DNA of 52,158 nucleotides, taken from NCBI GenBank assembly GCA_016873715.1, contig VGWF01000013.1, positions 1-52,158 of the forward strand, written 5' to 3'. This DNA is from Lentisphaerota bacterium. GTDB lineage: Bacteria; Verrucomicrobiota; Kiritimatiellia; PWTM01. This document shows, in pieces, positions 1 to 52,158 of this stretch. The notes under the pieces are model-generated. The model did no database searches. It saw only the letters and a list, made by a program, of their open reading frames with translations, and was not told the origin of the DNA. The number at the start of each line of letters is the position of its first letter. Positions within the stretch are counted from its first letter, which is position 1. The translations under genes and the position numbers were made by a program.

Positions 1-70
1 TCCGAAAAGACACACGATGGCCGCCCGCGGCCGCCGCGCCAGCCGGCCCCGCCGGGCGGTGGCCGGAGCG

Positions 71-105
71 GGGCGGAGGGCGGAAGTCAGAGGGCGGAGG
101 AAGAC
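71..105. repeat. Heptamer-phased short tandem repeat
   Basis: Five consecutive 7-nt units can be read here: GGGCGGA, GGGCGGA, AGTCAGA, GGGCGGA, GGAAGAC. They lie in the 256 bases before the sigma-factor gene, a stretch in which I see no gene. The same 7-nt phasing, with different unit sequences, recurs at six other loci in the window. Only three units are identical, so this is one of the weaker loci. Confidence 0.45.
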
Positions 106-159
106 CGAGGGCCGATGGAAGAGCCTCCTTCGATCGGGCCGATTCACCGAAGCGATCCC

Positions 160-184
160 GGCGCCGACGGAGCGGCGCCCTCCA
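160..184 (-). repeat. REP-like hairpin, CTCCGT-loop family
   Basis: On the minus strand this reads TGGAG, then a perfect 7-bp stem GGCGCCG / CGGCGCC around the loop CTCCGT. The same 5' tag and loop with a different, still complementary stem (GGGGCACG / CGTGCCCC) occur at 30613-30638, and a third copy lies at 30574-30598. A short 5' tag followed by a hairpin is the usual form of RAYT-mobilised REP elements. It lies about 70 bases before the sigma-factor start. Confidence 0.6.
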
Positions 185-256
185 GGGGCCCCTGATCGCC
201 CGAACGGCCGGGCGAGCCGCCCGTCTTCCGCCGTGACGAATCCGCGGCGCTGGTGT

Positions 257-910
257 ATGTCTTCCCGTTTGAACATGGACGAGACTTCTCCATCCCGGGC
301 GCCGTCACTGGCCGCCGCGCGCGAGCCCGAGGACGGCGGCCCGCCGGACGCCGAACTCGTCGAGAGCGCGCGCTCCGGCGACACCCCCGCCTACGAGATC
401 CTCGTCCGCCGCTACCAGTCGCGCGTGCACGGCATGGTTTACAACATGACGTCGCACAAGCAGGACGCGGAGGACATCGTCCAGACGATCTTCGTGAAGG
501 CCTACCGCGCGCTCGGATCGTTCGGCGGCCGCTCGTCGTTCTCCACGTGGCTCTACCGGATCGCGATGAACACCACGCTCAACCACCTGCAGCGGCGCAA
601 GCGCCGCCAGGGCGAGATGAGCCTCGACGACCTCGACGAGGGGGCCGAGCGCGACCCGGCCTACGTCGAACTCGTCGCGCGGGAATCCCCGGTGCGCGAC
701 CTCTCCCTGACGGAGCTGCAAAAGAAATTGAACGCCGCGCTCCAGACGCTGTCGGAAGAACACAGAAGCGTGGTGGTGCTGCACGATGTCCAGGGGCTGC
801 CGCACGACGAGATCGCAAAGGCGCTCGGGGTGAACGTGGGCACGGTCCGGTCGAGGTTGTTCTACGCCCGCCAGCTTCTGCAGGCCGAGTTAGCGGAGTT
901 TGCGCCATGA
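257..910 (+). CDS. ECF-family RNA polymerase sigma factor
   Basis: Sigma-70 family factor of the extracytoplasmic-function type, 217 residues, which redirects RNA polymerase to a stress or envelope regulon. Region 2 is clear (YQSRVHGMVYNM, then DAEDIVQTIFVKAYRAL, then the FSTWLYRIAMN block). Region 4 lies near the C-terminus (LSEEHRSVVVLHDVQGLP and the helix-turn-helix around EIAKALGVNVGTVRSRL). Start chosen at the ATG at 257; an in-frame ATG at 275 is equally possible and neither has a convincing ribosome-binding site. Its stop overlaps the start of the anti-sigma gene (ATGA), which implies translational coupling. Family assignment is secure; the regulon cannot be told from the sequence. Confidence 0.93.
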   Translation: MSSRLNMDETSPSRAPSLAAAREPEDGGPPDAELVESARSGDTPAYEILVRRYQSRVHGMVYNMTSHKQDAEDIVQTIFVKAYRALGSFGGRSSFSTWLYRIAMNTTLNHLQRRKRRQGEMSLDDLDEGAERDPAYVELVARESPVRDLSLTELQKKLNAALQTLSEEHRSVVVLHDVQGLPHDEIAKALGVNVGTVRSRLFYARQLLQAELAEFAP

Positions 911-1458
911 ACTGCGAAAGCGCCCGATTCGAGATCGCGACGGCGGAAACGGAGACCCGTTCCGCCGCCCTCGCCGCGCACCTGGAGCGCTGCCCGCCCT
1001 GCCGCGCCTACGCCGCGCGCGACGCCTCGGTTCGCAACCTCCTTGCGTTCAAGAGGAATGAAACGCCGGACGCCCATTTCGAAACCCGTCTGGTCGCCCG
1101 GGTTCGCGGCGAGATCGAGGGCACGGTTCCCACCCGTCGGTGGGTCCCGGCCGCGGCGATCGAGTGGTTCACGCCGGCGGTCCGGTGGGCCGTGGCCTCC
1201 GCCGCCATCGTGGTCGCGGCCGTCGGCTTCCTCCGTCCCGGCGCGGTGCCGGTGCCGGTGCCCGGGCTGGCGTCCGAGGCGCCGACGGCCCAGCCGATCT
1301 CCATGTTCGCCGACAGCAGGGCGCCGACGCTGATGACGTCCGCCGTCCCTCTGCTGGCCGTCATGACCAACCAGGGTCCGCCCATGCTCCGGCTGAGCCC
1401 GGGCGGCCCCGTCGAATACGGCACCGGGGGGACGGTTCCCGTCGGCCTGCAATACTGA
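907..1458 (+). CDS. Anti-sigma factor with zinc-finger-like N-terminus and one TM segment
   Basis: 183-residue partner of the preceding sigma factor. Cys3, His25, Cys29 and Cys32 (the HLERCPPC stretch) match the anti-sigma zinc-finger pattern. A single hydrophobic segment at about residues 93-109 (WAVASAAIVVAAVGFL) would anchor the protein in the inner membrane, with a low-complexity Pro/Gly-rich periplasmic tail. In this family the N-terminal domain binds the sigma factor until an envelope signal releases it; here that role is inferred from the motif and the ATGA overlap. The periplasmic part has no recognisable sensor domain. Confidence 0.85.
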   Translation: MNCESARFEIATAETETRSAALAAHLERCPPCRAYAARDASVRNLLAFKRNETPDAHFETRLVARVRGEIEGTVPTRRWVPAAAIEWFTPAVRWAVASAAIVVAAVGFLRPGAVPVPVPGLASEAPTAQPISMFADSRAPTLMTSAVPLLAVMTNQGPPMLRLSPGGPVEYGTGGTVPVGLQY

Positions 1459-1591
1459 GCTTCGATTCCGGCGCCGCGCGCCCCGCCCTCCAACCCAACC
1501 CCCCTCCCAAGGGGCGCGCGGCCCGGAATCCTCCCCCCGCCCCCGCACGTTGCGCTTGCCTCCGCCGCCGCGTTCGCGCGACTCTTCCGGC

Positions 1592-3178
1592 ATGAACCTC
1601 AACCGCAGGTCGTTTCTCCGCAGGGTCGGCGGAGCCGCCGCCGGGTTGGGTGCAGCGTCATGGACGGCCGGCTGCGCAGGACTCGGACGAGGCGCCGCCG
1701 CCGCCGGGCTCCCGCACAGCACGCCCGAGGCGGAGGGCGTCTCGTCCGCCGGCCTCCTCGCCTTCCTCGACGCGGCGCAGCAGGGCGGCTACGAGCTGCA
1801 CGGCCTGATGGTCCTCCGCCACGGCCGTGTCGTGGCCGCGGGCTGGTGGGCGCCGTACGGCCCGCAGCTCAACCACACGCTCTACTCGCTGAGCAAGAGC
1901 TTCACGTCGACCGCGGTCGGCTTCGCCGTCGCCGAGGGCCGGCTGTCGGTCGACGACAAGGTCCTGCCCTTCTTCCCCGAGGCCCGGCCGGCCGCGGTGA
2001 ACGAGCACCTCGCCGCCCTGCGCGTGCGGGACCTGCTGTGCATGGCCTCGGGCCACGACAAGGACCCCACCCATCCCATCGTGAAGGAGGAGGACTGGGT
2101 CCGCGCCTTCCTCGGCTCCGCGTTCGCGCACCCGCCGGGCTCGCGCTTCGTCTACAACAGCGAGGCCACGTACATGTGCTCGGCGATCGTCCAGCGGCTG
2201 ACCGGGCAGCGGATCCTCGACTACCTGCGGCCGCGCCTGTTCGAGCCGCTCGGCATCGACGGCATGACGTGGGAGGTCTGCCCGCGCGGCATCAACACCG
2301 GCGGCTGGGGGCTGAGCGTCCCGACCGCGGCGCTTGCGAAGTTCGGCGAGCTCCTCCGCCGGCGCGGCGAATGGCAGGGCCGGCGGCTCCTCCCGGCCGC
2401 GTGGGTCGACGAGGCGACGACGTTCAAGATCCAGCAGCCCATCCCCGCAGGCGGCGAGCGCAAGGACTGGCACCAGGGCTACGGCTACCAGTTCTGGCGC
2501 TGCCGGCACAACGCCTTCCGCGGCGACGGCGCCTACGGCCAGTTCATGGTCGTCCTGCCGGAGCAGGAGGCGGTGGTTGCCATCACGGCGGAGAGCAGGA
2601 ACCTCCAGGGCGAACTCGACCTTGTCTGGGATCACATCCTCCCCGCCCTGAAGCCGCGGCCGCTGCCCGCCGATCCGCGCGCGCACGGCCGGCTGCAGGA
2701 GCGGCTCGCCGGCCTGGCGCTGCCTCTGCCCGCCGGCGCGCCGGCCGCGCCGGCCGCAACGGAAGTCCAGGGGCGGACGTTCCGCCTCGAGCCCAACGAG
2801 GCCGGCCTGCAGTCCGCGCGATTCGACCTCGGCGGCGGCGGCGGCCGCATGACGCTGACGGAGGGCGGCCGCGACCACGCGATCGACTTCGGCCTCGGCC
2901 GGTGGCGGACCGGCGAAACCGCCCTGCCGGGCACCCCGCCGCGGTTGATCTCCGGCGGCGCGCCGAAACCCGGCACGCCGGCGAAGACCGCCGCGGCGGC
3001 CGCGTGGAAGGACGCCCGCACGCTGGAGCTGGTCGTACGCTACGTCGAGACCCCGCACCGCGACACGATCGCGTGCCGGTTCGAGGATGGCGCCGTCCGG
3101 ATCTCGTTCATGAACAGCATCGCCGCGATGGCGGCGAAACCGAAGGATCCCCGGCCGGACCTGGCAGGCCGGGCGTGA
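1592..3178 (+). CDS. Exported beta-lactamase-family serine hydrolase
   Basis: 528-residue protein of the class C beta-lactamase / penicillin-binding-protein-like hydrolase family. The N-terminus carries a twin-arginine motif (RRSFLRR, residues 5-11) and a possible lipobox ending at Cys28, so it may be a Tat-exported lipoprotein. The nucleophile motif S-L-S-K starts at about Ser99; YNSEATY is the likely second motif. The Ala/Gly/Pro-rich C-terminal third resembles the extra domain often seen on such esterases. Members are esterases, D-aminopeptidases or amidases more often than true beta-lactamases, so the substrate is unknown. The start was chosen to give the Tat signal. Confidence 0.88.
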   Translation: MNLNRRSFLRRVGGAAAGLGAASWTAGCAGLGRGAAAAGLPHSTPEAEGVSSAGLLAFLDAAQQGGYELHGLMVLRHGRVVAAGWWAPYGPQLNHTLYSLSKSFTSTAVGFAVAEGRLSVDDKVLPFFPEARPAAVNEHLAALRVRDLLCMASGHDKDPTHPIVKEEDWVRAFLGSAFAHPPGSRFVYNSEATYMCSAIVQRLTGQRILDYLRPRLFEPLGIDGMTWEVCPRGINTGGWGLSVPTAALAKFGELLRRRGEWQGRRLLPAAWVDEATTFKIQQPIPAGGERKDWHQGYGYQFWRCRHNAFRGDGAYGQFMVVLPEQEAVVAITAESRNLQGELDLVWDHILPALKPRPLPADPRAHGRLQERLAGLALPLPAGAPAAPAATEVQGRTFRLEPNEAGLQSARFDLGGGGGRMTLTEGGRDHAIDFGLGRWRTGETALPGTPPRLISGGAPKPGTPAKTAAAAAWKDARTLELVVRYVETPHRDTIACRFEDGAVRISFMNSIAAMAAKPKDPRPDLAGRA

Positions 3179-3213
3179 CCGGCGCGCCGATCGGCGCCGG
3201 GGAAGGAGGCGGC

Positions 3214-3450
3214 ATGAGCGACACGGTCAAGATCGCGGTCCTCGACAGCCTCGTCGAGGCGCAGAGCGTGGAGGCCGCACTCCGGGATCTCGGGATCCCG
3301 CACGTGATCCGCAGCTACGAGGACCTGGTCCTCGACGGGCTCTTCCTGGGCAGCAAGGGCTGGGGCCACGTCGAGGCGGCCGAGGAGCACCGCGCGGCCG
3401 TCCTCGCCGTGCTTGAGGATCTCCGGGCCTCGGGCGACCCGCCCGCCTGA
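3214..3450 (+). CDS. Small DUF2007-like protein
   Basis: 78-residue protein with a strong ribosome-binding site (GGAAGGAGG just upstream of the ATG). The sequence VKIAVLDSLVEAQSVEAALRD followed by a mixed alpha/beta fold resembles DUF2007, a small ferredoxin-like domain in which pairs of repeats compare or bind ligands; its function is not established. It follows the serine hydrolase by 35 bases and may be cotranscribed. Its stop is one base from the end of the convergent metallopeptidase gene. Confidence 0.75.
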   Translation: MSDTVKIAVLDSLVEAQSVEAALRDLGIPHVIRSYEDLVLDGLFLGSKGWGHVEAAEEHRAAVLAVLEDLRASGDPPA

Positions 3451-3451
3451 T

Positions 3452-4090
3452 TCACCCGTCCGTCCAACCGCCGGCCAGCAGCGCCGAGTGGCGGCGCAGC
3501 CAGCGCCGGTGCGCCGGGTAGTCCGGGCAGTGGGCGTGGACCAGCATCCAGAACGCCGTCGAGTGGTTCGGATGCACCCCGTGGGCCAGCTCGTGGACCA
3601 CCACGTAGTCGAGGACCTCCGGCGGGGCCTGGATCAGGCGCCAGTTGAACGACAGCCCGCCCGCGCGCGAGCAGCTCCCCCATCGCGTGCGCTGCGCGCG
3701 GACCTGCATCCCGGCGGGGCGCACGCCCATCCGCGGCGCGTGCCGCGCGACGGCCGCCTCGAGGGCCGCCCGCGCCCGCGCCCGGAGCGTCCGCTCCAGC
3801 GCCTCGCCCTGCGGCAGCTCGTGACGGGGCACGGGACGGCCCTCCAGGAGCACGGTGCCGTCGGGACCCCGGGCGGTCGCCCGCGCCGCAGCCGCCCTCC
3901 GCACCTGCGCGATCACCCACGCGGCGTGCTCGTGCAGCAGCCGCAAGGCGGCGCGCTCGCCGACCCGGCGCGGACGGACCAGCGTGACGCCGTCGGGCCC
4001 GACCTGGATCCTGCACCGTCGCGCCCGGTCCGACACGCGCACCCCGACTTCGAGGTCGCGGCCCAGGCAGTTGACGCGAAGGACGTCCAT
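3452..4090 (-). CDS. YgjP-type (DUF45) zinc metallopeptidase
   Basis: 212 residues. The zinc-binding motif HELAH is at residues 166-170, followed by H173 and H176 in the GVHPNHSTAFW block; RTRWGSCS (around 135-141) is the typical DUF45 signature just before it. These match the YgjP-like family of M48-related metallopeptidases. Family length is usually 200-250 residues, so the gene is intact. Start taken at the ATG giving MDVLRVN. No signal peptide is visible, so it is probably cytoplasmic. Substrates of this family are largely unknown. Confidence 0.88.
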   Translation of the reverse strand: MDVLRVNCLGRDLEVGVRVSDRARRCRIQVGPDGVTLVRPRRVGERAALRLLHEHAAWVIAQVRRAAAARATARGPDGTVLLEGRPVPRHELPQGEALERTLRARARAALEAAVARHAPRMGVRPAGMQVRAQRTRWGSCSRAGGLSFNWRLIQAPPEVLDYVVVHELAHGVHPNHSTAFWMLVHAHCPDYPAHRRWLRRHSALLAGGWTDG

Positions 4091-4256
4091 GGGGCCGCAT
4101 CCTACCGGAGCCTCCGCGCCGCGGCGACCGGAAGAAGCCCCCGGACACCCCGGCCCGGGCCCCGCGCACCAAACCGGAAACAGGCTGCAAGCGCCGGCCG
4201 CATCTGTCAGGATGCAGGGCCGGGCGGGCGGCGGACGTTTCGTGGAAGGACACACC

Positions 4257-5906
4257 GTGCGCGTGAACACCCTGCGCTTCATGGAGCGGTGGCGGCGGCG
4301 GATTCCGCCGCTGGCGGCCATCGTTCTCGCCGCGGGCGTGCGGGCGGCGGAACCGGAGGCGCCCCGGCCGATGGCGTCGATGTATCCCGGCGCACAGGCG
4401 CTGCGCGAGGCGGCCGGCGAGATCGTCTGCCTCGTCGACACGGAGCACCCGGACGACGTGCGGAAGAACCTCCGGGACCGGGCCCCGCGCCACCACCCGA
4501 TGGAACGGATCCGGCTCTGCCTCGAACTTGAGACCGCAGGGCTGCCCTGCCTGCTGGTTCATGCCTCCATGGTGTCGACCGGGGACCTGGACCGCGCCGC
4601 CGTGAGGGCCGTGGTCCTCTGCGGACGCAATCGGAGTTCCGGCGCGGCGGCCGACGAGGCGCTCTTCGCGCTGATCCGCGGCTGCCGGAAGCCGCTGCTC
4701 GGCCTCGGCGGCGGACAGGGCCTGATCGCGCGGGCGTGGGGCGGAACGGTCGGCAACCTGCGGCGCCTCGCCCCCGGCGAGACCGATCCCGAACCGGGCT
4801 ACGCGCCCGGACTTCTCAAGGAGACGGGGTTCACGGCGGTCCGGGTGTCCGGGCATGACCCGCTCTTCGAGGGGCTCGGCGGGACGATCGCCGTGATGCA
4901 GCGGCACAGTACGGAGATCCAGGAACTTCCGCCGGGGTTCCAGGTTCTCGCGTCGACCGACGCCTGTTCCGTGCAGGCCCTGCGCCACCGCGACCGGCCG
5001 GTCTACGGGGTGCAGTTCCTTCCGGAACGGTTCGACGAGGCGCACCCCGACGGGCGCCGCGTGCTGCAGAACTTCTTCGCGATCGCCGGCATCGACACCG
5101 CGCGGCGCCTGCCCGAGGCCCGCGCCGCCTTCCGGGAGCGGACGCGCGCGCTGGTGCGCGAGGTCTGCCGCGATCCCGCGGAGATGCTGCGGCAGGCGGA
5201 GCCCTTTGTGGCGCTGATCGACATGGAGGGCCCCGAGGCCGTCGCCAGCCCCGTCCGCGGCAGCGGAACCGGCAGGACGCACGCCGGAAAGATCGCCGAG
5301 TTCCGCGCGCGCATCGAGGGCGAGCTGGCGGGCCTTCCGTGCGTGGTCGTCCACTACGCCGAGGTGCGGACGGAGCACTTCGCAAGCCCGAAGCTGCGGG
5401 CGGTCGTGCTGTCGGGCGCCGCGTCGCCCTCCGTCGAGCCGATGCTCCACGATCTGTACGCGGTGATCCGGGATGCGCGCGTGCCGGTCCTGGGCATCTG
5501 CGCGGGCCACCAGCACATCGCGAAGGCCCACGGCTCCGCCGTCGCCTCCATGCGCCCGCTCCGGAAGGGGGAGACGGACCCGAATCCCCGGTATCACCCC
5601 GGCCTGTTCAAGGAGTGGGGCTTCCTCCCGGTTCGAATCGCGCGGCGCGATCCGCTCTTCGAGGGGTTGCCGGACACGATCGTCGTGCAGGAGTACCACG
5701 TGGCCGGGGTCCGCTCGCTCCCGGAGGGGTTCGACCGGCTCGCCGGAACGGACGAATGCGAGATCGAGGCCTTCCGGCGCCGCGACCGCACGGTCTACGG
5801 CATCCAGTTCCACGCCGAGTGTTACGACGACGATCATCCCGACGGACGGCTCGTCCTGCAGAACTTCTTCCGCATCGCGGCGGAGCGGGCGGAGGCGCCG
5901 CCGTAG
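4257..5906 (+). CDS. Exported tandem class I glutamine-amidotransferase-like protein with inactive first half
   Basis: 549-residue protein made of two homologous class I glutamine amidotransferase-like domains (about residues 40-285 and 310-545). The second half keeps a nucleophile elbow GICAGHQ (Cys415) and the GIQFHAE motif (His519, Glu521). In the first half the equivalents are GLGGGQG (Gly151 instead of Cys) and GVQFLPE (Leu255 instead of His), so it cannot form the triad. Start chosen at GTG 4257 because GGAAGGA lies 6 bases upstream; the next in-frame ATG (4281) gives a cleaner signal peptide (PPLAAIVLAAGVRAAE). Export is unusual for this fold, which is normally a cytoplasmic ammonia donor. 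No synthetase partner is adjacent, so hydrolysis of a gamma-glutamyl compound is one possibility. Confidence 0.8.
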   Translation: MRVNTLRFMERWRRRIPPLAAIVLAAGVRAAEPEAPRPMASMYPGAQALREAAGEIVCLVDTEHPDDVRKNLRDRAPRHHPMERIRLCLELETAGLPCLLVHASMVSTGDLDRAAVRAVVLCGRNRSSGAAADEALFALIRGCRKPLLGLGGGQGLIARAWGGTVGNLRRLAPGETDPEPGYAPGLLKETGFTAVRVSGHDPLFEGLGGTIAVMQRHSTEIQELPPGFQVLASTDACSVQALRHRDRPVYGVQFLPERFDEAHPDGRRVLQNFFAIAGIDTARRLPEARAAFRERTRALVREVCRDPAEMLRQAEPFVALIDMEGPEAVASPVRGSGTGRTHAGKIAEFRARIEGELAGLPCVVVHYAEVRTEHFASPKLRAVVLSGAASPSVEPMLHDLYAVIRDARVPVLGICAGHQHIAKAHGSAVASMRPLRKGETDPNPRYHPGLFKEWGFLPVRIARRDPLFEGLPDTIVVQEYHVAGVRSLPEGFDRLAGTDECEIEAFRRRDRTVYGIQFHAECYDDDHPDGRLVLQNFFRIAAERAEAPP

Positions 5907-5972
5907 CGGCCGGAGTACGCGCCCGCCGCGCCGTGGGCCGGACGTCCGCGGACGCTCCGGCGCGGGCCGCGC

Positions 5973-6800
5973 CTAGCTCCCGCGCCACGGCGGGATGCCG
6001 GACTCCGCCGCCACGGCAAGGGCGGCGGCGACGTCGTTGGCGAGGGGGAAGTCGATGCCCGCCTTCCACTGGCGGCGCAGGCCGTCGGGCGTCTCGTCCT
6101 GGAAGTAGTTGATCCTCACGCCGGCCGCCCGAAGCATCTTCACGACGTCATCCGGGATCCCGCCCTTGCCGAGGATCTGGATGAAGTCGGCCTTCATGGC
6201 GATCGTGGCCTTCGCGTAGTCGAGGGAGCCTCCCTGCCGCTCCATGTTGCAGATGAGGATGCCCGGCACGGCGGCGCGCGCGCCGCGGGCCGCGTCGGCC
6301 GTGGCGGCAAGGAACGCCTGGTGCAGCCGTCCCGCCCGGGCGATCGCCCGGGCGGCGGCCGCGCCGGTTTCCGCCTTCCCCTTGAGATGGCAGTTCAGCC
6401 ACACGGTGCGGGGCATGACCGCGAGCGCCTCCTCGAACGTGGGGATGCGGGTTCCGGCGAAGCGCGGGTCCTTCCGGATCCCGGCGTCCAGCGTGCGGAT
6501 CGTCTCGAAGGGGAGATCGGCGACCGTGCCGCGGCCGTCCGTGGTCCGGTCCACGGTGGCGTCGTGCATCAGCACCAGAACGCCGTCGGACGTGGGCTGG
6601 ACGTCGAACTCGATCATGTGCGCGCCGAGCCGGACGGCCTCGGCAAAGGCCGGGAGCGTGTTCTCCGGGTGGGTCGACATCGCGCCGCGGTGCGCGCACA
6701 CGCCCCGCTCCGGCATCCGGACCTCCCCGGCGCCCGCGCCCCCGACGCACGCCATCCACCCGGCCAGGACCGCGACTCGGACACCGGGGGCGGGACTCAT
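5973..6800 (-). CDS. Glycerophosphodiester phosphodiesterase
   Basis: 275-residue GDPD-family enzyme that hydrolyses glycerophosphodiesters to glycerol 3-phosphate and an alcohol. Visible signature: CAHRGAMSTHPENTLPAF (catalytic His and metal-binding Glu), HMIEFDVQPTSDG (metal-binding Glu and Asp) and LMHDATVDRTT (second catalytic His). An N-terminal hydrophobic stretch with an Ala/Gly-rich cleavage region suggests secretion to the periplasm. Convergent with the amidotransferase-like gene; the 66-base gap contains the palindrome CGTCCGCGGACG (5943-5954) but no T-run. Confidence 0.92.
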   Translation of the reverse strand: MSPAPGVRVAVLAGWMACVGGAGAGEVRMPERGVCAHRGAMSTHPENTLPAFAEAVRLGAHMIEFDVQPTSDGVLVLMHDATVDRTTDGRGTVADLPFETIRTLDAGIRKDPRFAGTRIPTFEEALAVMPRTVWLNCHLKGKAETGAAAARAIARAGRLHQAFLAATADAARGARAAVPGILICNMERQGGSLDYAKATIAMKADFIQILGKGGIPDDVVKMLRAAGVRINYFQDETPDGLRRQWKAGIDFPLANDVAAALAVAAESGIPPWRGS

Positions 6801-6824
6801 GGATTCACCTCGTCCGCCGCCCCG

Positions 6825-7265
6825 CTAGGCGATCCCGTCCGGCACCCGCATCAGGGTCCGCAGTTCCTCCCGGCGGCGGACGGCGGTGAGGGCGGCCTCG
6901 CAGACGGCGCGGATCTCCAGCAACACGTCCTCGGTGATGCGCTGGTCGCGGGCATCCTCCATGATCAGCCCGGCGAAGGCCCTCCGGCTCCGGGCCAGCA
7001 TCTCGATGGCGACGCGCATCGTCTCCTCGGGCGTCGGCGCGAAGGGTTCGGGCTCCACCTTGGGCTTGACGCCCAGCCTGGCCTTCTTGTCGACATAGGC
7101 CAGGGCGAGGCGCCGCTGCAGGCAGTCGGGCTGTTCACGGATCGCCTTGCGTATCTGACCACAGGCCGCTTCATCGTCCCGCGCAAAGGCATCCACCCAT
7201 GCCTCGCATTGGTCCTTGAAGGCGCCCAGTTGCGCGGCTTTCGGTCCCGGTATCTTGAAGCCCAT
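6825..7265 (-). CDS. Hypothetical protein
   Basis: 146 residues, beginning MGFKIPGPKAAQ and rich in charged helices (CEAWVDAFARDDEAACGQIRKAIREQ; later DVLLEIRAVCEAALTAVRRREEL). No recognised family, signal peptide or membrane segment. A G-rich stretch (GGGGGTAGG) precedes the ATG. Codon use is like that of its neighbours (GC-rich third positions), which supports a real gene. It lies between the tRNA-Leu gene and the phosphodiesterase on the same strand. Confidence 0.65.
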   Translation of the reverse strand: MGFKIPGPKAAQLGAFKDQCEAWVDAFARDDEAACGQIRKAIREQPDCLQRRLALAYVDKKARLGVKPKVEPEPFAPTPEETMRVAIEMLARSRRAFAGLIMEDARDQRITEDVLLEIRAVCEAALTAVRRREELRTLMRVPDGIA

Positions 7266-7308
7266 CCTACCCCCGATCCTGATTGAGCTGGAGCTGGGTT
7301 CCTTCGTC

Positions 7309-7392
7309 TGGTGCTCGGGGGGGGACTTGAACCCCCACGCCTTGCGGCACATGCCCCTCAAACATGCGTGTCTGCCATTCCACCACCCGAGC
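7309..7392 (-). tRNA. tRNA-Leu (anticodon GAG)
   Basis: 84-nt tRNA including an encoded 3' CCA. The acceptor stem GCTCGGG (complement of 7386-7392) pairs with CCCGAGC (complement of 7313-7319), followed by ACCA. The anticodon stem CATGT / GCATG encloses the loop TTGAGGG with GAG at 7357-7359, reading CUC/CUU leucine codons. The long variable arm and the TTCAAGTCC T-arm are typical of a class II tRNA-Leu. It sits between two protein genes on the same strand. Confidence 0.96.
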
Positions 7393-7453
7393 AGCACGAA
7401 GACGAACGAAGGCGGGCGCGGGAGGACCGCGCGGACGCCGACCGAGCGGGAGA

Positions 7454-8731
7454 CTACCCGGCGGCGACCCCGTTCGCAAGCGGATTCCCGGCGGCCAGGC
7501 GGGCGAAGGCCGCGTCGAGATCCTCGCCGCGGTCGAGCGCCGCGACGAGCGCCGCCGGGGTGTGGGCGTCGCGCCGGAGGTCGGGCATCACCGCCGCGAG
7601 GTGCGTGCGCAGCGCGGCGCGGTCGTTCCACGCCCGGGTCACGTGCGCGGCGACGGCATCGACGGAGAAGTCCTCGAAACCCAGGCTGCGCTCGCGCAGG
7701 CCGATGCGGCTGTAGTAGTGGTGCACCTTCGGCTGGTAGGCCAGGCCGCAGACGGGCGTCTCCTCCGACGAGCCGAGGATCATCGCGTGCAGCCGCATGC
7801 CGAAGAGCAGGCCGACGCGCCGGAGCACGCCCTTGATCTCGACGTGGTTGTGCTCGACGTTCGTGACGATCCCCGCCGGCCGGACCTTCTTCAGGCGCCC
7901 CATCAGCTCGCGCGTGATCGGCACGTCCGCATGCTGCGTGCAGACGAAGACCATCCGCGCGCCGGTCGTCCCGCCGACACGGTCGAGGGCCTCGGCGTAG
8001 ATCCCCAGGAAGCGTTCGCGCGTCAGCGGCTCGCGCCCGGTGCCGGCCCACGAGTCGAGGTAGTGGTTGATGTTGACCGCCATCAGCGGCGCGCCGGCGT
8101 CGGGATCGGCCCCGGCGGCGCGCAGGATCGCGTCGGCGCGGGCGTCGTCGCAGGCGGGGGCGTTGATGGCGGCGTCGGCCGTGACGAGCAGCCGCGGGTT
8201 CTTCACGCCGATGTCGAGGAGCACGTCGCGCGAATCGGCGTCGCGCACGGTGATGAAGTCCATGACCTCCATCAGCTCGCGCAGCATCCGCCGGCCGGCC
8301 GGCGTCGTGACGGGGCCCGTCCCGACGTTGTAGCAGGCCATGCGCTTCCCGCGCCGCTTCGCCGCGGGCAGCAGGAGGCGGAGGGTCGACAGGAAGTTGA
8401 AAAGCGGATTATAAAGGGCGCGGTCGAACAGGATCGCGTCGAAGATCAGCGAGATGTCCGCCCGGCAGACCGAGCGCCACGTCGGAAGACCGAGCATCTT
8501 GACCGACAGGTTCCACGGCAGCATGCCGACCGGGACGGCGCCCTCGGGGTAGTTGTTGCGGACGTAGGACGGGCAGATCGTCGGGATCTCGAAGCGCAGC
8601 GTGCGGCCGCAGGTCGCGTTGACGGACGCCTGGATGGCGGCCATGAGGGCGGCGTCGCCGGCGTTCCGGCCGGACGACGAGCCCAGCAGCGTGACGGTGC
8701 GGATCGAGCCCGCGGAATCGTTGAAACTCAT
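7454..8731 (-). CDS. Polysaccharide pyruvyl transferase family protein
   Basis: 425 residues. The N-terminal LLGSSSGRNAGDAALMAAI is the nucleotide-sugar-type glycine loop typical of the CsaB-like family, and the C-terminal region contains GMRLHAMILGSSEETPVCGLAYQPKV, the characteristic GxRLHA block. Members transfer pyruvate ketals, or in some cases sugars, onto cell-surface polysaccharides. It is divergent from the flippase-like gene at 8768 with only 36 bases between the starts, so the two probably share a promoter region and act on the same envelope polymer (inference). Confidence 0.87.
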   Translation of the reverse strand: MSFNDSAGSIRTVTLLGSSSGRNAGDAALMAAIQASVNATCGRTLRFEIPTICPSYVRNNYPEGAVPVGMLPWNLSVKMLGLPTWRSVCRADISLIFDAILFDRALYNPLFNFLSTLRLLLPAAKRRGKRMACYNVGTGPVTTPAGRRMLRELMEVMDFITVRDADSRDVLLDIGVKNPRLLVTADAAINAPACDDARADAILRAAGADPDAGAPLMAVNINHYLDSWAGTGREPLTRERFLGIYAEALDRVGGTTGARMVFVCTQHADVPITRELMGRLKKVRPAGIVTNVEHNHVEIKGVLRRVGLLFGMRLHAMILGSSEETPVCGLAYQPKVHHYYSRIGLRERSLGFEDFSVDAVAAHVTRAWNDRAALRTHLAAVMPDLRRDAHTPAALVAALDRGEDLDAAFARLAAGNPLANGVAAG

Positions 8732-8767
8732 GCGGCCGAATGCTATCGGCCCTCGGGAAGGAAGGCA

Positions 8768-10876
8768 ATGGCGGAGACAACCACGGGGGGCGCCGGCCGA
8801 TCCTGGCGCCGCATCGTGCTGGTCCTGGCCAACGTCGCCATGACGGCGGCGATCTTCGGTTATCTCTTCCGCCACATCCGACCGGGCGAGGTGCTCGCCC
8901 TTCTCCGCAACCTGGACCTCCGCGCGGTGGCCATGTTCGTGGTCCTGTCCCTGGGGGCCAGCCTGTTCCGCCTGTGGCGCTACCGGATCCTCCTGCGGCT
9001 CTCGGGCTACGACGCCCCGCCGCTGCCGCTGTTCCTGATGGTGCTGGTCCGCAACGCGTTCTCGGACCTCCTGCCCGCGCGGCTGGGGACGCTGATCGAC
9101 GTCTACTTCTTCACCACGCGCCTCGGCGTCCCCTTCCCCGCCGCCGCCTCGTGCTTCTCGCTGACCTTCATCTTCGAGATCCTCGCCCTCGCCCCGCTGA
9201 TCGCCCTCGCCGCGTGGCGCGCGGGCGCGGCGGGCACGCTGCCGGCCGGCGGCCTGCTGCTGGGCGGCCTGATCCTGCTGGCGGTCACCGGCGGCCTCGT
9301 CGCGCTGATGCCCTGGGGCTTCGGCCTCGCGGCGCGGCTGGCGGAGCGCCTGCTGCCGGCGCGCTGGGCGCTGCGGCGATGGGTGTCGGAAACGCTCGGC
9401 GCCATCGGCGGCGAGGTCCGGCGCGTGCAATCGGCCGGGCTGTACGGGCGCGTGCTGGCGCTCTCGGTGATGCTGCGCGTCGCGAAGTACGCCTCGCTCT
9501 ACGTCTTCCTGTTCGCGCTGCTCGCGCCGATGGGATACACGTGGGCGCAGCTCGACGCGCCGCGCGTGTTCCTCGGCCTGTGCGCCTCGGAGCTGGCGGC
9601 CAGCCTGCCCGTCTCCGGCATCGCCGGCTTCGGCGCCTACGAGGGCGCGTGGGCGGCCGTGTTCCAGTTGCTCGGGTTCCCGAAGGACATCGCGCAGGTG
9701 ACCAGCGTCGCGCACCACCTCTTCACGCAGGCCTACGGCTACGGGCTCGGCGGCCTGGCCCTCGTCGCCCTGCTGCTGCCGGTCTGGCGGCGGATGCGCG
9801 CCGCGCCGGCCGCGACGCCCGTCCGCGACCGCCCGGTCGCCTTCTACGCGAAGGTCGCCGCGACGGTCGCCGTCCTCGCCGCCGCCGAGCTCGCGCTTGC
9901 GGTCCTGCCCGCGCCGCGCGCGCACGCGGGCGGCGCGACCGACCGCCCCGGTCCCGCCGACGCCGCGCGGCGCGCGGACTTCGCCGCGGCCTTCGGGGGC
10001 GACCTGCTCTTCGACAGCACGCGCTCCGGAACCTTCGGCGTCTGGCGCATGTCGGCCGACGGCCTCCGCGCGGCCGCCGTCGCCGACACGCCGGCGCACG
10101 AGATGTACCCCGACCCCTCGCCCGACGGCCGCTGGATCGCCTACGCGCGCGCCGCGACCCTCGCCGCGAAGTCGCCCAGCGAGATCCGCGTCTGCCGTCC
10201 GGACGGCTCGGACGACCGCAAACTCGCCGACAACGGCACCTTCCCGACCTTCGGTCCCGACTCCGCCACCGTGTACTTCGAGCGCGACCGCCTCCGCGTG
10301 ATGGCCGGTCGCCTCGACGGCGGCGAGCCCCGCGAGGTCTTCCCCGGCCCCCATCGCGGCTGGCGCCATCACGTCGTGAAGCCGCGCGTCTCGCCCGACG
10401 GCCGCCGGGTCTCGTTCATCTCCAATCGCGGGAGCATGATCGGCTGGAGCGCATGGACCGCCGATCTCGCGTCCGGCGAGGCGGCCCGGCTCGGCGCCGG
10501 CTGCCAGCCCGGCTGGTTCCCGGACGGACGGCGCGTCGTGCACGTCGTCGAGAAGGGCATGAAGGCCTCCACCGGGATCGTCGCGCGTGATCTCCCCGCC
10601 GGCCCGCTGGCGGTTCTGCAGGATGCCGGCGACCCGCTCGGCCACGAGTACTTCCCCACCGTCACTCCCGACGGCCGCTGGCTGCTCTGGGGCGCGTGCC
10701 GCCCCGGCCAGCACGACCACCTCAGCCCGAAGTCCAACTACCAGGTCTTCGCGCGGGCGCTGCCGGACGGCGCGGCCGTCCGCCTCACGTTCGACGGATG
10801 GAACAACCGGTGGCCGAAGCGCATTCCCGCGCCCGGCGCCGGAACGGAAACCAGCACGAAAGGGAGCGGACCATGA
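8768..10876 (+). CDS. Fusion of LPG-synthase-type (UPF0104) membrane domain with a TolB-like beta-propeller
   Basis: 702 residues in two parts. Residues 1 to about 345 are a polytopic membrane domain of the lysylphosphatidylglycerol-synthase flippase / AglD type (VLANVAMTAAIFGYLF, ASLFRLWRYRILL, NAFSDLLPARLG, LPVSGIAGFGAYEGAWA). Another TM segment lies near 358-380. The remainder has at least four TolB/PD40-type blades (FDSTRSGTFGVWRMSADG, YPDPSPDGRWIAYAR, KPRVSPDGRRVSFISNRG, YFPTVTPDGRWLLWG) and would be periplasmic. The ribosome-binding site is GGAAGG. The stop overlaps the next start (ATGA), so translation is coupled to the Dabb and sulfatase genes. A role in moving or sensing a lipid-linked envelope component is an inference. 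Confidence 0.82.
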   Translation: MAETTTGGAGRSWRRIVLVLANVAMTAAIFGYLFRHIRPGEVLALLRNLDLRAVAMFVVLSLGASLFRLWRYRILLRLSGYDAPPLPLFLMVLVRNAFSDLLPARLGTLIDVYFFTTRLGVPFPAAASCFSLTFIFEILALAPLIALAAWRAGAAGTLPAGGLLLGGLILLAVTGGLVALMPWGFGLAARLAERLLPARWALRRWVSETLGAIGGEVRRVQSAGLYGRVLALSVMLRVAKYASLYVFLFALLAPMGYTWAQLDAPRVFLGLCASELAASLPVSGIAGFGAYEGAWAAVFQLLGFPKDIAQVTSVAHHLFTQAYGYGLGGLALVALLLPVWRRMRAAPAATPVRDRPVAFYAKVAATVAVLAAAELALAVLPAPRAHAGGATDRPGPADAARRADFAAAFGGDLLFDSTRSGTFGVWRMSADGLRAAAVADTPAHEMYPDPSPDGRWIAYARAATLAAKSPSEIRVCRPDGSDDRKLADNGTFPTFGPDSATVYFERDRLRVMAGRLDGGEPREVFPGPHRGWRHHVVKPRVSPDGRRVSFISNRGSMIGWSAWTADLASGEAARLGAGCQPGWFPDGRRVVHVVEKGMKASTGIVARDLPAGPLAVLQDAGDPLGHEYFPTVTPDGRWLLWGACRPGQHDHLSPKSNYQVFARALPDGAAVRLTFDGWNNRWPKRIPAPGAGTETSTKGSGP

Positions 10877-11274
10877 AGATGAAGCGGCGGGAGATCCTGG
10901 CGGGTGCGATGGGCGCGGCGGTGGCGGGCGCGGCGGGAACGGTCCGGGCGGCGGATCCCGCCCCGGCGAAACGCCTGCGGCACGTGGTGCTCTTCAAGTT
11001 CAAGGACGGCGCGGCCGAGGCCGACATCCGCGCGGTCGAGAACGCGTTCCGCGGCCTCGCGGTGAAGATCGACCTGATCCGCGAGTTCGAGTGGGGCACC
11101 AACAACAGCCCCGAGGGCCTCTCGCAGGGCTTCACCCACTGCTTCTTCGTCACCTTCGCGACCGCCGAGGCGCGCGACGCCTACCTCCCGCACCCCGACC
11201 ACAAGGCCTTCGTCGACGTGCTCAAGCCCGTCCTCGACAAGGTCCTCGTCGTCGACTACTGGGCGAAGCCGTGA
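10873..11274 (+). CDS. Exported Dabb (stress-responsive alpha/beta barrel) domain protein
   Basis: 133 residues: a Tat/Sec-like leader (MKMKRREILAGAMGAAVAGAAGTVRAA) and then one Dabb domain. The domain starts RLRHVVLFKFKDGAAEADI and ends with a HPDHKAFVDVLKPVLDKVLVVDYW block, both typical of the family. Dabb proteins are small dimeric alpha/beta barrels; exported ones are frequent in PVC and Bacteroidetes genomes next to catabolic genes, but their chemistry is rarely known. Overlaps the upstream gene by ATGA and the downstream sulfatase by GTGA, so all three are likely one operon. Confidence 0.87.
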   Translation: MKMKRREILAGAMGAAVAGAAGTVRAADPAPAKRLRHVVLFKFKDGAAEADIRAVENAFRGLAVKIDLIREFEWGTNNSPEGLSQGFTHCFFVTFATAEARDAYLPHPDHKAFVDVLKPVLDKVLVVDYWAKP

Positions 11275-12860
11275 GCCGCCGCACGGGGATCGCGGGGGGG
11301 CGCGCGCAGGCCGCCGCCCCCGCGCTGGCCTTCCTGCTCGCCGCGACGGCGCAGGCCGCCGCGCCGGCGAAGCCGAACATCCTGTTCGTCTTCTCCGACG
11401 ACCACTCGCTGCAGGCGATCGGCGCGTACGACACCTGGCTCTCGCCGTTCTGCCGCGAGCAGAAGGTGACGCCGAACATCGACCGCCTCGCCGGCGAGGG
11501 CGCGCTGTTCCGCAACAGCTTCTGCGGAACCTCGATCTGCTCACCCAGCCGCGCGGCGATCCTGACCGGTCTCCACGGCCACGCGAACGGCGTGCCGAAC
11601 CTCGGCATGACCGTCTGGCCGGGCACCTGGATGTTCCCGGACGCCATGCGCCAGGCCGGCTACCAGACCGCCGTGATCGGCAAGTGGCACCTCGGCAACC
11701 TGCCCGAGGGCTTCGACCACTGGCGCGTCCTCCCGGGCCAGGGCGCCTACTGGAACCCCGCCATGACCGGTCCCGACGGGCCGGAGAAGAACACCGGCTA
11801 CGCGACCGACGTCATCACCGACAAGGCCCTCGCGTGGCTCAAGGGACGCGACCCGGCGAAGCCGTTCCTGCTGATGGTCCACCACAAGGCGCCGCACCGG
11901 AACTGGACGCCGCCGCCGCGGCACTACGGCTGGCTGGCCGACGTGAAGATCCCGGAGCCCGCGACGCTGCTCGACGACTACGCGACCCGCGCCTCGCCGG
12001 CCCGCACGCAGAAGATGGAGATCGGCCGCGACATGACGCTCGAGAGCGACCTCAAGGTCGTCCCGCCCGACAAGGGCGCCCGCCCCGTGCCGCCCGAGGC
12101 CGCCGCCGCGTGGGACGCCGCGTTCAAGGCCCGCAACGAGGCGTTCCTGAAGAACCCGCCGGCGGGCGAGGCGCTGACGCGCTGGAAGTACCAGGAGTAC
12201 ATGAAGGACTACCTCCGCTGCGTGAAGGCGGTCGACGAGAGCGTCGGACGCCTCCTCGACGCGCTGGTGGAGGCGAAGGTCGACCGCAACACGGTCGTGA
12301 TCTACTCGTCCGACCAGGGCTTCTTCATGGGCGAGCACGGCTGGTTCGACAAGCGCTGGATCTACGAGGAATCGATCCACATGCCCTTCATCGTCCGCTG
12401 GCCCGGCGTCGTGAAGCCCGGCAGCCGGCCGGACGCGATGATCCAGAACATCGACTACGCCGCCACGCTCGTGGAGATCGCCGGCGGCAAGGTCCCGGAC
12501 GGGCTGCACGGGCGGTCCTTCCTGCCCATCCTGCGCGGGGAAACGCCGTCCGACTGGCGCACGAGCGTCTACTACCGCTATTTCGATCCCGGCCATGGCG
12601 TCGCCGCGCACTACGGCGTCCGCACCGCGGGCCACACGCTGGCGTACTACCCGAAGACGGACGAATGGGAGCTCTTCGACCTCGCGAAGGACCCGGCGCA
12701 GGTGCGCAACATCGTCGGCGACCCCGCCGCGGCAACGACCGTGGCGGACCTCAAGGCCGAACTCGCCCGGCTGCGCACTCTCTACCGCGACGACGGCTCC
12801 ATCCAGCCGCCGGCCGACGCCGCAACCGGCAAGGCGAAACGACCCGGGAAGAGGACGTGA
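11271..12860 (+). CDS. Sulfatase (arylsulfatase family S1)
   Basis: 529-residue alkaline-phosphatase-fold sulfatase. The formylglycine motif C-S-P-S-R begins at Cys90, followed by AAILTG. The N-terminal metal site is NILFVFSDDH, and VIGKWHLG, HHKAPHRNW and IYSSDQGFFMGEHGWFDKRW carry further conserved active-site residues. A signal peptide (ALAFLLAATAQAAA) points to the periplasm or outside. The start is GTG 11271, overlapping the Dabb stop. Activity needs a formylglycine-generating or anaerobic maturase enzyme, which is not in this window. Substrate is unknown; PVC bacteria use many such sulfatases on algal or host glycans. Confidence 0.94.
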   Translation: MSRRTGIAGGRAQAAAPALAFLLAATAQAAAPAKPNILFVFSDDHSLQAIGAYDTWLSPFCREQKVTPNIDRLAGEGALFRNSFCGTSICSPSRAAILTGLHGHANGVPNLGMTVWPGTWMFPDAMRQAGYQTAVIGKWHLGNLPEGFDHWRVLPGQGAYWNPAMTGPDGPEKNTGYATDVITDKALAWLKGRDPAKPFLLMVHHKAPHRNWTPPPRHYGWLADVKIPEPATLLDDYATRASPARTQKMEIGRDMTLESDLKVVPPDKGARPVPPEAAAAWDAAFKARNEAFLKNPPAGEALTRWKYQEYMKDYLRCVKAVDESVGRLLDALVEAKVDRNTVVIYSSDQGFFMGEHGWFDKRWIYEESIHMPFIVRWPGVVKPGSRPDAMIQNIDYAATLVEIAGGKVPDGLHGRSFLPILRGETPSDWRTSVYYRYFDPGHGVAAHYGVRTAGHTLAYYPKTDEWELFDLAKDPAQVRNIVGDPAAATTVADLKAELARLRTLYRDDGSIQPPADAATGKAKRPGKRT

Positions 12861-12911
12861 GACGCTGGGATGCGCTGACGTTCACGCGGGATCCGGGGTG
12901 CGGCACGGGTA

Positions 12912-13954
12912 GCCGCGGGGCTACGACCCGCGGCGCCGCGACGACCGCCACCCTCCTGGCACCCGCCGCGCCCACACGCGCCACGTCGTAGCCGTGGCGC
13001 CACCGGGGAGGGACAGAGAAGCTCGGCCCGTGGTGAGGCACGGGTAACCGCGGGGCTACGACCCGCGGCGCCGGGGCGACCGCCATCCGCCTGGAATCCG
13101 CCGCGCCCACACGCGCCACGTCGTAGCCGTGGCGCCACCGGGGAGGGACAGAGAAGCTCGGCCCGTGGTGAGGCACGGGTAGCCGCGGGGCTACGACCCG
13201 CGGCGCCGGGGCGACCGCCATCCGCCTGGAATCCGCCGCGCCCACACGCGCCACGTCGTAGCCGTGGCGCCACCGCGGAGGGACACGGAAGCTCGGCCCG
13301 TGGTGGGGCACGGGTAGCCGCGGGGCTACGACCCGCGGCGCCGGGACGACCGCCACCCGCCTGGCATCCGCCAAGTCCCACGCACGCCACGTCGTAGCCG
13401 TGGCGCCACCGGGGAGGGACAGAGAAGCTCGGTCCGTGGTGAAGCACGGGTAGCCGCGGGGCTACGACCCGCGGCACCGGGGCGACCGCCACCCTCCTGG
13501 CATCCGCCGCGTCCCACGCACGCCACGTCGTAGCCGTGGCGCCACCGCGGAGGGACAGAGAAGCTCGGTCCGTGGTGGGGCACGGGTAGCCGCGGGGCTA
13601 CGACCCGCGGCGCCGCGACGACCGCCATCCGCCTGGAATCCGCCGCGTCCCATGCGCCACGTCGTAGCCGTGGCGCCACCGCGGAGGGACGGAGAAGCTC
13701 GGCCCGTGGTGGAGCTCGGGTAGCCGCGGGGCTACGACCCGCGGCACCGGGGCGACCGCCACCCTCCTGGCACTCGCCGCACCCCATGCGCCACGTCGTA
13801 GCCGTGGCGCCACCGGGGAGGGACAGAGAAGCTCGGTCCGTGGTGAGGCACGGGTAGCCGCGGGGCTACGACCCGCGGCACCGGGGCGACCGCCACCCCC
13901 CTGGCATCCGCCGCGTCCCACGCACGCCACGTCGTAGCCGTGGCGCCACCGGGG
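12912..13954. repeat. Eight-copy tandem array of 135-bp REP doublets
   Basis: Each unit holds two hairpins in opposite orientation. The first has stem GCCGCGGG / CCCGCGGC around loop GCTACGA; first bases are 12912, 13047 (one stem mismatch), 13182, 13317, 13453, 13589, 13723 and 13857. The second, read on the minus strand, has stem GCGCCACG / CGTGGCGC around the same loop GCTACGA (for example 12978-13000). Both align over 27 nt with tags GGTAGC and GGTGGC. Units are joined by a linker containing GGGACAGAGAAGC. Periods are 135, 135, 135, 136, 136, 134 and 134. The array fills the gap between the sulfatase gene and the convergent DUF4189 gene and touches the latter's stop codon. Confidence 0.92.
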
Positions 13955-14758
13955 TCAGTGCACCACGCCGTTGCTGCAGAAGCTGACCGCGATCTTCGCG
14001 TTCTTCGTCCGCTTCGTGCATGCCTCCAGCGCGTTTCGCTCGGCGTCCGCGCGATTGCCGGCGTGACCCCAGCCGAAGACGCCCTTGTCGTCGCCCAGGG
14101 CCAGGGCGAGCCAGCAATCCTCGGCCTGTGCGACGACCTTCGCGTCCGGCGCGTTGCAGTATCGAACCGCCTTGAACGGAGCCTCGCGGGCGCCCCCGGT
14201 GGAGTATCCCCAGCGGCCGGTGGACTCGGAAAAGGCGATCGCGCCGCCGGTCCGCATCTGGCGTGCGTCGATGCTGTAGACGACCCTGGGTTTCGCCACG
14301 CCCTGCTTGGCGGCCCCCTCAAGGGCGAACCGTTCGGCCGCGGCCTGGTCCGGCCCCCAGCCCACGCCCCACTTGAAGTCCTTCGACTCCTTCGGATCTC
14401 CCAGGGCCAGCGCGCACCAGCCGTTGGCGCAGAGGACAACGGTGCGCGCGTCCGGGGCATTGCACTTGTCGCGGGCCGCGCGGGACGCGACGTCGAAGGC
14501 GATGTAGGAGCAGCTGGCGGCGTACTTGTGCGTGGACGGCGATACGGCGATGGCGGCCCAGTAGTCGGTCTTGTCCCAGTCGGAGGCGTCGCGCCGATTG
14601 CGGTCCTTCCACTCGACGTATCCCTGCACCGGCCCGTCGGCCGGGGCGCGCCGGTTCCAGACGTCGGCGGGCACCGCGTTCTCGATGAGGTCGACGCCGG
14701 GCGCCGGGCCCGTGAGGATCCACACCGCCAGAGCGACCGGCAGGAACCGCGTGTTCAT
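13955..14758 (-). CDS. Secreted protein with DUF4189-like repeats
   Basis: 267 residues with signal peptide (FLPVALAVWILTGPAPG). Three related segments follow the pattern WAAIAVSPSTHKYA / WCALALGDPKESKDFKWGVGWG / WLALALGDDKGVFGWGHAGN, each followed by a Cys near an A-x-A-E-R/K helix. This is the layout of DUF4189, a small disulfide-containing domain of unknown function. Start at ATG 14758 because GGAGGGG lies 8 bases upstream; another in-frame ATG at 14764 is too close to it. The gene is bracketed by REP doublets: the eight-copy array begins at its stop codon and a single doublet lies upstream at 14995-15082. Confidence 0.78.
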   Translation of the reverse strand: MNTRFLPVALAVWILTGPAPGVDLIENAVPADVWNRRAPADGPVQGYVEWKDRNRRDASDWDKTDYWAAIAVSPSTHKYAASCSYIAFDVASRAARDKCNAPDARTVVLCANGWCALALGDPKESKDFKWGVGWGPDQAAAERFALEGAAKQGVAKPRVVYSIDARQMRTGGAIAFSESTGRWGYSTGGAREAPFKAVRYCNAPDAKVVAQAEDCWLALALGDDKGVFGWGHAGNRADAERNALEACTKRTKNAKIAVSFCSNGVVH

Positions 14759-14994
14759 GGGCATTCCCCTCCGGATGTATCCCACCGGAGCCGGCGCACC
14801 GCAACCCGCCGTGCGTCGCACCCATCCCGACCCTGCACCCGCACGGCGGGCGTTCGCGGCGGAGGCCGTCCCGGCCCGGGGCCATTCTACCCCACGTCCC
14901 GCCGACACGGAACCCCATCCCGGCGCCCGCGATGCCCGGCCCCGCCGTTCTGCGCGAGGGGGACACCGACGTTGTGCCGGTGGCAGCACGGGTA

Positions 14995-15082
14995 GCCGCG
15001 GGGCTACGACCCGCGGCGCCGGGACGACCGCCATCCGCCTGGCACCCGCCGCGTCCCATACGCCACGTCGTAGCCGTGGCGC
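14995..15082. repeat. Solitary REP doublet of the array family
   Basis: A ninth copy of the 12912-13954 unit: first hairpin at 14995-15017, second at 15061-15081, with the same loop in inverted orientation. It lies in the 515-base gap between the DUF4189 gene and cinA. That gap also holds a heptamer repeat at 15221-15248 and otherwise nothing I can identify. Confidence 0.9.
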
Positions 15083-15220
15083 CACCGGGAAGCTCTATGC
15101 GCGCCTCCATTCGGTTGTCCCCATTCGGTTGTCATCCTCCGGCCGGCCCGCCGGTCCGTCACGAATCCGGCGGCCGCTTCGTGCTTTCCGCGGCGCTTCC
15201 GCCGTGACTTCGGGTCCGGA

Positions 15221-15248
15221 ATTGGCTATTGGCGATTGGCTGTTGGCC
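15221..15248. repeat. Heptamer short tandem repeat
   Basis: Four contiguous 7-nt units: ATTGGCT, ATTGGCG, ATTGGCT, GTTGGCC. It ends about 30 bases before the cinA start. Base composition is noticeably less GC-rich than the surroundings. Confidence 0.7.
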
Positions 15249-15279
15249 ATGCGGGCGGAGCCCGCGCCGGAGTGAGATC

Positions 15280-16515
15280 ATGATCGCCGCCGAACTGGTC
15301 GCCACGGGCACGGAACTTCTCATCGGCCGCACGGTGAACACGCACGCGCAGCGGCTCGGGCGCGCGCTGTCTCCGCTGGGGATCGCGCTGGAACGCGAGA
15401 CGACGCTGCGCGACGACCGTCCCGCCATCGCCGCGGCGGTGCGCGCCGCGCTGACGCGCTCGCAGGTGGTCTTCGTCACCGGCGGCCTCGGGCCGACGTG
15501 CGACGACCTGACCCGCGAGGCGCTGGCCGACGCGCTGGGCCGGAAGATCGTCCGCGACACCGCCGCGCTGTCCCGGATCCGCGCCCGCTGCGTGCGCCTG
15601 GGCCAGTCCATGACCGACTCGCGCGCGCGCCAGGCGGACATCCTCGAGGGCGCCGCCGCCCTCTCCAACTCCGTCGGCGCCGCGCCGGGCCAGCGGATCG
15701 AGCTCGGCGGCGGACGCGTCCTGCTCGTGCTGCCAGGCCCGCCGCGCGAATTCGAGGCGATCCTCGCCGAGCACGTCCTCCCCTGGCTGCGCGGGCACCT
15801 GCATGCGCCCGTCGCGCCGGAGCGGATCCTGATGGTCTGCGGGCTGGGCGAGTCCGACGTCATCGAGCGCTTCGCGGCGGCCGGTTTCGATCCCGCCCCG
15901 CTCGACCTGGCCTACTGCGCGGGGCCGGGCCAGCTCGAGGTGCGGCTGACCGGAAAGCCCGGCGAGGAGTCCGTCGTGACATCCGCGGCGGCGCGCGCGC
16001 TGGCGGTCCTCGGCGACCACGTTTACGCGGAGTCCCGCGAGGATCTCGTCGCCGCCGTCGGCCGCCGCCTCGAGGCGCGCGGGGCGACGGTCGCGACGGC
16101 GGAATCGTGCACCGGCGGACTCGTCGCCCAGGTCCTCACGTCCGTCCCCGGCAGCTCGGCGTGGTACCGCGGATCGATCGTCGCCTACGCCAACGACGCG
16201 AAGACCTCGCTCCTCGGCGTGCCGGCCGACCTGATCGCGGCCCACGGCGCGGTCAGCGAACCGGTCGCCCGCGCGATGGCCGAGGGCGCGCGCCGCGCGC
16301 TCGGGACCGACTTCGCCCTTGCGACGACCGGCGTCGCCGGGCCCGACGGCGCGACGCCGGAGAAGCCGGTCGGCCTGGTCTGGTGGGCGCTGGCCGACGC
16401 GAAGGGGACGGTCGCCCGCACGCGGCGGTTCCCCGGCGACCGCGACCTCATCCGCCGCTGGACCGCCCAGTACGCCCTCGACCTGCTGCGCCGCCGTCTC
16501 GACGGCACGGCCTGA
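15280..16515 (+). CDS. cinA: CinA: competence/damage-inducible protein, nicotinamide-nucleotide amidase
   Basis: 411 residues, two domains. The N-terminal MoCF-like domain opens AAELVATGTELLIGRTVNTHAQ and contains FVTGGLGPTCDDLTREALA; it is linked to ADP-ribose / nucleotide pyrophosphatase activity. The C-terminal CinA domain (from about residue 255) contains TAESCTGGLVAQVLTSVPGSSAWYRGSIVAY and TGVAGPDGATPEKPVGLVWWA; it deamidates nicotinamide mononucleotide in pyridine-nucleotide salvage. Length is normal. It heads the cinA-thpR-recA order seen in many bacteria, with 124 bases before the next gene. Confidence 0.96.
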   Translation: MIAAELVATGTELLIGRTVNTHAQRLGRALSPLGIALERETTLRDDRPAIAAAVRAALTRSQVVFVTGGLGPTCDDLTREALADALGRKIVRDTAALSRIRARCVRLGQSMTDSRARQADILEGAAALSNSVGAAPGQRIELGGGRVLLVLPGPPREFEAILAEHVLPWLRGHLHAPVAPERILMVCGLGESDVIERFAAAGFDPAPLDLAYCAGPGQLEVRLTGKPGEESVVTSAAARALAVLGDHVYAESREDLVAAVGRRLEARGATVATAESCTGGLVAQVLTSVPGSSAWYRGSIVAYANDAKTSLLGVPADLIAAHGAVSEPVARAMAEGARRALGTDFALATTGVAGPDGATPEKPVGLVWWALADAKGTVARTRRFPGDRDLIRRWTAQYALDLLRRRLDGTA

Positions 16516-16518
16516 GGG

Positions 16519-16553
16519 GTTTCGAGTTCCACGGTTCCGGTTTCACGTTCGAG
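16519..16553. repeat. Heptamer-phased degenerate repeat
   Basis: Five 7-nt units can be phased: GTTTCGA, GTTCCAC, GGTTCCG, GTTTCAC, GTTCGAG, starting 3 bases after the cinA stop. They follow a loose GTTYCRV pattern. The 124-base gap to thpR also carries a palindromic repeat at 16591-16630. Confidence 0.5.
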
Positions 16554-16590
16554 GCGGAGGACGAGGCCCCGGGCCGTCGTGCAACTTGGT

Positions 16591-16630
16591 CGAAGAAAGT
16601 TCCGGAATTCCGGACGGCGGTTTCCTTCCC
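16591..16630. repeat. Dispersed palindromic repeat, copy 1
   Basis: Contains TCCGGAATTCCGGA (16601-16614), a perfect 14-bp palindrome, flanked by GAAGAAA and GGTTTCCTTCC. It aligns with 38020-38060, just upstream of the RAYT gene: 17 of the first 20 positions match. It lies 10 bases before the thpR start and may contribute to that gene's leader. Confidence 0.55.
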
Positions 16631-16639
16631 TAGGATGAG

Positions 16640-17248
16640 ATGAGCGCATCGGATCCAATCCCGGCGGCGAGGGGCGACGAAGTGTGGCGGCTGTTCGTCG
16701 GCCTCCGTCTCGACCCCGGAACACGGGCGTCGCTGGTGCGGGCGCAGGGGCGACTGCGGCGCGCCGGGGCGCGGGTTTCGTGGGTGAAGCCGGAGAACCT
16801 GCACCTCACGCTGGCCTTCCTCGGCGACACCTTCGCGGCGCGCGTGCCCGGGCTGACGGCGGCGCTCGATGGCGCGGCGGGGGGCGTCGCCCCGTTTGAT
16901 CTTGAGATCGCCGGGCTCGGCGCCTTCGGAAGCCCGCGCTCGCCGCGGGTGATCTGGGCGGGCGCGGCGTCGGTCCCGCCGGGCCTGACGGCCCTCCACG
17001 AGCGGGTTTCCGCCGCGCTGCGGGCCTGCGGAGTGCCGCTGGAGACGCGGCCGTTCGCGGCCCACGTGACGCTTGGTCGCGTGCGGTCGGCGCACGGCGC
17101 GGAGGCGTTGACTTCGGTCCTCCGGTCCCCTATGAATCCACCGCCCGGGGGGCGGCTGGTGGTGGACCGGGCGGACCTGATGCGAAGCGAACTGGGGCCC
17201 GGCGGGCCGGTCTACACCGTCCTGCACGAGTCCCTCCTGAAGGAATGA
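16640..17248 (+). CDS. thpR: RNA 2',3'-cyclic phosphodiesterase (LigT/ThpR)
   Basis: 202-residue 2H phosphoesterase that opens 2',3'-cyclic phosphates to 2'-phosphates and was first noted as a tRNA 2'-5' ligase. The two catalytic motifs are HLTL at residues 55-58 and HVTL at 142-145, with the usual [14 protein letters not shown] opening and [14 protein letters not shown]. Length is typical. It lies between cinA and recA; only 8 bases separate its stop from the recA start used here, so the two are likely cotranscribed. Confidence 0.94.
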
Positions 17249-17256
17249 GGCATCCC

Positions 17257-18327
17257 ATGGCAAAGGCAGCGAAGAGTTCGGGCGACGAGGCCGCGAAGGG
17301 ACCGGGCAAGGAGCTTCCCTCGGCGCTCGCCAACGTCCTGGCGCAGATCCAGAAGGAATACGGCGACGGCGCGATCATGCGCCTCGGCAACGAGGAGAGC
17401 GCCGTCCAGGTGCCCTGCATCCCCACGGGCGCCCTGACGGTCGATATCGCGCTGGGCATCGGCGGCGTCCCGCGCGGCCGCATCATCGAGGTCTTCGGCC
17501 CCGAATCGTCGGGCAAGACCACCCTCGTGCTGCACATCATCGCCAACGCGCAGAAGAACGGCGGCATGGCGGCGTTCATCGACACCGAGCACGCGCTGGA
17601 TCCCGCCTACGCGAAGCGGATCGGCGTCAACCTCGACAACCTGCTGGTCTCCCAGCCGGACTCCGGCGAGGAGGCGCTGAACATCGCCGACCAGCTCGTC
17701 CGCAGCAACTCGCTCGACGTGGTCGTGGTCGACTCCGTCGCCGCGCTCGCGCCGAAGGCCGAGCTCGAGGGGCAGATGGGCGACAGCTTCGTCGGCCTGC
17801 AGGCGCGGCTGATGTCGCAGGCGATGCGCAAGCTGACCGGCGCGATCAACCGCTCGAAGACCTGCTGCATCTTCACGAACCAGATCCGCGAGAAGATCGG
17901 CGTGATGTTCGGCAATCCCGAGACGACGCCAGGCGGGCGGGCGCTCAAGTTCTACGCCTCGGTCCGCCTCGACGTCCGCCGCATCGGCACGATCAAGGAT
18001 TCCGCCGGCGTCGCGATCGGCAGCCGCGTGAAGGTCAAGGTCGTGAAGAACAAGGTCTCGCCGCCGTTCACCGAGGGCGAGTTCGACATCCTCTACGCCG
18101 AGGGCATCTCGTGGACCGGCTCGATCATGGACGCCGCGATCGCGGCGGGCATCGTCGAGAAGCGCGGCTCGTGGCTCTCGTGCGAGGGCCAGCAGCTCGG
18201 CCAGGGCCGCGAGGCGGCCGCCGCCGATCTGAAGAAGAACCCCGACCTCCAGGCGATGCTGATCGAGAAGATCAAGGCGAAGCACAGCGCGACCGGCCCG
18301 AAGGTCGCCGCGCCGTCCGCCGAGTAG
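17257..18327 (+). CDS. recA: Recombinase RecA
   Basis: 356-residue RecA, the ATP-dependent strand-exchange protein of homologous repair and SOS induction. Walker A GPESSGKT is at 81-88; [53 protein letters not shown] and the DNA-binding loops ([36 protein letters not shown]) are all present. Start at ATG 17257 with GAGG 6 bases upstream; an in-frame ATG at 17245 would add MRHP. The N-terminal extension ([17 protein letters not shown]) is a little longer than in E. coli. No LexA box is apparent in the short upstream gap. Confidence 0.99.
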
Positions 18328-18338
18328 GTCCGCGGGCC

Positions 18339-18385
18339 TTCCAAGGGTTGGACGTCCGCGACGCGGCGGCTTCCAACCCTTGGAA
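18339..18385. terminator. Paired TTCCAA-N3-TTGGAA palindromes between recA and the lipoprotein gene
   Basis: Two palindromes, TTCCAAGGGTTGGA (18339-18352) and TTCCAACCCTTGGAA (18371-18385), are also reverse complements of each other, so the whole can form one 14-bp stem with an 18-nt loop. It fills the 74-base gap between convergent genes. Position and symmetry suggest a bidirectional terminator, but there is no T-run. An element of the same 15-17-15 geometry occurs at 39388-39434, so it may equally be a mobile or REP-like repeat. Confidence 0.55.
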
Positions 18386-18401
18386 ACCCGGGGAGCCGGC
18401 G

Positions 18402-18842
18402 CTAGGGCTTCGGCCGGACCGCGTCGGCCGCGTTCTGGAGCGCATCGGCCGTGGCGCCGGCCGCCTTCTGCGCCGCTTCCTTGGTCGCATCGGCCGCCTT
18501 GCCGGCGGCTTCCTTGGTGGCCTCGGCCGCCTTCGCGGCCGTTTCCTTGGTGGTCTCCACGGCCTGGCCGACCGCATCCTTGGTGGCGTCCGCCGCCTTG
18601 CTCACGGCCTCCTTGGTTGCATCCGCCGCCTTCGCGGCGGCGTCCGCGGCCGTGCCGGCAGCCTGCTCCGTGGCCTCGACCGCCTTGGTGACGGCCGATC
18701 CGACGGCTTGGCCGACCTTCTCGGCGACGGCGGAGGCCGCCGCGGCGGGCTCCGGCTTGGGTTCGGCGGGCTTCGGGCCGCAGCCGGCCGCCAGGAGGGA
18801 CAGGGATACCGCCGCGCATCCGAACAGAACGATCGTCTTCAT
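18402..18842 (-). CDS. LEA-like Ala/Lys-rich lipoprotein
   Basis: 146 residues. Signal peptide with lipobox LAAGC (Cys21), then a Pro/Glu linker and about 100 residues of imperfect 11-mer repeats ([44 protein letters not shown]) that would form an amphipathic alpha-helix. This resembles group 3 LEA proteins and apolipoprotein-like helices, which protect membranes or proteins during desiccation or osmotic stress; that role is an inference. Being a lipoprotein, it should be sorted by the Lol system encoded at 39.4-41.5 kb. Low complexity makes database matches unreliable. Confidence 0.8.
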
Positions 18843-18933
18843 GGACCACCTCCGCTCCGGCGGCGTCCCGCCGCCGGGTCTCTGGGCAGAACCTTCGCCC
18901 AAGGCCCCGAAATGTCAACCCGGGCCCGGGCGG

Positions 18934-19923
18934 CTACGCCGGCGCGCCGAGGGCCTCGACGTCGGCGCGCATGCGGGCGAGCGTTGCGGCGTCGAGCGCA
19001 AGGCCTCCGGCCTTCGCGTTCTCGACCGCGTGGGCGGCCTTGCGGGCGCCGCACAGCGCGATCGTCAGGCCGGGCTGGGCCACCGTCCACGCGACCACGA
19101 GCTGGCCGAGCGTGCAGGCGTGGGCGGCGCAGAGGTCCTTCCAGCCGTCGAGCATCGCGAGCACGCGCGCGCGGTTCGCGGGCTGGAACCAGGGGATCCG
19201 GTTGCGGAACTCGTCCGCGGGGAAGGTGCGGTCCATGCCGATCCGCCCGGTCAGCAGGCCCTGCTCGAGCGGCGAGTAGGCGAGCACGGCGATGCCGTGG
19301 CGGTGGCAGTAGGGCAGCACGTCCGCCTCGATGGCGCGGTCGAGCATGCTGTAGCGCGGCTGGCAGGCGCTGAGATCGCCGGCGGATCGGTAGGCATCCA
19401 TCTGGGCGGGGCTCGCGTTGGAAACGCCGATCGCGCGGATCTTGCCCTGGGCGCGCAGGTCCATGAGGCACGCCATGGTGTCCTCGATGGGCGTCTTGTC
19501 GGGTTCGATCGCCTGCCAGTGGGTCTGGTAGAGATCGATGCGGTCGGTGCCGAGGCGCCGGAGGCTGTCCTCGAGTTCGAGGCGGATCGTATCGGGCCGC
19601 AGCGAGATCCGGACCGTGTGCGGCCCCTGCACGAACCACTCGCTCCCGCGCGCGTCGCGGGTCCACAGGCCGCACTTGGTCGCGAGGAGCACCTTGTCGC
19701 GGCGGCCGCGGATGGCGCGCCCCACGAGGTCCTCGCTCTTGCCGTGCTCGTAGAGCGGGGCGGTGTCGATCAGGTTGATCCCGGCATCCAGCGCGGCGTG
19801 GATGGCGCGGATCGACTCGTCGTCGTCCGTCGGCCCCCACCACGGCCCCCCGCCGATCGCCCACGCCCCGAACGCAATGCACGAGGCCCGCAGGTCCGTG
19901 GTCCCGATCCGCCGGTATTGCAT
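18934..19923 (-). CDS. Aldo/keto reductase
   Basis: 329-residue NAD(P)H-dependent oxidoreductase of the AKR superfamily. The N-terminus [23 protein letters not shown], the block [20 protein letters not shown] (catalytic Asp and Tyr), LLATKCG (Lys) and IDLYQTHW (His) give the full catalytic tetrad, and [14 protein letters not shown] and [12 protein letters not shown] are typical barrel motifs. It resembles the AKR11/YajO-like group acting on sugars or general carbonyls. Cytoplasmic, no signal peptide. It lies 35 bases downstream of a DUF1080-like gene on the same strand and may be in one unit. Confidence 0.93.
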
Positions 19924-19958
19924 CGTCGCTCTCCCGTGTTTCCGACCGCCGCCGGACC

Positions 19959-20681
19959 TTACTTCACCGCGGGCTTCTTCGCGGGCGCAGGCGTCCTCGC
20001 CGCCGCGGGACGCGGGGCGGGAGCGGGGACGGGCTCGCACGTCGGCAGGGCGGCCTTCACCGCCTCCCAGTCGGGATTGCGCGTTGCCTCCCACACCTTG
20101 AAGTTCCGGAACGAGGCCGTTTCGCCGGCGACGGTCAGGCCGACGTTCGACTTCGGGCCCGCCAGTTGCTCGTGCGTGCCGCAGGCGACGATCTCGCCGG
20201 CCTTGGCCAGCATCGTGTCGCCGACGATCTCCATGCGGACCTTCGTCCACGCGCCCGGCGCGATGTCGGCCTTGAGATGGCCGAAGACCTCGGCCTTGTC
20301 GGGGCCGGTCTTGTCGTGGTCGTCCTTCGTCACGCGCACGCTCGTCGGCGCGACGGCGATCCGCGCGAGATGGCCCTTCGGATCGTTGATCGAGAGGCTC
20401 GTGCCCTTCGCCCCGTCGAGCTTCACCTCGAACCCGATGATGAAGTCCTGGAGGGGCCTGGCCATCCGCATCACCGCGCCATGCTTGTCCGCCGCCAGTT
20501 CGGCGCCGCGCAACGCGCCGTCCGCCGCCTCCCACTTGCCCTTGGCCGCCGCCCATCCCTCCGGGACCCCCGCGGCGAGGTCGTTCTCGTAGACAAGTTT
20601 CCCCGGCACCCCCAGCAGCGGCTTGTCGGCGGCGAGGGCGGGAAGCGCGAGTGCGAGCGAGAGAACAACGGCTGCCTTCAT
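19959..20681 (-). CDS. Exported DUF1080-like (concanavalin-type) protein
   Basis: 240 residues with a signal peptide (AVVLSLALALPALAA). The body (KLVYENDLAAGVPEGWAAAKGKWEAADGALRG, then ADKHGAVMRMARPLQDFIIGFEVKLDGAKGTSLSIND, then AGETASFRNFKVWEA) has the order of strands of the DUF1080 / 3-keto-glucoside hydrolase family, a beta-jelly-roll abundant in PVC bacteria. A Pro/Ala/Lys-rich tail ends the protein. Start at ATG 20681 with GGAGGAAAGGG upstream. Function is likely in periplasmic sugar handling, but this copy is divergent. Confidence 0.75.
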   Translation of the reverse strand: MKAAVVLSLALALPALAADKPLLGVPGKLVYENDLAAGVPEGWAAAKGKWEAADGALRGAELAADKHGAVMRMARPLQDFIIGFEVKLDGAKGTSLSINDPKGHLARIAVAPTSVRVTKDDHDKTGPDKAEVFGHLKADIAPGAWTKVRMEIVGDTMLAKAGEIVACGTHEQLAGPKSNVGLTVAGETASFRNFKVWEATRNPDWEAVKAALPTCEPVPAPAPRPAAARTPAPAKKPAVK

Positions 20682-20824
20682 GATGATCCCTTTCCTCCGC
20701 CCTGCGGGCGGCACTGCGGCAGAGCATGGAACAGGCGCCGCTGCCCTGCAAGCCGCACCCGGGCCCGCGCCCGACCGGCGGCGCGGGGTTGACTTCGGCG
20801 CGGTTCGGACCGAGTAATCTCCGC

Positions 20825-21613
20825 ATGCGGGTCGGGATTCCCAGGTGCGTCGTGATGGCCGGACTGTGGCTTGCCGCCGCGGCGGGCGCGCACGCCGCGG
20901 GTGGCGACCGGCTGCTGGAGGAGCTGGTCCGGGCCCGGACCCCGGGCTTCGCCTACGACTTCGCCGGCGTGATGTCCGGCGCCCATCGCGCGCAGATCTC
21001 GCGCGTCCTCGAGGAGCTGGAGGCGAAGACGGGCGCCCAGGTGAAGGTCGTGGCCTTGAAGTCGCTCGACGGCGGCGAGATCCGCGACTTTGCGACCCGG
21101 CTGTACGAACGCTGGGGAATCGGCGCGAAGGGGAAGGACGAAGGCGCCCTGCTGCTTGCGGCGATCGAGGATCGCAAGGTGCGCATCGAGGTCGGCTACG
21201 GATTGGAGGGCGTCCTTCCGGATGCGCTGGCCGGCCGCATGCTGGACACGCATGTTCTTCCCCGGTTCCGGGCCGGTGACTTCGGCGGCGGCCTCATGGC
21301 CGGCGCCGAGGCCATCGCCCTCGCGGTAGCCGCCAGCCGCGGTCTCGCCCTGTCCTCCGTCGGCGCCGTCGCACCTCCGTCCCCCGTCCACACCCCTCCG
21401 GGCGGCGGCGAGTCCCGGACGATCCCCCTGCCCGTGTTGATCCTGATGGGGATCGTTTTCGTCTACATGGCCATCCGCCACCCCGAGATCCTGATCTGGA
21501 TGCTGCTCAGCAGCGGCGGAGGGCGCGGGGGAGGCGGCGGATTCGGGGGCAGCGGATTCGGCGGTTTCGGCGGCGGCCGCAGCGGCGGCGGCGGGGCGAC
21601 GAGGGGATGGTGA
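20825..21613 (+). CDS. TPM-domain protein with Gly-rich tail (YgcG-like)
   Basis: 262 residues: signal peptide, TPM domain (from about residue 40: YDFAGVMSGAHRAQISRVLEELEAKTGAQVKVVALKSLDGGEIRDFATRLYERWGIGAKGKDEGALLLAAIEDRKVRIEVGYGLE in order), a TM segment at about 203-225 (PLPVLILMGIVFVYMAI), and a C-terminal Gly/Phe/Ser-rich tail. This is the common YgcG architecture. TPM domains have phosphatase activity in plants (TLP18.3), but the bacterial role is unclear. A TTGACT-20-TAATCT pair lies just before the ATG; its spacing is too long for a confident promoter call. Confidence 0.9.
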   Translation: MRVGIPRCVVMAGLWLAAAAGAHAAGGDRLLEELVRARTPGFAYDFAGVMSGAHRAQISRVLEELEAKTGAQVKVVALKSLDGGEIRDFATRLYERWGIGAKGKDEGALLLAAIEDRKVRIEVGYGLEGVLPDALAGRMLDTHVLPRFRAGDFGGGLMAGAEAIALAVAASRGLALSSVGAVAPPSPVHTPPGGGESRTIPLPVLILMGIVFVYMAIRHPEILIWMLLSSGGGRGGGGGFGGSGFGGFGGGRSGGGGATRGW

Positions 21614-21620
21614 AGAGAGC

Positions 21621-21725
21621 GATGAGTGATGAGTGCAGAGTGATCAGCGGGGAGCGGTGTTCGGGGCTTCCCGGATTTCCGGTTTGGGATTCGTTTCGTG
21701 CTTCGGAATTCGTATGTCGTGCTTC
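21621..21725. repeat. Heptamer-phased repeat block
   Basis: About fifteen consecutive 7-nt units without phase slip: GATGAGT, GATGAGT, GCAGAGT, GATCAGC, GGGGAGC, and later TCGTTTC, GTGCTTC, GGAATTC, GTATGTC, GTGCTTC. The second half (about 21656-21725) aligns with the right arm of the long inverted repeat at 40247-40312 (shared GTTTCGTGCTTCGGAATT). It fills most of the gap between the TPM gene and the nucleotidyltransferase gene and is clearly less GC-rich than the genes. Confidence 0.75.
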
Positions 21726-21758
21726 CGCCGCGACGCGCGGCGGGGCGGGGAGGTGGAG

Positions 21759-22472
21759 ATGACGCCGGAGGAATTCGCAGCCAGGCTCGTGGCGACACCG
21801 GAACTGCCGCTGGTGTCGGTGATCCTGTACGGGTCCGCCGCCGCCGGCGATCACGCCGCGAAGGGGTCGGACTACAACATCATGGTCGTTCTCGAGCGAG
21901 TCGGCGCGAAGGAGCTCGAGGCGATGGCGCCGGCGGTCCGCCCGTGGGTGCGGGCGGGCAACCGGCCGCCGCAGGTCTTCACCCGCGAGGGGCTGGAGCG
22001 CTCGGCGGACGTCTTCCCCATCGAACTGGCCGACATGAAGGACCACCACCGGGTCCTGCACGGAACCCATGGGCTCGACTCCCTTGAGATCGCGCGTCCG
22101 GCCCTCCGCCTCGAACTGGAGCGGGAGCTGAAGGTCAACCTGATGCGCCTGCAGGAGGGCTGTCTTCTCGCCGCGGGACGCGCGTCGCAGATGGCATCGC
22201 TCATGCGGGAGTCGGTCGCGACGTACGGCGTGCTGGCCCGAGCGGCGCTGCGTCTCTTCGGCGCCCCCGCGCCGGCGGGCAAGCGGCAGGCGATCGAGGC
22301 CCTGGCGTCCCGCGTCGCCTTCGACCCCCAGCCGTTTCTCCACGTGCTCGACGCGAAGGCGTCCGGGAGCCGGATCCCGTCGTCCGGGATCCCGGCCCTG
22401 TTCGAAGGCTACCTGGCCGCGGCCGCGGCGCTGGCGGACGGCATCGACCGGCAGATCGCGGGCCAGGGCTAG
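21759..22472 (+). CDS. Nucleotidyltransferase-fold protein, possibly inactive
   Basis: 237 residues with a strong ribosome-binding site (GGGGAGGTGGAG). The N-terminus (VSVILYGSAAAGDHAAKGSDYNIMVVLE) is the GS...G...SD pattern of minimal nucleotidyltransferases, but the usual D-x-D metal pair reads D-Y-N, so the second Asp is lost. The rest is helical (ALRLELERELKVNLMRLQEGCLLAAGR), resembling the HEPN-like or substrate-binding helices that follow such domains. Not part of a recognisable toxin-antitoxin pair. Catalytic activity is doubtful; the fold assignment is moderately secure. Confidence 0.75.
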   Translation: MTPEEFAARLVATPELPLVSVILYGSAAAGDHAAKGSDYNIMVVLERVGAKELEAMAPAVRPWVRAGNRPPQVFTREGLERSADVFPIELADMKDHHRVLHGTHGLDSLEIARPALRLELERELKVNLMRLQEGCLLAAGRASQMASLMRESVATYGVLARAALRLFGAPAPAGKRQAIEALASRVAFDPQPFLHVLDAKASGSRIPSSGIPALFEGYLAAAAALADGIDRQIAGQG

Positions 22473-22482
22473 CCGCCGCGGC

Positions 22483-22890
22483 TCAGGCCGGCCAGACGAA
22501 CCGGATATCGGCGTGGATGTCCGGGTGGAGGCTCTGGGCGACGGGGCAGGCGCGGGCGATGCCCTCGGCGCGTTCGCGGTCCACGGGAGCCAGCGCGATG
22601 GGCATGTGGATGCGCACGGCGAGCCGCGAGATGCGGCGCGGGGGGCCGCCCATCTCCTTCTCGACCTCGACGCGCATTCCGCGCAGGTCCCAGCCCTCCT
22701 CCTCGGCCAGGATGCCCACGATCGTCGACATGCAGGTGCCGAGCGCGGCGGCGACGAGATCCGTCGGAGAGAACCGCTCCGCCCGGCCGCGGTTGTCGGC
22801 CGGAGCATCGGTCTCGATCCGCGAGCCCGAGGGCCCGTGGACCGCCTCGCACCGCAGCCCGCCCTTGTACTCGATTCCGATCTTCACCAT
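22483..22890 (-). CDS. OsmC-family protein
   Basis: 135-residue OsmC/Ohr-superfamily protein. The opening strands (KIGIEYKGGLRCEAVHGPSGSRIETDAP) are followed by RFSPTDLVAAALGTCMSTIVGILAEEEG, where the first conserved Cys sits on the central helix. The second lies in GIARACPVAQSLHPD. In OsmC and Ohr the two cysteines reduce organic hydroperoxides. The spacing resembles the YhfA-like group. Convergent with the nucleotidyltransferase gene, 10 bases away. The 298 bases upstream of this gene show nothing I can identify. Confidence 0.9.
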   Translation of the reverse strand: MVKIGIEYKGGLRCEAVHGPSGSRIETDAPADNRGRAERFSPTDLVAAALGTCMSTIVGILAEEEGWDLRGMRVEVEKEMGGPPRRISRLAVRIHMPIALAPVDRERAEGIARACPVAQSLHPDIHADIRFVWPA

Positions 22891-23188
22891 GGCGCACCTC
22901 CCCGCGCAACCGCGCGGCCGGGACGCAGCATACACCCCCCGCGCCGCATCGGGGAAGCACCGGCGGATTGCGCCTTCGGTACGGGGGCGCCCTCTGCCGG
23001 GACGGGCGCGGATTTCCGCAGCGAGTCCGGCTCCCCTCCGCGAAAGGTCCGCGGCACGGTGGCGGGCATGGCGTCGATGTCGCCCCATTCCAATCCGGGG
23101 TGCGGACCGGCGGAATGCCGGAATGCATGGCGGGGGATGGATATCCGCCGGAGGGAGGGGGCGAAGACCAGGCGGGCGGAGGGACCCG

Positions 23189-23593
23189 CTACTTCCCGCC
23201 CTGCGCCTGCTTCATGCGTTTGGCCAGCTGCTGCGCCTTCTTTCGCAGGCTGCGCGAGTTGCCCTTTCCGCCATCCTTCTTCTCGGCGGATTTCGGCTCG
23301 GCCTTGGCCTTGGGCTCGTGGGCCTTGTCGAACTCGGCCGCGCTGACCTTCCGGTCGCGGTCGTCATCCATCTTCTGGAACTCCTTTCGAAGCTCCAGTT
23401 GCCGGACCGGGGCGATGGCGGTGAGGTTTGTGCCGCCCCCGCCGACGAACTCGGTCTCTGAAAGGAAACCGTCGTCGTCGGCATCGAGCTTCGCGAAGTT
23501 CGTCGGGGCCGGCGCCGCGGGGTCGGCCTTCGGGGCGGCGGGCGCGGATGCCGCCGCCGCAAGGCCCAGGACCAGGATCCATACTGTCTTCAT
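23189..23593 (-). CDS. Secreted EF-hand protein
   Basis: 134 residues with a signal peptide (WILVLGLAAAASAPAA). Two EF-hand calcium-binding loops are visible: DADDDGFLSETEF and DDDRDRKVSAAEF. The C-terminus is Lys-rich (KPKSAEKKDGGKGNSR..., LRKKAQQLAKRMKQ). Start at ATG 23593, preceded closely by GAGGGG; an in-frame ATG at 23605 would overlap the stop of the upstream EF-hand gene by ATGA. The two EF-hand genes probably form an operon and arose from the same family. Exported EF-hand proteins of unknown role are common in PVC genomes. Confidence 0.82.
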   Translation of the reverse strand: MKTVWILVLGLAAAASAPAAPKADPAAPAPTNFAKLDADDDGFLSETEFVGGGGTNLTAIAPVRQLELRKEFQKMDDDRDRKVSAAEFDKAHEPKAKAEPKSAEKKDGGKGNSRSLRKKAQQLAKRMKQAQGGK

Positions 23594-23601
23594 GGCACCC
23601 C

Positions 23602-24099
23602 TCATCGCATCTGCCGGCGCATCATCCGCCGGTAGTACTCACGCTTCTCTTCGAGTTCCTTCTCCTTGTCCCCCGCGGTCTCCGGGGGGGCCTTGGCGGC
23701 GAGCTGGGCCTCACCGTAGCCCGACCATTCCTTTTCGGTCAGGATGCTGCTCCGGTCTTGGTCCGCCTCCTTGAAGGCCTTCTTGATCCGGGTCTGCTCC
23801 TTGGCGGGCAGCGTCGCCGCATGGGCCGCCGGCTTCCCCGAGGCGACCGCCTGGCCGACCAGGAACTCGTTCCACGTGACGCCGCCATCCTTGTCGAGGT
23901 CCATCGCGTCGAAGGCCGGGCCCTGCTCCTCGGGGGCGGCGGGCGCAGGGGCCGCGTTCTTCGCTTCCGGCCCGGCGGCGGCATCCTTGGCGGCCGGCGC
24001 GGCGGCCGGCGGCGGGGCCACGGGGTCGGCCTCCTTCTTCGCGGCAACGGCCGCGGCGGCGGACCACAGGAGGACCAGCATCCACGGATACGGCTTCAT
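23602..24099 (-). CDS. Secreted EF-hand protein
   Basis: 165 residues: signal peptide (WMLVLLWSAAAAVAA), an Ala/Pro-rich linker, then EF-hand loops DLDKDGGVTWNEF and the weaker DQDRSSILTEKEW, and a charged C-terminal helix (DKEKELEEKREYYRRMMRRQ). Calcium binding is likely at the first loop; the second lacks the usual Gly at the loop centre. Immediately upstream of the second EF-hand gene (8 bases or an ATGA overlap, depending on that start). Function unknown. Confidence 0.8.
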   Translation of the reverse strand: MKPYPWMLVLLWSAAAAVAAKKEADPVAPPPAAAPAAKDAAAGPEAKNAAPAPAAPEEQGPAFDAMDLDKDGGVTWNEFLVGQAVASGKPAAHAATLPAKEQTRIKKAFKEADQDRSSILTEKEWSGYGEAQLAAKAPPETAGDKEKELEEKREYYRRMMRRQMR

Positions 24100-24246
24100 G
24101 GCTTTGATCCGGCGCTCGGGCGCCGCTCCGAAGGCAGGATGCCCCCCGGACAGCCCCGTGGCAAGCACGAGGTGCAGAACCGGGGACCCAGGGGCGCATC
24201 TCCGGGCCTGTGCAGGGTGACACGGCCGGGGGCGGGTGCCAAAGCA

Positions 24247-24309
24247 GTCCTCACGCTCCGCGTGAGGACATCTCCGCAATCCGGATTATCATCACGCGGA
24301 GCGTGATGA
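24247..24309. repeat. Inverted pair of REP-like hairpins around CACGCTCCGCGTG
   Basis: Hairpin 1 (24247-24269) has stem GTCCTCACGC / GCGTGAGGAC with loop TCC. Hairpin 2 (24289-24309) has stem TCATCACGC / GCGTGATGA with loop GGA. The cores are reverse complements of each other while the outer stems differ but still pair. Between them lies the palindrome AATCCGGATT (24278-24287). This is the layout of a BIME/REPIN. It sits in the 341-base gap between the EF-hand operon and the divergent tatD gene, which otherwise shows nothing definite. Confidence 0.75.
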
Positions 24310-24440
24310 CTACCCTGCGGGGCCACCGCCGATCTTGCGCGGGGTGATGGCCGGAGGGGCGCATCTCAGGTCCTGTGAAGCGAGGACGAAGGCGCCCGCG
24401 TGATCCGGTCCATGAACCGGAGATGCGCCGGGGACCCGGG

Positions 24441-25316
24441 ATGCGTCATTCGTTCCGAATTGAAATGCGGCCGCGGAAACACGACTGTGATGGCCTCGTG
24501 AATCTCTGCGATGCCCATGCGCACCTGCAGGACGCCGCGTTCGACCGCGATCGCACCGCCGTGTTGAGCCGCGCCGCCGCGGCGGGCGTCCGGAGAATCG
24601 TCGTCAACGGGACCTCGCCGCGCGACTGGGACGCCGTCGCCGCGCTGGCGACCCGATTCCCGGCGATCGCCCCGGCCTACGGGGTCCACCCGTGGTTCCT
24701 GGAAGCGCTCCGCGCCGACTGGTTCGACGACCTCGCGCGGCGGCTGTCCGCGGACCCGTCGGCCTCCGTCGGCGAGATCGGTCTCGATGCCGCGATCGAA
24801 CCCCGCGACGACGCCCTCCAGCACGACGTGTTCCTCCGGCAGCTCCGCCTCTCGCGCGATCTCCGCCGGCCCGTCTCGATCCACGGCCGCCGCGCATGGG
24901 GCGCGCTGCTCGATCTGCTCCGTGCCGACGGTCCGCATCCCGCCGGCCTCGTGCTGCACTCCTACGGCGGCGGTCCCGACCTCGTGGCGCCCTTCGCCGC
25001 GCTGAATGCGTTCTTCTCGTTCTCCGGCACGATCACGCACGCCCGCAACCGGAGGTCGCCCGCCGCGGCCCGCGTGGTTCCTCCCGACCGCCTGCTCCTC
25101 GAGACCGACGCCCCCGACCTCCCCCCCGAGTCCCTGCCCGCGCCGGACGGCGGCGGCACGCCCGTGAACGAGCCCGCCAACCTCCCCCTCGTGGCCGACG
25201 CCCTCGCCCGCGCCCGCGGAATGGACGTCGCGTCCGTCGCGGACCTGACCTGGGCCAACGCCCTGCGGCTCTTCGGCCCGCCGCGTTCCGGCCTCCGGCC
25301 CGATTCGCCACGATGA
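24441..25316 (+). CDS. TatD-family metal-dependent hydrolase
   Basis: About 291 residues of the TatD (DNase / amidohydrolase-type TIM barrel) family. The metal motif DAHAHLQDAA opens the domain; GVHPWFLEAL, SVGEIGLD, VSIHGRRAW, LVLHSYGGG and LLLETDAPDL are the successive metal or active-site strands. Members are 3'-5' exonucleases or D-aminoacyl-tRNA-processing-like hydrolases. The start is uncertain: ATG 24441, ATG 24465 and GTG 24498 (directly before the NLCDAHAHL strand) are all in frame and none has a strong ribosome-binding site. Confidence 0.88.
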   Translation: MRHSFRIEMRPRKHDCDGLVNLCDAHAHLQDAAFDRDRTAVLSRAAAAGVRRIVVNGTSPRDWDAVAALATRFPAIAPAYGVHPWFLEALRADWFDDLARRLSADPSASVGEIGLDAAIEPRDDALQHDVFLRQLRLSRDLRRPVSIHGRRAWGALLDLLRADGPHPAGLVLHSYGGGPDLVAPFAALNAFFSFSGTITHARNRRSPAAARVVPPDRLLLETDAPDLPPESLPAPDGGGTPVNEPANLPLVADALARARGMDVASVADLTWANALRLFGPPRSGLRPDSPR

Positions 25317-25385
25317 TCGCGGGGACCTTCCCGAGGACAACCCGATCCGCGAGGCGGCGCCGCTGATCCCTGACCGGCGTCTCGT

Positions 25386-25610
25386 TCAGCCGATCCTGCC
25401 GGTCCCGCTGATGCCCGCGGTCCTGCCGTGCAGGTCGAAGCCGACGAGGCCCTCGATCGAGAAGTTGCTGTCGCGCGTACGGAGCCACGCCGGGTGCGTC
25501 CTGCGGTTTGGCGCGAGGATCAGCGCCACCGCGCGTTCGCCGACGACGGAGGCCGACAGGTCGTCGTTGACGAGCGCACGCGATCCGCGAGCCCCCGGCG
25601 AGGCGGGGGC
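25386..25610 (-). pseudogene. 74-codon open stretch in frame after the DUF4230 stop
   Basis: Directly after the TGA of the DUF4230 gene, the same frame stays open for 74 codons and ends at TGA 25386-25388. Third positions are almost all G or C, as in real genes here, and the peptide looks protein-like (LVNDDLSASVVGERAVALI, then THPAWLRTRDSNFSIEGLVGF). There is no good start codon. The first 24 bases, beginning with the GA of TGA, form a hairpin with stem GAGCCCCC / GGGGGCTC. It could be the remnant of a gene, the end of a longer protein cut by a nonsense change, or a readthrough extension. Confidence 0.4.
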
Positions 25611-26303
25611 TCAAGCGGCGGCCGGGCGGGCGACCTCGACGGTGATCTCGGGGGCGCCGCCGCCCGAGAAGTCGAAGACGGCCTTTTCGACGCCGAAGGC
25701 GCGGGCGAGGGACTGGAGCGTCGCCTTCGCAGAGGCCTGCACCTCGGGCTGGAGGTTGTCGATGAGCGACCGGGCCTGCGCCTCGGCGTGGGCCTTGGCG
25801 GCGGAGACGAGGCGGTTCTTGTCCTCCTCCGTGAACCCGCCGGACAGGAACCCGTTCACCAGGTCGGGCAGCAGCCACGGCAGGAGGCGCGAGCGCTGCT
25901 CGTCGTAGAACCGGATGTCGCGGATGCGCGCGTCGTGATGGCACGGCGGCATGCGGACGACCACCGAGCCGTCGGCGGCGGGCACGATGTCGAACTCCGG
26001 CCGCCTCAGGTCGTAGCGGAAATCGATCTCGAACTCGAAGATCATCGCCATCTTCTTCGTCGAGAGGATCCACGAGAGGTACTTCTTCCCCAGCTCGCCC
26101 CACGTGTGGTCCGTCTCGGTGACGATCTCGCGCGTGACGGCCTTGAAGACGGACAGGTGCCCGACCGCCCGCAGGTTCTGCAGGCCGGACTGGATCGAGA
26201 GGGCGGGCGCCGGGCGCCGGCGGCGGAGGGCCGTCGTTGCCCACCCCGCGCCGGCGAGCGTCGCGAGCGCGGTCAGTACGATCAGGAGCAGGTCATCGCC
26301 CAT
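25611..26303 (-). CDS. DUF4230 domain protein, membrane-anchored
   Basis: 230 residues. One N-terminal TM segment ([23 protein letters not shown]), then a DUF4230-type region ([21 protein letters not shown], then [25 protein letters not shown], then [25 protein letters not shown]) and a long helix ending with a short beta tail ([20 protein letters not shown]). The family is widespread and uncharacterised. Its TGA stop starts a strong hairpin and is followed in frame by a 74-codon open stretch. Divergent from the GH95 gene. Confidence 0.85.
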
Positions 26304-26378
26304 CGCCGGTTCCTCCGTGCCGCTCCAGTCTACGCCCGCCCCACCCCGCCGCCAAGGCGCGGGCGCGGCGGTTGTGGC

Positions 26379-26409
26379 ATACTGCGCCCGCGGATCGGAT
26401 CGTCCGCGG
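26379..26409 (+). promoter_or_regulatory. Possible -10 box and leader hairpin before the GH95 gene
   Basis: CATACT at 26379-26384 is a plausible -10 with no clear -35. Just downstream is the dyad CCGCGGA / TCCGCGG (26388-26394 and 26403-26409, 8-nt loop). The right arm runs into GGAGGG, the ribosome-binding site of the fucosidase gene, so folding could hide it; alternatively the dyad is an operator. Both readings are inferences. Confidence 0.35.
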
Positions 26410-26421
26410 AGGGAACCGGCC

Positions 26422-28965
26422 ATGAACGCGCTCGCACGCACGCTGGTCGCACTGCCGCTGCTGGTCGCCCTGCCGGGGGGCGCCGGGGATCCGCCCGCGG
26501 TCTGGCACGACCGCCCCGCCGCCGCGTGGACCGAGGCCACGCCGCTGGGCAACGGCTCGCTCGGCGTGATGGTCTTCGGCGACCCCGTCCGCGAACGCCT
26601 TGCGCTCAACGACGACACGCTGGTCTCCGACGAGCCCGGCTACCGGACGATCCCGCTGGACATCACGAAGACCTTCGGCCACGTCACCGACCTGATCGCG
26701 CAGCGCCGGTTCGCCGAGGCCGACGCCTTCGTCTCCAGCAACTGGCTCGGCCGCGCGTGGGCCTGCTACCAGCCGCTCGGCGACCTGCATCTCGACTTCG
26801 ACCGCACGAACGCCGTTGCCGGCTACCGCCGCGAGCTGGACCTCGCGCGCGCGGTCCTGAAGGTCGCCTACACGCAGGACGGCGCGGCCTTCACCCGCGA
26901 GATCTTCGCCAGCCACCCCGACCGCGCGCTCGTGATGCGGCTCGGCTGCGACCGGCCCGGCGCCCTCTCGTTCCGCGCGCGGCTGACCTCGCCGCACCCG
27001 ACCGCCGCCGCCACGCCCGACGCCGCGAAGGCCGTGCTGCGGATGCAGGGCCAGGGCCCGGGACTCGCCCTGCGCCGCACCCTCGACTGGGTCGAGAAAC
27101 GGGGCGACGCGTGGAAGTACCCCGAGCTGTGGGACCGCGACGGGAAGCGGCACCCGTGGGCCGCGCAGGTCCTCTACGGCACCAATATCCAGAACCGCGG
27201 CGTCCGGTTCGAGGCGCGGCTGGCCGTTGAGATCTCCGGCGGAACGGTCGCCGCCGACGGCAACACGCTGGTCGTCCGCGGGGCGGATTCCGTCGTGCTC
27301 CGCCTCGTCACGGCGACTAGCCACAACGGGTTCGACCGCAGCCCGAGCCGCGACGGCGCCGACGCGGCCGCACTCGCCACCGACCGGCTGGCGGGCGCGG
27401 CGAAGCGGAGCTTCGACGACCTGCTCCGGCGCCACGTCGGGGACCACGGCGCGCTGTTCGACCGCGTCGCCCTCGACCTCGGCCCCGCCCCGGCCGACCG
27501 TGCCGCCCTGCCGACCCACGCCCGCATCCGCATGGCCGGCGACGGGGCCGACGCCTCGCTCGCCGCCCTCTACTTCCAGTTCGGCCGCTACCTGATGATC
27601 GCCGGGTCGCGCCCCGGCTCGCAGCCGCTCAACCTGCAGGGCATCTGGAACGCAGAGGTCATCCCGCCCTGGGCCAGCCAGTACACGATCAACATCAACA
27701 CCGAGATGAACTACTGGCCGGCGGAGATGTGCAACCTCTCCGAGTGCGCCGAACCGCTGCTCCGCATGGTCCGGGAGCTGGCGGTCGACGGCGCACGCGT
27801 CGCGCGCGGCATGTACGGCCGGCCCGGCTGGGTCGCCCACCACAACACGACGCTCTGGCGCTGCGCGCAGCCGGTCGACAACTCCGCCGTCTGCTCCTAC
27901 TGGCCGATGGGCGGCGCCTGGCTCGCCCGGCACCTGTGGGAGCACTACGCGTTCTCCGGCGACCGCGCCTTCCTCGAGCGAGAGGCCTACCCGCTCCTCC
28001 GCGGCGCTGCGGAGTTCCTCGACGCGTGGCTGGCGGAGGACGCGCAGGGGCGCCTCACAACGCCCGTCAGCACCTCGCCCGAGAACGCGTTCGTCTACGC
28101 CGGCGCCGACGGCGCGAAGCAGCGCGCGAGCGTCTGCACGGGCACCGGCATGGACCTCGGCATCGTGCGCGACACGTTCGAAAGCGCGATCCGGGCCGCG
28201 GAGGTCCTGGGGGCCGATGCGGACTTCCGCCGCCATCTCGGCGCGCGCCTCGCCCGGCTCCGGCCCCTTCAGATCGGATCGCGGGGGCAGATCCTCGAAT
28301 GGCAGGAGGAGTTCGACGAAGCCGATCCGAAGCACCGGCACGTGTCGCACCTCTTCTCCCTGCATCCCGCGGGGCTCATCACCCCGTCGGGAACCCCGGA
28401 CCTCGCCGCCGCGGCCCGCCGGACGCTCGAGCTGCGCGGCGACGGCGGCACCGGCTGGAGCAAGGCGTGGAAGGTCAACTTCTGGGCGCGCCTCGGCGAC
28501 GGCGACCACGCGCACCTGCTGCTGCGCGATCTGATCGCGAAATCGACCCTCCCGAACATGCTCGACTCGTGCCCCCCGTTCCAGATCGACGGCAACTTCG
28601 GCGGCTGCTCCGGCGTCGCCGAGATGCTCCTGCAAAGCCACGTGAAGGACGAGGGGCGGGGGACGAGGGACGAGGCTGCCCCCCGGCCCTCGACCCTCGC
28701 CCCTTTCCTCGTGCATCTGCTTCCCGCCCTGCCCTCCGCCTGGCCCGGGGGCTCGGTCCGCGGCCTGCGCGCCCGCGGCGGCTTCGGGGTCGACCTCGCG
28801 TGGCGCGGCGGGGCGCTGGCCGCGGCGACGATCCGCTCGTCGAAGGGCGGTCCGCTCTCCGTCCGGTGCGGCGACCGCACCGCCTCGTTCGAGACCCGGC
28901 CCGGCGAGGTCGTGACCCTCGGGCCCGGCCTGGCGCGTGTCCCGCCGGCCGACCCGGGGAATTGA
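26422..28965 (+). CDS. GH95 alpha-L-fucosidase/galactosidase, exported
   Basis: 847-residue glycoside hydrolase family 95 enzyme with a signal peptide ([16 protein letters not shown]). The N-terminal beta-domain has the family opening [21 protein letters not shown]. The (alpha/alpha)6 catalytic part contains [13 protein letters not shown] (Asn424 and Asn426, matching the water-activating asparagines of GH95), [16 protein letters not shown] with the acid-region glutamates, and [11 protein letters not shown] (Asp near 722). Members remove alpha-1,2-fucose or L-galactose with inversion. Ribosome-binding site GGAGGG. Residues about 741-763 are an insertion made of heptamer repeats (see the repeat at 28642-28710). 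Confidence 0.94.
28642..28710. repeat. Heptamer repeat inserted in frame in the GH95 gene
   Basis: The + strand reads GACGAGG, GGCGGGG, GACGAGG, GACGAGG from 28648, then a C-rich half (CCCTCGA, CCCTCGC) of roughly inverse complementary type. It encodes [14 protein letters not shown] followed by [10 protein letters not shown], between the conserved LLQSH and [15 protein letters not shown] blocks. Family members, as I recall them, have only a few residues there. The insert is a multiple of three and keeps the frame open. Confidence 0.65.
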
Positions 28966-28990
28966 CAGGGCTCCTTCCCGGGCCTATTTT
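28962..28990 (+). promoter_or_regulatory. Sigma-70-type promoter for gnd
   Basis: TTGACA (28962-28967, perfect -35), a 17-bp spacer, and TATTTT (28985-28990, four of six bases of the -10 consensus). The -35 box overlaps the stop codon of the GH95 gene. Transcription would start near 28997, about 35 bases before the gnd ATG, and include its GGAAGGA ribosome-binding site. This is the best promoter match I found in the window. Confidence 0.75.
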
Positions 28991-29031
28991 ACGCGCGTTT
29001 GCCAACCAACCCAACGGAAGGAATCGCACCC

Positions 29032-30483
29032 ATGGCACAGGCGGATATCGGCTTGATCGGGCTGGCGGTGATGGGCGAGAACATCGTCCTCAACATGGCC
29101 AGCAAGGGCTTCACGGTGGCCTGCTACAACCGCACCACCAGCAAGGTCTCGGAGTTCATGGCCGGCCGGGCGAAGGGCAAGACGATCCTCGGCTGCATGT
29201 CGCCCGAGGAACTGGTCAAGTCGCTCAAGCGTCCGCGCAAGATCATGATGCTGGTCAAGGCCGGCAAGGCGGTCGACGCGCTGATCGACCAACTCATCCC
29301 GCTGCTCGAGCCCGGCGACATCCTGATCGACGGCGGCAACTCGCACTTCCCGGACACCGTCCGCCGCACCGCCTACGTCGAGGGCAAGGGCCTTCTCTAC
29401 ATCGGCACCGGCGTCTCCGGCGGCGAGGAGGGCGCGCTGCTCGGACCCTCGATGATGCCCGGCGGATCGCCCGCCGCGTGGCCGCACGTAAAGAACATCT
29501 TCCAGAAGATCTGCGCCCAGACCGACGCCGGCGAGCCCTGCTGCGACTGGGTCGGCGAGAACGGCGCCGGCCATTTCGTGAAGATGGTCCACAACGGCAT
29601 CGAGTACGGCGACATGCAGATGATCTGCGAGACGTACCAGATGATGAAGGACGGCCTCGGGATGACGAACGAGGAGATGCACGCGACCTTCGCCGAGTGG
29701 ATGAAGGGCGAGCTGAACTCCTACCTGATCGAGATCACGCGCGACATCCTCGCCTACCGCGACGAGGAGGGGAAGGCCACGATCGACCTGATCGTCGACA
29801 CCGCCGGCCAGAAGGGCACGGGCAAGTGGACCGCGATCGCCGCCCTCGATGTCGGCCAGCCGCTGACGCTGATCGGCGAGGCCGTGTTCGCCCGCTGCCT
29901 GTCGGCGATCAAGGACGAGCGCGTCGCCGCCGCCAAGGTGCTGCCGGGCCCCGGCAAGAAGTACAGCGGCGACCGCCAGGCGCTGATCAACGACCTCCGC
30001 CAGGCGCTGTACGCCTCGAAGCTCGTCTCGTACGCGCAGGGCTACCAGCTCATGCGCGCCGCGGCGACCGAGTACAAGTGGAACCTGAACTACGGCGGCA
30101 TCGCGCTGATGTGGCGCGGCGGCTGCATCATCCGCTCGGTCTTCCTCGGCGACATCAAGAAGGCGTTCGACAAGGATCCGAACCTCGTCAACCTGCTTCT
30201 CGATCCGTTCTTCCGTGCCGCCGTCACGAAGGCGACGGCGGCGTGGCGGCGCGTGGTCATGCTCGCGGCCGAGACCGGCATCCCGATGCCGGCGATCGGC
30301 TCGGCCCTGGCCTACTACGACGGCTACCGCACCGCGCGGCTGCCGGCGAACCTGCTGCAGGCGCAGCGCGACTACTTCGGCGCACACACCTACGAGCGCG
30401 GCGACAAGCCGCGCGGCGAGTATTTCCACACCAACTGGACCGGCCGCGGCGGCACGACGGCGGCCAGCACCTACGTGGTGTAG
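29032..30483 (+). CDS. gnd: 6-phosphogluconate dehydrogenase (decarboxylating)
   Basis: 483 residues, the long (E. coli/eukaryote-type) form. It oxidises 6-phosphogluconate to ribulose 5-phosphate with NADP in the pentose phosphate pathway. The Rossmann start IGLIGLAVMGENIVLNMASKGF, the NRTTSKV turn, GGNSHFPDT, GTGVSGGEEGALLGPSMMPGG, ENGAGHFVKMVHNGIEYGDMQ and the C-terminal RGGCIIRS and GEYFHTNWTGRGG blocks are all present. GGAAGGA precedes the ATG. It has its own promoter and a strong terminator, so it appears monocistronic. Confidence 0.98.
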   Translation: MAQADIGLIGLAVMGENIVLNMASKGFTVACYNRTTSKVSEFMAGRAKGKTILGCMSPEELVKSLKRPRKIMMLVKAGKAVDALIDQLIPLLEPGDILIDGGNSHFPDTVRRTAYVEGKGLLYIGTGVSGGEEGALLGPSMMPGGSPAAWPHVKNIFQKICAQTDAGEPCCDWVGENGAGHFVKMVHNGIEYGDMQMICETYQMMKDGLGMTNEEMHATFAEWMKGELNSYLIEITRDILAYRDEEGKATIDLIVDTAGQKGTGKWTAIAALDVGQPLTLIGEAVFARCLSAIKDERVAAAKVLPGPGKKYSGDRQALINDLRQALYASKLVSYAQGYQLMRAAATEYKWNLNYGGIALMWRGGCIIRSVFLGDIKKAFDKDPNLVNLLLDPFFRAAVTKATAAWRRVVMLAAETGIPMPAIGSALAYYDGYRTARLPANLLQAQRDYFGAHTYERGDKPRGEYFHTNWTGRGGTTAASTYVV

Positions 30484-30520
30484 GAAGCGCCGCGCCGGAA
30501 GCGGCGCAGGACACGATCCA

Positions 30521-30551
30521 CCCCCGTCGCGGGCAACCGCGGCGGGGGTTT
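30521..30551 (+). terminator. Rho-independent terminator after gnd
   Basis: Stem CCCCCGTCGCGG (30521-30532) pairs with CCGCGGCGGGGG (30537-30548), 12 bp with one T-G pair, around a GCAA tetraloop, followed by TTT. It lies 37 bases after the gnd stop. A smaller hairpin, GCGCCGC / GCGGCGC, precedes it at 30487-30507. Confidence 0.8.
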
Positions 30552-30573
30552 CGCGTTCCCGGACGCCTCCTTT

Positions 30574-30598
30574 GGCGCAGGCGGAGCGGCGCCCTCCA
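30574..30598 (-). repeat. REP-like hairpin, CTCCG-loop family, copy 2
   Basis: On the minus strand: TGGAG, stem GGCGCCG / CTGCGCC (one mismatch), loop CTCCGC. It shares CGGAGCGGCGCCCTCCA (plus strand) with the copy at 160-184 and forms an inverted pair with the copy at 30613-30638, a typical REPIN layout. Confidence 0.6.
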
Positions 30599-30612
30599 CG
30601 CCCTCATTGCCC

Positions 30613-30638
30613 TGGAGGGGCACGCTCCGTCGTGCCCC
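30613..30638 (+). repeat. REP-like hairpin, CTCCGT-loop family, copy 3
   Basis: TGGA tag followed by stem GGGGCACG / CGTGCCCC (perfect, 8 bp) around loop CTCCGT. Stem bases differ from the copy at 160-184 but remain complementary, while the tag and loop are unchanged. It lies between the gnd terminator and the end of the larA-like gene. Confidence 0.65.
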
Positions 30639-30667
30639 GGAACGGACACCGGAACCCGCCGGTTCCC

Positions 30668-31942
30668 TCAGCCCGCGCCGCGCTCGCTCTCGAGGCGGTA
30701 GAGGTGCTCGCCGGCGTGGGGGACGAGGAGAACGCCCTCGGCCTCGCGGCCGGCGTACTCGGCGGGGTTGAACGTCTTCGGGTCGCGGTAGCCGAGCCCG
30801 ATCCGGCGGCAGCGCTCCTCCGGGATCGAGGTGGCGAGCGTGACGCGGATGCGGCCGCGCTCGACGCCGTTCTCGTAGGTCCCGACGCCTCGCAGGTGCG
30901 TCGAGTGCGCCAGCACGCCCCACGGGTACGACTTGAACTTGTCCCACTGCTTCACGAAGTAGTCGCGCGTGTGGTAGCCGATCTCGTCGAGCAGCTTCCC
31001 GTGCGAGTACGACACCTCGGTGATGTGCGGCGCGTAGATGATCACCTCGCCGCCGTCGGCGACGACCGGCTCCATCTTGTACATGCCCTTCGCGCCGGTC
31101 CAGATGTCGTCGTACATCTCGGGCATCACCGAGACGACGGTGCGGAACGGCCGCGGCACCCACTTCACGTGCACCTGGGCCGAGAGGTCGGCCGCAGCCG
31201 ACCACGCGGCGTCGACCGGCCCCGCGTAGAGACCCGCGAGCCCCTCGCCGCGGCTGACCATGCACAGCGCCGACTTCCGCGTGCGGATGCAGGCCGCGGC
31301 CCGGTTGATCGCCTCGCGCACCGGCGTGCTCTTGACCCCGATGATCTTCCAGTTCGTGATGAGAGCGCCGAGCCAGTGCGTGAAGTTGATGACCTCCGGG
31401 CCGCTGATGCCCGGGAAGAAGTACTTGGTGCCGCCGGAGAAGCCGGCGACCTCGTGCGGGAAGACCGGGCCGCAGATCAGGACATGGTCGCACTCGACCA
31501 CGCGCCGGTTGACCTGGACCTTCACCTCGAGCGACAGCATGCCGCGGCTCAGCGTCTCCACTTCCGCGCGCGAGATCGTGTCGAGCGTCGCGAACGTCTT
31601 CGGCTTCTCCCAGAGATGGTTGTGCACCGCGACGTTCGGCCATCGTCGCGTCCATTCCGCGGCGGTCATGCCGACGAGCTTCGCGATCGCCCCGTCGTTC
31701 ATCGCCCCGTGCGTGCCCAGCGCGATCAGGTAGTCGAGCGCCTTCGCGCGGCCCGCGAGGGCCTCGTTGACGAGGCGGAACATCATCGGAACCGGGGCGG
31801 TGCGCGTGCCGTCGGGGATCAGCACCGTCACGCGCTTCCCGTCCAGCGGCCGCGCCGCCAGCGAGCGCGCGACGATGTCCCGCGCCTCCGCCTCGGTCAG
31901 GAGCCGGTCCGTGAAGCCCTCGCCGATCGCGCCGTCCGTCAT
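30668..31942 (-). CDS. LarA/DUF2088-family (nickel-pincer racemase-like) protein
   Basis: 424 residues. The N-terminal half (VTVLIPDGTRTAPVPMMFRLVNEAL, LIALGTHGAMNDGAIAKLVG, NVAVHNHLWE) and the central VECDHVLICGPVFPHEVAGFSGGTKYFFPGISGPEVIN match the lactate-racemase / DUF2088 family, whose characterised members use a nickel-pincer nucleotide to racemise or epimerise 2-hydroxyacids. It is the last gene of an operon with uxaC and an SDR, 2 bases after the SDR stop. A sugar-acid epimerase role is therefore plausible. The cofactor genes larB, larC and larE are not in the window. Confidence 0.85.
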   Translation of the reverse strand: MTDGAIGEGFTDRLLTEAEARDIVARSLAARPLDGKRVTVLIPDGTRTAPVPMMFRLVNEALAGRAKALDYLIALGTHGAMNDGAIAKLVGMTAAEWTRRWPNVAVHNHLWEKPKTFATLDTISRAEVETLSRGMLSLEVKVQVNRRVVECDHVLICGPVFPHEVAGFSGGTKYFFPGISGPEVINFTHWLGALITNWKIIGVKSTPVREAINRAAACIRTRKSALCMVSRGEGLAGLYAGPVDAAWSAAADLSAQVHVKWVPRPFRTVVSVMPEMYDDIWTGAKGMYKMEPVVADGGEVIIYAPHITEVSYSHGKLLDEIGYHTRDYFVKQWDKFKSYPWGVLAHSTHLRGVGTYENGVERGRIRVTLATSIPEERCRRIGLGYRDPKTFNPAEYAGREAEGVLLVPHAGEHLYRLESERGAG

Positions 31943-31944
31943 GG

Positions 31945-32775
31945 TCACACCCCGCTGAAGGCCGAGAAGCCGCCGTCGACCGGCACGACGATGCCCGTGA
32001 CGAACTTCGACGCGGGCGACACGAGCCAGATCAGCGTGCCCATCAGGTCCTCCGGCACGCCGAAGCGGCCCATCGGCGTGTGGCCGACGATCTGCTGCCC
32101 GCGCGCGGTCAGTTCGCCCGTCTTCTCGTCGCGAAGCAGGAACTTGTTCTGCGCGGTCTCGAAGAAGCCGGGGGCGATCGCGTTGACGCGGATGCCCGGC
32201 GAGTAGTTCTGCGCCAGGTGCACGGCGAGCCACTGCGTGACGTTGTTGATCGCCGCCTTGGCCGCCGAGTAGCCGATGATCTTGGTCAGCGGCCGGAACG
32301 AGTTCATCGACGAGATGTTCAGGATCACGCCCTGCTTCTGCCGCGCCATGATGCGGCCGAAGATCTGGGTCGGGAAGATCGTGCCGAGGAGGTTGAGATC
32401 CATCACGAACTTCAGCGCGTCGGACGGCATGTCGAAGAACGACAGCTCCGGCGACGTGGAGGCCTCCTTGCGGTTCCCGCCGGCGCCGTTGATCAGGATG
32501 TCGACGCGGCCGTAGCTCTCCATCACGCACGAGAGCGCGTCGCCGAGGCTCTTGCGGTCGAGCACGTCGGCGATGACCGCCTCGGCCATCCCCCCCTCGG
32601 CGCGGATGCCCTCGGCCACCTTCTGGGCCTGGTCCACCGCGCGGTCGACGACGACCACGTGCGCGCCACGCCGCGCCAGCTCCCGCGCCATGCCGCCGAT
32701 CAGCACGCCGCCGGCTCCGGTCATCACGGCCACCTGGCCCTCCACCGAGAACAACGGATCCTGCTCCGAACTCAT
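31945..32775 (-). CDS. SDR-family oxidoreductase, probable D-mannonate oxidoreductase (fructuronate reductase)
   Basis: 276-residue short-chain dehydrogenase. The nucleotide-binding motif is TGAGGVLIGG; NGAGGN, the catalytic Ser in LNISSMNSF and Y-x-x-x-K in YSAAKAAINN are all present, and the C-terminus is PVDGGFSAFSGV. The opening DPLFSVEGQVAVMTGAGGVLIGGMA resembles the SDR-type fructuronate reductases found next to uxaC or uxuA in Firmicutes and Bacteroidetes. Position between uxaC (30 bases) and the larA-like gene supports a hexuronate role. A gluconate or other polyol dehydrogenase remains possible. Confidence 0.85.
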   Translation of the reverse strand: MSSEQDPLFSVEGQVAVMTGAGGVLIGGMARELARRGAHVVVVDRAVDQAQKVAEGIRAEGGMAEAVIADVLDRKSLGDALSCVMESYGRVDILINGAGGNRKEASTSPELSFFDMPSDALKFVMDLNLLGTIFPTQIFGRIMARQKQGVILNISSMNSFRPLTKIIGYSAAKAAINNVTQWLAVHLAQNYSPGIRVNAIAPGFFETAQNKFLLRDEKTGELTARGQQIVGHTPMGRFGVPEDLMGTLIWLVSPASKFVTGIVVPVDGGFSAFSGV

Positions 32776-32805
32776 CGAGTGCCTCCGGATTCCTTGCCCT
32801 GCTTC

Positions 32806-34239
32806 TTACCCCGGCCGGTCCAGACGGTAGGCCCGGCGGGCGAGCCCGCAGGCCATGTCGGCGGCCATCTCGAACCCCTCGTCCTCGGCGATCAGCCCGC
32901 GGACCACCAGGCCCGCAAGCCAGTTGCACGCCGCCCGGCGCCACACGTCGTGGCGGGCGGGAATGGAGGGGAACGCGCGCGTATCATCGTTGAAACCGGC
33001 GGTGTTGTACAGCCCGGCGGTCTCCATGACCTGGTCGAGGTAGCGGCGCATGCCGTTGAGGCTGTCCTGGAACCACCACGGCGGGCCGATCCTCAGCGCG
33101 GGGTAGTGGCCGGCCAGCGGGGCCAGCTCGCGGGAGTAGGTGGTCTCGTCCATCGTGAAGAGCAGGATGCGCAGGTCCTTCTCGCGGCCGTAGAGGTCGA
33201 GCAGCGGCTTGAGGCCGGCGACGAACTCGCACGGGATCGGGATGTCGGCCCCCTTGTCGGCTCCGAAGGCCCGGAAGACCTCGACGTTGTGGTTGCGGTG
33301 GACGCCGACGTGGATCTGCATAACGAGCCCGTCCTCGAGGCTCATCCGCGCCATCTCGACGAGCATATGGCCGGTGAAGCGCGTCGCGTCCTTCTCCGTC
33401 GCCTCGCCGCGCAGCGCGCGCGCGAAGATCGCCCCGGCCTCCGCGTCGGCGAGCCGCTCCGTGTGCGCCGACACGACGCCGTGATCGGTCGCCGTCGCGC
33501 CCATCGACCGGAAGAACGCGCGCCGGTCCGCCAGCGCGGCGAGGAGTTGCGGGACCGTGTGAATCGTCACCCCCGCGGCCTCGCCCAGCGCGCGCAGGTG
33601 GCCGGCCCAGTTCGGCGTCAGGAGGTTCGTGACCTGGTCGGGGCGGAACGTCGGCCGGATGCTGCCCTTCCACCCCGAGGCGCGGATCGCCCGGTGCGAG
33701 GCGAGCGGGTCGGCGGCGCCGTCGGTGGTGCAGAGCACCTCGATGTTGAACCGCTCGAACAGCGCGCGGGGCCGGAAGTCGGGCGAGGCCAGGCAGGCCT
33801 CGAGCTGGTCGTAGATCTCCTGCGCGGTCTTCGAGTTCAGCCGCTTCGTGACGCCGAAGACCTCGATCAGCTCGTGCGCGAGCCAGACGCCCGACGGCGT
33901 GCCGCGGTAGAGGTGGAAATGGTCCGCGAAGACCTGCCAGATCTTCCGGCCGTCGCGCTCGACGGGGCCGCCGTCGGCCCGCGGCACCCCGACGGACTCG
34001 AGCGGGACGCCCTGGGAGTAGAGCATGCGGAACACGTAGTGGTCCGGCACGATCAGCAGGTCCGCCGGCGAGCCGAACGTCGCGTTCGCATCGGCGAACA
34101 GGCGCGGGTCGACGTGGCCGTGCGGGCTGACGATCGGCAGCGTGCCGACGGTCGCATACAGGCGGCGCGCCACGGAGAGCTGGGAAGGCTCCGGGTCGAA
34201 GAACCGGTCGGGCGAAAGGGTCCAGGCGTCGGTGCTCAT
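32806..34239 (-). CDS. uxaC: Glucuronate isomerase
   Basis: 477 residues, close to the family's usual 465-475. UxaC interconverts D-glucuronate and D-fructuronate (and galacturonate and tagaturonate). It belongs to the amidohydrolase-type barrels; HGHVDPRLFADANATF holds the first histidines, VPDHYVFRMLYSQGVPLESVGV, WVHLAHELIEVFG-like WLAHELIEVFG, CTTDGAADPLASH and GFNDDTRAFPSIPARHDVWRR are typical. Start at ATG 34239 with GGAG 8 bases upstream; a GTG at 34254 is also in frame. First gene of an operon with the SDR and larA-like genes. Divergent from the ABC exporter. Confidence 0.96.
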   Translation of the reverse strand: MSTDAWTLSPDRFFDPEPSQLSVARRLYATVGTLPIVSPHGHVDPRLFADANATFGSPADLLIVPDHYVFRMLYSQGVPLESVGVPRADGGPVERDGRKIWQVFADHFHLYRGTPSGVWLAHELIEVFGVTKRLNSKTAQEIYDQLEACLASPDFRPRALFERFNIEVLCTTDGAADPLASHRAIRASGWKGSIRPTFRPDQVTNLLTPNWAGHLRALGEAAGVTIHTVPQLLAALADRRAFFRSMGATATDHGVVSAHTERLADAEAGAIFARALRGEATEKDATRFTGHMLVEMARMSLEDGLVMQIHVGVHRNHNVEVFRAFGADKGADIPIPCEFVAGLKPLLDLYGREKDLRILLFTMDETTYSRELAPLAGHYPALRIGPPWWFQDSLNGMRRYLDQVMETAGLYNTAGFNDDTRAFPSIPARHDVWRRAACNWLAGLVVRGLIAEDEGFEMAADMACGLARRAYRLDRPG

Positions 34240-34298
34240 GATCGCGATCTCCACGGTGTCCGCGTACGCCCGCGTTCCGCCGGCGACGACGGCCCATC

Positions 34299-36152
34299 GT
34301 GTCCGGCCCCCCGCGGGCTGTCAAGAAGGCTCCCGCGATCCCGGTTGACTTCGGGGCGGAGGTGCCCGACCTTGAGTTCTTCGCGGCGCCCGGCGCCGAA
34401 CGACCCGTGCCCCAACACCGAAAGCTGTCCGAGTACGTTCTCGAGCACCGGCGCGACGTGGGACTCTCCGCCGCGTGCGTGGTCGCCGTCGTGCTGTTCC
34501 AGCTCGCCGCGCCGGTCGTGATCCGGCACACGGTGGACGGCCTGGCCGACGGCACCCTCGGCCGCGCGGGCCTCGCGTGGGACCTTGCCCTCTTCCTCGG
34601 CCTGACCCTGGCCGGCGCCGCGCTTTCGCTGGGCATGCGCGCGCTGCCGCTGCGCCTGAGCCACCGGGTCGAGCTCGACCTGCGGAACGACGTCTTCGCC
34701 CACCTGGCGTCGCTCGACCCCGCCTTCTACCGGGAGGTTCGCACCGGCGACCTGATGACCCGCATGGCGTCGGACATCGCCATGGTGCGGGACTACATCG
34801 GCCAGGGCCTCCTCCAGGGCCTGCGCTCGGTTGCCGTCTGCGTCCTCGCCTTCGGCGCGATGGCCGTCACGAGCCTGAAGCTCACGCTGGTCATGGTCGC
34901 GCTCTTCCCGCCGATGATCCTCGTCTTCTTCCTTCTCATCGCCGTGATCCGGCGCCGCCACGAGTCCGTCCAGGAGCAGTACGCCGAGATCTCGAACTAC
35001 GCGCAGGAATCGTTCGCCGGCATCCGCACCGTGCGGGGGTTCGCGATCGAGCCGCTGCGGGAGGCCGGCTTCGCGGCCCTCAGCCGCGAGCTGATCCGGC
35101 GCAACATCTCGCTGGGGTTCGTCCAGAACCCGCTCTGGCCCCTGTTCGGCCTCTGGTTCAGCCTGGGCGTGCTCGGGCTGCTGGTGTTCGGCGGACGGAT
35201 GATCGTCGGCGGCACGCTGACGCTGGGCGAGCTCATCCAGTTCCAGCAGTACCTCCTCTTCATGCAGTGGCCGATGCTGGCGATCGGCTGGACGGCGAGC
35301 CTCCTGCAGCGCGGCCGCGCGTCGTGGCGCCGCATCGAGGAGATCCTCGCCCGCGCGCCGACGATCGCCGACGGTCCGGGCACCGACGCCGCCCTCGCGC
35401 GGGTCGACGGCGACATCGAGTTCCGCGAGGTCACCGTCCGCGCCGGCGGCCGCGCCCTGCTCGACCGCGTCTCGCTGCGCATCCCGCGCGGCTCCACCGT
35501 CGCCGTCACCGGCCCCACGGGCAGCGGCAAGACCCTGCTCGTCTCGCTGCTGCCGCGCCTGCTCGACCCGACCGAGGGCGAGGTCCGCATCGGCGGCCGC
35601 GACCTGCGCGCCTACCCGCTGGCCACCCTGCGCGCCGCGCTCGGCGTGGCGCCGCAGGAGCCCGTGCTCTTTTCCGACACGCTCGAGGGCAACCTGACCT
35701 TCGGGCTCGACGCGCCGACACACGAGACCGCCCTGTGGGCCTCCGCGCTCGCGCACCTGCACGACGACGCCGTCGCGCTGCCGCAGCAGTACGAGACCTT
35801 CATCGGCGAGCGCGGCGTGACGCTCTCCGGCGGCCAGCGCCAGCGCACCGCCATCGGGCGCGCCGTGGCGCGGCGGCCGGACTACCTGATCCTCGACGAC
35901 GTGCTTGCCGCCGTCGACACGCAGACCGAGGCCGCGATCCTGGAGAAGCTGCGGCCGGTCCTTGCCGGCCGCACCGCCATCCTCGTCAGCCACCGCGCCT
36001 CGACGCTCCGCCACGCCGACCTCCTCGTCGTGCTGGAGGACGGCCGCATCACCGCGACCGGCACGCACGAGGAGCTCGCCGCGCGCCCCGGCTACTACCG
36101 CGACCTGGTGCGCATGCAGGAACTCGAGGCGGAACTGGAGGGCCGGCCATGA
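34299..36152 (+). CDS. ABC exporter subunit with degenerate ATPase site (permease-ATPase fusion)
   Basis: 617 residues: six TM segments (about residues 45-320), then a nucleotide-binding domain. Walker A is GPTGSGKT and the signature is the canonical LSGGQ, but Walker B ends YLILDDV, with Asp in place of the catalytic Glu. In heterodimeric exporters such as TM287/288 or BmrC/D one subunit has exactly this change. The start is a GTG at 34299 and is uncertain; no ribosome-binding site stands out. The stop overlaps the partner's ATG by ATGA. Substrate unknown; drugs or lipids are usual for the family. Confidence 0.9.
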   Translation: MSGPPRAVKKAPAIPVDFGAEVPDLEFFAAPGAERPVPQHRKLSEYVLEHRRDVGLSAACVVAVVLFQLAAPVVIRHTVDGLADGTLGRAGLAWDLALFLGLTLAGAALSLGMRALPLRLSHRVELDLRNDVFAHLASLDPAFYREVRTGDLMTRMASDIAMVRDYIGQGLLQGLRSVAVCVLAFGAMAVTSLKLTLVMVALFPPMILVFFLLIAVIRRRHESVQEQYAEISNYAQESFAGIRTVRGFAIEPLREAGFAALSRELIRRNISLGFVQNPLWPLFGLWFSLGVLGLLVFGGRMIVGGTLTLGELIQFQQYLLFMQWPMLAIGWTASLLQRGRASWRRIEEILARAPTIADGPGTDAALARVDGDIEFREVTVRAGGRALLDRVSLRIPRGSTVAVTGPTGSGKTLLVSLLPRLLDPTEGEVRIGGRDLRAYPLATLRAALGVAPQEPVLFSDTLEGNLTFGLDAPTHETALWASALAHLHDDAVALPQQYETFIGERGVTLSGGQRQRTAIGRAVARRPDYLILDDVLAAVDTQTEAAILEKLRPVLAGRTAILVSHRASTLRHADLLVVLEDGRITATGTHEELAARPGYYRDLVRMQELEAELEGRP

Positions 36153-37993
36153 CCGACGACCTTCCGGACACCCTCCCCGCCATCCCGTCGCGCCGGCTGG
36201 TCGCGCGCGTGCTGCGCTACATGCGCCCCTACGCCGGCTGGATGGCGGTCTCGCTGGCGCTCCTGCTGGCGATGTCGCTCGCGCTGAACTACCTCCCGGT
36301 GCTGATCAAGGATGCGATCGACGCGTGGATCGCCGCGGCCGGCGTGCCCGCCGCGGACCGCATCGCCGGGCTCACGCGCGACGGCCTGCTCTACCTCGCC
36401 CTCGCCGCCGCCGCGTTCGCCGTGCGTTTCGGCGAGAGCCTGCTGACGGCGTGGATCGGCCAGCGCATCGTGTACGACGTCCGCGCGGACGTCTTCCGCA
36501 AGACGCACGCGCTCGACCTGGCGTTCTACGACCGCACGCCGGTCGGCCGGCTGATGACGCGCGTCACGTCCGACGTCGAGGCCGTCCAGCGCTTCGTCAC
36601 CGAGGGCGTCGTCGGCGCGATGGCCGACCTCTTCCTCCTCGCCGGCGTCATCGGCTTCATGTTCGTCGTCCACCCGCGCCTCGCGGCCCTCGTCCTCGCC
36701 GCGATGCCCCCGCTCTTCGCCGCGCTCTTCTGGGCCAACCAGAAGCTCCGCCGCGCCAGCCGCCTCATCCGCGAGCGCACGTCGTCGCTGAACGCCCTGC
36801 TCCAGGAGCAGATCGCCGGCATGGCGACGATCCAGCTCTTCAACCGCGAGGCCCGCGCCCGCGCCCGGTTCGGCGAGCGCGCCGCGGTCCTGCGCGACGC
36901 CCATTTCGAGGAGATCCGCTGGTTCAGCATCTACTGGCCCGTCCTCGAGATCGCCCAGGCCGCGTCCATCGCCCTCGTGCTTGCCGCCGGCGGTCTCGCC
37001 TTCGTCCGCGGCGACGCGGCGGTCACGCTCGGCGTCCTCGCCGCGTTCCTGGCCTACGTCCGCGACTTCTACCGACCGCTCGGCGCCCTGGCCGACAAGG
37101 CCGGCATGCTCCAGCAGGCGATGGCCTCCGCCGAGCGGCTGTTCGACCTGCTCGACACGCCGGTGGGCATCCGGGATCCCGCGCCCGCGCTGCCGACGGC
37201 GCCCGCGTCGCCCGTCGGCCGCGGCGCCATCCGTTTCGACCACGTCTGGTTCGCCTACATCGACGACCACTGGGTGCTGGAGGACGTCGACCTCGACATC
37301 CGCCCGGGCGAGTCCGTCGCGCTGGTGGGCGCCACCGGCTCGGGCAAGAGCACGATGGCCGGCCTGCTGTCGCGGTTCTACGACGTGCGCCGCGGGGCGA
37401 TCCGCGTCGGGGGCGTCGACGTGCGCGAGCTGCCGCAGCGCGAGCTGCGCCGGCGCATCGGCCTTGTGCTGCAGGAGCCGTTCGTCTTCTCCGGCACGCT
37501 GGCCGCCAACATCGCCCTCGCCGACCCGTCGATGTCGCGCTCGCGGATCGAGGAGGCCGCGCGCTTCGTCAACGCGCACCGCTTCATCGGGCGCATGCCC
37601 CAGGGCTACGACACCGTCGTCGGCGAGCGCGGCGGATCGCTCTCGACCGGCGAGAAGCAGTTGCTCGCCCTGGCCCGCGTCATCGCCAGCGACCCCGAGG
37701 TGCTCGTCGTGCTCGACGAGGCCACCGCGAACGTCGACAGCGAGACCGAGCGCCTCATCCAGGAGGCCGTCCACCGCATGATGCGCGGCCGCACCAGCCT
37801 CGTCATCGCCCACCGCCTCTCGACCATCCGCGACGCCGACCGCATCGTCGTCCTCCGCCGCGGCCGCATCACCGCCCAGGGCACCCACGACGAACTGATC
37901 GCCACCGACCCCTATTACCGCCACCTCTACGAGCTGCTGGGTGTCTCAAGTTCCGTGTGCCGACAAGAGGGGACAGAGACGCAGAGCAAGTAG
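36149..37993 (+). CDS. ABC exporter subunit, catalytic partner (permease-ATPase fusion)
   Basis: 614 residues, same fold as the preceding gene. Walker A GATGSGKS and Walker B VLVVLDEATANVD with the catalytic Glu are canonical, but the signature motif is LSTGE instead of LSGGQ. Together with the ILDDV of the partner this gives one complete and one degenerate ATP site, the hallmark of a heterodimer. The last residues (VCRQEGTETQSK) are encoded by the repeat DNA that flanks the RAYT, so the original C-terminus was probably altered by that insertion. Confidence 0.92.
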   Translation: MTDDLPDTLPAIPSRRLVARVLRYMRPYAGWMAVSLALLLAMSLALNYLPVLIKDAIDAWIAAAGVPAADRIAGLTRDGLLYLALAAAAFAVRFGESLLTAWIGQRIVYDVRADVFRKTHALDLAFYDRTPVGRLMTRVTSDVEAVQRFVTEGVVGAMADLFLLAGVIGFMFVVHPRLAALVLAAMPPLFAALFWANQKLRRASRLIRERTSSLNALLQEQIAGMATIQLFNREARARARFGERAAVLRDAHFEEIRWFSIYWPVLEIAQAASIALVLAAGGLAFVRGDAAVTLGVLAAFLAYVRDFYRPLGALADKAGMLQQAMASAERLFDLLDTPVGIRDPAPALPTAPASPVGRGAIRFDHVWFAYIDDHWVLEDVDLDIRPGESVALVGATGSGKSTMAGLLSRFYDVRRGAIRVGGVDVRELPQRELRRRIGLVLQEPFVFSGTLAANIALADPSMSRSRIEEAARFVNAHRFIGRMPQGYDTVVGERGGSLSTGEKQLLALARVIASDPEVLVVLDEATANVDSETERLIQEAVHRMMRGRTSLVIAHRLSTIRDADRIVVLRRGRITAQGTHDELIATDPYYRHLYELLGVSSSVCRQEGTETQSK

Positions 37994-38015
37994 CGGGCGG
38001 GCGGGGACAGAGAAG
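37958..38015. repeat. RAYT left-flank repeats (GGGGACAGAGA)
   Basis: GGGGACAGAGACGC at 37969-37982 and GGGGACAGAGAAG at 38003-38015 are direct repeats upstream of the RAYT gene. The first is preceded by TGCCGACA. The reverse complement, GCGTCTCTGTCCCC, occurs on the other side of the gene at 39260-39273, preceded by TGCCGACA again. GGGACAGAGAAG is also in the linker of the REP array at 12912-13954. Confidence 0.75.
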
Positions 38016-38019
38016 TAGT

Positions 38020-38060
38020 CGCAGAAACTCCCGGAATTCAGGCGCGCCGGTTTCTTCCTG
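38020..38060. repeat. Dispersed palindromic repeat, copy 2
   Basis: Aligns with 16591-16630; the shared core is AGAAA-N4-CCGGAATTC and, further on, CGG-TTTC. It lies between the RAYT flank repeats and the RAYT start. Confidence 0.5.
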
Positions 38061-38102
38061 TGGGTGGGGGGCAGAGCCCTCCGCAGAGGAAGGAGCAGGG
38101 CG

Positions 38103-39065
38103 ATGAGACATGCGAGACTCAAGCCTGACTGGCGGGACACCTGGCACCATTGCTACAACCACGCCGTCGGCACCGCCGAGGACCGGCCGTTTGGCCCGGC
38201 CGAGAAGGAGCAGTTCGTCCGTATCCTCATGCGGATGGCCGACTTCTACTGCGTGAGGATCGTCGTCTATCAGGTCATGTCCAACCACTGGCACATCCTG
38301 CTTCGGGCACCCGAGGCCCTGCCGTCGGAGGAGGAGACCATCCGGCGGTTCGAAGCCTTCCACCACGGCAAGCGCCGGCTGATGCCGGGCAGCAAGCTCT
38401 GCGCCCAGTGGCGGGAACGGCTGCGGGATGTGAGCTGGTGCATGCGCCATCTGCAGCACCTCTACACCGCATGGTTCAACCGGAGCCGGCCGGTCCGGCG
38501 CAAAGGCACGATCTGGGCCGGACGGTTCAAGAACACGGTCTTGGACACGGGTGCGGCGCTGTGGGCCTGCTGGGCCTACATCGAGCGCAACCCGGTTCGC
38601 GCGAAGATGGTGGCCGATCCCGGGGACTATCGATTCTGCTCCTACGGCGCCTGGGCCCAGACGGGCCGGCACCCGTTCGAGGAGGCCGTGCGGGAGGTGC
38701 TTCTCCCGGCGCTGCCGGAGCATCTCAACAAACTGGGCCTCAAGGCGCTGCGGGCGACGCTGGCCGCCGAGTTCGCGCGCAAGGCGGAGGAGGACAAGGC
38801 CCGGGCGTCCGCCTCGGCCACTTCAGCAGCGCCGCTGACGGAGGACGCTGCGCCCGCGGAGGCGTTCACGCTGTCGGCCCGCCGGCGGGTGCGGCACTGG
38901 GTGGACGGCCTGGTGATCGGCTCGGAGCTGTTCATCCGCGAGACGATGCGGCGCGTCCGCACCGAGGAGGAGGTCGCCCGCCACCGTCTGGCCCGCGCAG
39001 AGGTCGCGGCCGCCGGTCAGGCCCCCGTCTGCTGCTGGCGCCGACTGCGCGTGACGCGCGCCTGA
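38103..39065 (+). CDS. REP-associated tyrosine transposase (RAYT, Y1/IS200-like)
   Basis: 320 residues. The HUH motif is HWH (His62, His64) in VMSNHWHILLRAP, preceded by the typical opening WHHCYNHAVG. The likely catalytic Tyr is in HLYTAWFNRSRPVRRKGTIWAGRFKN (Tyr121), and YIERNPVRAKMVADPGDYRFCSYGAW is characteristic of RAYTs. A C-terminal extension (RRRVRHWVDGLVIGSELFIRETMRR) is found in a longer subgroup. RAYTs cut and join single-stranded REP hairpins and are usually single-copy, domesticated genes. It is flanked by inverted GGGACAGAGA repeats and shares its genome with three REP-like families seen in this window. Confidence 0.93.
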   Translation: MRHARLKPDWRDTWHHCYNHAVGTAEDRPFGPAEKEQFVRILMRMADFYCVRIVVYQVMSNHWHILLRAPEALPSEEETIRRFEAFHHGKRRLMPGSKLCAQWRERLRDVSWCMRHLQHLYTAWFNRSRPVRRKGTIWAGRFKNTVLDTGAALWACWAYIERNPVRAKMVADPGDYRFCSYGAWAQTGRHPFEEAVREVLLPALPEHLNKLGLKALRATLAAEFARKAEEDKARASASATSAAPLTEDAAPAEAFTLSARRRVRHWVDGLVIGSELFIRETMRRVRTEEEVARHRLARAEVAAAGQAPVCCWRRLRVTRA

Positions 39066-39254
39066 GCCCGCCGAACAGCGGCGATCCGATCAACCGCCAA
39101 GCTTCATCGTACTCGCGCCGCCTGCCCGCCGCGCGATGCCCCCGGCTCCGTCCGCGGCGCCTCGCGGGGTGATCCGTCGTTCGGGCGGCGGGGCCGCCGC
39201 CCCTCCCGGTCTTCCTGCCCCCATCGGTTTGCCGCCCTCCGGGTCCCTATGCCG

Positions 39255-39309
39255 ACACAGCGTCTCTGTCCCCCTCCCTCCTCTACACCGACACGGCGTC
39301 TCTGTCCCT
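39255..39309. repeat. RAYT right-flank inverted repeats (TCTCTGTCCC)
   Basis: GCGTCTCTGTCCCC at 39260-39273 and GCGTCTCTGTCCCT at 39296-39309 are the reverse complement of the left-flank motif at 37969-37982. Each is preceded by CCGACAC. They lie in the 391-base gap after the RAYT, which otherwise holds only the TTCCAA pair at 39388-39434 and unassigned GC-rich sequence. Confidence 0.75.
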
Positions 39310-39387
39310 CCTCGGAGGACGGAGGGCCTGCAGTGCGGTCGTTCGGAGGGGGCGGATGTCGAGTCCGCGCCGGTGTCGCGGGTTCGC

Positions 39388-39434
39388 TTCCAACGCTTGG
39401 AACCCCCCTGCGGACTGATGTCCAAGGATTGGAA
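39388..39434. terminator. Paired TTCCAA-N3-TTGGAA palindromes, second copy
   Basis: TTCCAACGCTTGGAA (39388-39402) and TCCAAGGATTGGAA (39421-39434) are separated by 18 bases (17 if the second is counted as 15 nt). This is the same geometry as 18339-18385. Here, too, the element lies between convergent genes, 23 bases past the lolD stop. A terminator or a dispersed repeat are both possible. Confidence 0.5.
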
Positions 39435-39456
39435 GACCCGAGGTGTCCAGACGGCG

Positions 39457-40164
39457 TCAGCCGATGCGGCCGTCGCGGAGGGTGAGGACGCGGTCGCAGC
39501 GGGCGGCGATGTCGGGGTTGTGGGTGACCATCACGACGGTGCGCTCGCCGCCCTCGACGAGGGCGAAGAGACTGTCGAGAACCTGCCCGCCGGAGGCGGA
39601 GTCGAGGTTCCCGGTCGGCTCGTCGGCGAAGAGGATGTCCGGCTCGTTCATTAGCGCCCGCGCGATGGCGGCGCGCTGCTGCTCGCCGCCGGAGAGCTCG
39701 TCCGGCCGGTGCGTGGCGCGGGCCGCGAGCCCGACCCGTTCGATCAGCTCGGCCGCCCGCTTGCGCGCCCCGGCGCCGCCGCCGAAGCCCTCCCACCGCA
39801 CGCGGGCCGGCAGGTACACGTTGTCGAAGAGCGTCAGCTCCGGCAGCAGGTGATAGGCCTGGAACACGAAGCCGATCCGGCGCGCGCGCATCGCGGTCCG
39901 CTCGCGGGGGGGCATGGCGTAGAGGTCGCAGCCGTCGATCCGGATCGCGCCGGCGGAGGGCCGGTCGAGACCGCTCAGCACGTTCAACAGCGTGCTCTTC
40001 CCCGAGCCGCTCGCGCCGACGATCGCCAGCTTCTCGCCCGGACGCACCTCGACCGACGCGCCGTGGAGCACCTCGACCACGCGCGCCCCGGCGCGGTAGG
40101 ACTTGTGGACATCCATCGCTTCGATGCGCGGCGCCGCGGGCGTGTCATGGAGGGAGGAATTCAT
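39457..40164 (-). CDS. lolD: LolD: lipoprotein-releasing ABC transporter ATP-binding protein
   Basis: 235-residue ATPase. Walker A is GASGSGKST, the Q-loop is VFQAYHLLPELT, the signature LSGGEQQR, Walker B ILFADEPTGNLD, and the switch His is in VMVTHNPD. These match the MacB/LolD/FtsE group. It follows the LolC/E gene on the same strand, as in Lol operons, and would power release of lipoproteins from the inner membrane towards the outer membrane. The ATG is immediately preceded by the long inverted repeat at 40165-40312 and has no visible ribosome-binding site; a GTG at 40179 lies inside the repeat. Confidence 0.92.
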   Translation of the reverse strand: MNSSLHDTPAAPRIEAMDVHKSYRAGARVVEVLHGASVEVRPGEKLAIVGASGSGKSTLLNVLSGLDRPSAGAIRIDGCDLYAMPPRERTAMRARRIGFVFQAYHLLPELTLFDNVYLPARVRWEGFGGGAGARKRAAELIERVGLAARATHRPDELSGGEQQRAAIARALMNEPDILFADEPTGNLDSASGGQVLDSLFALVEGGERTVVMVTHNPDIAARCDRVLTLRDGRIG

Positions 40165-40312
40165 GTGGGGGACAAGCACGAAATCCTAATTCCGACGCAC
40201 GAGACAAGCACGAAGCCCAAAGCCGGAAAGCTCCAAACAGCGACGGCCGTTTGGTGTTTGAAGTCTCCGATTTCGAATTTGTTTCGTGCTTCGGAATTAG
40301 AATTTCGTGCTT
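40165..40312. repeat. Long imperfect inverted repeat filling the lolC-lolD gap
   Basis: The left arm (40165-40245) and right arm (about 40247-40312) are imperfect reverse complements. Matching blocks include TCGTGC-TCGGAATTAG-ATTTCGTGCTT and the apical TGTTTG. The right arm can be read in 7-nt steps (GAATTTG, TTTCGTG, CTTCGGA, ATTAGAA, TTTCGTG). It occupies the whole intergenic space, touching the lolC stop and the lolD start, and is much less GC-rich than the genes. A single-arm relative lies at 21656-21725. Confidence 0.8.
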
Positions 40313-41539
40313 TCATTCGTACCTCAGCGCCCGGGCCGGGTCGAGTTGCGCGGCGCGCCAGGCTGGGATAAGGCCGGCGAGCAGGCAGATGACGAGGACG
40401 ACGCCCGCGATGAGGGCGAGGTCCGCGCCGGTGGTGACGGACGGGATCTCGGCGAGCTGGTAGAACTCCGGCGGTAGCAACTCGAGCCCGAAGCGGCGGT
40501 TGAGCATCCGGAGCAGGTCGTTGCGGTAGTGCAGCGCGACGAGGCCGGTGCCGATGCCGGCCGCGGTGCCGATCACGCCCGCGACGGCCCCCTGCCAGAG
40601 GAAGATGCCCATGATGCCCCACGGCTGGAAGCCGAGCGCCTTCATGACGCCGATCTCGCGGGTCTTCTGGACGGTGACGGTGATCAGCGTGTTCGTGATG
40701 CCGAAGGCCGCGACGACGGTGATGAAAATGAGCAGGAAGAACATCATGTTCTTCTCCGCCTGCAGCACGCCGAAGAGCTGGCGGTTGATCTCCATCCACG
40801 TCCGCGCCTCGAGGTCGAGGCCGATCGCGCCGCGCAGGCGCGCGGCGATCTCCGGGGCGCGGTCGGGGTTGGACGTCATCACCTGGACGCCGTGCACGCC
40901 GCCGGCCATGCCGAAAAGCTCGCGCGCGGTGCCGAGCGAGGCGATCGCGTAGCCGGCGTCGAGGTCGTACATGCCGACGTCGAAGATGCCCGCGACCGTC
41001 ATCTCCTCCGGCAGCCGCAGCGAGTCGGCCTTCGCGAAACTCTGGGGGGAGTAGACGAGGACCGTGTCGCCCGCGCCGAGCCCGAGCTTCCGCGCGAGGT
41101 CCCGGCCGAGCAGGACCTGGTTCCGGCCGAGCGCGAACCGGCCCTCGACGATGCAGGTCGGGATGCGGCTGACCCGGCCCTCGCGGGCGGGATCGACGCC
41201 GCGCATCAGCGCGCTGTGGACATCGTCGCCGCGGGCGAGGAACGCGAGGCCCTGCACGTACGGCGCGGCGCCCGTGACGCCCTCGACCTTCTCGAGCCCG
41301 TCGAGAAACTCCGCGTCGGCCTCCATCTGGCGGACGCCGCTGACGGTGATGTGCGCGTTGAAGCCGAGGATCCGGTCGCGCCACATCAGGTCGAAGCCGG
41401 TCATCACCGAGATCACGACCACCAGCACCGCCACGCCCAGCAGCACCCCGAGGATCGAGAGCACCGTGACGACCGAGAAGAACGTCCGCTTCGGCCGCAG
41501 GTACTTCAGGGCGAGGAAGAGGGAGAACGGGAGGGTCAT
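40313..41539 (-). CDS. LolC/LolE-type lipoprotein-releasing permease
   Basis: 408 residues of the FtsX-like permease family: TM1 near the N-terminus (VVTVLSILGVLLGVAVLVVVISVM), a large periplasmic domain (about 50-265), then three TM segments (FFLLIFITVVAAFGITNTL, IFLWQGAVAGVIGTAAGIGTGLV, ALIAGVVLVICLLAGLIPAW) and the C-terminal DPARALRYE. The opening LFLALKYLRPKRTFFSVVTVLSILG is typical of LolC/E. With LolD it forms the outer-membrane lipoprotein sorting pump; with one permease gene it may work as a LolF-like homodimer. It lies 7 bases after lysS, so lysS-lolC-lolD is probably one operon. Confidence 0.93.
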   Translation of the reverse strand: MTLPFSLFLALKYLRPKRTFFSVVTVLSILGVLLGVAVLVVVISVMTGFDLMWRDRILGFNAHITVSGVRQMEADAEFLDGLEKVEGVTGAAPYVQGLAFLARGDDVHSALMRGVDPAREGRVSRIPTCIVEGRFALGRNQVLLGRDLARKLGLGAGDTVLVYSPQSFAKADSLRLPEEMTVAGIFDVGMYDLDAGYAIASLGTARELFGMAGGVHGVQVMTSNPDRAPEIAARLRGAIGLDLEARTWMEINRQLFGVLQAEKNMMFFLLIFITVVAAFGITNTLITVTVQKTREIGVMKALGFQPWGIMGIFLWQGAVAGVIGTAAGIGTGLVALHYRNDLLRMLNRRFGLELLPPEFYQLAEIPSVTTGADLALIAGVVLVICLLAGLIPAWRAAQLDPARALRYE

Positions 41540-41546
41540 GTCGCCG

Positions 41547-42986
41547 TCAATCCCTCGGCTTCATCTGCGGGAAGAGGACGACGTCGCGGATGGACTCCTG
41601 CCCGGTGAGGATCATGACGAGGCGGTCGATGCCGACACCCATGCCGCCGGCGGGGGGCATGCCGTACTCGAGGGCCTCGAGGAAGTCCTCGTCGATCCTC
41701 TGCGCCTCACCCGCGGCCTGGTGCTCGAGCCGGCGGCGCTGCTCGACGGGGTCGTTGAGCTCGGAGTAGGCGGGGGCGACCTCCTTGCCGTCGATGACCA
41801 GCTCGAAGACGTCGACGCAGGACGGATCGTCCGCGCAGCGCTTCGCCAGCGGGATCAGCTGGGCCGGCACGCGCAGGACGAAGGTCGGGTTGCGGAGCGA
41901 CTTCTCGACGAGCTTCTCGTAGACCTCGTGCGTGATCTCGAGCTTGCCCCACGCGGGGTCGACCTCGAGGCCGAGCGCGGCGGCCTTGGCGCGCGCGGCG
42001 GGGACGTCGAGCGCGTCCCAGTCGGCGCCGGCGGTCTCGCGGACGAGTTCCGCGTAGGTCGCCTCGCGCCACGGCGGGGTCAGGTCGACCGGCCGCTCCG
42101 CGGTGCCGACCCGGAGCGTGCCCATCACGTCCTGCGCGACGGTGACGATGAGGTCTTGGATCAGGGCCTTCATCGAGCGGACGTCGCCGTAGGCCTCGTA
42201 GATCTCGAGCATCGTGAACTCGGGATTGTGCGAGCGGTCGAGCCCCTCGTTGCGGAAGTTGCGGTTCAGCTCGAAGACCTTGTCCATGCCGCCGACCATC
42301 AGCCGCTTGAGGTAGAGCTCCGGCGCGATCCGGAGGAACATCGGGCAGTTGAGCGCGTTGTAGAAGGTCTCGAACGGCCGGGCCGCGGCGCCTCCGGCGA
42401 CCGGCTGCATCATCGGCGTCTCGACCTCCTCGAAGCCGCGGCCGGCGAGGAAGGCGCGGATGCCGCGGACGATGGCGGCGCGGCGGCGGAAGACGGAGCA
42501 GACGTCCGGGTTGGCGATGAGGTCGAGGTAGCGCTTGCGGTAGCGCAGTTCGACGTCGGTCAGACCGTGCCACTTCTCCGGCGGAACCTGGAGGGCCTTG
42601 CCGAGGAGGGTCCACGAGGTGACCTTGAGCGTCGGCTCGCCGGTGCGGGTGGTGAAGCACTCGCCCTCGACGCCGACGTGGTCGCCGAGGTCGACGAACC
42701 GGAACGCGTCGAAGGCGGCCTCGGGCAGGGCGTCCTTCTTGAGGTAGATCTGGAACTTGCCGGAGGCGTCCTGGAGGTGGCCGAAGACGCTCTTGCCCAT
42801 GTCCCGCTTGGCGATCAGGCGTCCGGCGGCGCGCACGGCCTTCCCCTCGGCGAAGGCGGCGCGGACGTCCGCGAGCCGGCCGTCGCGCGCGAAGGCCTGC
42901 CCGTACGGCGCGATGCCGCGCGACTCGAGCTCCCTGAGGTTCGCGAGCCGCTGCTGCCGGTACTCGTTGTCGAGATGGGAATCCAT
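41547..42986 (-). CDS. lysS: Lysyl-tRNA synthetase, class II
   Basis: 479 residues. The N-terminal OB-fold anticodon-binding domain (AAGRLIAKRDMGKSVFGHLQDASGKFQIYL) precedes the class II core: motif 1 region IRAFLAGRGFEEVETPMMQPVAGGAAARPF, motif 2 FELNRNFRNEGLDRSHNPEFTMLE, and motif 3 GMPPAGGMGVGIDRLVMILTGQESIRDVVLFP. It attaches lysine to tRNA-Lys. The gene is intact and of normal length. It starts the operon with the Lol genes and is divergent from the DAHP synthase gene. Confidence 0.98.
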   Translation of the reverse strand: MDSHLDNEYRQQRLANLRELESRGIAPYGQAFARDGRLADVRAAFAEGKAVRAAGRLIAKRDMGKSVFGHLQDASGKFQIYLKKDALPEAAFDAFRFVDLGDHVGVEGECFTTRTGEPTLKVTSWTLLGKALQVPPEKWHGLTDVELRYRKRYLDLIANPDVCSVFRRRAAIVRGIRAFLAGRGFEEVETPMMQPVAGGAAARPFETFYNALNCPMFLRIAPELYLKRLMVGGMDKVFELNRNFRNEGLDRSHNPEFTMLEIYEAYGDVRSMKALIQDLIVTVAQDVMGTLRVGTAERPVDLTPPWREATYAELVRETAGADWDALDVPAARAKAAALGLEVDPAWGKLEITHEVYEKLVEKSLRNPTFVLRVPAQLIPLAKRCADDPSCVDVFELVIDGKEVAPAYSELNDPVEQRRRLEHQAAGEAQRIDEDFLEALEYGMPPAGGMGVGIDRLVMILTGQESIRDVVLFPQMKPRD

Positions 42987-43126
42987 GGAATCTCCCGGGG
43001 AATCCGCGGGAGCCTACGGGCGGCCCCGGGGCAAGTCAATCCCGCGGCCTCCCGTCCCCGCTCCGCGGCCACCCCGGGGGCGATCCGGAACGATCGACCG
43101 GGCCTGGCCGGGGATCCGGGGCCGTC

Positions 43127-43155
43127 TTTGCGTTTCCCGCCGCGCATCGTATGAT
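43127..43155 (+). promoter_or_regulatory. Probable promoter of the DAHP synthase gene
   Basis: TTTGCG (43127-43132), 17-bp spacer, TATGAT (43150-43155, five of six -10 bases). It lies about 40 bases before the ATG, in the 210-base gap between the divergent lysS and DAHP synthase genes. The -35 is a weak match; the call rests on the -10 and the spacing. Confidence 0.5.
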
Positions 43156-43196
43156 GTGCCTTCGGGGCCGGCGCGGAGGGCCCGGGGGGTGTTCCC

Positions 43197-44216
43197 ATGA
43201 TCATCGTGATGCGGCAGGGCGCGTCGAAGCGCGAAATCGAGGCGGTCGAGCAGGAGATCCGCCGGTACGGGTACACGCCCCACCCGATCGTCGGCGTCGA
43301 GCGCACCGTGATCGGCGCGATCGGCGACGACCGCGGCAAGGAACGGCTGCAGGCGCTGGAGACGACGGACGGCGTCGAGCGGGTCATCCGCATCCTGAAG
43401 CCGTACAAGCTCGCGGGCCGCGAACTCCACAAGGAGAAGAGCCGCGTCGAGGTCGCGCCGGGCGTCGTCTTCGGCGGGAAGCGGATCCCGGTCGTCGCCG
43501 GTCCGTGCTCGGTCGAGGGGCTCGACATGATCTGCGCGACGGCGGAGGCGGTGAAGGCCGGCGGCGCGACGGTGCTGCGCGGCGGGGCCTACAAGCCGCG
43601 CTCGTCGCCGTACGCGTTCCAGGGTCTCGCGGAGGACGGCCTGAAGATGCTCGCCGAGGCGCGGGCGCGCACGGGGCTCCCGATCGACACCGAGGTCATG
43701 AGCGAGACGCTCGTCGAGAAGGTCGCCCAGTACGCCGACATCATCCAGATCGGCGCGCGCAACATGCAGAACTTCGACCTGCTCAAGGTCGTCGGGCAGA
43801 CGCGCAAGCCCGTCCTCCTCAAGCGCGGCCTCGCCAGCACGATCGCCGAGTGGCTGATGGCGGCCGAGTACATCATGTCGCAGGGCAACCCGAACGTGAT
43901 CCTGTGCGAGCGCGGCATCCGGACGTTCGAGACGGCGACACGCAACACGCTCGACCTGAGCGCGGTCACGGTGCTCAAGCGCGAAACGCACCTGCCGGTC
44001 GTTGTCGACCCAAGCCACGGCACCGGCGTGGCGGAATACGTCGCGGACATGGCGCTCGCCGGCATCGCGGCGGGGGCGGACGGCATCATGATCGAGGTCC
44101 ACCCGAACCCGCACGAGGCGTGGTCCGACGGCGCCCAGTCGCTGACGCCGGCCCGCTTCGCGGAGACGGTCGCGAAGATGCGCGCCGTCGCCACCGCCGT
44201 CGGGCGGGAGATCTGA
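43197..44216 (+). CDS. aroF: 3-deoxy-7-phosphoheptulonate synthase (DAHP synthase, type I-beta)
   Basis: 339 residues. It condenses phosphoenolpyruvate and erythrose 4-phosphate in the first step of aromatic amino acid synthesis. The N-terminal 70 residues ([30 protein letters not shown]) form the ferredoxin-like regulatory domain seen in Thermotoga-type enzymes. The barrel has [48 protein letters not shown] and [10 protein letters not shown]. Such N-terminal domains mediate feedback control by Tyr or Phe. Stands alone as a transcription unit. Confidence 0.97.
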
Positions 44217-44229
44217 GCCGGGGACGGGC

Positions 44230-44440
44230 GCTGGGCGCTGGGTTCTGGCTCTGGGTTCTGGGTGCTGGGTGCTGGCTCTGGGTTCTGGGTGCTGGGTGCT
44301 GGGTTCTGGGTTCTGGGTTCTGGGCTCTGGGTGCTGGGCGCTGGGTTCTGGCTCTGGGCTCTGGGCTCTGGGTTCTGGCTCTGGGTTCTGGGTGCTGGGT
44401 GCTGGGTTCTGGGTTCTGGGCTCTGGGTGCTGGGTGCTGG
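44230..44440 (+). repeat. Heptamer minisatellite KCTGGGY with G-quadruplex potential
   Basis: About 31 units of 7 nt, almost all TCTGGGT, GCTGGGT, TCTGGGC or GCTGGGC, with occasional 6-nt units (TCTGGC or GCTGGC). The plus strand therefore carries long runs of GGG spaced by four bases, the classical G-quadruplex pattern, and almost no A. It begins 13 bases after the DAHP synthase stop and ends about 170 bases before the next start. It is the longest heptamer locus in the window. Confidence 0.92.
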
Positions 44441-44501
44441 TGTCTTGCATCGACGGCGCGCACCGCGGAGCCTGGGCGGGCCCTGCCAAACTTCCACAAT
44501 T

Positions 44502-44530
44502 CGTGCGGAATCGTCCATCGATTCTGCACG
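44502..44530. promoter_or_regulatory. 29-nt dyad upstream of the Gfo/Idh/MocA gene
   Basis: CGTGCGGAATCG (44502-44513) and CGATTCTGCACG (44519-44530) are inverted repeats with 11 of 12 positions paired and a TCCAT centre. It lies 80 bases before the gene start in a relatively A/T-rich stretch. Size and position fit a repressor operator or a strong hairpin; no T-run follows, so a terminator for the upstream gene is less likely. Confidence 0.55.
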
Positions 44531-44610
44531 CTCATCCATTGCCCCCGCCCCGGGGCTGGCCTAGGGTGGCTCCCATGCCCGCGCTCCGGCGCGGCGGAAG
44601 GAGTGCGCGG

Positions 44611-45936
44611 ATGCATGTATCGCGACGGGGCGGACGGCGGTTGAGCCGGAGGGCCTTCCTGGGGCGGTCGCTGGCGGCGGGCGGCGCGGCCGCGGCGCCA
44701 TGGATCATCCCCTCCAGCGCCCTCGGCCTCGGCGGCGCGGTCGCGCCGAGCGAGCGGATCGTGCTCGGCGGCATCGGCGTCGGGAATCGCGGGCGGTACG
44801 TCCTGTCGTCGATGCTGGCCGAGAAGGACGTGCAGTTCGTCGCGAACTGCGACGTCCAGCGCTCGCGACGCGAGGCGGTGAAGCGGATGGTCGACGAGCA
44901 CTACGGCACGACCGACTGCGTCCTCTACCGCGACATGTTCGAGCTGCTCGCCCGCCCGGACATCGATGCCGTTCTGATCGCCACCGGCGACCACTGGCAC
45001 GCCCCCGCCTCGCTGCTCGCGGCGCGCGCGGGCAAGGACGTCTACAGCGAGAAGCCCTGCGGCATGACCATCGGCGAGATCCAGGCGCTGGCCGACGGCA
45101 TCCGCCGCCTCGGCCGCGTCTACCAGGCCGGCACGCAGCGGCGCAGCCTCGCCAATTTCCAGTACGCGGCGGGCCTGGCCCTGGGCGGGAAGCTCGGCCG
45201 GCTGCACACGCTGCACGCCTCGGTCTACGTCCCCCGCATGAGCTTCGACTGGCTCCCCGCCGAGCCCGAGCCGCCGAAGGAGGAATGCGACTGGGACCGC
45301 TGGCTCGGTCCCTCGCCGTGGAGGCCCTACAACTCGCGCTACGTCTCCGGCGGCTGGCGCGGCCACCACGACTTCGAGGCCGGAGGCAACTTCCTCGACT
45401 GGGGCGCTCACACCGTCGACCTCTGCCAGTGGGCGAACGGCTCCGACGCCACGATGCCCGTCGAGTACGAGCCGACGCCGACCGCCCTCGTCGCCCGTTA
45501 TGCGAACGGCGTGAAGCTCGTCTGCGACTACCTGCCCGACGCCTTCGGCAACCGCGCGCCGCAGTACCGCACCTCGACCGGCACCTGCCCGGTCCGCTAC
45601 GAGGGCTCCGAGGGCTGGGTCGAAACCGGCGACAACGGCGAACTGGTGCTCTCCGACAGCCTGCAGCGCACCCTCGGCCGCGCCTTCGCGCGCCCCGGGA
45701 CCAGCGCCGCGGGCCACGGCCGCAACTTCTTCGATTGCGTCCGCTCCCGCGCGCAGCCCGTCTGCAATCCGGATGTCATGCGCCGCTCGCACATCGCCTG
45801 CCTCGCCGCCGCCCTGGCCTGGCAGCTCGGCCGGCCGATGAAGCTCGATCCGGCGAAGGAGGAGTTCGTCGGCGACGACGAAGCCAACCGCATGCGCGCC
45901 CGCGTGGTGCGCGAACCCTGGTCGCTCCACCTGTGA
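44611..45936 (+). CDS. Tat-exported Gfo/Idh/MocA-family oxidoreductase
   Basis: 441 residues. Twin-arginine leader LSRRAFLGRSLAAGG, then a Rossmann domain (IVLGGIGVGNRGRYVLSSML, VANCDVQRSR, DAVLIATGDHWHAPASLLAARAGKDVYSEKPCGMTIGEI) and the C-terminal substrate domain (GGWRGHHDFEAGGNFLDWGAHTVDLCQWA). EKP carries the catalytic Lys. Exported members of this family, common in PVC and Bacteroidetes, oxidise or rearrange sugars in the periplasm with tightly bound NAD(P). Start at ATG 44611 because GGAAGGAG lies 7 bases upstream; an ATG at 44575 is also in frame. The next gene follows after 8 bases. Confidence 0.94.
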   Translation: MHVSRRGGRRLSRRAFLGRSLAAGGAAAAPWIIPSSALGLGGAVAPSERIVLGGIGVGNRGRYVLSSMLAEKDVQFVANCDVQRSRREAVKRMVDEHYGTTDCVLYRDMFELLARPDIDAVLIATGDHWHAPASLLAARAGKDVYSEKPCGMTIGEIQALADGIRRLGRVYQAGTQRRSLANFQYAAGLALGGKLGRLHTLHASVYVPRMSFDWLPAEPEPPKEECDWDRWLGPSPWRPYNSRYVSGGWRGHHDFEAGGNFLDWGAHTVDLCQWANGSDATMPVEYEPTPTALVARYANGVKLVCDYLPDAFGNRAPQYRTSTGTCPVRYEGSEGWVETGDNGELVLSDSLQRTLGRAFARPGTSAAGHGRNFFDCVRSRAQPVCNPDVMRRSHIACLAAALAWQLGRPMKLDPAKEEFVGDDEANRMRARVVREPWSLHL

Positions 45937-45944
45937 GGCCCGCG

Positions 45945-48452
45945 ATGACGACACGATTCCCGACCGCCGCCGCCCTGACCGCGCTGTTCACCGCCACCGC
46001 CCTCGGCACGGGGAACCCCCGGGCCCCGCGCGACCTCCTCGCCGCGTTGAACTCGTCGACCAGCCTTCACGAGCGCGCCCGCGCCTGCCAGCAACTCGGC
46101 TCGCTCGGCACCGCGGAAGCCGTCCCCGCGCTCGCGGCGCTGCTGTCCGACCCGGTCCTCGCCGCCTACGCCCGCCAGGGCCTCGAGGGCATCCCCGGCC
46201 CGGAGCCGGCCGCCGCCCTGCGCGCCGCCCTCGCCACCCTGAAGGGCGACCGCCTCCTCGGCGCGATCGACTCGCTCGGCTCGCTGCGCGACCCGAAGGC
46301 GGTCGCCGACCTCGAGCGCATCGCCGGCGGAACCGATCCGGCCGCCACCCGCTCCGCCCTGCGGTCGCTGGGCCGCATCGGATCCCCGGCGGCCGCCGAC
46401 GCCCTGAAGCGCGTCATGACGTCCGCGACCGATGCAACGCGCGCGGACGCGGCGTCGGCGATGCTGCTGGCCGCCGACGCGATGAGGCGGGAGGGGCGCG
46501 CCGGGGAGGCCGCCGCGCTGTGCGACGCCGTGCGGACCGCGGGCGTGCCGGACGGGCTCCGGGCGGCCGCCGTGCGCGGCGCCCTCGTCGCCCGCGGGCC
46601 CGCCGCCGCGCCGCTGTTCGCCGACCTCGTGAAGTCCGCCGACCGGCACGTCCGCCACGCCGCGCTGCTGGCGGTCCGCGAGATCCCGTCCGACGCCCTG
46701 GCCGACGCCCTGCGCGAGTCGCTGGCCGCCGCGGCGCCGGATCTCCGCGCGCACCTGGTTCTCGCGATGTCCGGCTGCCGCAACGACCGCACGATGCCGG
46801 CGATCCGCGCCGCGGTGGCGGACCCGGACGCGGGCGTCCGCCTCGCCGCGCTCACCGTTCTCGCGCGGGCCGGCGCGTCGGCGGAGGACGCCGGAGCCCT
46901 GGCCGCCGCCCTGCAGCGCGACGGTCCGGCGGAGGAACACGCCCTCGCCGCCGAGGGGCTCGGTCGAATGCCCGGCCCGGAGGTCGATGCGCTCGTGCTG
47001 AAGGCCGTCGCCGGGGCCGCCGCGGCGGACGCCCGGGTGCGGCTGATCCAGGTGGCCGGCGCGCGGGCGCCCGCCTCCGCCGCCGGCGTGTTGATGCCGT
47101 GCGCGGCCGACGCCGACGAGCGCGTCGCCGTCGCCGCGCTGCGCGCGCTGAAGGGCCTCGCGGCATCCGCGGACCTCCCCGCGCTGATCGAGCGCACGAA
47201 AGCGGCCGGGAGCGCGGCGGTCCGCGCCGCCGCCGAGGGCGCGGTGCACGGCGTTTGCCTGCGGACCGGCGCGGGGGCGGATGCGGTCCTCCGCGAGTGG
47301 TCGCCGGCGGCCACGGCGGCCGACAAGGCCTCGTGGATCCGGATCCTCGGCGCGCTGGGCCACGCGCCGGCGCTGCCGGCGATCCGCTCGGCGGCGGCCG
47401 ACGCCGACGAACCGGTGGCGGTCTGCGCGCTCGAGCAGCTCGGCCGCTGGCCGGATCCCGCCCCGATGACGGACCTTCTCGCCGCGATCGATGCGTCCGC
47501 CACGCCGAAACGGCGCGCGATCGCGCTGGCGTCGGCGGCGAGCGTGGCCGGCGCCGCGGCGGAGGCGGGGCGAAGCGCGGACCCCGACCTCTCGGCCTGG
47601 TTCCGGCGGCTGGTCGCCGCCGCGCGCGATGCCGGCGAGAAGCGCCTCGTGCTGTCCGGGCTCGGCCGCTGGGCTTCCGCGGAGGGCCTGCGGCTCCTTT
47701 CGCCGTACCTGGCCGATCCGGAGGTCGCCGCCGAGGCGGCGTGGGCGGTGGTGAACCTGCCCTCCGCGATCGAGGCGCCGGCGGACCTGGGCGCGCTGCG
47801 CGACGCGCTCGGGGCGGTCGCGAAGTCCAAGCTCCCGGCCGACGTCCGGGGCAAGGCGTCGTCGCGGCTGCGCAACCTGCCCAAGCCGCCGGCCGCCCTG
47901 CCGCTCTTCGACGGACGCAGCCTCGCCGGATGGGAGGGCGCGACGAACGTCTGGCGCGTACGCGACGGCGCGATCGTCGGCGGATCGCTGGCCGGCAACC
48001 CGCGCAACGAGTTCCTCGCGGCGGACCGTCCCTTCACGAACTTCGTCCTCCGCCTCGAGTACCGGCTCGAAGGCACGGAGGGCTTCGTCAACGGCGGCGT
48101 CCAGTTCCGCAGCGAGCGCATCGCGCAACCGCCGAACGAGATGAGGGGCTACCAGGCCGACATCGGCGCGGGCCACTCGGGCTGCCTCTACGACGAGTCG
48201 CGCCGCAACCGCTTCCTCGCCCGCGCGGCAGACGGGCAGATCCGCCGGCTGGAGAGGCCCGGCGACTGGAACCGGCTCGAGCTTCGCTGCGAGGGATCCC
48301 GCATCCGGATCGCGCTCAACGGCGAGCCGACGGTGGACGTTGTCGAGGGCGACGCCTCGATCCCGGCCCACGGGCGGATCGCGCTGCAAATCCACGGGAA
48401 CTGCAAGGCCGAGATCTCGTTCCGGAACCTGTCGATCGTCCCGCTCCCCTGA
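45945..48452 (+). CDS. Exported HEAT-repeat protein with C-terminal DUF1080 (3-keto-glycoside hydrolase-type) domain
   Basis: 835 residues. A signal peptide is followed by about 600 residues of HEAT-like helical pairs (LGSLGTAEAVPALAALLSDP, IDSLGSLRDPKAVADLERIA, LGRIGSPAAADALKRVM and similar), and then a DUF1080 domain from about residue 645 (LPLFDGRSLAGWEGATNVWRVRDGAIVGG, GGVQFRSERIAQP, GYQADIGAGHSGCLYDES, GDWNRLELRCEG). DUF1080 members include 3-keto-disaccharide hydrolases that act after an oxidoreductase makes the 3-keto sugar. The adjacent Gfo/Idh/MocA gene could supply that step, with the HEAT part as a scaffold (inference). Confidence 0.88.
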   Translation: MTTRFPTAAALTALFTATALGTGNPRAPRDLLAALNSSTSLHERARACQQLGSLGTAEAVPALAALLSDPVLAAYARQGLEGIPGPEPAAALRAALATLKGDRLLGAIDSLGSLRDPKAVADLERIAGGTDPAATRSALRSLGRIGSPAAADALKRVMTSATDATRADAASAMLLAADAMRREGRAGEAAALCDAVRTAGVPDGLRAAAVRGALVARGPAAAPLFADLVKSADRHVRHAALLAVREIPSDALADALRESLAAAAPDLRAHLVLAMSGCRNDRTMPAIRAAVADPDAGVRLAALTVLARAGASAEDAGALAAALQRDGPAEEHALAAEGLGRMPGPEVDALVLKAVAGAAAADARVRLIQVAGARAPASAAGVLMPCAADADERVAVAALRALKGLAASADLPALIERTKAAGSAAVRAAAEGAVHGVCLRTGAGADAVLREWSPAATAADKASWIRILGALGHAPALPAIRSAAADADEPVAVCALEQLGRWPDPAPMTDLLAAIDASATPKRRAIALASAASVAGAAAEAGRSADPDLSAWFRRLVAAARDAGEKRLVLSGLGRWASAEGLRLLSPYLADPEVAAEAAWAVVNLPSAIEAPADLGALRDALGAVAKSKLPADVRGKASSRLRNLPKPPAALPLFDGRSLAGWEGATNVWRVRDGAIVGGSLAGNPRNEFLAADRPFTNFVLRLEYRLEGTEGFVNGGVQFRSERIAQPPNEMRGYQADIGAGHSGCLYDESRRNRFLARAADGQIRRLERPGDWNRLELRCEGSRIRIALNGEPTVDVVEGDASIPAHGRIALQIHGNCKAEISFRNLSIVPLP

Positions 48453-48541
48453 GGCAGAGGCAAGATCCCGGCTGACGCGCGAATGTTGACCTGCTATCCT
48501 TTTGCCCGCAGGCGCGCCGTCCGGGCGCGGGGGAGGATGCC

Positions 48542-49294
48542 ATGATCGTCCGGGTGCTGGGGGACAAGGTCCGGCTGGGCCAGGCGGCGGCGAAGGCGGG
48601 GGCGTCCGCCATCCGCAAGGCGATCTCCGAACGGGGGCGCGCGCGCATCATCGTGGCCACGGGGGCCTCGCAATTCGAGTTCCTCGACGCGCTCGTGAAG
48701 ACGCCCGGCATCGACTGGTCGAAGGTGGAGATGTTCCACCTCGACGAGTACGCCGGGCTGCCGGTCACCCATCCCGCGAGCTTCCGGCGCTACCTGCTGG
48801 ACCGGCTGATCCGGCCGACGGGCATCGCGAAGGCCCATCTGATCGACGGCGAGGGCGACCTCCCGACGGTCTGCCGCGAGACGGGCCGCGCGCTGAACGA
48901 GGCGCCGATCGACGTCGCCTTCGTCGGCATCGGCGAGAACGGTCACCTGGCCTTCAACGATCCGCCCGCCGATTTCCAGACGCAGGAAGCCTACCTCGTC
49001 GTCAACCTCGACGAGGCGTGCCGCATGCAGCAGGTCGGCGAGGGATGGTACGCCTCGCTCGCCGAGGTTCCGACCCAGGCGATCTCGATGTCGATCGCCC
49101 AGATCCTCAAGGCGAGGAAGATCCTCTGCATCGTGCCCGACGCCCGCAAGGCGCGGGCCGTCCGCAGCTGCTTCGAGGGCGCGATCACGCCGACGGCGCC
49201 GGCGTCGGCCCTGCGGAAGCACGGGGACGTCGAGGTCTTCCTCGACCCCGATTCCGCCGCGCAACTGCAGCGGACGAGGATCGTGCGCGAGTAG
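48542..49294 (+). CDS. nagB: Glucosamine-6-phosphate deaminase
   Basis: 250 residues. Converts glucosamine 6-phosphate to fructose 6-phosphate and ammonia. Motifs: [16 protein letters not shown] (phosphate-binding loop), [22 protein letters not shown] (catalytic Asp and neighbours) and [17 protein letters not shown] with the ring-opening His. Length is slightly short of E. coli NagB (266), lacking part of the allosteric tail. A CTGACG-17-TATCCT pair about 50 bases upstream could be its promoter (weak). First gene of a probable nagB-nagA-transporter operon. Confidence 0.95.
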
Positions 49295-49310
49295 GGCCGC
49301 CCGGCGCGCC

Positions 49311-50297
49311 ATGATCGTCCACGGTCCAGGCTTCTTCGATCTCCAGGTCAACGGCTTTGCGGGCGTGGACTTCAACGACCCGGCCGTGACGCCCGGCGAC
49401 GTCCGGCGCGCCGCCGACGCGCTGCGGACCACGGGCGTCACGCGGTTCCTTGCGACGCTGATCACCGGGCCGCTGGACGACTTCGCCCGGTGCGCACGCG
49501 CGATCCTCGACGCCGGCCACCCGGCCATCGCCGGCGTGCACATGGAGGGGCCGTACATCAACCCGAACGACGGCCCGCGCGGCGCGCACCGGAAGGCGCA
49601 CGTGCTCCCGGCGCTGCTGGGCGACTTCCTGCGCCGGCAGGACGCCGCCGGCGGCCGCGTCCGCCTCGTCACGCTGGCGCCCGAGGTGCCGGGCGCGATC
49701 CCGCTGATCGAGGCGCTGGTGCGGACCGGCATCCGCGTCGCCATCGGCCACAGCGCCGCGACGCCGGCCCAGGTCCGCGACGCGATCCGCGCGGGCGCCA
49801 CGCTCTCCACGCATCTCGGCAACGGATGCTCGAACCTCCTGCCGCGGCATCCGAACCTGGTCTGGGAGCAGCTGGCGGCGGACGAGCTGACGGCCTGCCT
49901 GATCGCGGACGGCCACCACCTGCCGCCGGCCACGTTCAAGGCGATGATCCGGGCGAAGACCCCCGCGCGCGCGGTTCTGGTGAGCGACGCCATCGCCGCC
50001 GCGGGCTGCGCGCCAGGCCGCTACCGGCTCGGCGGGGTGTCGGTCGTCCTCGACCACGCCGGCCGCGTGACGGAGCCGGGCGCCGGCCACTTCGCGGGCT
50101 CGGCGCTGACCCTCGATGCGGCCGTTGCGAACGCCGTGCGTTTCGCGGGGATCCCGGTCGCCGAGGCGATGGCGATGGCCTCGACGCGGGCGGCGGCGGC
50201 GGTCGGCCTCGAGCCGCGCGGACGGATCATCGCCGACTGGAACCCGGACGCCCTCGTCCTGACGCTGCGATCGGTGAACGCGGACGGACCCGGGTAG
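49311..50297 (+). CDS. nagA: N-acetylglucosamine-6-phosphate deacetylase, short form
   Basis: 328 residues of the amidohydrolase superfamily. It produces glucosamine 6-phosphate for NagB. PGFFDLQVNGFAGVDFND is the usual start of the barrel; GVHMEGPYINPNDGPRGAH carries a metal-binding Glu, IGHSAATPAQ and STHLGNGCSN the metal His residues, and VLVSDAIAAAG the catalytic Asp. Typical NagA has about 380 residues with an N-terminal beta-sandwich; here that part is almost absent (the protein begins at the barrel). The first metal pair H-x-H is replaced by Q-V-N, as in other NagA. It lies 16 bases after nagB. Confidence 0.92.
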   Translation: MIVHGPGFFDLQVNGFAGVDFNDPAVTPGDVRRAADALRTTGVTRFLATLITGPLDDFARCARAILDAGHPAIAGVHMEGPYINPNDGPRGAHRKAHVLPALLGDFLRRQDAAGGRVRLVTLAPEVPGAIPLIEALVRTGIRVAIGHSAATPAQVRDAIRAGATLSTHLGNGCSNLLPRHPNLVWEQLAADELTACLIADGHHLPPATFKAMIRAKTPARAVLVSDAIAAAGCAPGRYRLGGVSVVLDHAGRVTEPGAGHFAGSALTLDAAVANAVRFAGIPVAEAMAMASTRAAAAVGLEPRGRIIADWNPDALVLTLRSVNADGPG

Positions 50298-50324
50298 GCG
50301 CCCGCCGGACGGAGGTTTCCCCGC

Positions 50325-52046
50325 ATGACGAACACCCTGGCGGTTGCGGACTACGGGATCATCGCGGGCTTCTTTGCCGTGATGCTCGGGATCGGCTTCC
50401 ACTACAGCGGCCGCATGCGGAGCATGGCCCAGTTCTTCGGCGGCGGGAAGCAGGTCCCGTGGTGGCTCGGCGGCGTCTCGTTCTACATGGTCAGCTTCAG
50501 CGCGCTGGCCTTCGTGATGCACTCCGAGATGGGCTACAAGTACGGGATCGTCTCGCTCGTGCTCAGCTGGCTCGCCGTCCCGGCGGCCGCGCTGAGCGCC
50601 CTCCTCTTCGCCCGGCGCTGGCGCCGCGTGGCCGAGACCAGCCCGCTCGAGTACATCGAGGCGCGGTACGGCATCGGCATGCGGCAGGGGCTCGTGTGGC
50701 TCGGGCTGCCCACGCGCCTGCTGGACGACTCGCTCAAGCTCTTCGCCATCGGCACCGTCGTCTCGGCCGGCCTCGGGTTCCCGTTCACGACCGGCGTGAT
50801 CGCGTGCGCCGTCATCATCCTCGGCTACACGTTCATGGGCGGGCTGTGGGCCGCGCTGGTGGCGGACTTCGTGCAGTTCGTCATCCTCGTCGCCGCCGTG
50901 ATCGTGCTCCCCTTCCTCGCCGTCGACCGCGCGGGCGGGATCGCCGCGGTGATCGGGCGGCTGCCGCCCGATTTCCTGCGTCTCACCCGCCCGGACGCCG
51001 GCTATCCGATCGTATTCCTGCTCGGCTACTTCCTGCTGCTCTTCCTGAACTATTCGACCTCCTGGGCGCTGGTGCAGCGGTACTACTCGTCGTCCAACGA
51101 CCGCAGCGCGCGCAAGGTCGGTTTCCTCGTCTCCATCCTCTACCTGGTCGGCACGCCCGTCTTCTACCTGCCCGCCTTCGCGGCGTTCGTGTTCCTGCCC
51201 GAGGTGGCGAACACCAAGGACGTCTATCCACTGATCTGCCGGTCCGTCCTGCCGGTCGGCATGCTCGGCATGGTCATCGCGGCGATGTTCTCCGCGACCA
51301 TGTCGACGCTGGCGGGCGACTACAACGCGGTCTCGTCGGTGCTGACGAACGACCTCTACAAGCGCCTGATCGGGCGCGACGTCTCGGACCGGCACCTCGT
51401 CGTCGTCGGACGGGTCAACACGGTGATCGTCGGACTGATCGTCCTCGGCATCACGCTCGTCATGCGCTCGCTGCAGGGCTCGGGCGACCTGTTCAACACC
51501 ATGGCCAAGGTCTTCGGGCTCTTCCTCCCGCCGGTCGCGCTGCCGATGCTGCTGGGCATGCTGACCCCCCGCCTGTCGGCGCGCGGGGCGCAGGCCGGGC
51601 TGTTCGCGGGCATCGTGGCCGGCCTGGCCGCCTTCGTCCTCGGGGCGACCCACCCGGTCCTGCGGCAGGCGCACGTGCTCACCTTCCTGACCGGCGGCGT
51701 GGCGCTGGCCGTCATGGCGGCCGGCTCGTGGTTGCGTCCCGACACGGGCGCGCGGCGCGAACGCGTGCTCGCCTTCTTCGAGCGGATCCGGGAGACGCCG
51801 CCGCGGGCCGCCCCCGGGACCGAGGAGGCCGACGTCTCCTTCCTGCCGGTGATCGCAAGGGGCGTGGCCGCGGTCGGCGCGATCCTGATCGTCGCGGTGC
51901 TCGCAACGGCCGGGTTCGACCGGGGCGCGCTCAGCATCGGCATCGGCGCGGCGCTCCTGGCGGTCGCGGCCGCCTTCCACGTGGCCGGGCGGCGCACCGG
52001 AACACGAGGAGCGCCCGAACACACGCGACGCAGGAGGACCCGGTGA
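50325..52046 (+). CDS. Sodium:solute symporter (SSS family)
   Basis: 573-residue polytopic membrane protein with about 13-14 TM segments. Opening DYGIIAGFFAVMLGIGFHYSGRM, then FFGGGKQVPWWLGGVSFYMVSFSALAFVMHSE, ETSPLEYIEARYG and MFSATMSTLAGDYNAVSSVLTNDLYKR (Na+-site TM8 region) are typical of SSS transporters for sugars, sialic acid or similar. Position directly after nagA (27 bases) suggests uptake of N-acetylglucosamine or another amino sugar, which is an inference. Its TGA overlaps the next ATG. Confidence 0.94.
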   Translation: MTNTLAVADYGIIAGFFAVMLGIGFHYSGRMRSMAQFFGGGKQVPWWLGGVSFYMVSFSALAFVMHSEMGYKYGIVSLVLSWLAVPAAALSALLFARRWRRVAETSPLEYIEARYGIGMRQGLVWLGLPTRLLDDSLKLFAIGTVVSAGLGFPFTTGVIACAVIILGYTFMGGLWAALVADFVQFVILVAAVIVLPFLAVDRAGGIAAVIGRLPPDFLRLTRPDAGYPIVFLLGYFLLLFLNYSTSWALVQRYYSSSNDRSARKVGFLVSILYLVGTPVFYLPAFAAFVFLPEVANTKDVYPLICRSVLPVGMLGMVIAAMFSATMSTLAGDYNAVSSVLTNDLYKRLIGRDVSDRHLVVVGRVNTVIVGLIVLGITLVMRSLQGSGDLFNTMAKVFGLFLPPVALPMLLGMLTPRLSARGAQAGLFAGIVAGLAAFVLGATHPVLRQAHVLTFLTGGVALAVMAAGSWLRPDTGARRERVLAFFERIRETPPRAAPGTEEADVSFLPVIARGVAAVGAILIVAVLATAGFDRGALSIGIGAALLAVAAAFHVAGRRTGTRGAPEHTRRRRTR

Positions 52047-52158
52047 TGCCCGCTGAAAACCCCAGGCCGGTCCGGAACCTCCGGTGGTCGATCGCCGTCC
52101 TGCTCCTGCTGTCGACGGCGGTGAACTACCTCGACCGCAACACGCTCTCCGCGCTGGC
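52046..52158 (+). CDS. MFS transporter, N-terminal part (cut by window end)
   Basis: 37 complete codons are visible: a short polar N-terminus (MPAENPRPVRNLRW) and the first TM segment SIAVLLLLSTAVNYLDRNTL. NYLDRNTLS is the opening signature of the anion:cation symporter (ExuT-like hexuronate) group of the major facilitator superfamily. The ATG overlaps the stop of the symporter gene, so the two are cotranslated. AGGAGG lies 9 bases upstream. The substrate cannot be told from this fragment. Confidence 0.78.
   Translation, partial: MPAENPRPVRNLRWSIAVLLLLSTAVNYLDRNTLSAL

Follow-up and report, generated by a model that had tools for sequence, protein, structure and literature searches.

REP sequences and their RAYT proteins are domesticated transposons, and the rules by which the two recognize each other are known from three biochemical models. 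REPs, REPINs and BIME-2 clusters with a RAYT are thus a known kind of element; what is new at the locus described here is the REP family itself. REPs of the GTAG superfamily, as described in PMC3733652, are extragenic and have a stem of 6-13 bp with a GT[A/G]G tag at its foot; they form head-to-head dimers 20-100 bp apart, including heterodimers, and clusters of dimers reiterated in tandem together with their flanks. The present locus shares these features. Relative to that account of 24 families, the doublets here are strictly heterodimers of two hairpins (H1 and H2). Among the genomes searched, the GCTAYGA loop with these stem pairs was found in this one only.

In E. coli BIME-2 with TnpA-REP/yafM (PMC2817692, PMC8266576, PDB 4ER8), two REPs of one family alternate in tandem, the RAYT gene is flanked by BIMEs, the tag is GTAG and a mismatch lies inside the hairpin, all as in the present case; however, the mismatch here is next to the loop, and conservation falls on the loop end. 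Further biochemical marks of these classes are binding or cleavage by DNA gyrase, IHF or Pol I for BIME-2, and cutting of the cognate REP close to a CT dinucleotide for RAYT/TnpA-REP. REPINs of Pseudomonas fluorescens SBW25 (PMC3116915) resemble ours as dispersed inverted doublets, tandem clusters with flanks, alternating GI-GIII arrays and clusters beside RAYTs. They differ in number (1,422 hairpins, against 90 here) and in the length of the doublet array (4, against 8 here), and strict heterodimers are a feature of our family. Group 3 REPtrons of Stenotrophomonas and Marinomonas have perfect basal stems, as here, but their loops are GCT and TTTA rather than C-TRY-G (PMC8266576). Loop bases were essential for in vitro cleavage in two group-3 systems, and GTAG was crucial in E. 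coli (PMC8266576).

The window (the whole stretch of 52,158 nucleotides analysed) is contig C13 of a 5.13-Mb genome in 289 contigs that is 97.6% complete. It contains eight tandem head-to-head REP doublets with tags outside at 12909-13949 (+), each with H1 on the + strand and H2 on the - strand. Doublet 1 (12909-13003) consists of H1 at 12909-12934, a spacer of 43 and H2 at 12978-13003. It is followed by doublets 2 (13044-13138; H1 13044-13069 with tag GTAA, H2 13113-13138), 3 (13179-13273; H1 13179-13204, H2 13248-13273), 4 (13314-13409; H1 13314-13339, H2 13384-13409), 5 (13450-13545; H1 13450-13475, H2 13520-13545), 6 (13586-13679; H1 13586-13611, H2 13654-13679), 7 (13720-13813; H1 13720-13745, H2 13788-13813) and 8 (13854-13949; H1 13854-13879, H2 13924-13949). 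Successive H1 starts are 135, 135, 135, 136, 136, 134 and 134 bp apart (period 134-136 bp), H1 and H2 are separated by 42-44 nt within the doublets of the window, and neighboring doublets by 40 nt. A ninth doublet stands alone at 14992-15085 (H1 14992-15017, +; H2 15060-15085, -). Tandem Repeats Finder reported 12893-13954 with period 135, 7.9 copies and a score of 1726. The eight doublets of the initial annotation are real, and its coordinates, period and loop are correct. At ≤3 mismatches the H1 core had 40 matches in the genome vs. 2 for a reversed-pattern control, and the H2 core had 51 vs. 0; chance is therefore excluded as the source of the hairpin family. An Rfam search of the array matched no family.

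H1 reads GTAG CCGCGGG GCTACGA CCCGCGG and H2 reads GTGG CGCCACG GCTACGA CGTGGCG (tag, 5′ arm, loop, 3′ arm). Across the 90 copies in the genome the tag is GTAG or GTGG in 87; the second H1 of the window has a G-to-A change in its tag. The inner 7-bp stem is paired in 629 of 630 cells and broken in one, in a scan that took copies with ≤3 mismatches; broken stems were noted by eye in a few decayed copies. Changes in the stem thus do not break pairing as often as they keep it. The last base of H2 varies among its 51 copies (C in 27, T in 22, A in 2), so the outermost, eighth pair is unconserved and the conserved stem is 7 bp. Pairing had been called fully preserved, which is correct for the inner seven pairs but not for the eighth, where four of the nine H2 copies in the window have T. 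Compensated change was also seen within the genome: in 5 of 39 H1 copies, CCGCGGG/CCCGCGG has become CCGCAGG/CCTGCGG, a G-C to A-T replacement on both sides at one stem position. Perfect H1-type stems throughout the genome always enclose GCTACGA or GCTATGA; one near-copy on C65 has another loop.

The sequence GCTACGA was correctly reported as a 7-nt loop, but is better read, from the sequences compared, as a G.A mismatch, a C-G pair and a TAC triloop. The C-G pair is invariant in 18 distinct hairpins from four genera, and in minimum-free-energy folding as DNA it appears in some of the hairpins. Read in this manner, the hairpins fit the "long hairpin" REPs of PMC6006769, in which a small bulge and a short upper stem top a basal stem of 7-20.

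A search of the genome for these hairpins revealed 90 (39 H1 and 51 H2) at ~17 places, with a clear fall to background beyond the family. Alternating H1 and H2 in tandem, the arrangement that defines BIME-2, is present on C13 (period 135 bp), C6 (150 bp), C206 (129 bp), C215 (~141 bp), C71 (93 bp), C117 (93-106 bp) and C76 (182 bp and more); array lengths are minimal values because several arrays run into contig ends. Lone doublets occur on C14, C27 and C53 and at C13:14992; C31, C42, C54, C65, C133 and C188 carry H2 singly or pairs in partial decay. The doublet is therefore not confined to the window, and an inverted REP pair is the dispersed unit, as in REPINs. The ninth copy had been taken to show that the doublet also moves alone. 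It is weak evidence, lying 1 kb from the array and having the same spacer; the lone doublets on C14, C27 and C53 are better. The hairpins have the tag at the 5′ foot of the stem, a stem within 7-20 bp and many extragenic copies, as do REPs of the GTAG superfamily. Outside this genome, the H1/H2 core was absent from 37 relatives, 8 of them of the same family, save for one isolated match with two mismatches. The core loop-tag pattern gave no more than background-level matches in 19 relatives, and exact-pattern scans of genome-contig and viral-contig collections found none.

All 38 head-to-head doublets in the genome are H1-H2 heterodimers with tags outside; these are not 38 independent events, since the heterodimers of the genome descend from one ancestral doublet. 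Across places, H1 is 97% and H2 95% identical, and the inner spacers can be aligned with 66% identity. Each array has outer spacers of its own, apart from C6 and C13, which have the same one, and C71 and C117, which have a common 9-nt one; the periods of 93, 129, 135, 141, 150 and 182 bp differ with these local spacers. The simplest history is that one ancestral heterodimer was dispersed and then multiplied locally together with its local flank. We considered whether the array might instead be a passive tandem repeat, an accidental duplication grown by slippage, with hairpin conservation reflecting merely recent origin or gene conversion. Units within the window array diverge by ~9%, a figure that increases weakly with the distance between them, and slippage or unequal exchange produces such a pattern. 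However, hairpins that are 95-97% identical while the spacers between them are at 66%, arrays at several places with different outer spacers, compensated stem changes and a RAYT gene between arrays make a purely passive origin hardly credible.

The RAYT was detected at C117:14729-15061 by a search with profile NF047646. The gene (C117:14462-15100, 213 aa) lies between two arrays of the same REP, at 14121-14451 and 15100-15337, and is thus flanked on both sides, as in a REPtron; in this draft assembly of metagenome type, the locus is close to the end of its contig. Its ATG is ~10 bp past the upstream H2, and its TAG stop codon is within the GTAG tag of the downstream H2. NF047646 was the sole family matched, with 70.5 bits (E 1.3e-19), which does not reach the curated cut-off of 80 bits; on the basis of motifs, profile match and REP flanks we nevertheless file it as a RAYT. 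The motifs are intact (HVH for HUH, and YIRNNP for the Y motif), and the pattern is kept in relatives. A profile of the RAYT clade matched only E. coli TnpA-REP (4ER8, E 9.6e-9) among solved structures. In each of the 14 aligned relatives, E. coli W94, E100, H101 and R104 are matched by W, D, H and R, and the position of Q95 is A in the C117 RAYT. PMC6006769 counts W94, E100, H101 and R104 among the residues conserved where GTAG is recognized, with D instead of E in subclasses 2.5 and 2.7. In its HVH and YIRNNP motifs, its 213 aa and its long REPs, the C117 RAYT resembles TnpA-Y1 subclass 2.7 of that study more than Group 3 REPtrons. A PF01797 search of the genome found three Y1 transposases and missed the C117 RAYT. 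None of the other RAYT-like loci in this genome has REPs of the H1/H2 type beside it. One of them is a second RAYT-like reading frame in the window, at 38199-38639 (NF047646, 42 bits), with no H1/H2 REP or clear GT[A/G]G repeat hairpin adjoining it.

The identity of the repeats as a REP/REPIN family with its own RAYT is close to certain. We further hold, with high confidence, that the array is a BIME-2-like tandem cluster of GTAG-superfamily REPs, organized as REPINs, whose cognate RAYT/TnpA-REP is encoded at C117:14462-15100. The protein that reads loop and tag is, judging from these gene and hairpin sequences, very probably the RAYT between the two arrays.

Of the 346 genomes of the class that were searched, 106 have relatives of the RAYT. 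Within 450 bp of the best 30 RAYT loci there are 84 GT[A/G]G hairpins, vs. 1.55 in shuffled flanks; ~20 of these 30 loci have hairpins beside them, and ten were scored as having none. The same seven-base loop is found on other stems in G040 (GCCGGGC, GCCGCGC) and G049 (GGCGGGC, GGCGGCC, GTCGCGC), and G138 has stem GTCCGCG with loop ACTRYGG. The C-TRY-G triloop sits on longer stems in G097, G180 and G307. A second large loop class is TCY or TTCY, and one relative has CCY. On the RAYT tree, loop class changes 9 times, vs. 16.9 for shuffled labels (0 of 200 shuffles as low); among labelled rows there are 4 changes, the least possible being 3. For the 18 distinct hairpins of the seven-base class, double changes occurred at all seven pairs while 99.2% of cells remained paired (1 of 126 unpaired). 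Double-changed cells numbered 52, vs. 19.6 after shuffling, and the covariation score was 1.02, vs. 0.24 for shuffled and ≤0.30 for slid alignments; the rows are related, so this score is not a probability. The loop is thus kept while the stem changes, in other genera as well as in this genome, and stems remain paired, which bears out the earlier proposals that stem changes are compensated and that fold, loop and tag matter.

Stems in the four genera with 7-nt loops are no more alike than shuffled ones (0.41 vs. 0.43), except for G040 and G049, whose RAYTs are sisters; stem freedom rests on these few genera. The T(T)CY class retains a common stem core (0.59 vs. 0.31 shuffled), so stem freedom is unsupported there. 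The separation of a kept loop from a free stem across genera is the most useful part of this analysis. The ~20 RAYT relatives, spread over many families of a single class and accompanied by flanking REPs, amount to a natural experiment in which loop class tracks the enzyme tree and stems vary yet pair; it predicts which bases matter.

What keeps the loop fixed could also be DNA-DNA or RNA-RNA contacts instead of a protein, either a pseudoknot between tag GTAG and loop CTAC or kissing between the complementary loops of the two partners. GTAG/CTAC complementarity is present in both hairpins, and the loop variants CTAC, CTAT, CTGC and CTGT all pair with GTRG if G.T is allowed. However, chance alone should place the complement of the tag in a 7-nt loop in ~1 of 64 cases, every loop variant is a transition, the most frequent type of mutation, and complementarity between loops is automatic once inverted copies have the same loop. 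Nor do the T(T)CY and CCY loops beside related RAYTs pair with their own tags. We consider such contacts a very unlikely reason for the fixed loop.

Protein reading would explain the arrangement as follows. On single-stranded DNA (the lagging-strand template or a transient cruciform), the REP would fold into a 7-bp stem, a G.A mismatch, a C-G pair and a TAC triloop. Almost indifferent to the sequence of the stem, the RAYT would dock on the loop end and on the GT[A/G]G tag, and its HUH/Y site would nick nearby DNA, so that the doublet is dispersed into extragenic DNA. The doublet and some flank may then be multiplied in tandem by slippage, unequal exchange or repeated RAYT processing, with flanks that differ by place. 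Mobilisation by the C117 RAYT and reading of loop plus tag are interpretations that we regard as well supported, in part by biochemistry on other RAYTs; cleavage itself we infer.

Sharing of loop and tag by the two partners would allow one enzyme to read both, and their different stems would prevent mutual pairing into a long, unstable inverted repeat. Two stem types in one regular array had appeared unusual. This did not hold up: of 20 close inverted pairs in nine further genomes, 19 differ in stem and share the loop class (the pair in G303 differs only marginally), so differing stems with a shared loop are the rule in the class, and E. coli BIME-2 is alike. More than one REP subfamily surrounds nearly half of RAYT genes (PMC6006769). 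In PMC3733652, heterodimers are reported in many REP families, their preponderance is said to have no obvious explanation, and protection from SbcCD-type clearance of long inverted repeats is suggested. It is possible, although we put it forward tentatively, that the loop end and the GT[A/G]G tag are all that RAYTs read throughout the class, that stems drift while paired, and that heterodimers are kept by selection against long inverted repeats. If true, this combination would answer the question of PMC3733652 on the predominance of heterodimers. The cross-genus comparison makes the old question why paired REPs have different stems directly testable.

The array lies between two converging genes, assigned like the other neighboring genes from Pfam matches. 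A sulfatase gene (10587-12860, +; PF00884, PF16347) ends 48 bp ahead of the array, and a DUF4189-domain gene (13955-14758, -; PF13827) has its stop codon 5 bp beyond doublet 8. The lone ninth doublet is upstream of the DUF4189 gene and of a + strand ORF that we take to be cinA-like by name (relatives were found; there was no Pfam match). On C206, C71 and C215 one edge of the array is no more than ~60 bp from the 3′ end of a Pfam-supported gene, and among the copies checked no element was seen to interrupt such a gene. This setting, together with the converging genes of the window, would suit an array kept for the host as a bidirectional terminator, an mRNA 3′-end stabilizer or a gyrase site, with its hairpins conserved for that function. 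However, a terminator or RNA role needs neither a single loop sequence nor a DNA tag, and it fails to explain why a RAYT lies between arrays and why the same loop recurs next to RAYT relatives from other genera. Two elements, the C27 doublet and the lone copy at 14992, sit in 5′ regions, and the doublet folds no better than shuffled sequences (z -0.84 as RNA). Host function as the reason for conservation is thus rather unlikely. Under RAYT-driven dispersal, arrays at gene 3′ ends may also act as mRNA 3′ hairpins or as gyrase or terminator sites, as E. coli BIMEs do, probably as a by-product; BIMEs commonly have a 3′-end setting, and the array may play a part at 3′ ends or in supercoiling. Integron attC, CRISPR and ncRNA arrays were also considered and set aside, as tag, loop, dispersal and RAYT do not fit them.

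Repeats of other sequence were noted beside these elements. CCATTCGGTTGTCC occurs twice at 15107-15133, beside the lone ninth doublet, and similar CCCCATTYGKTTGYC motifs are near REPs on C42 and C76, perhaps as another dispersed repeat. On C42 (L040:3312-3760), three H2 are in direct orientation; an inverted repeat around GTCTTACATCTG...CAGATGTAAGAC is nearby with recurrent GATGGGGACAGAGATG motifs, another repeat family. Elsewhere in the window, a 33/66/99-bp tandem repeat at 18451-18665 (GCCGCCTTCCGCGCCGCTTCCTTGGTGGCATCC) is probably inside a gene for a repetitive protein, and a minisatellite at 44226-44440 comprises ~30 copies of the 7-bp CTGGGTT within a 103-bp higher-order repeat. In G040 (L161, L163, L165, L184), four REP copies have the 3′ arm replaced straight past the loop by nearly the same sequence (AGCTGTGAAA or CGCTGTGAAA), as if cut or joined at the loop end.
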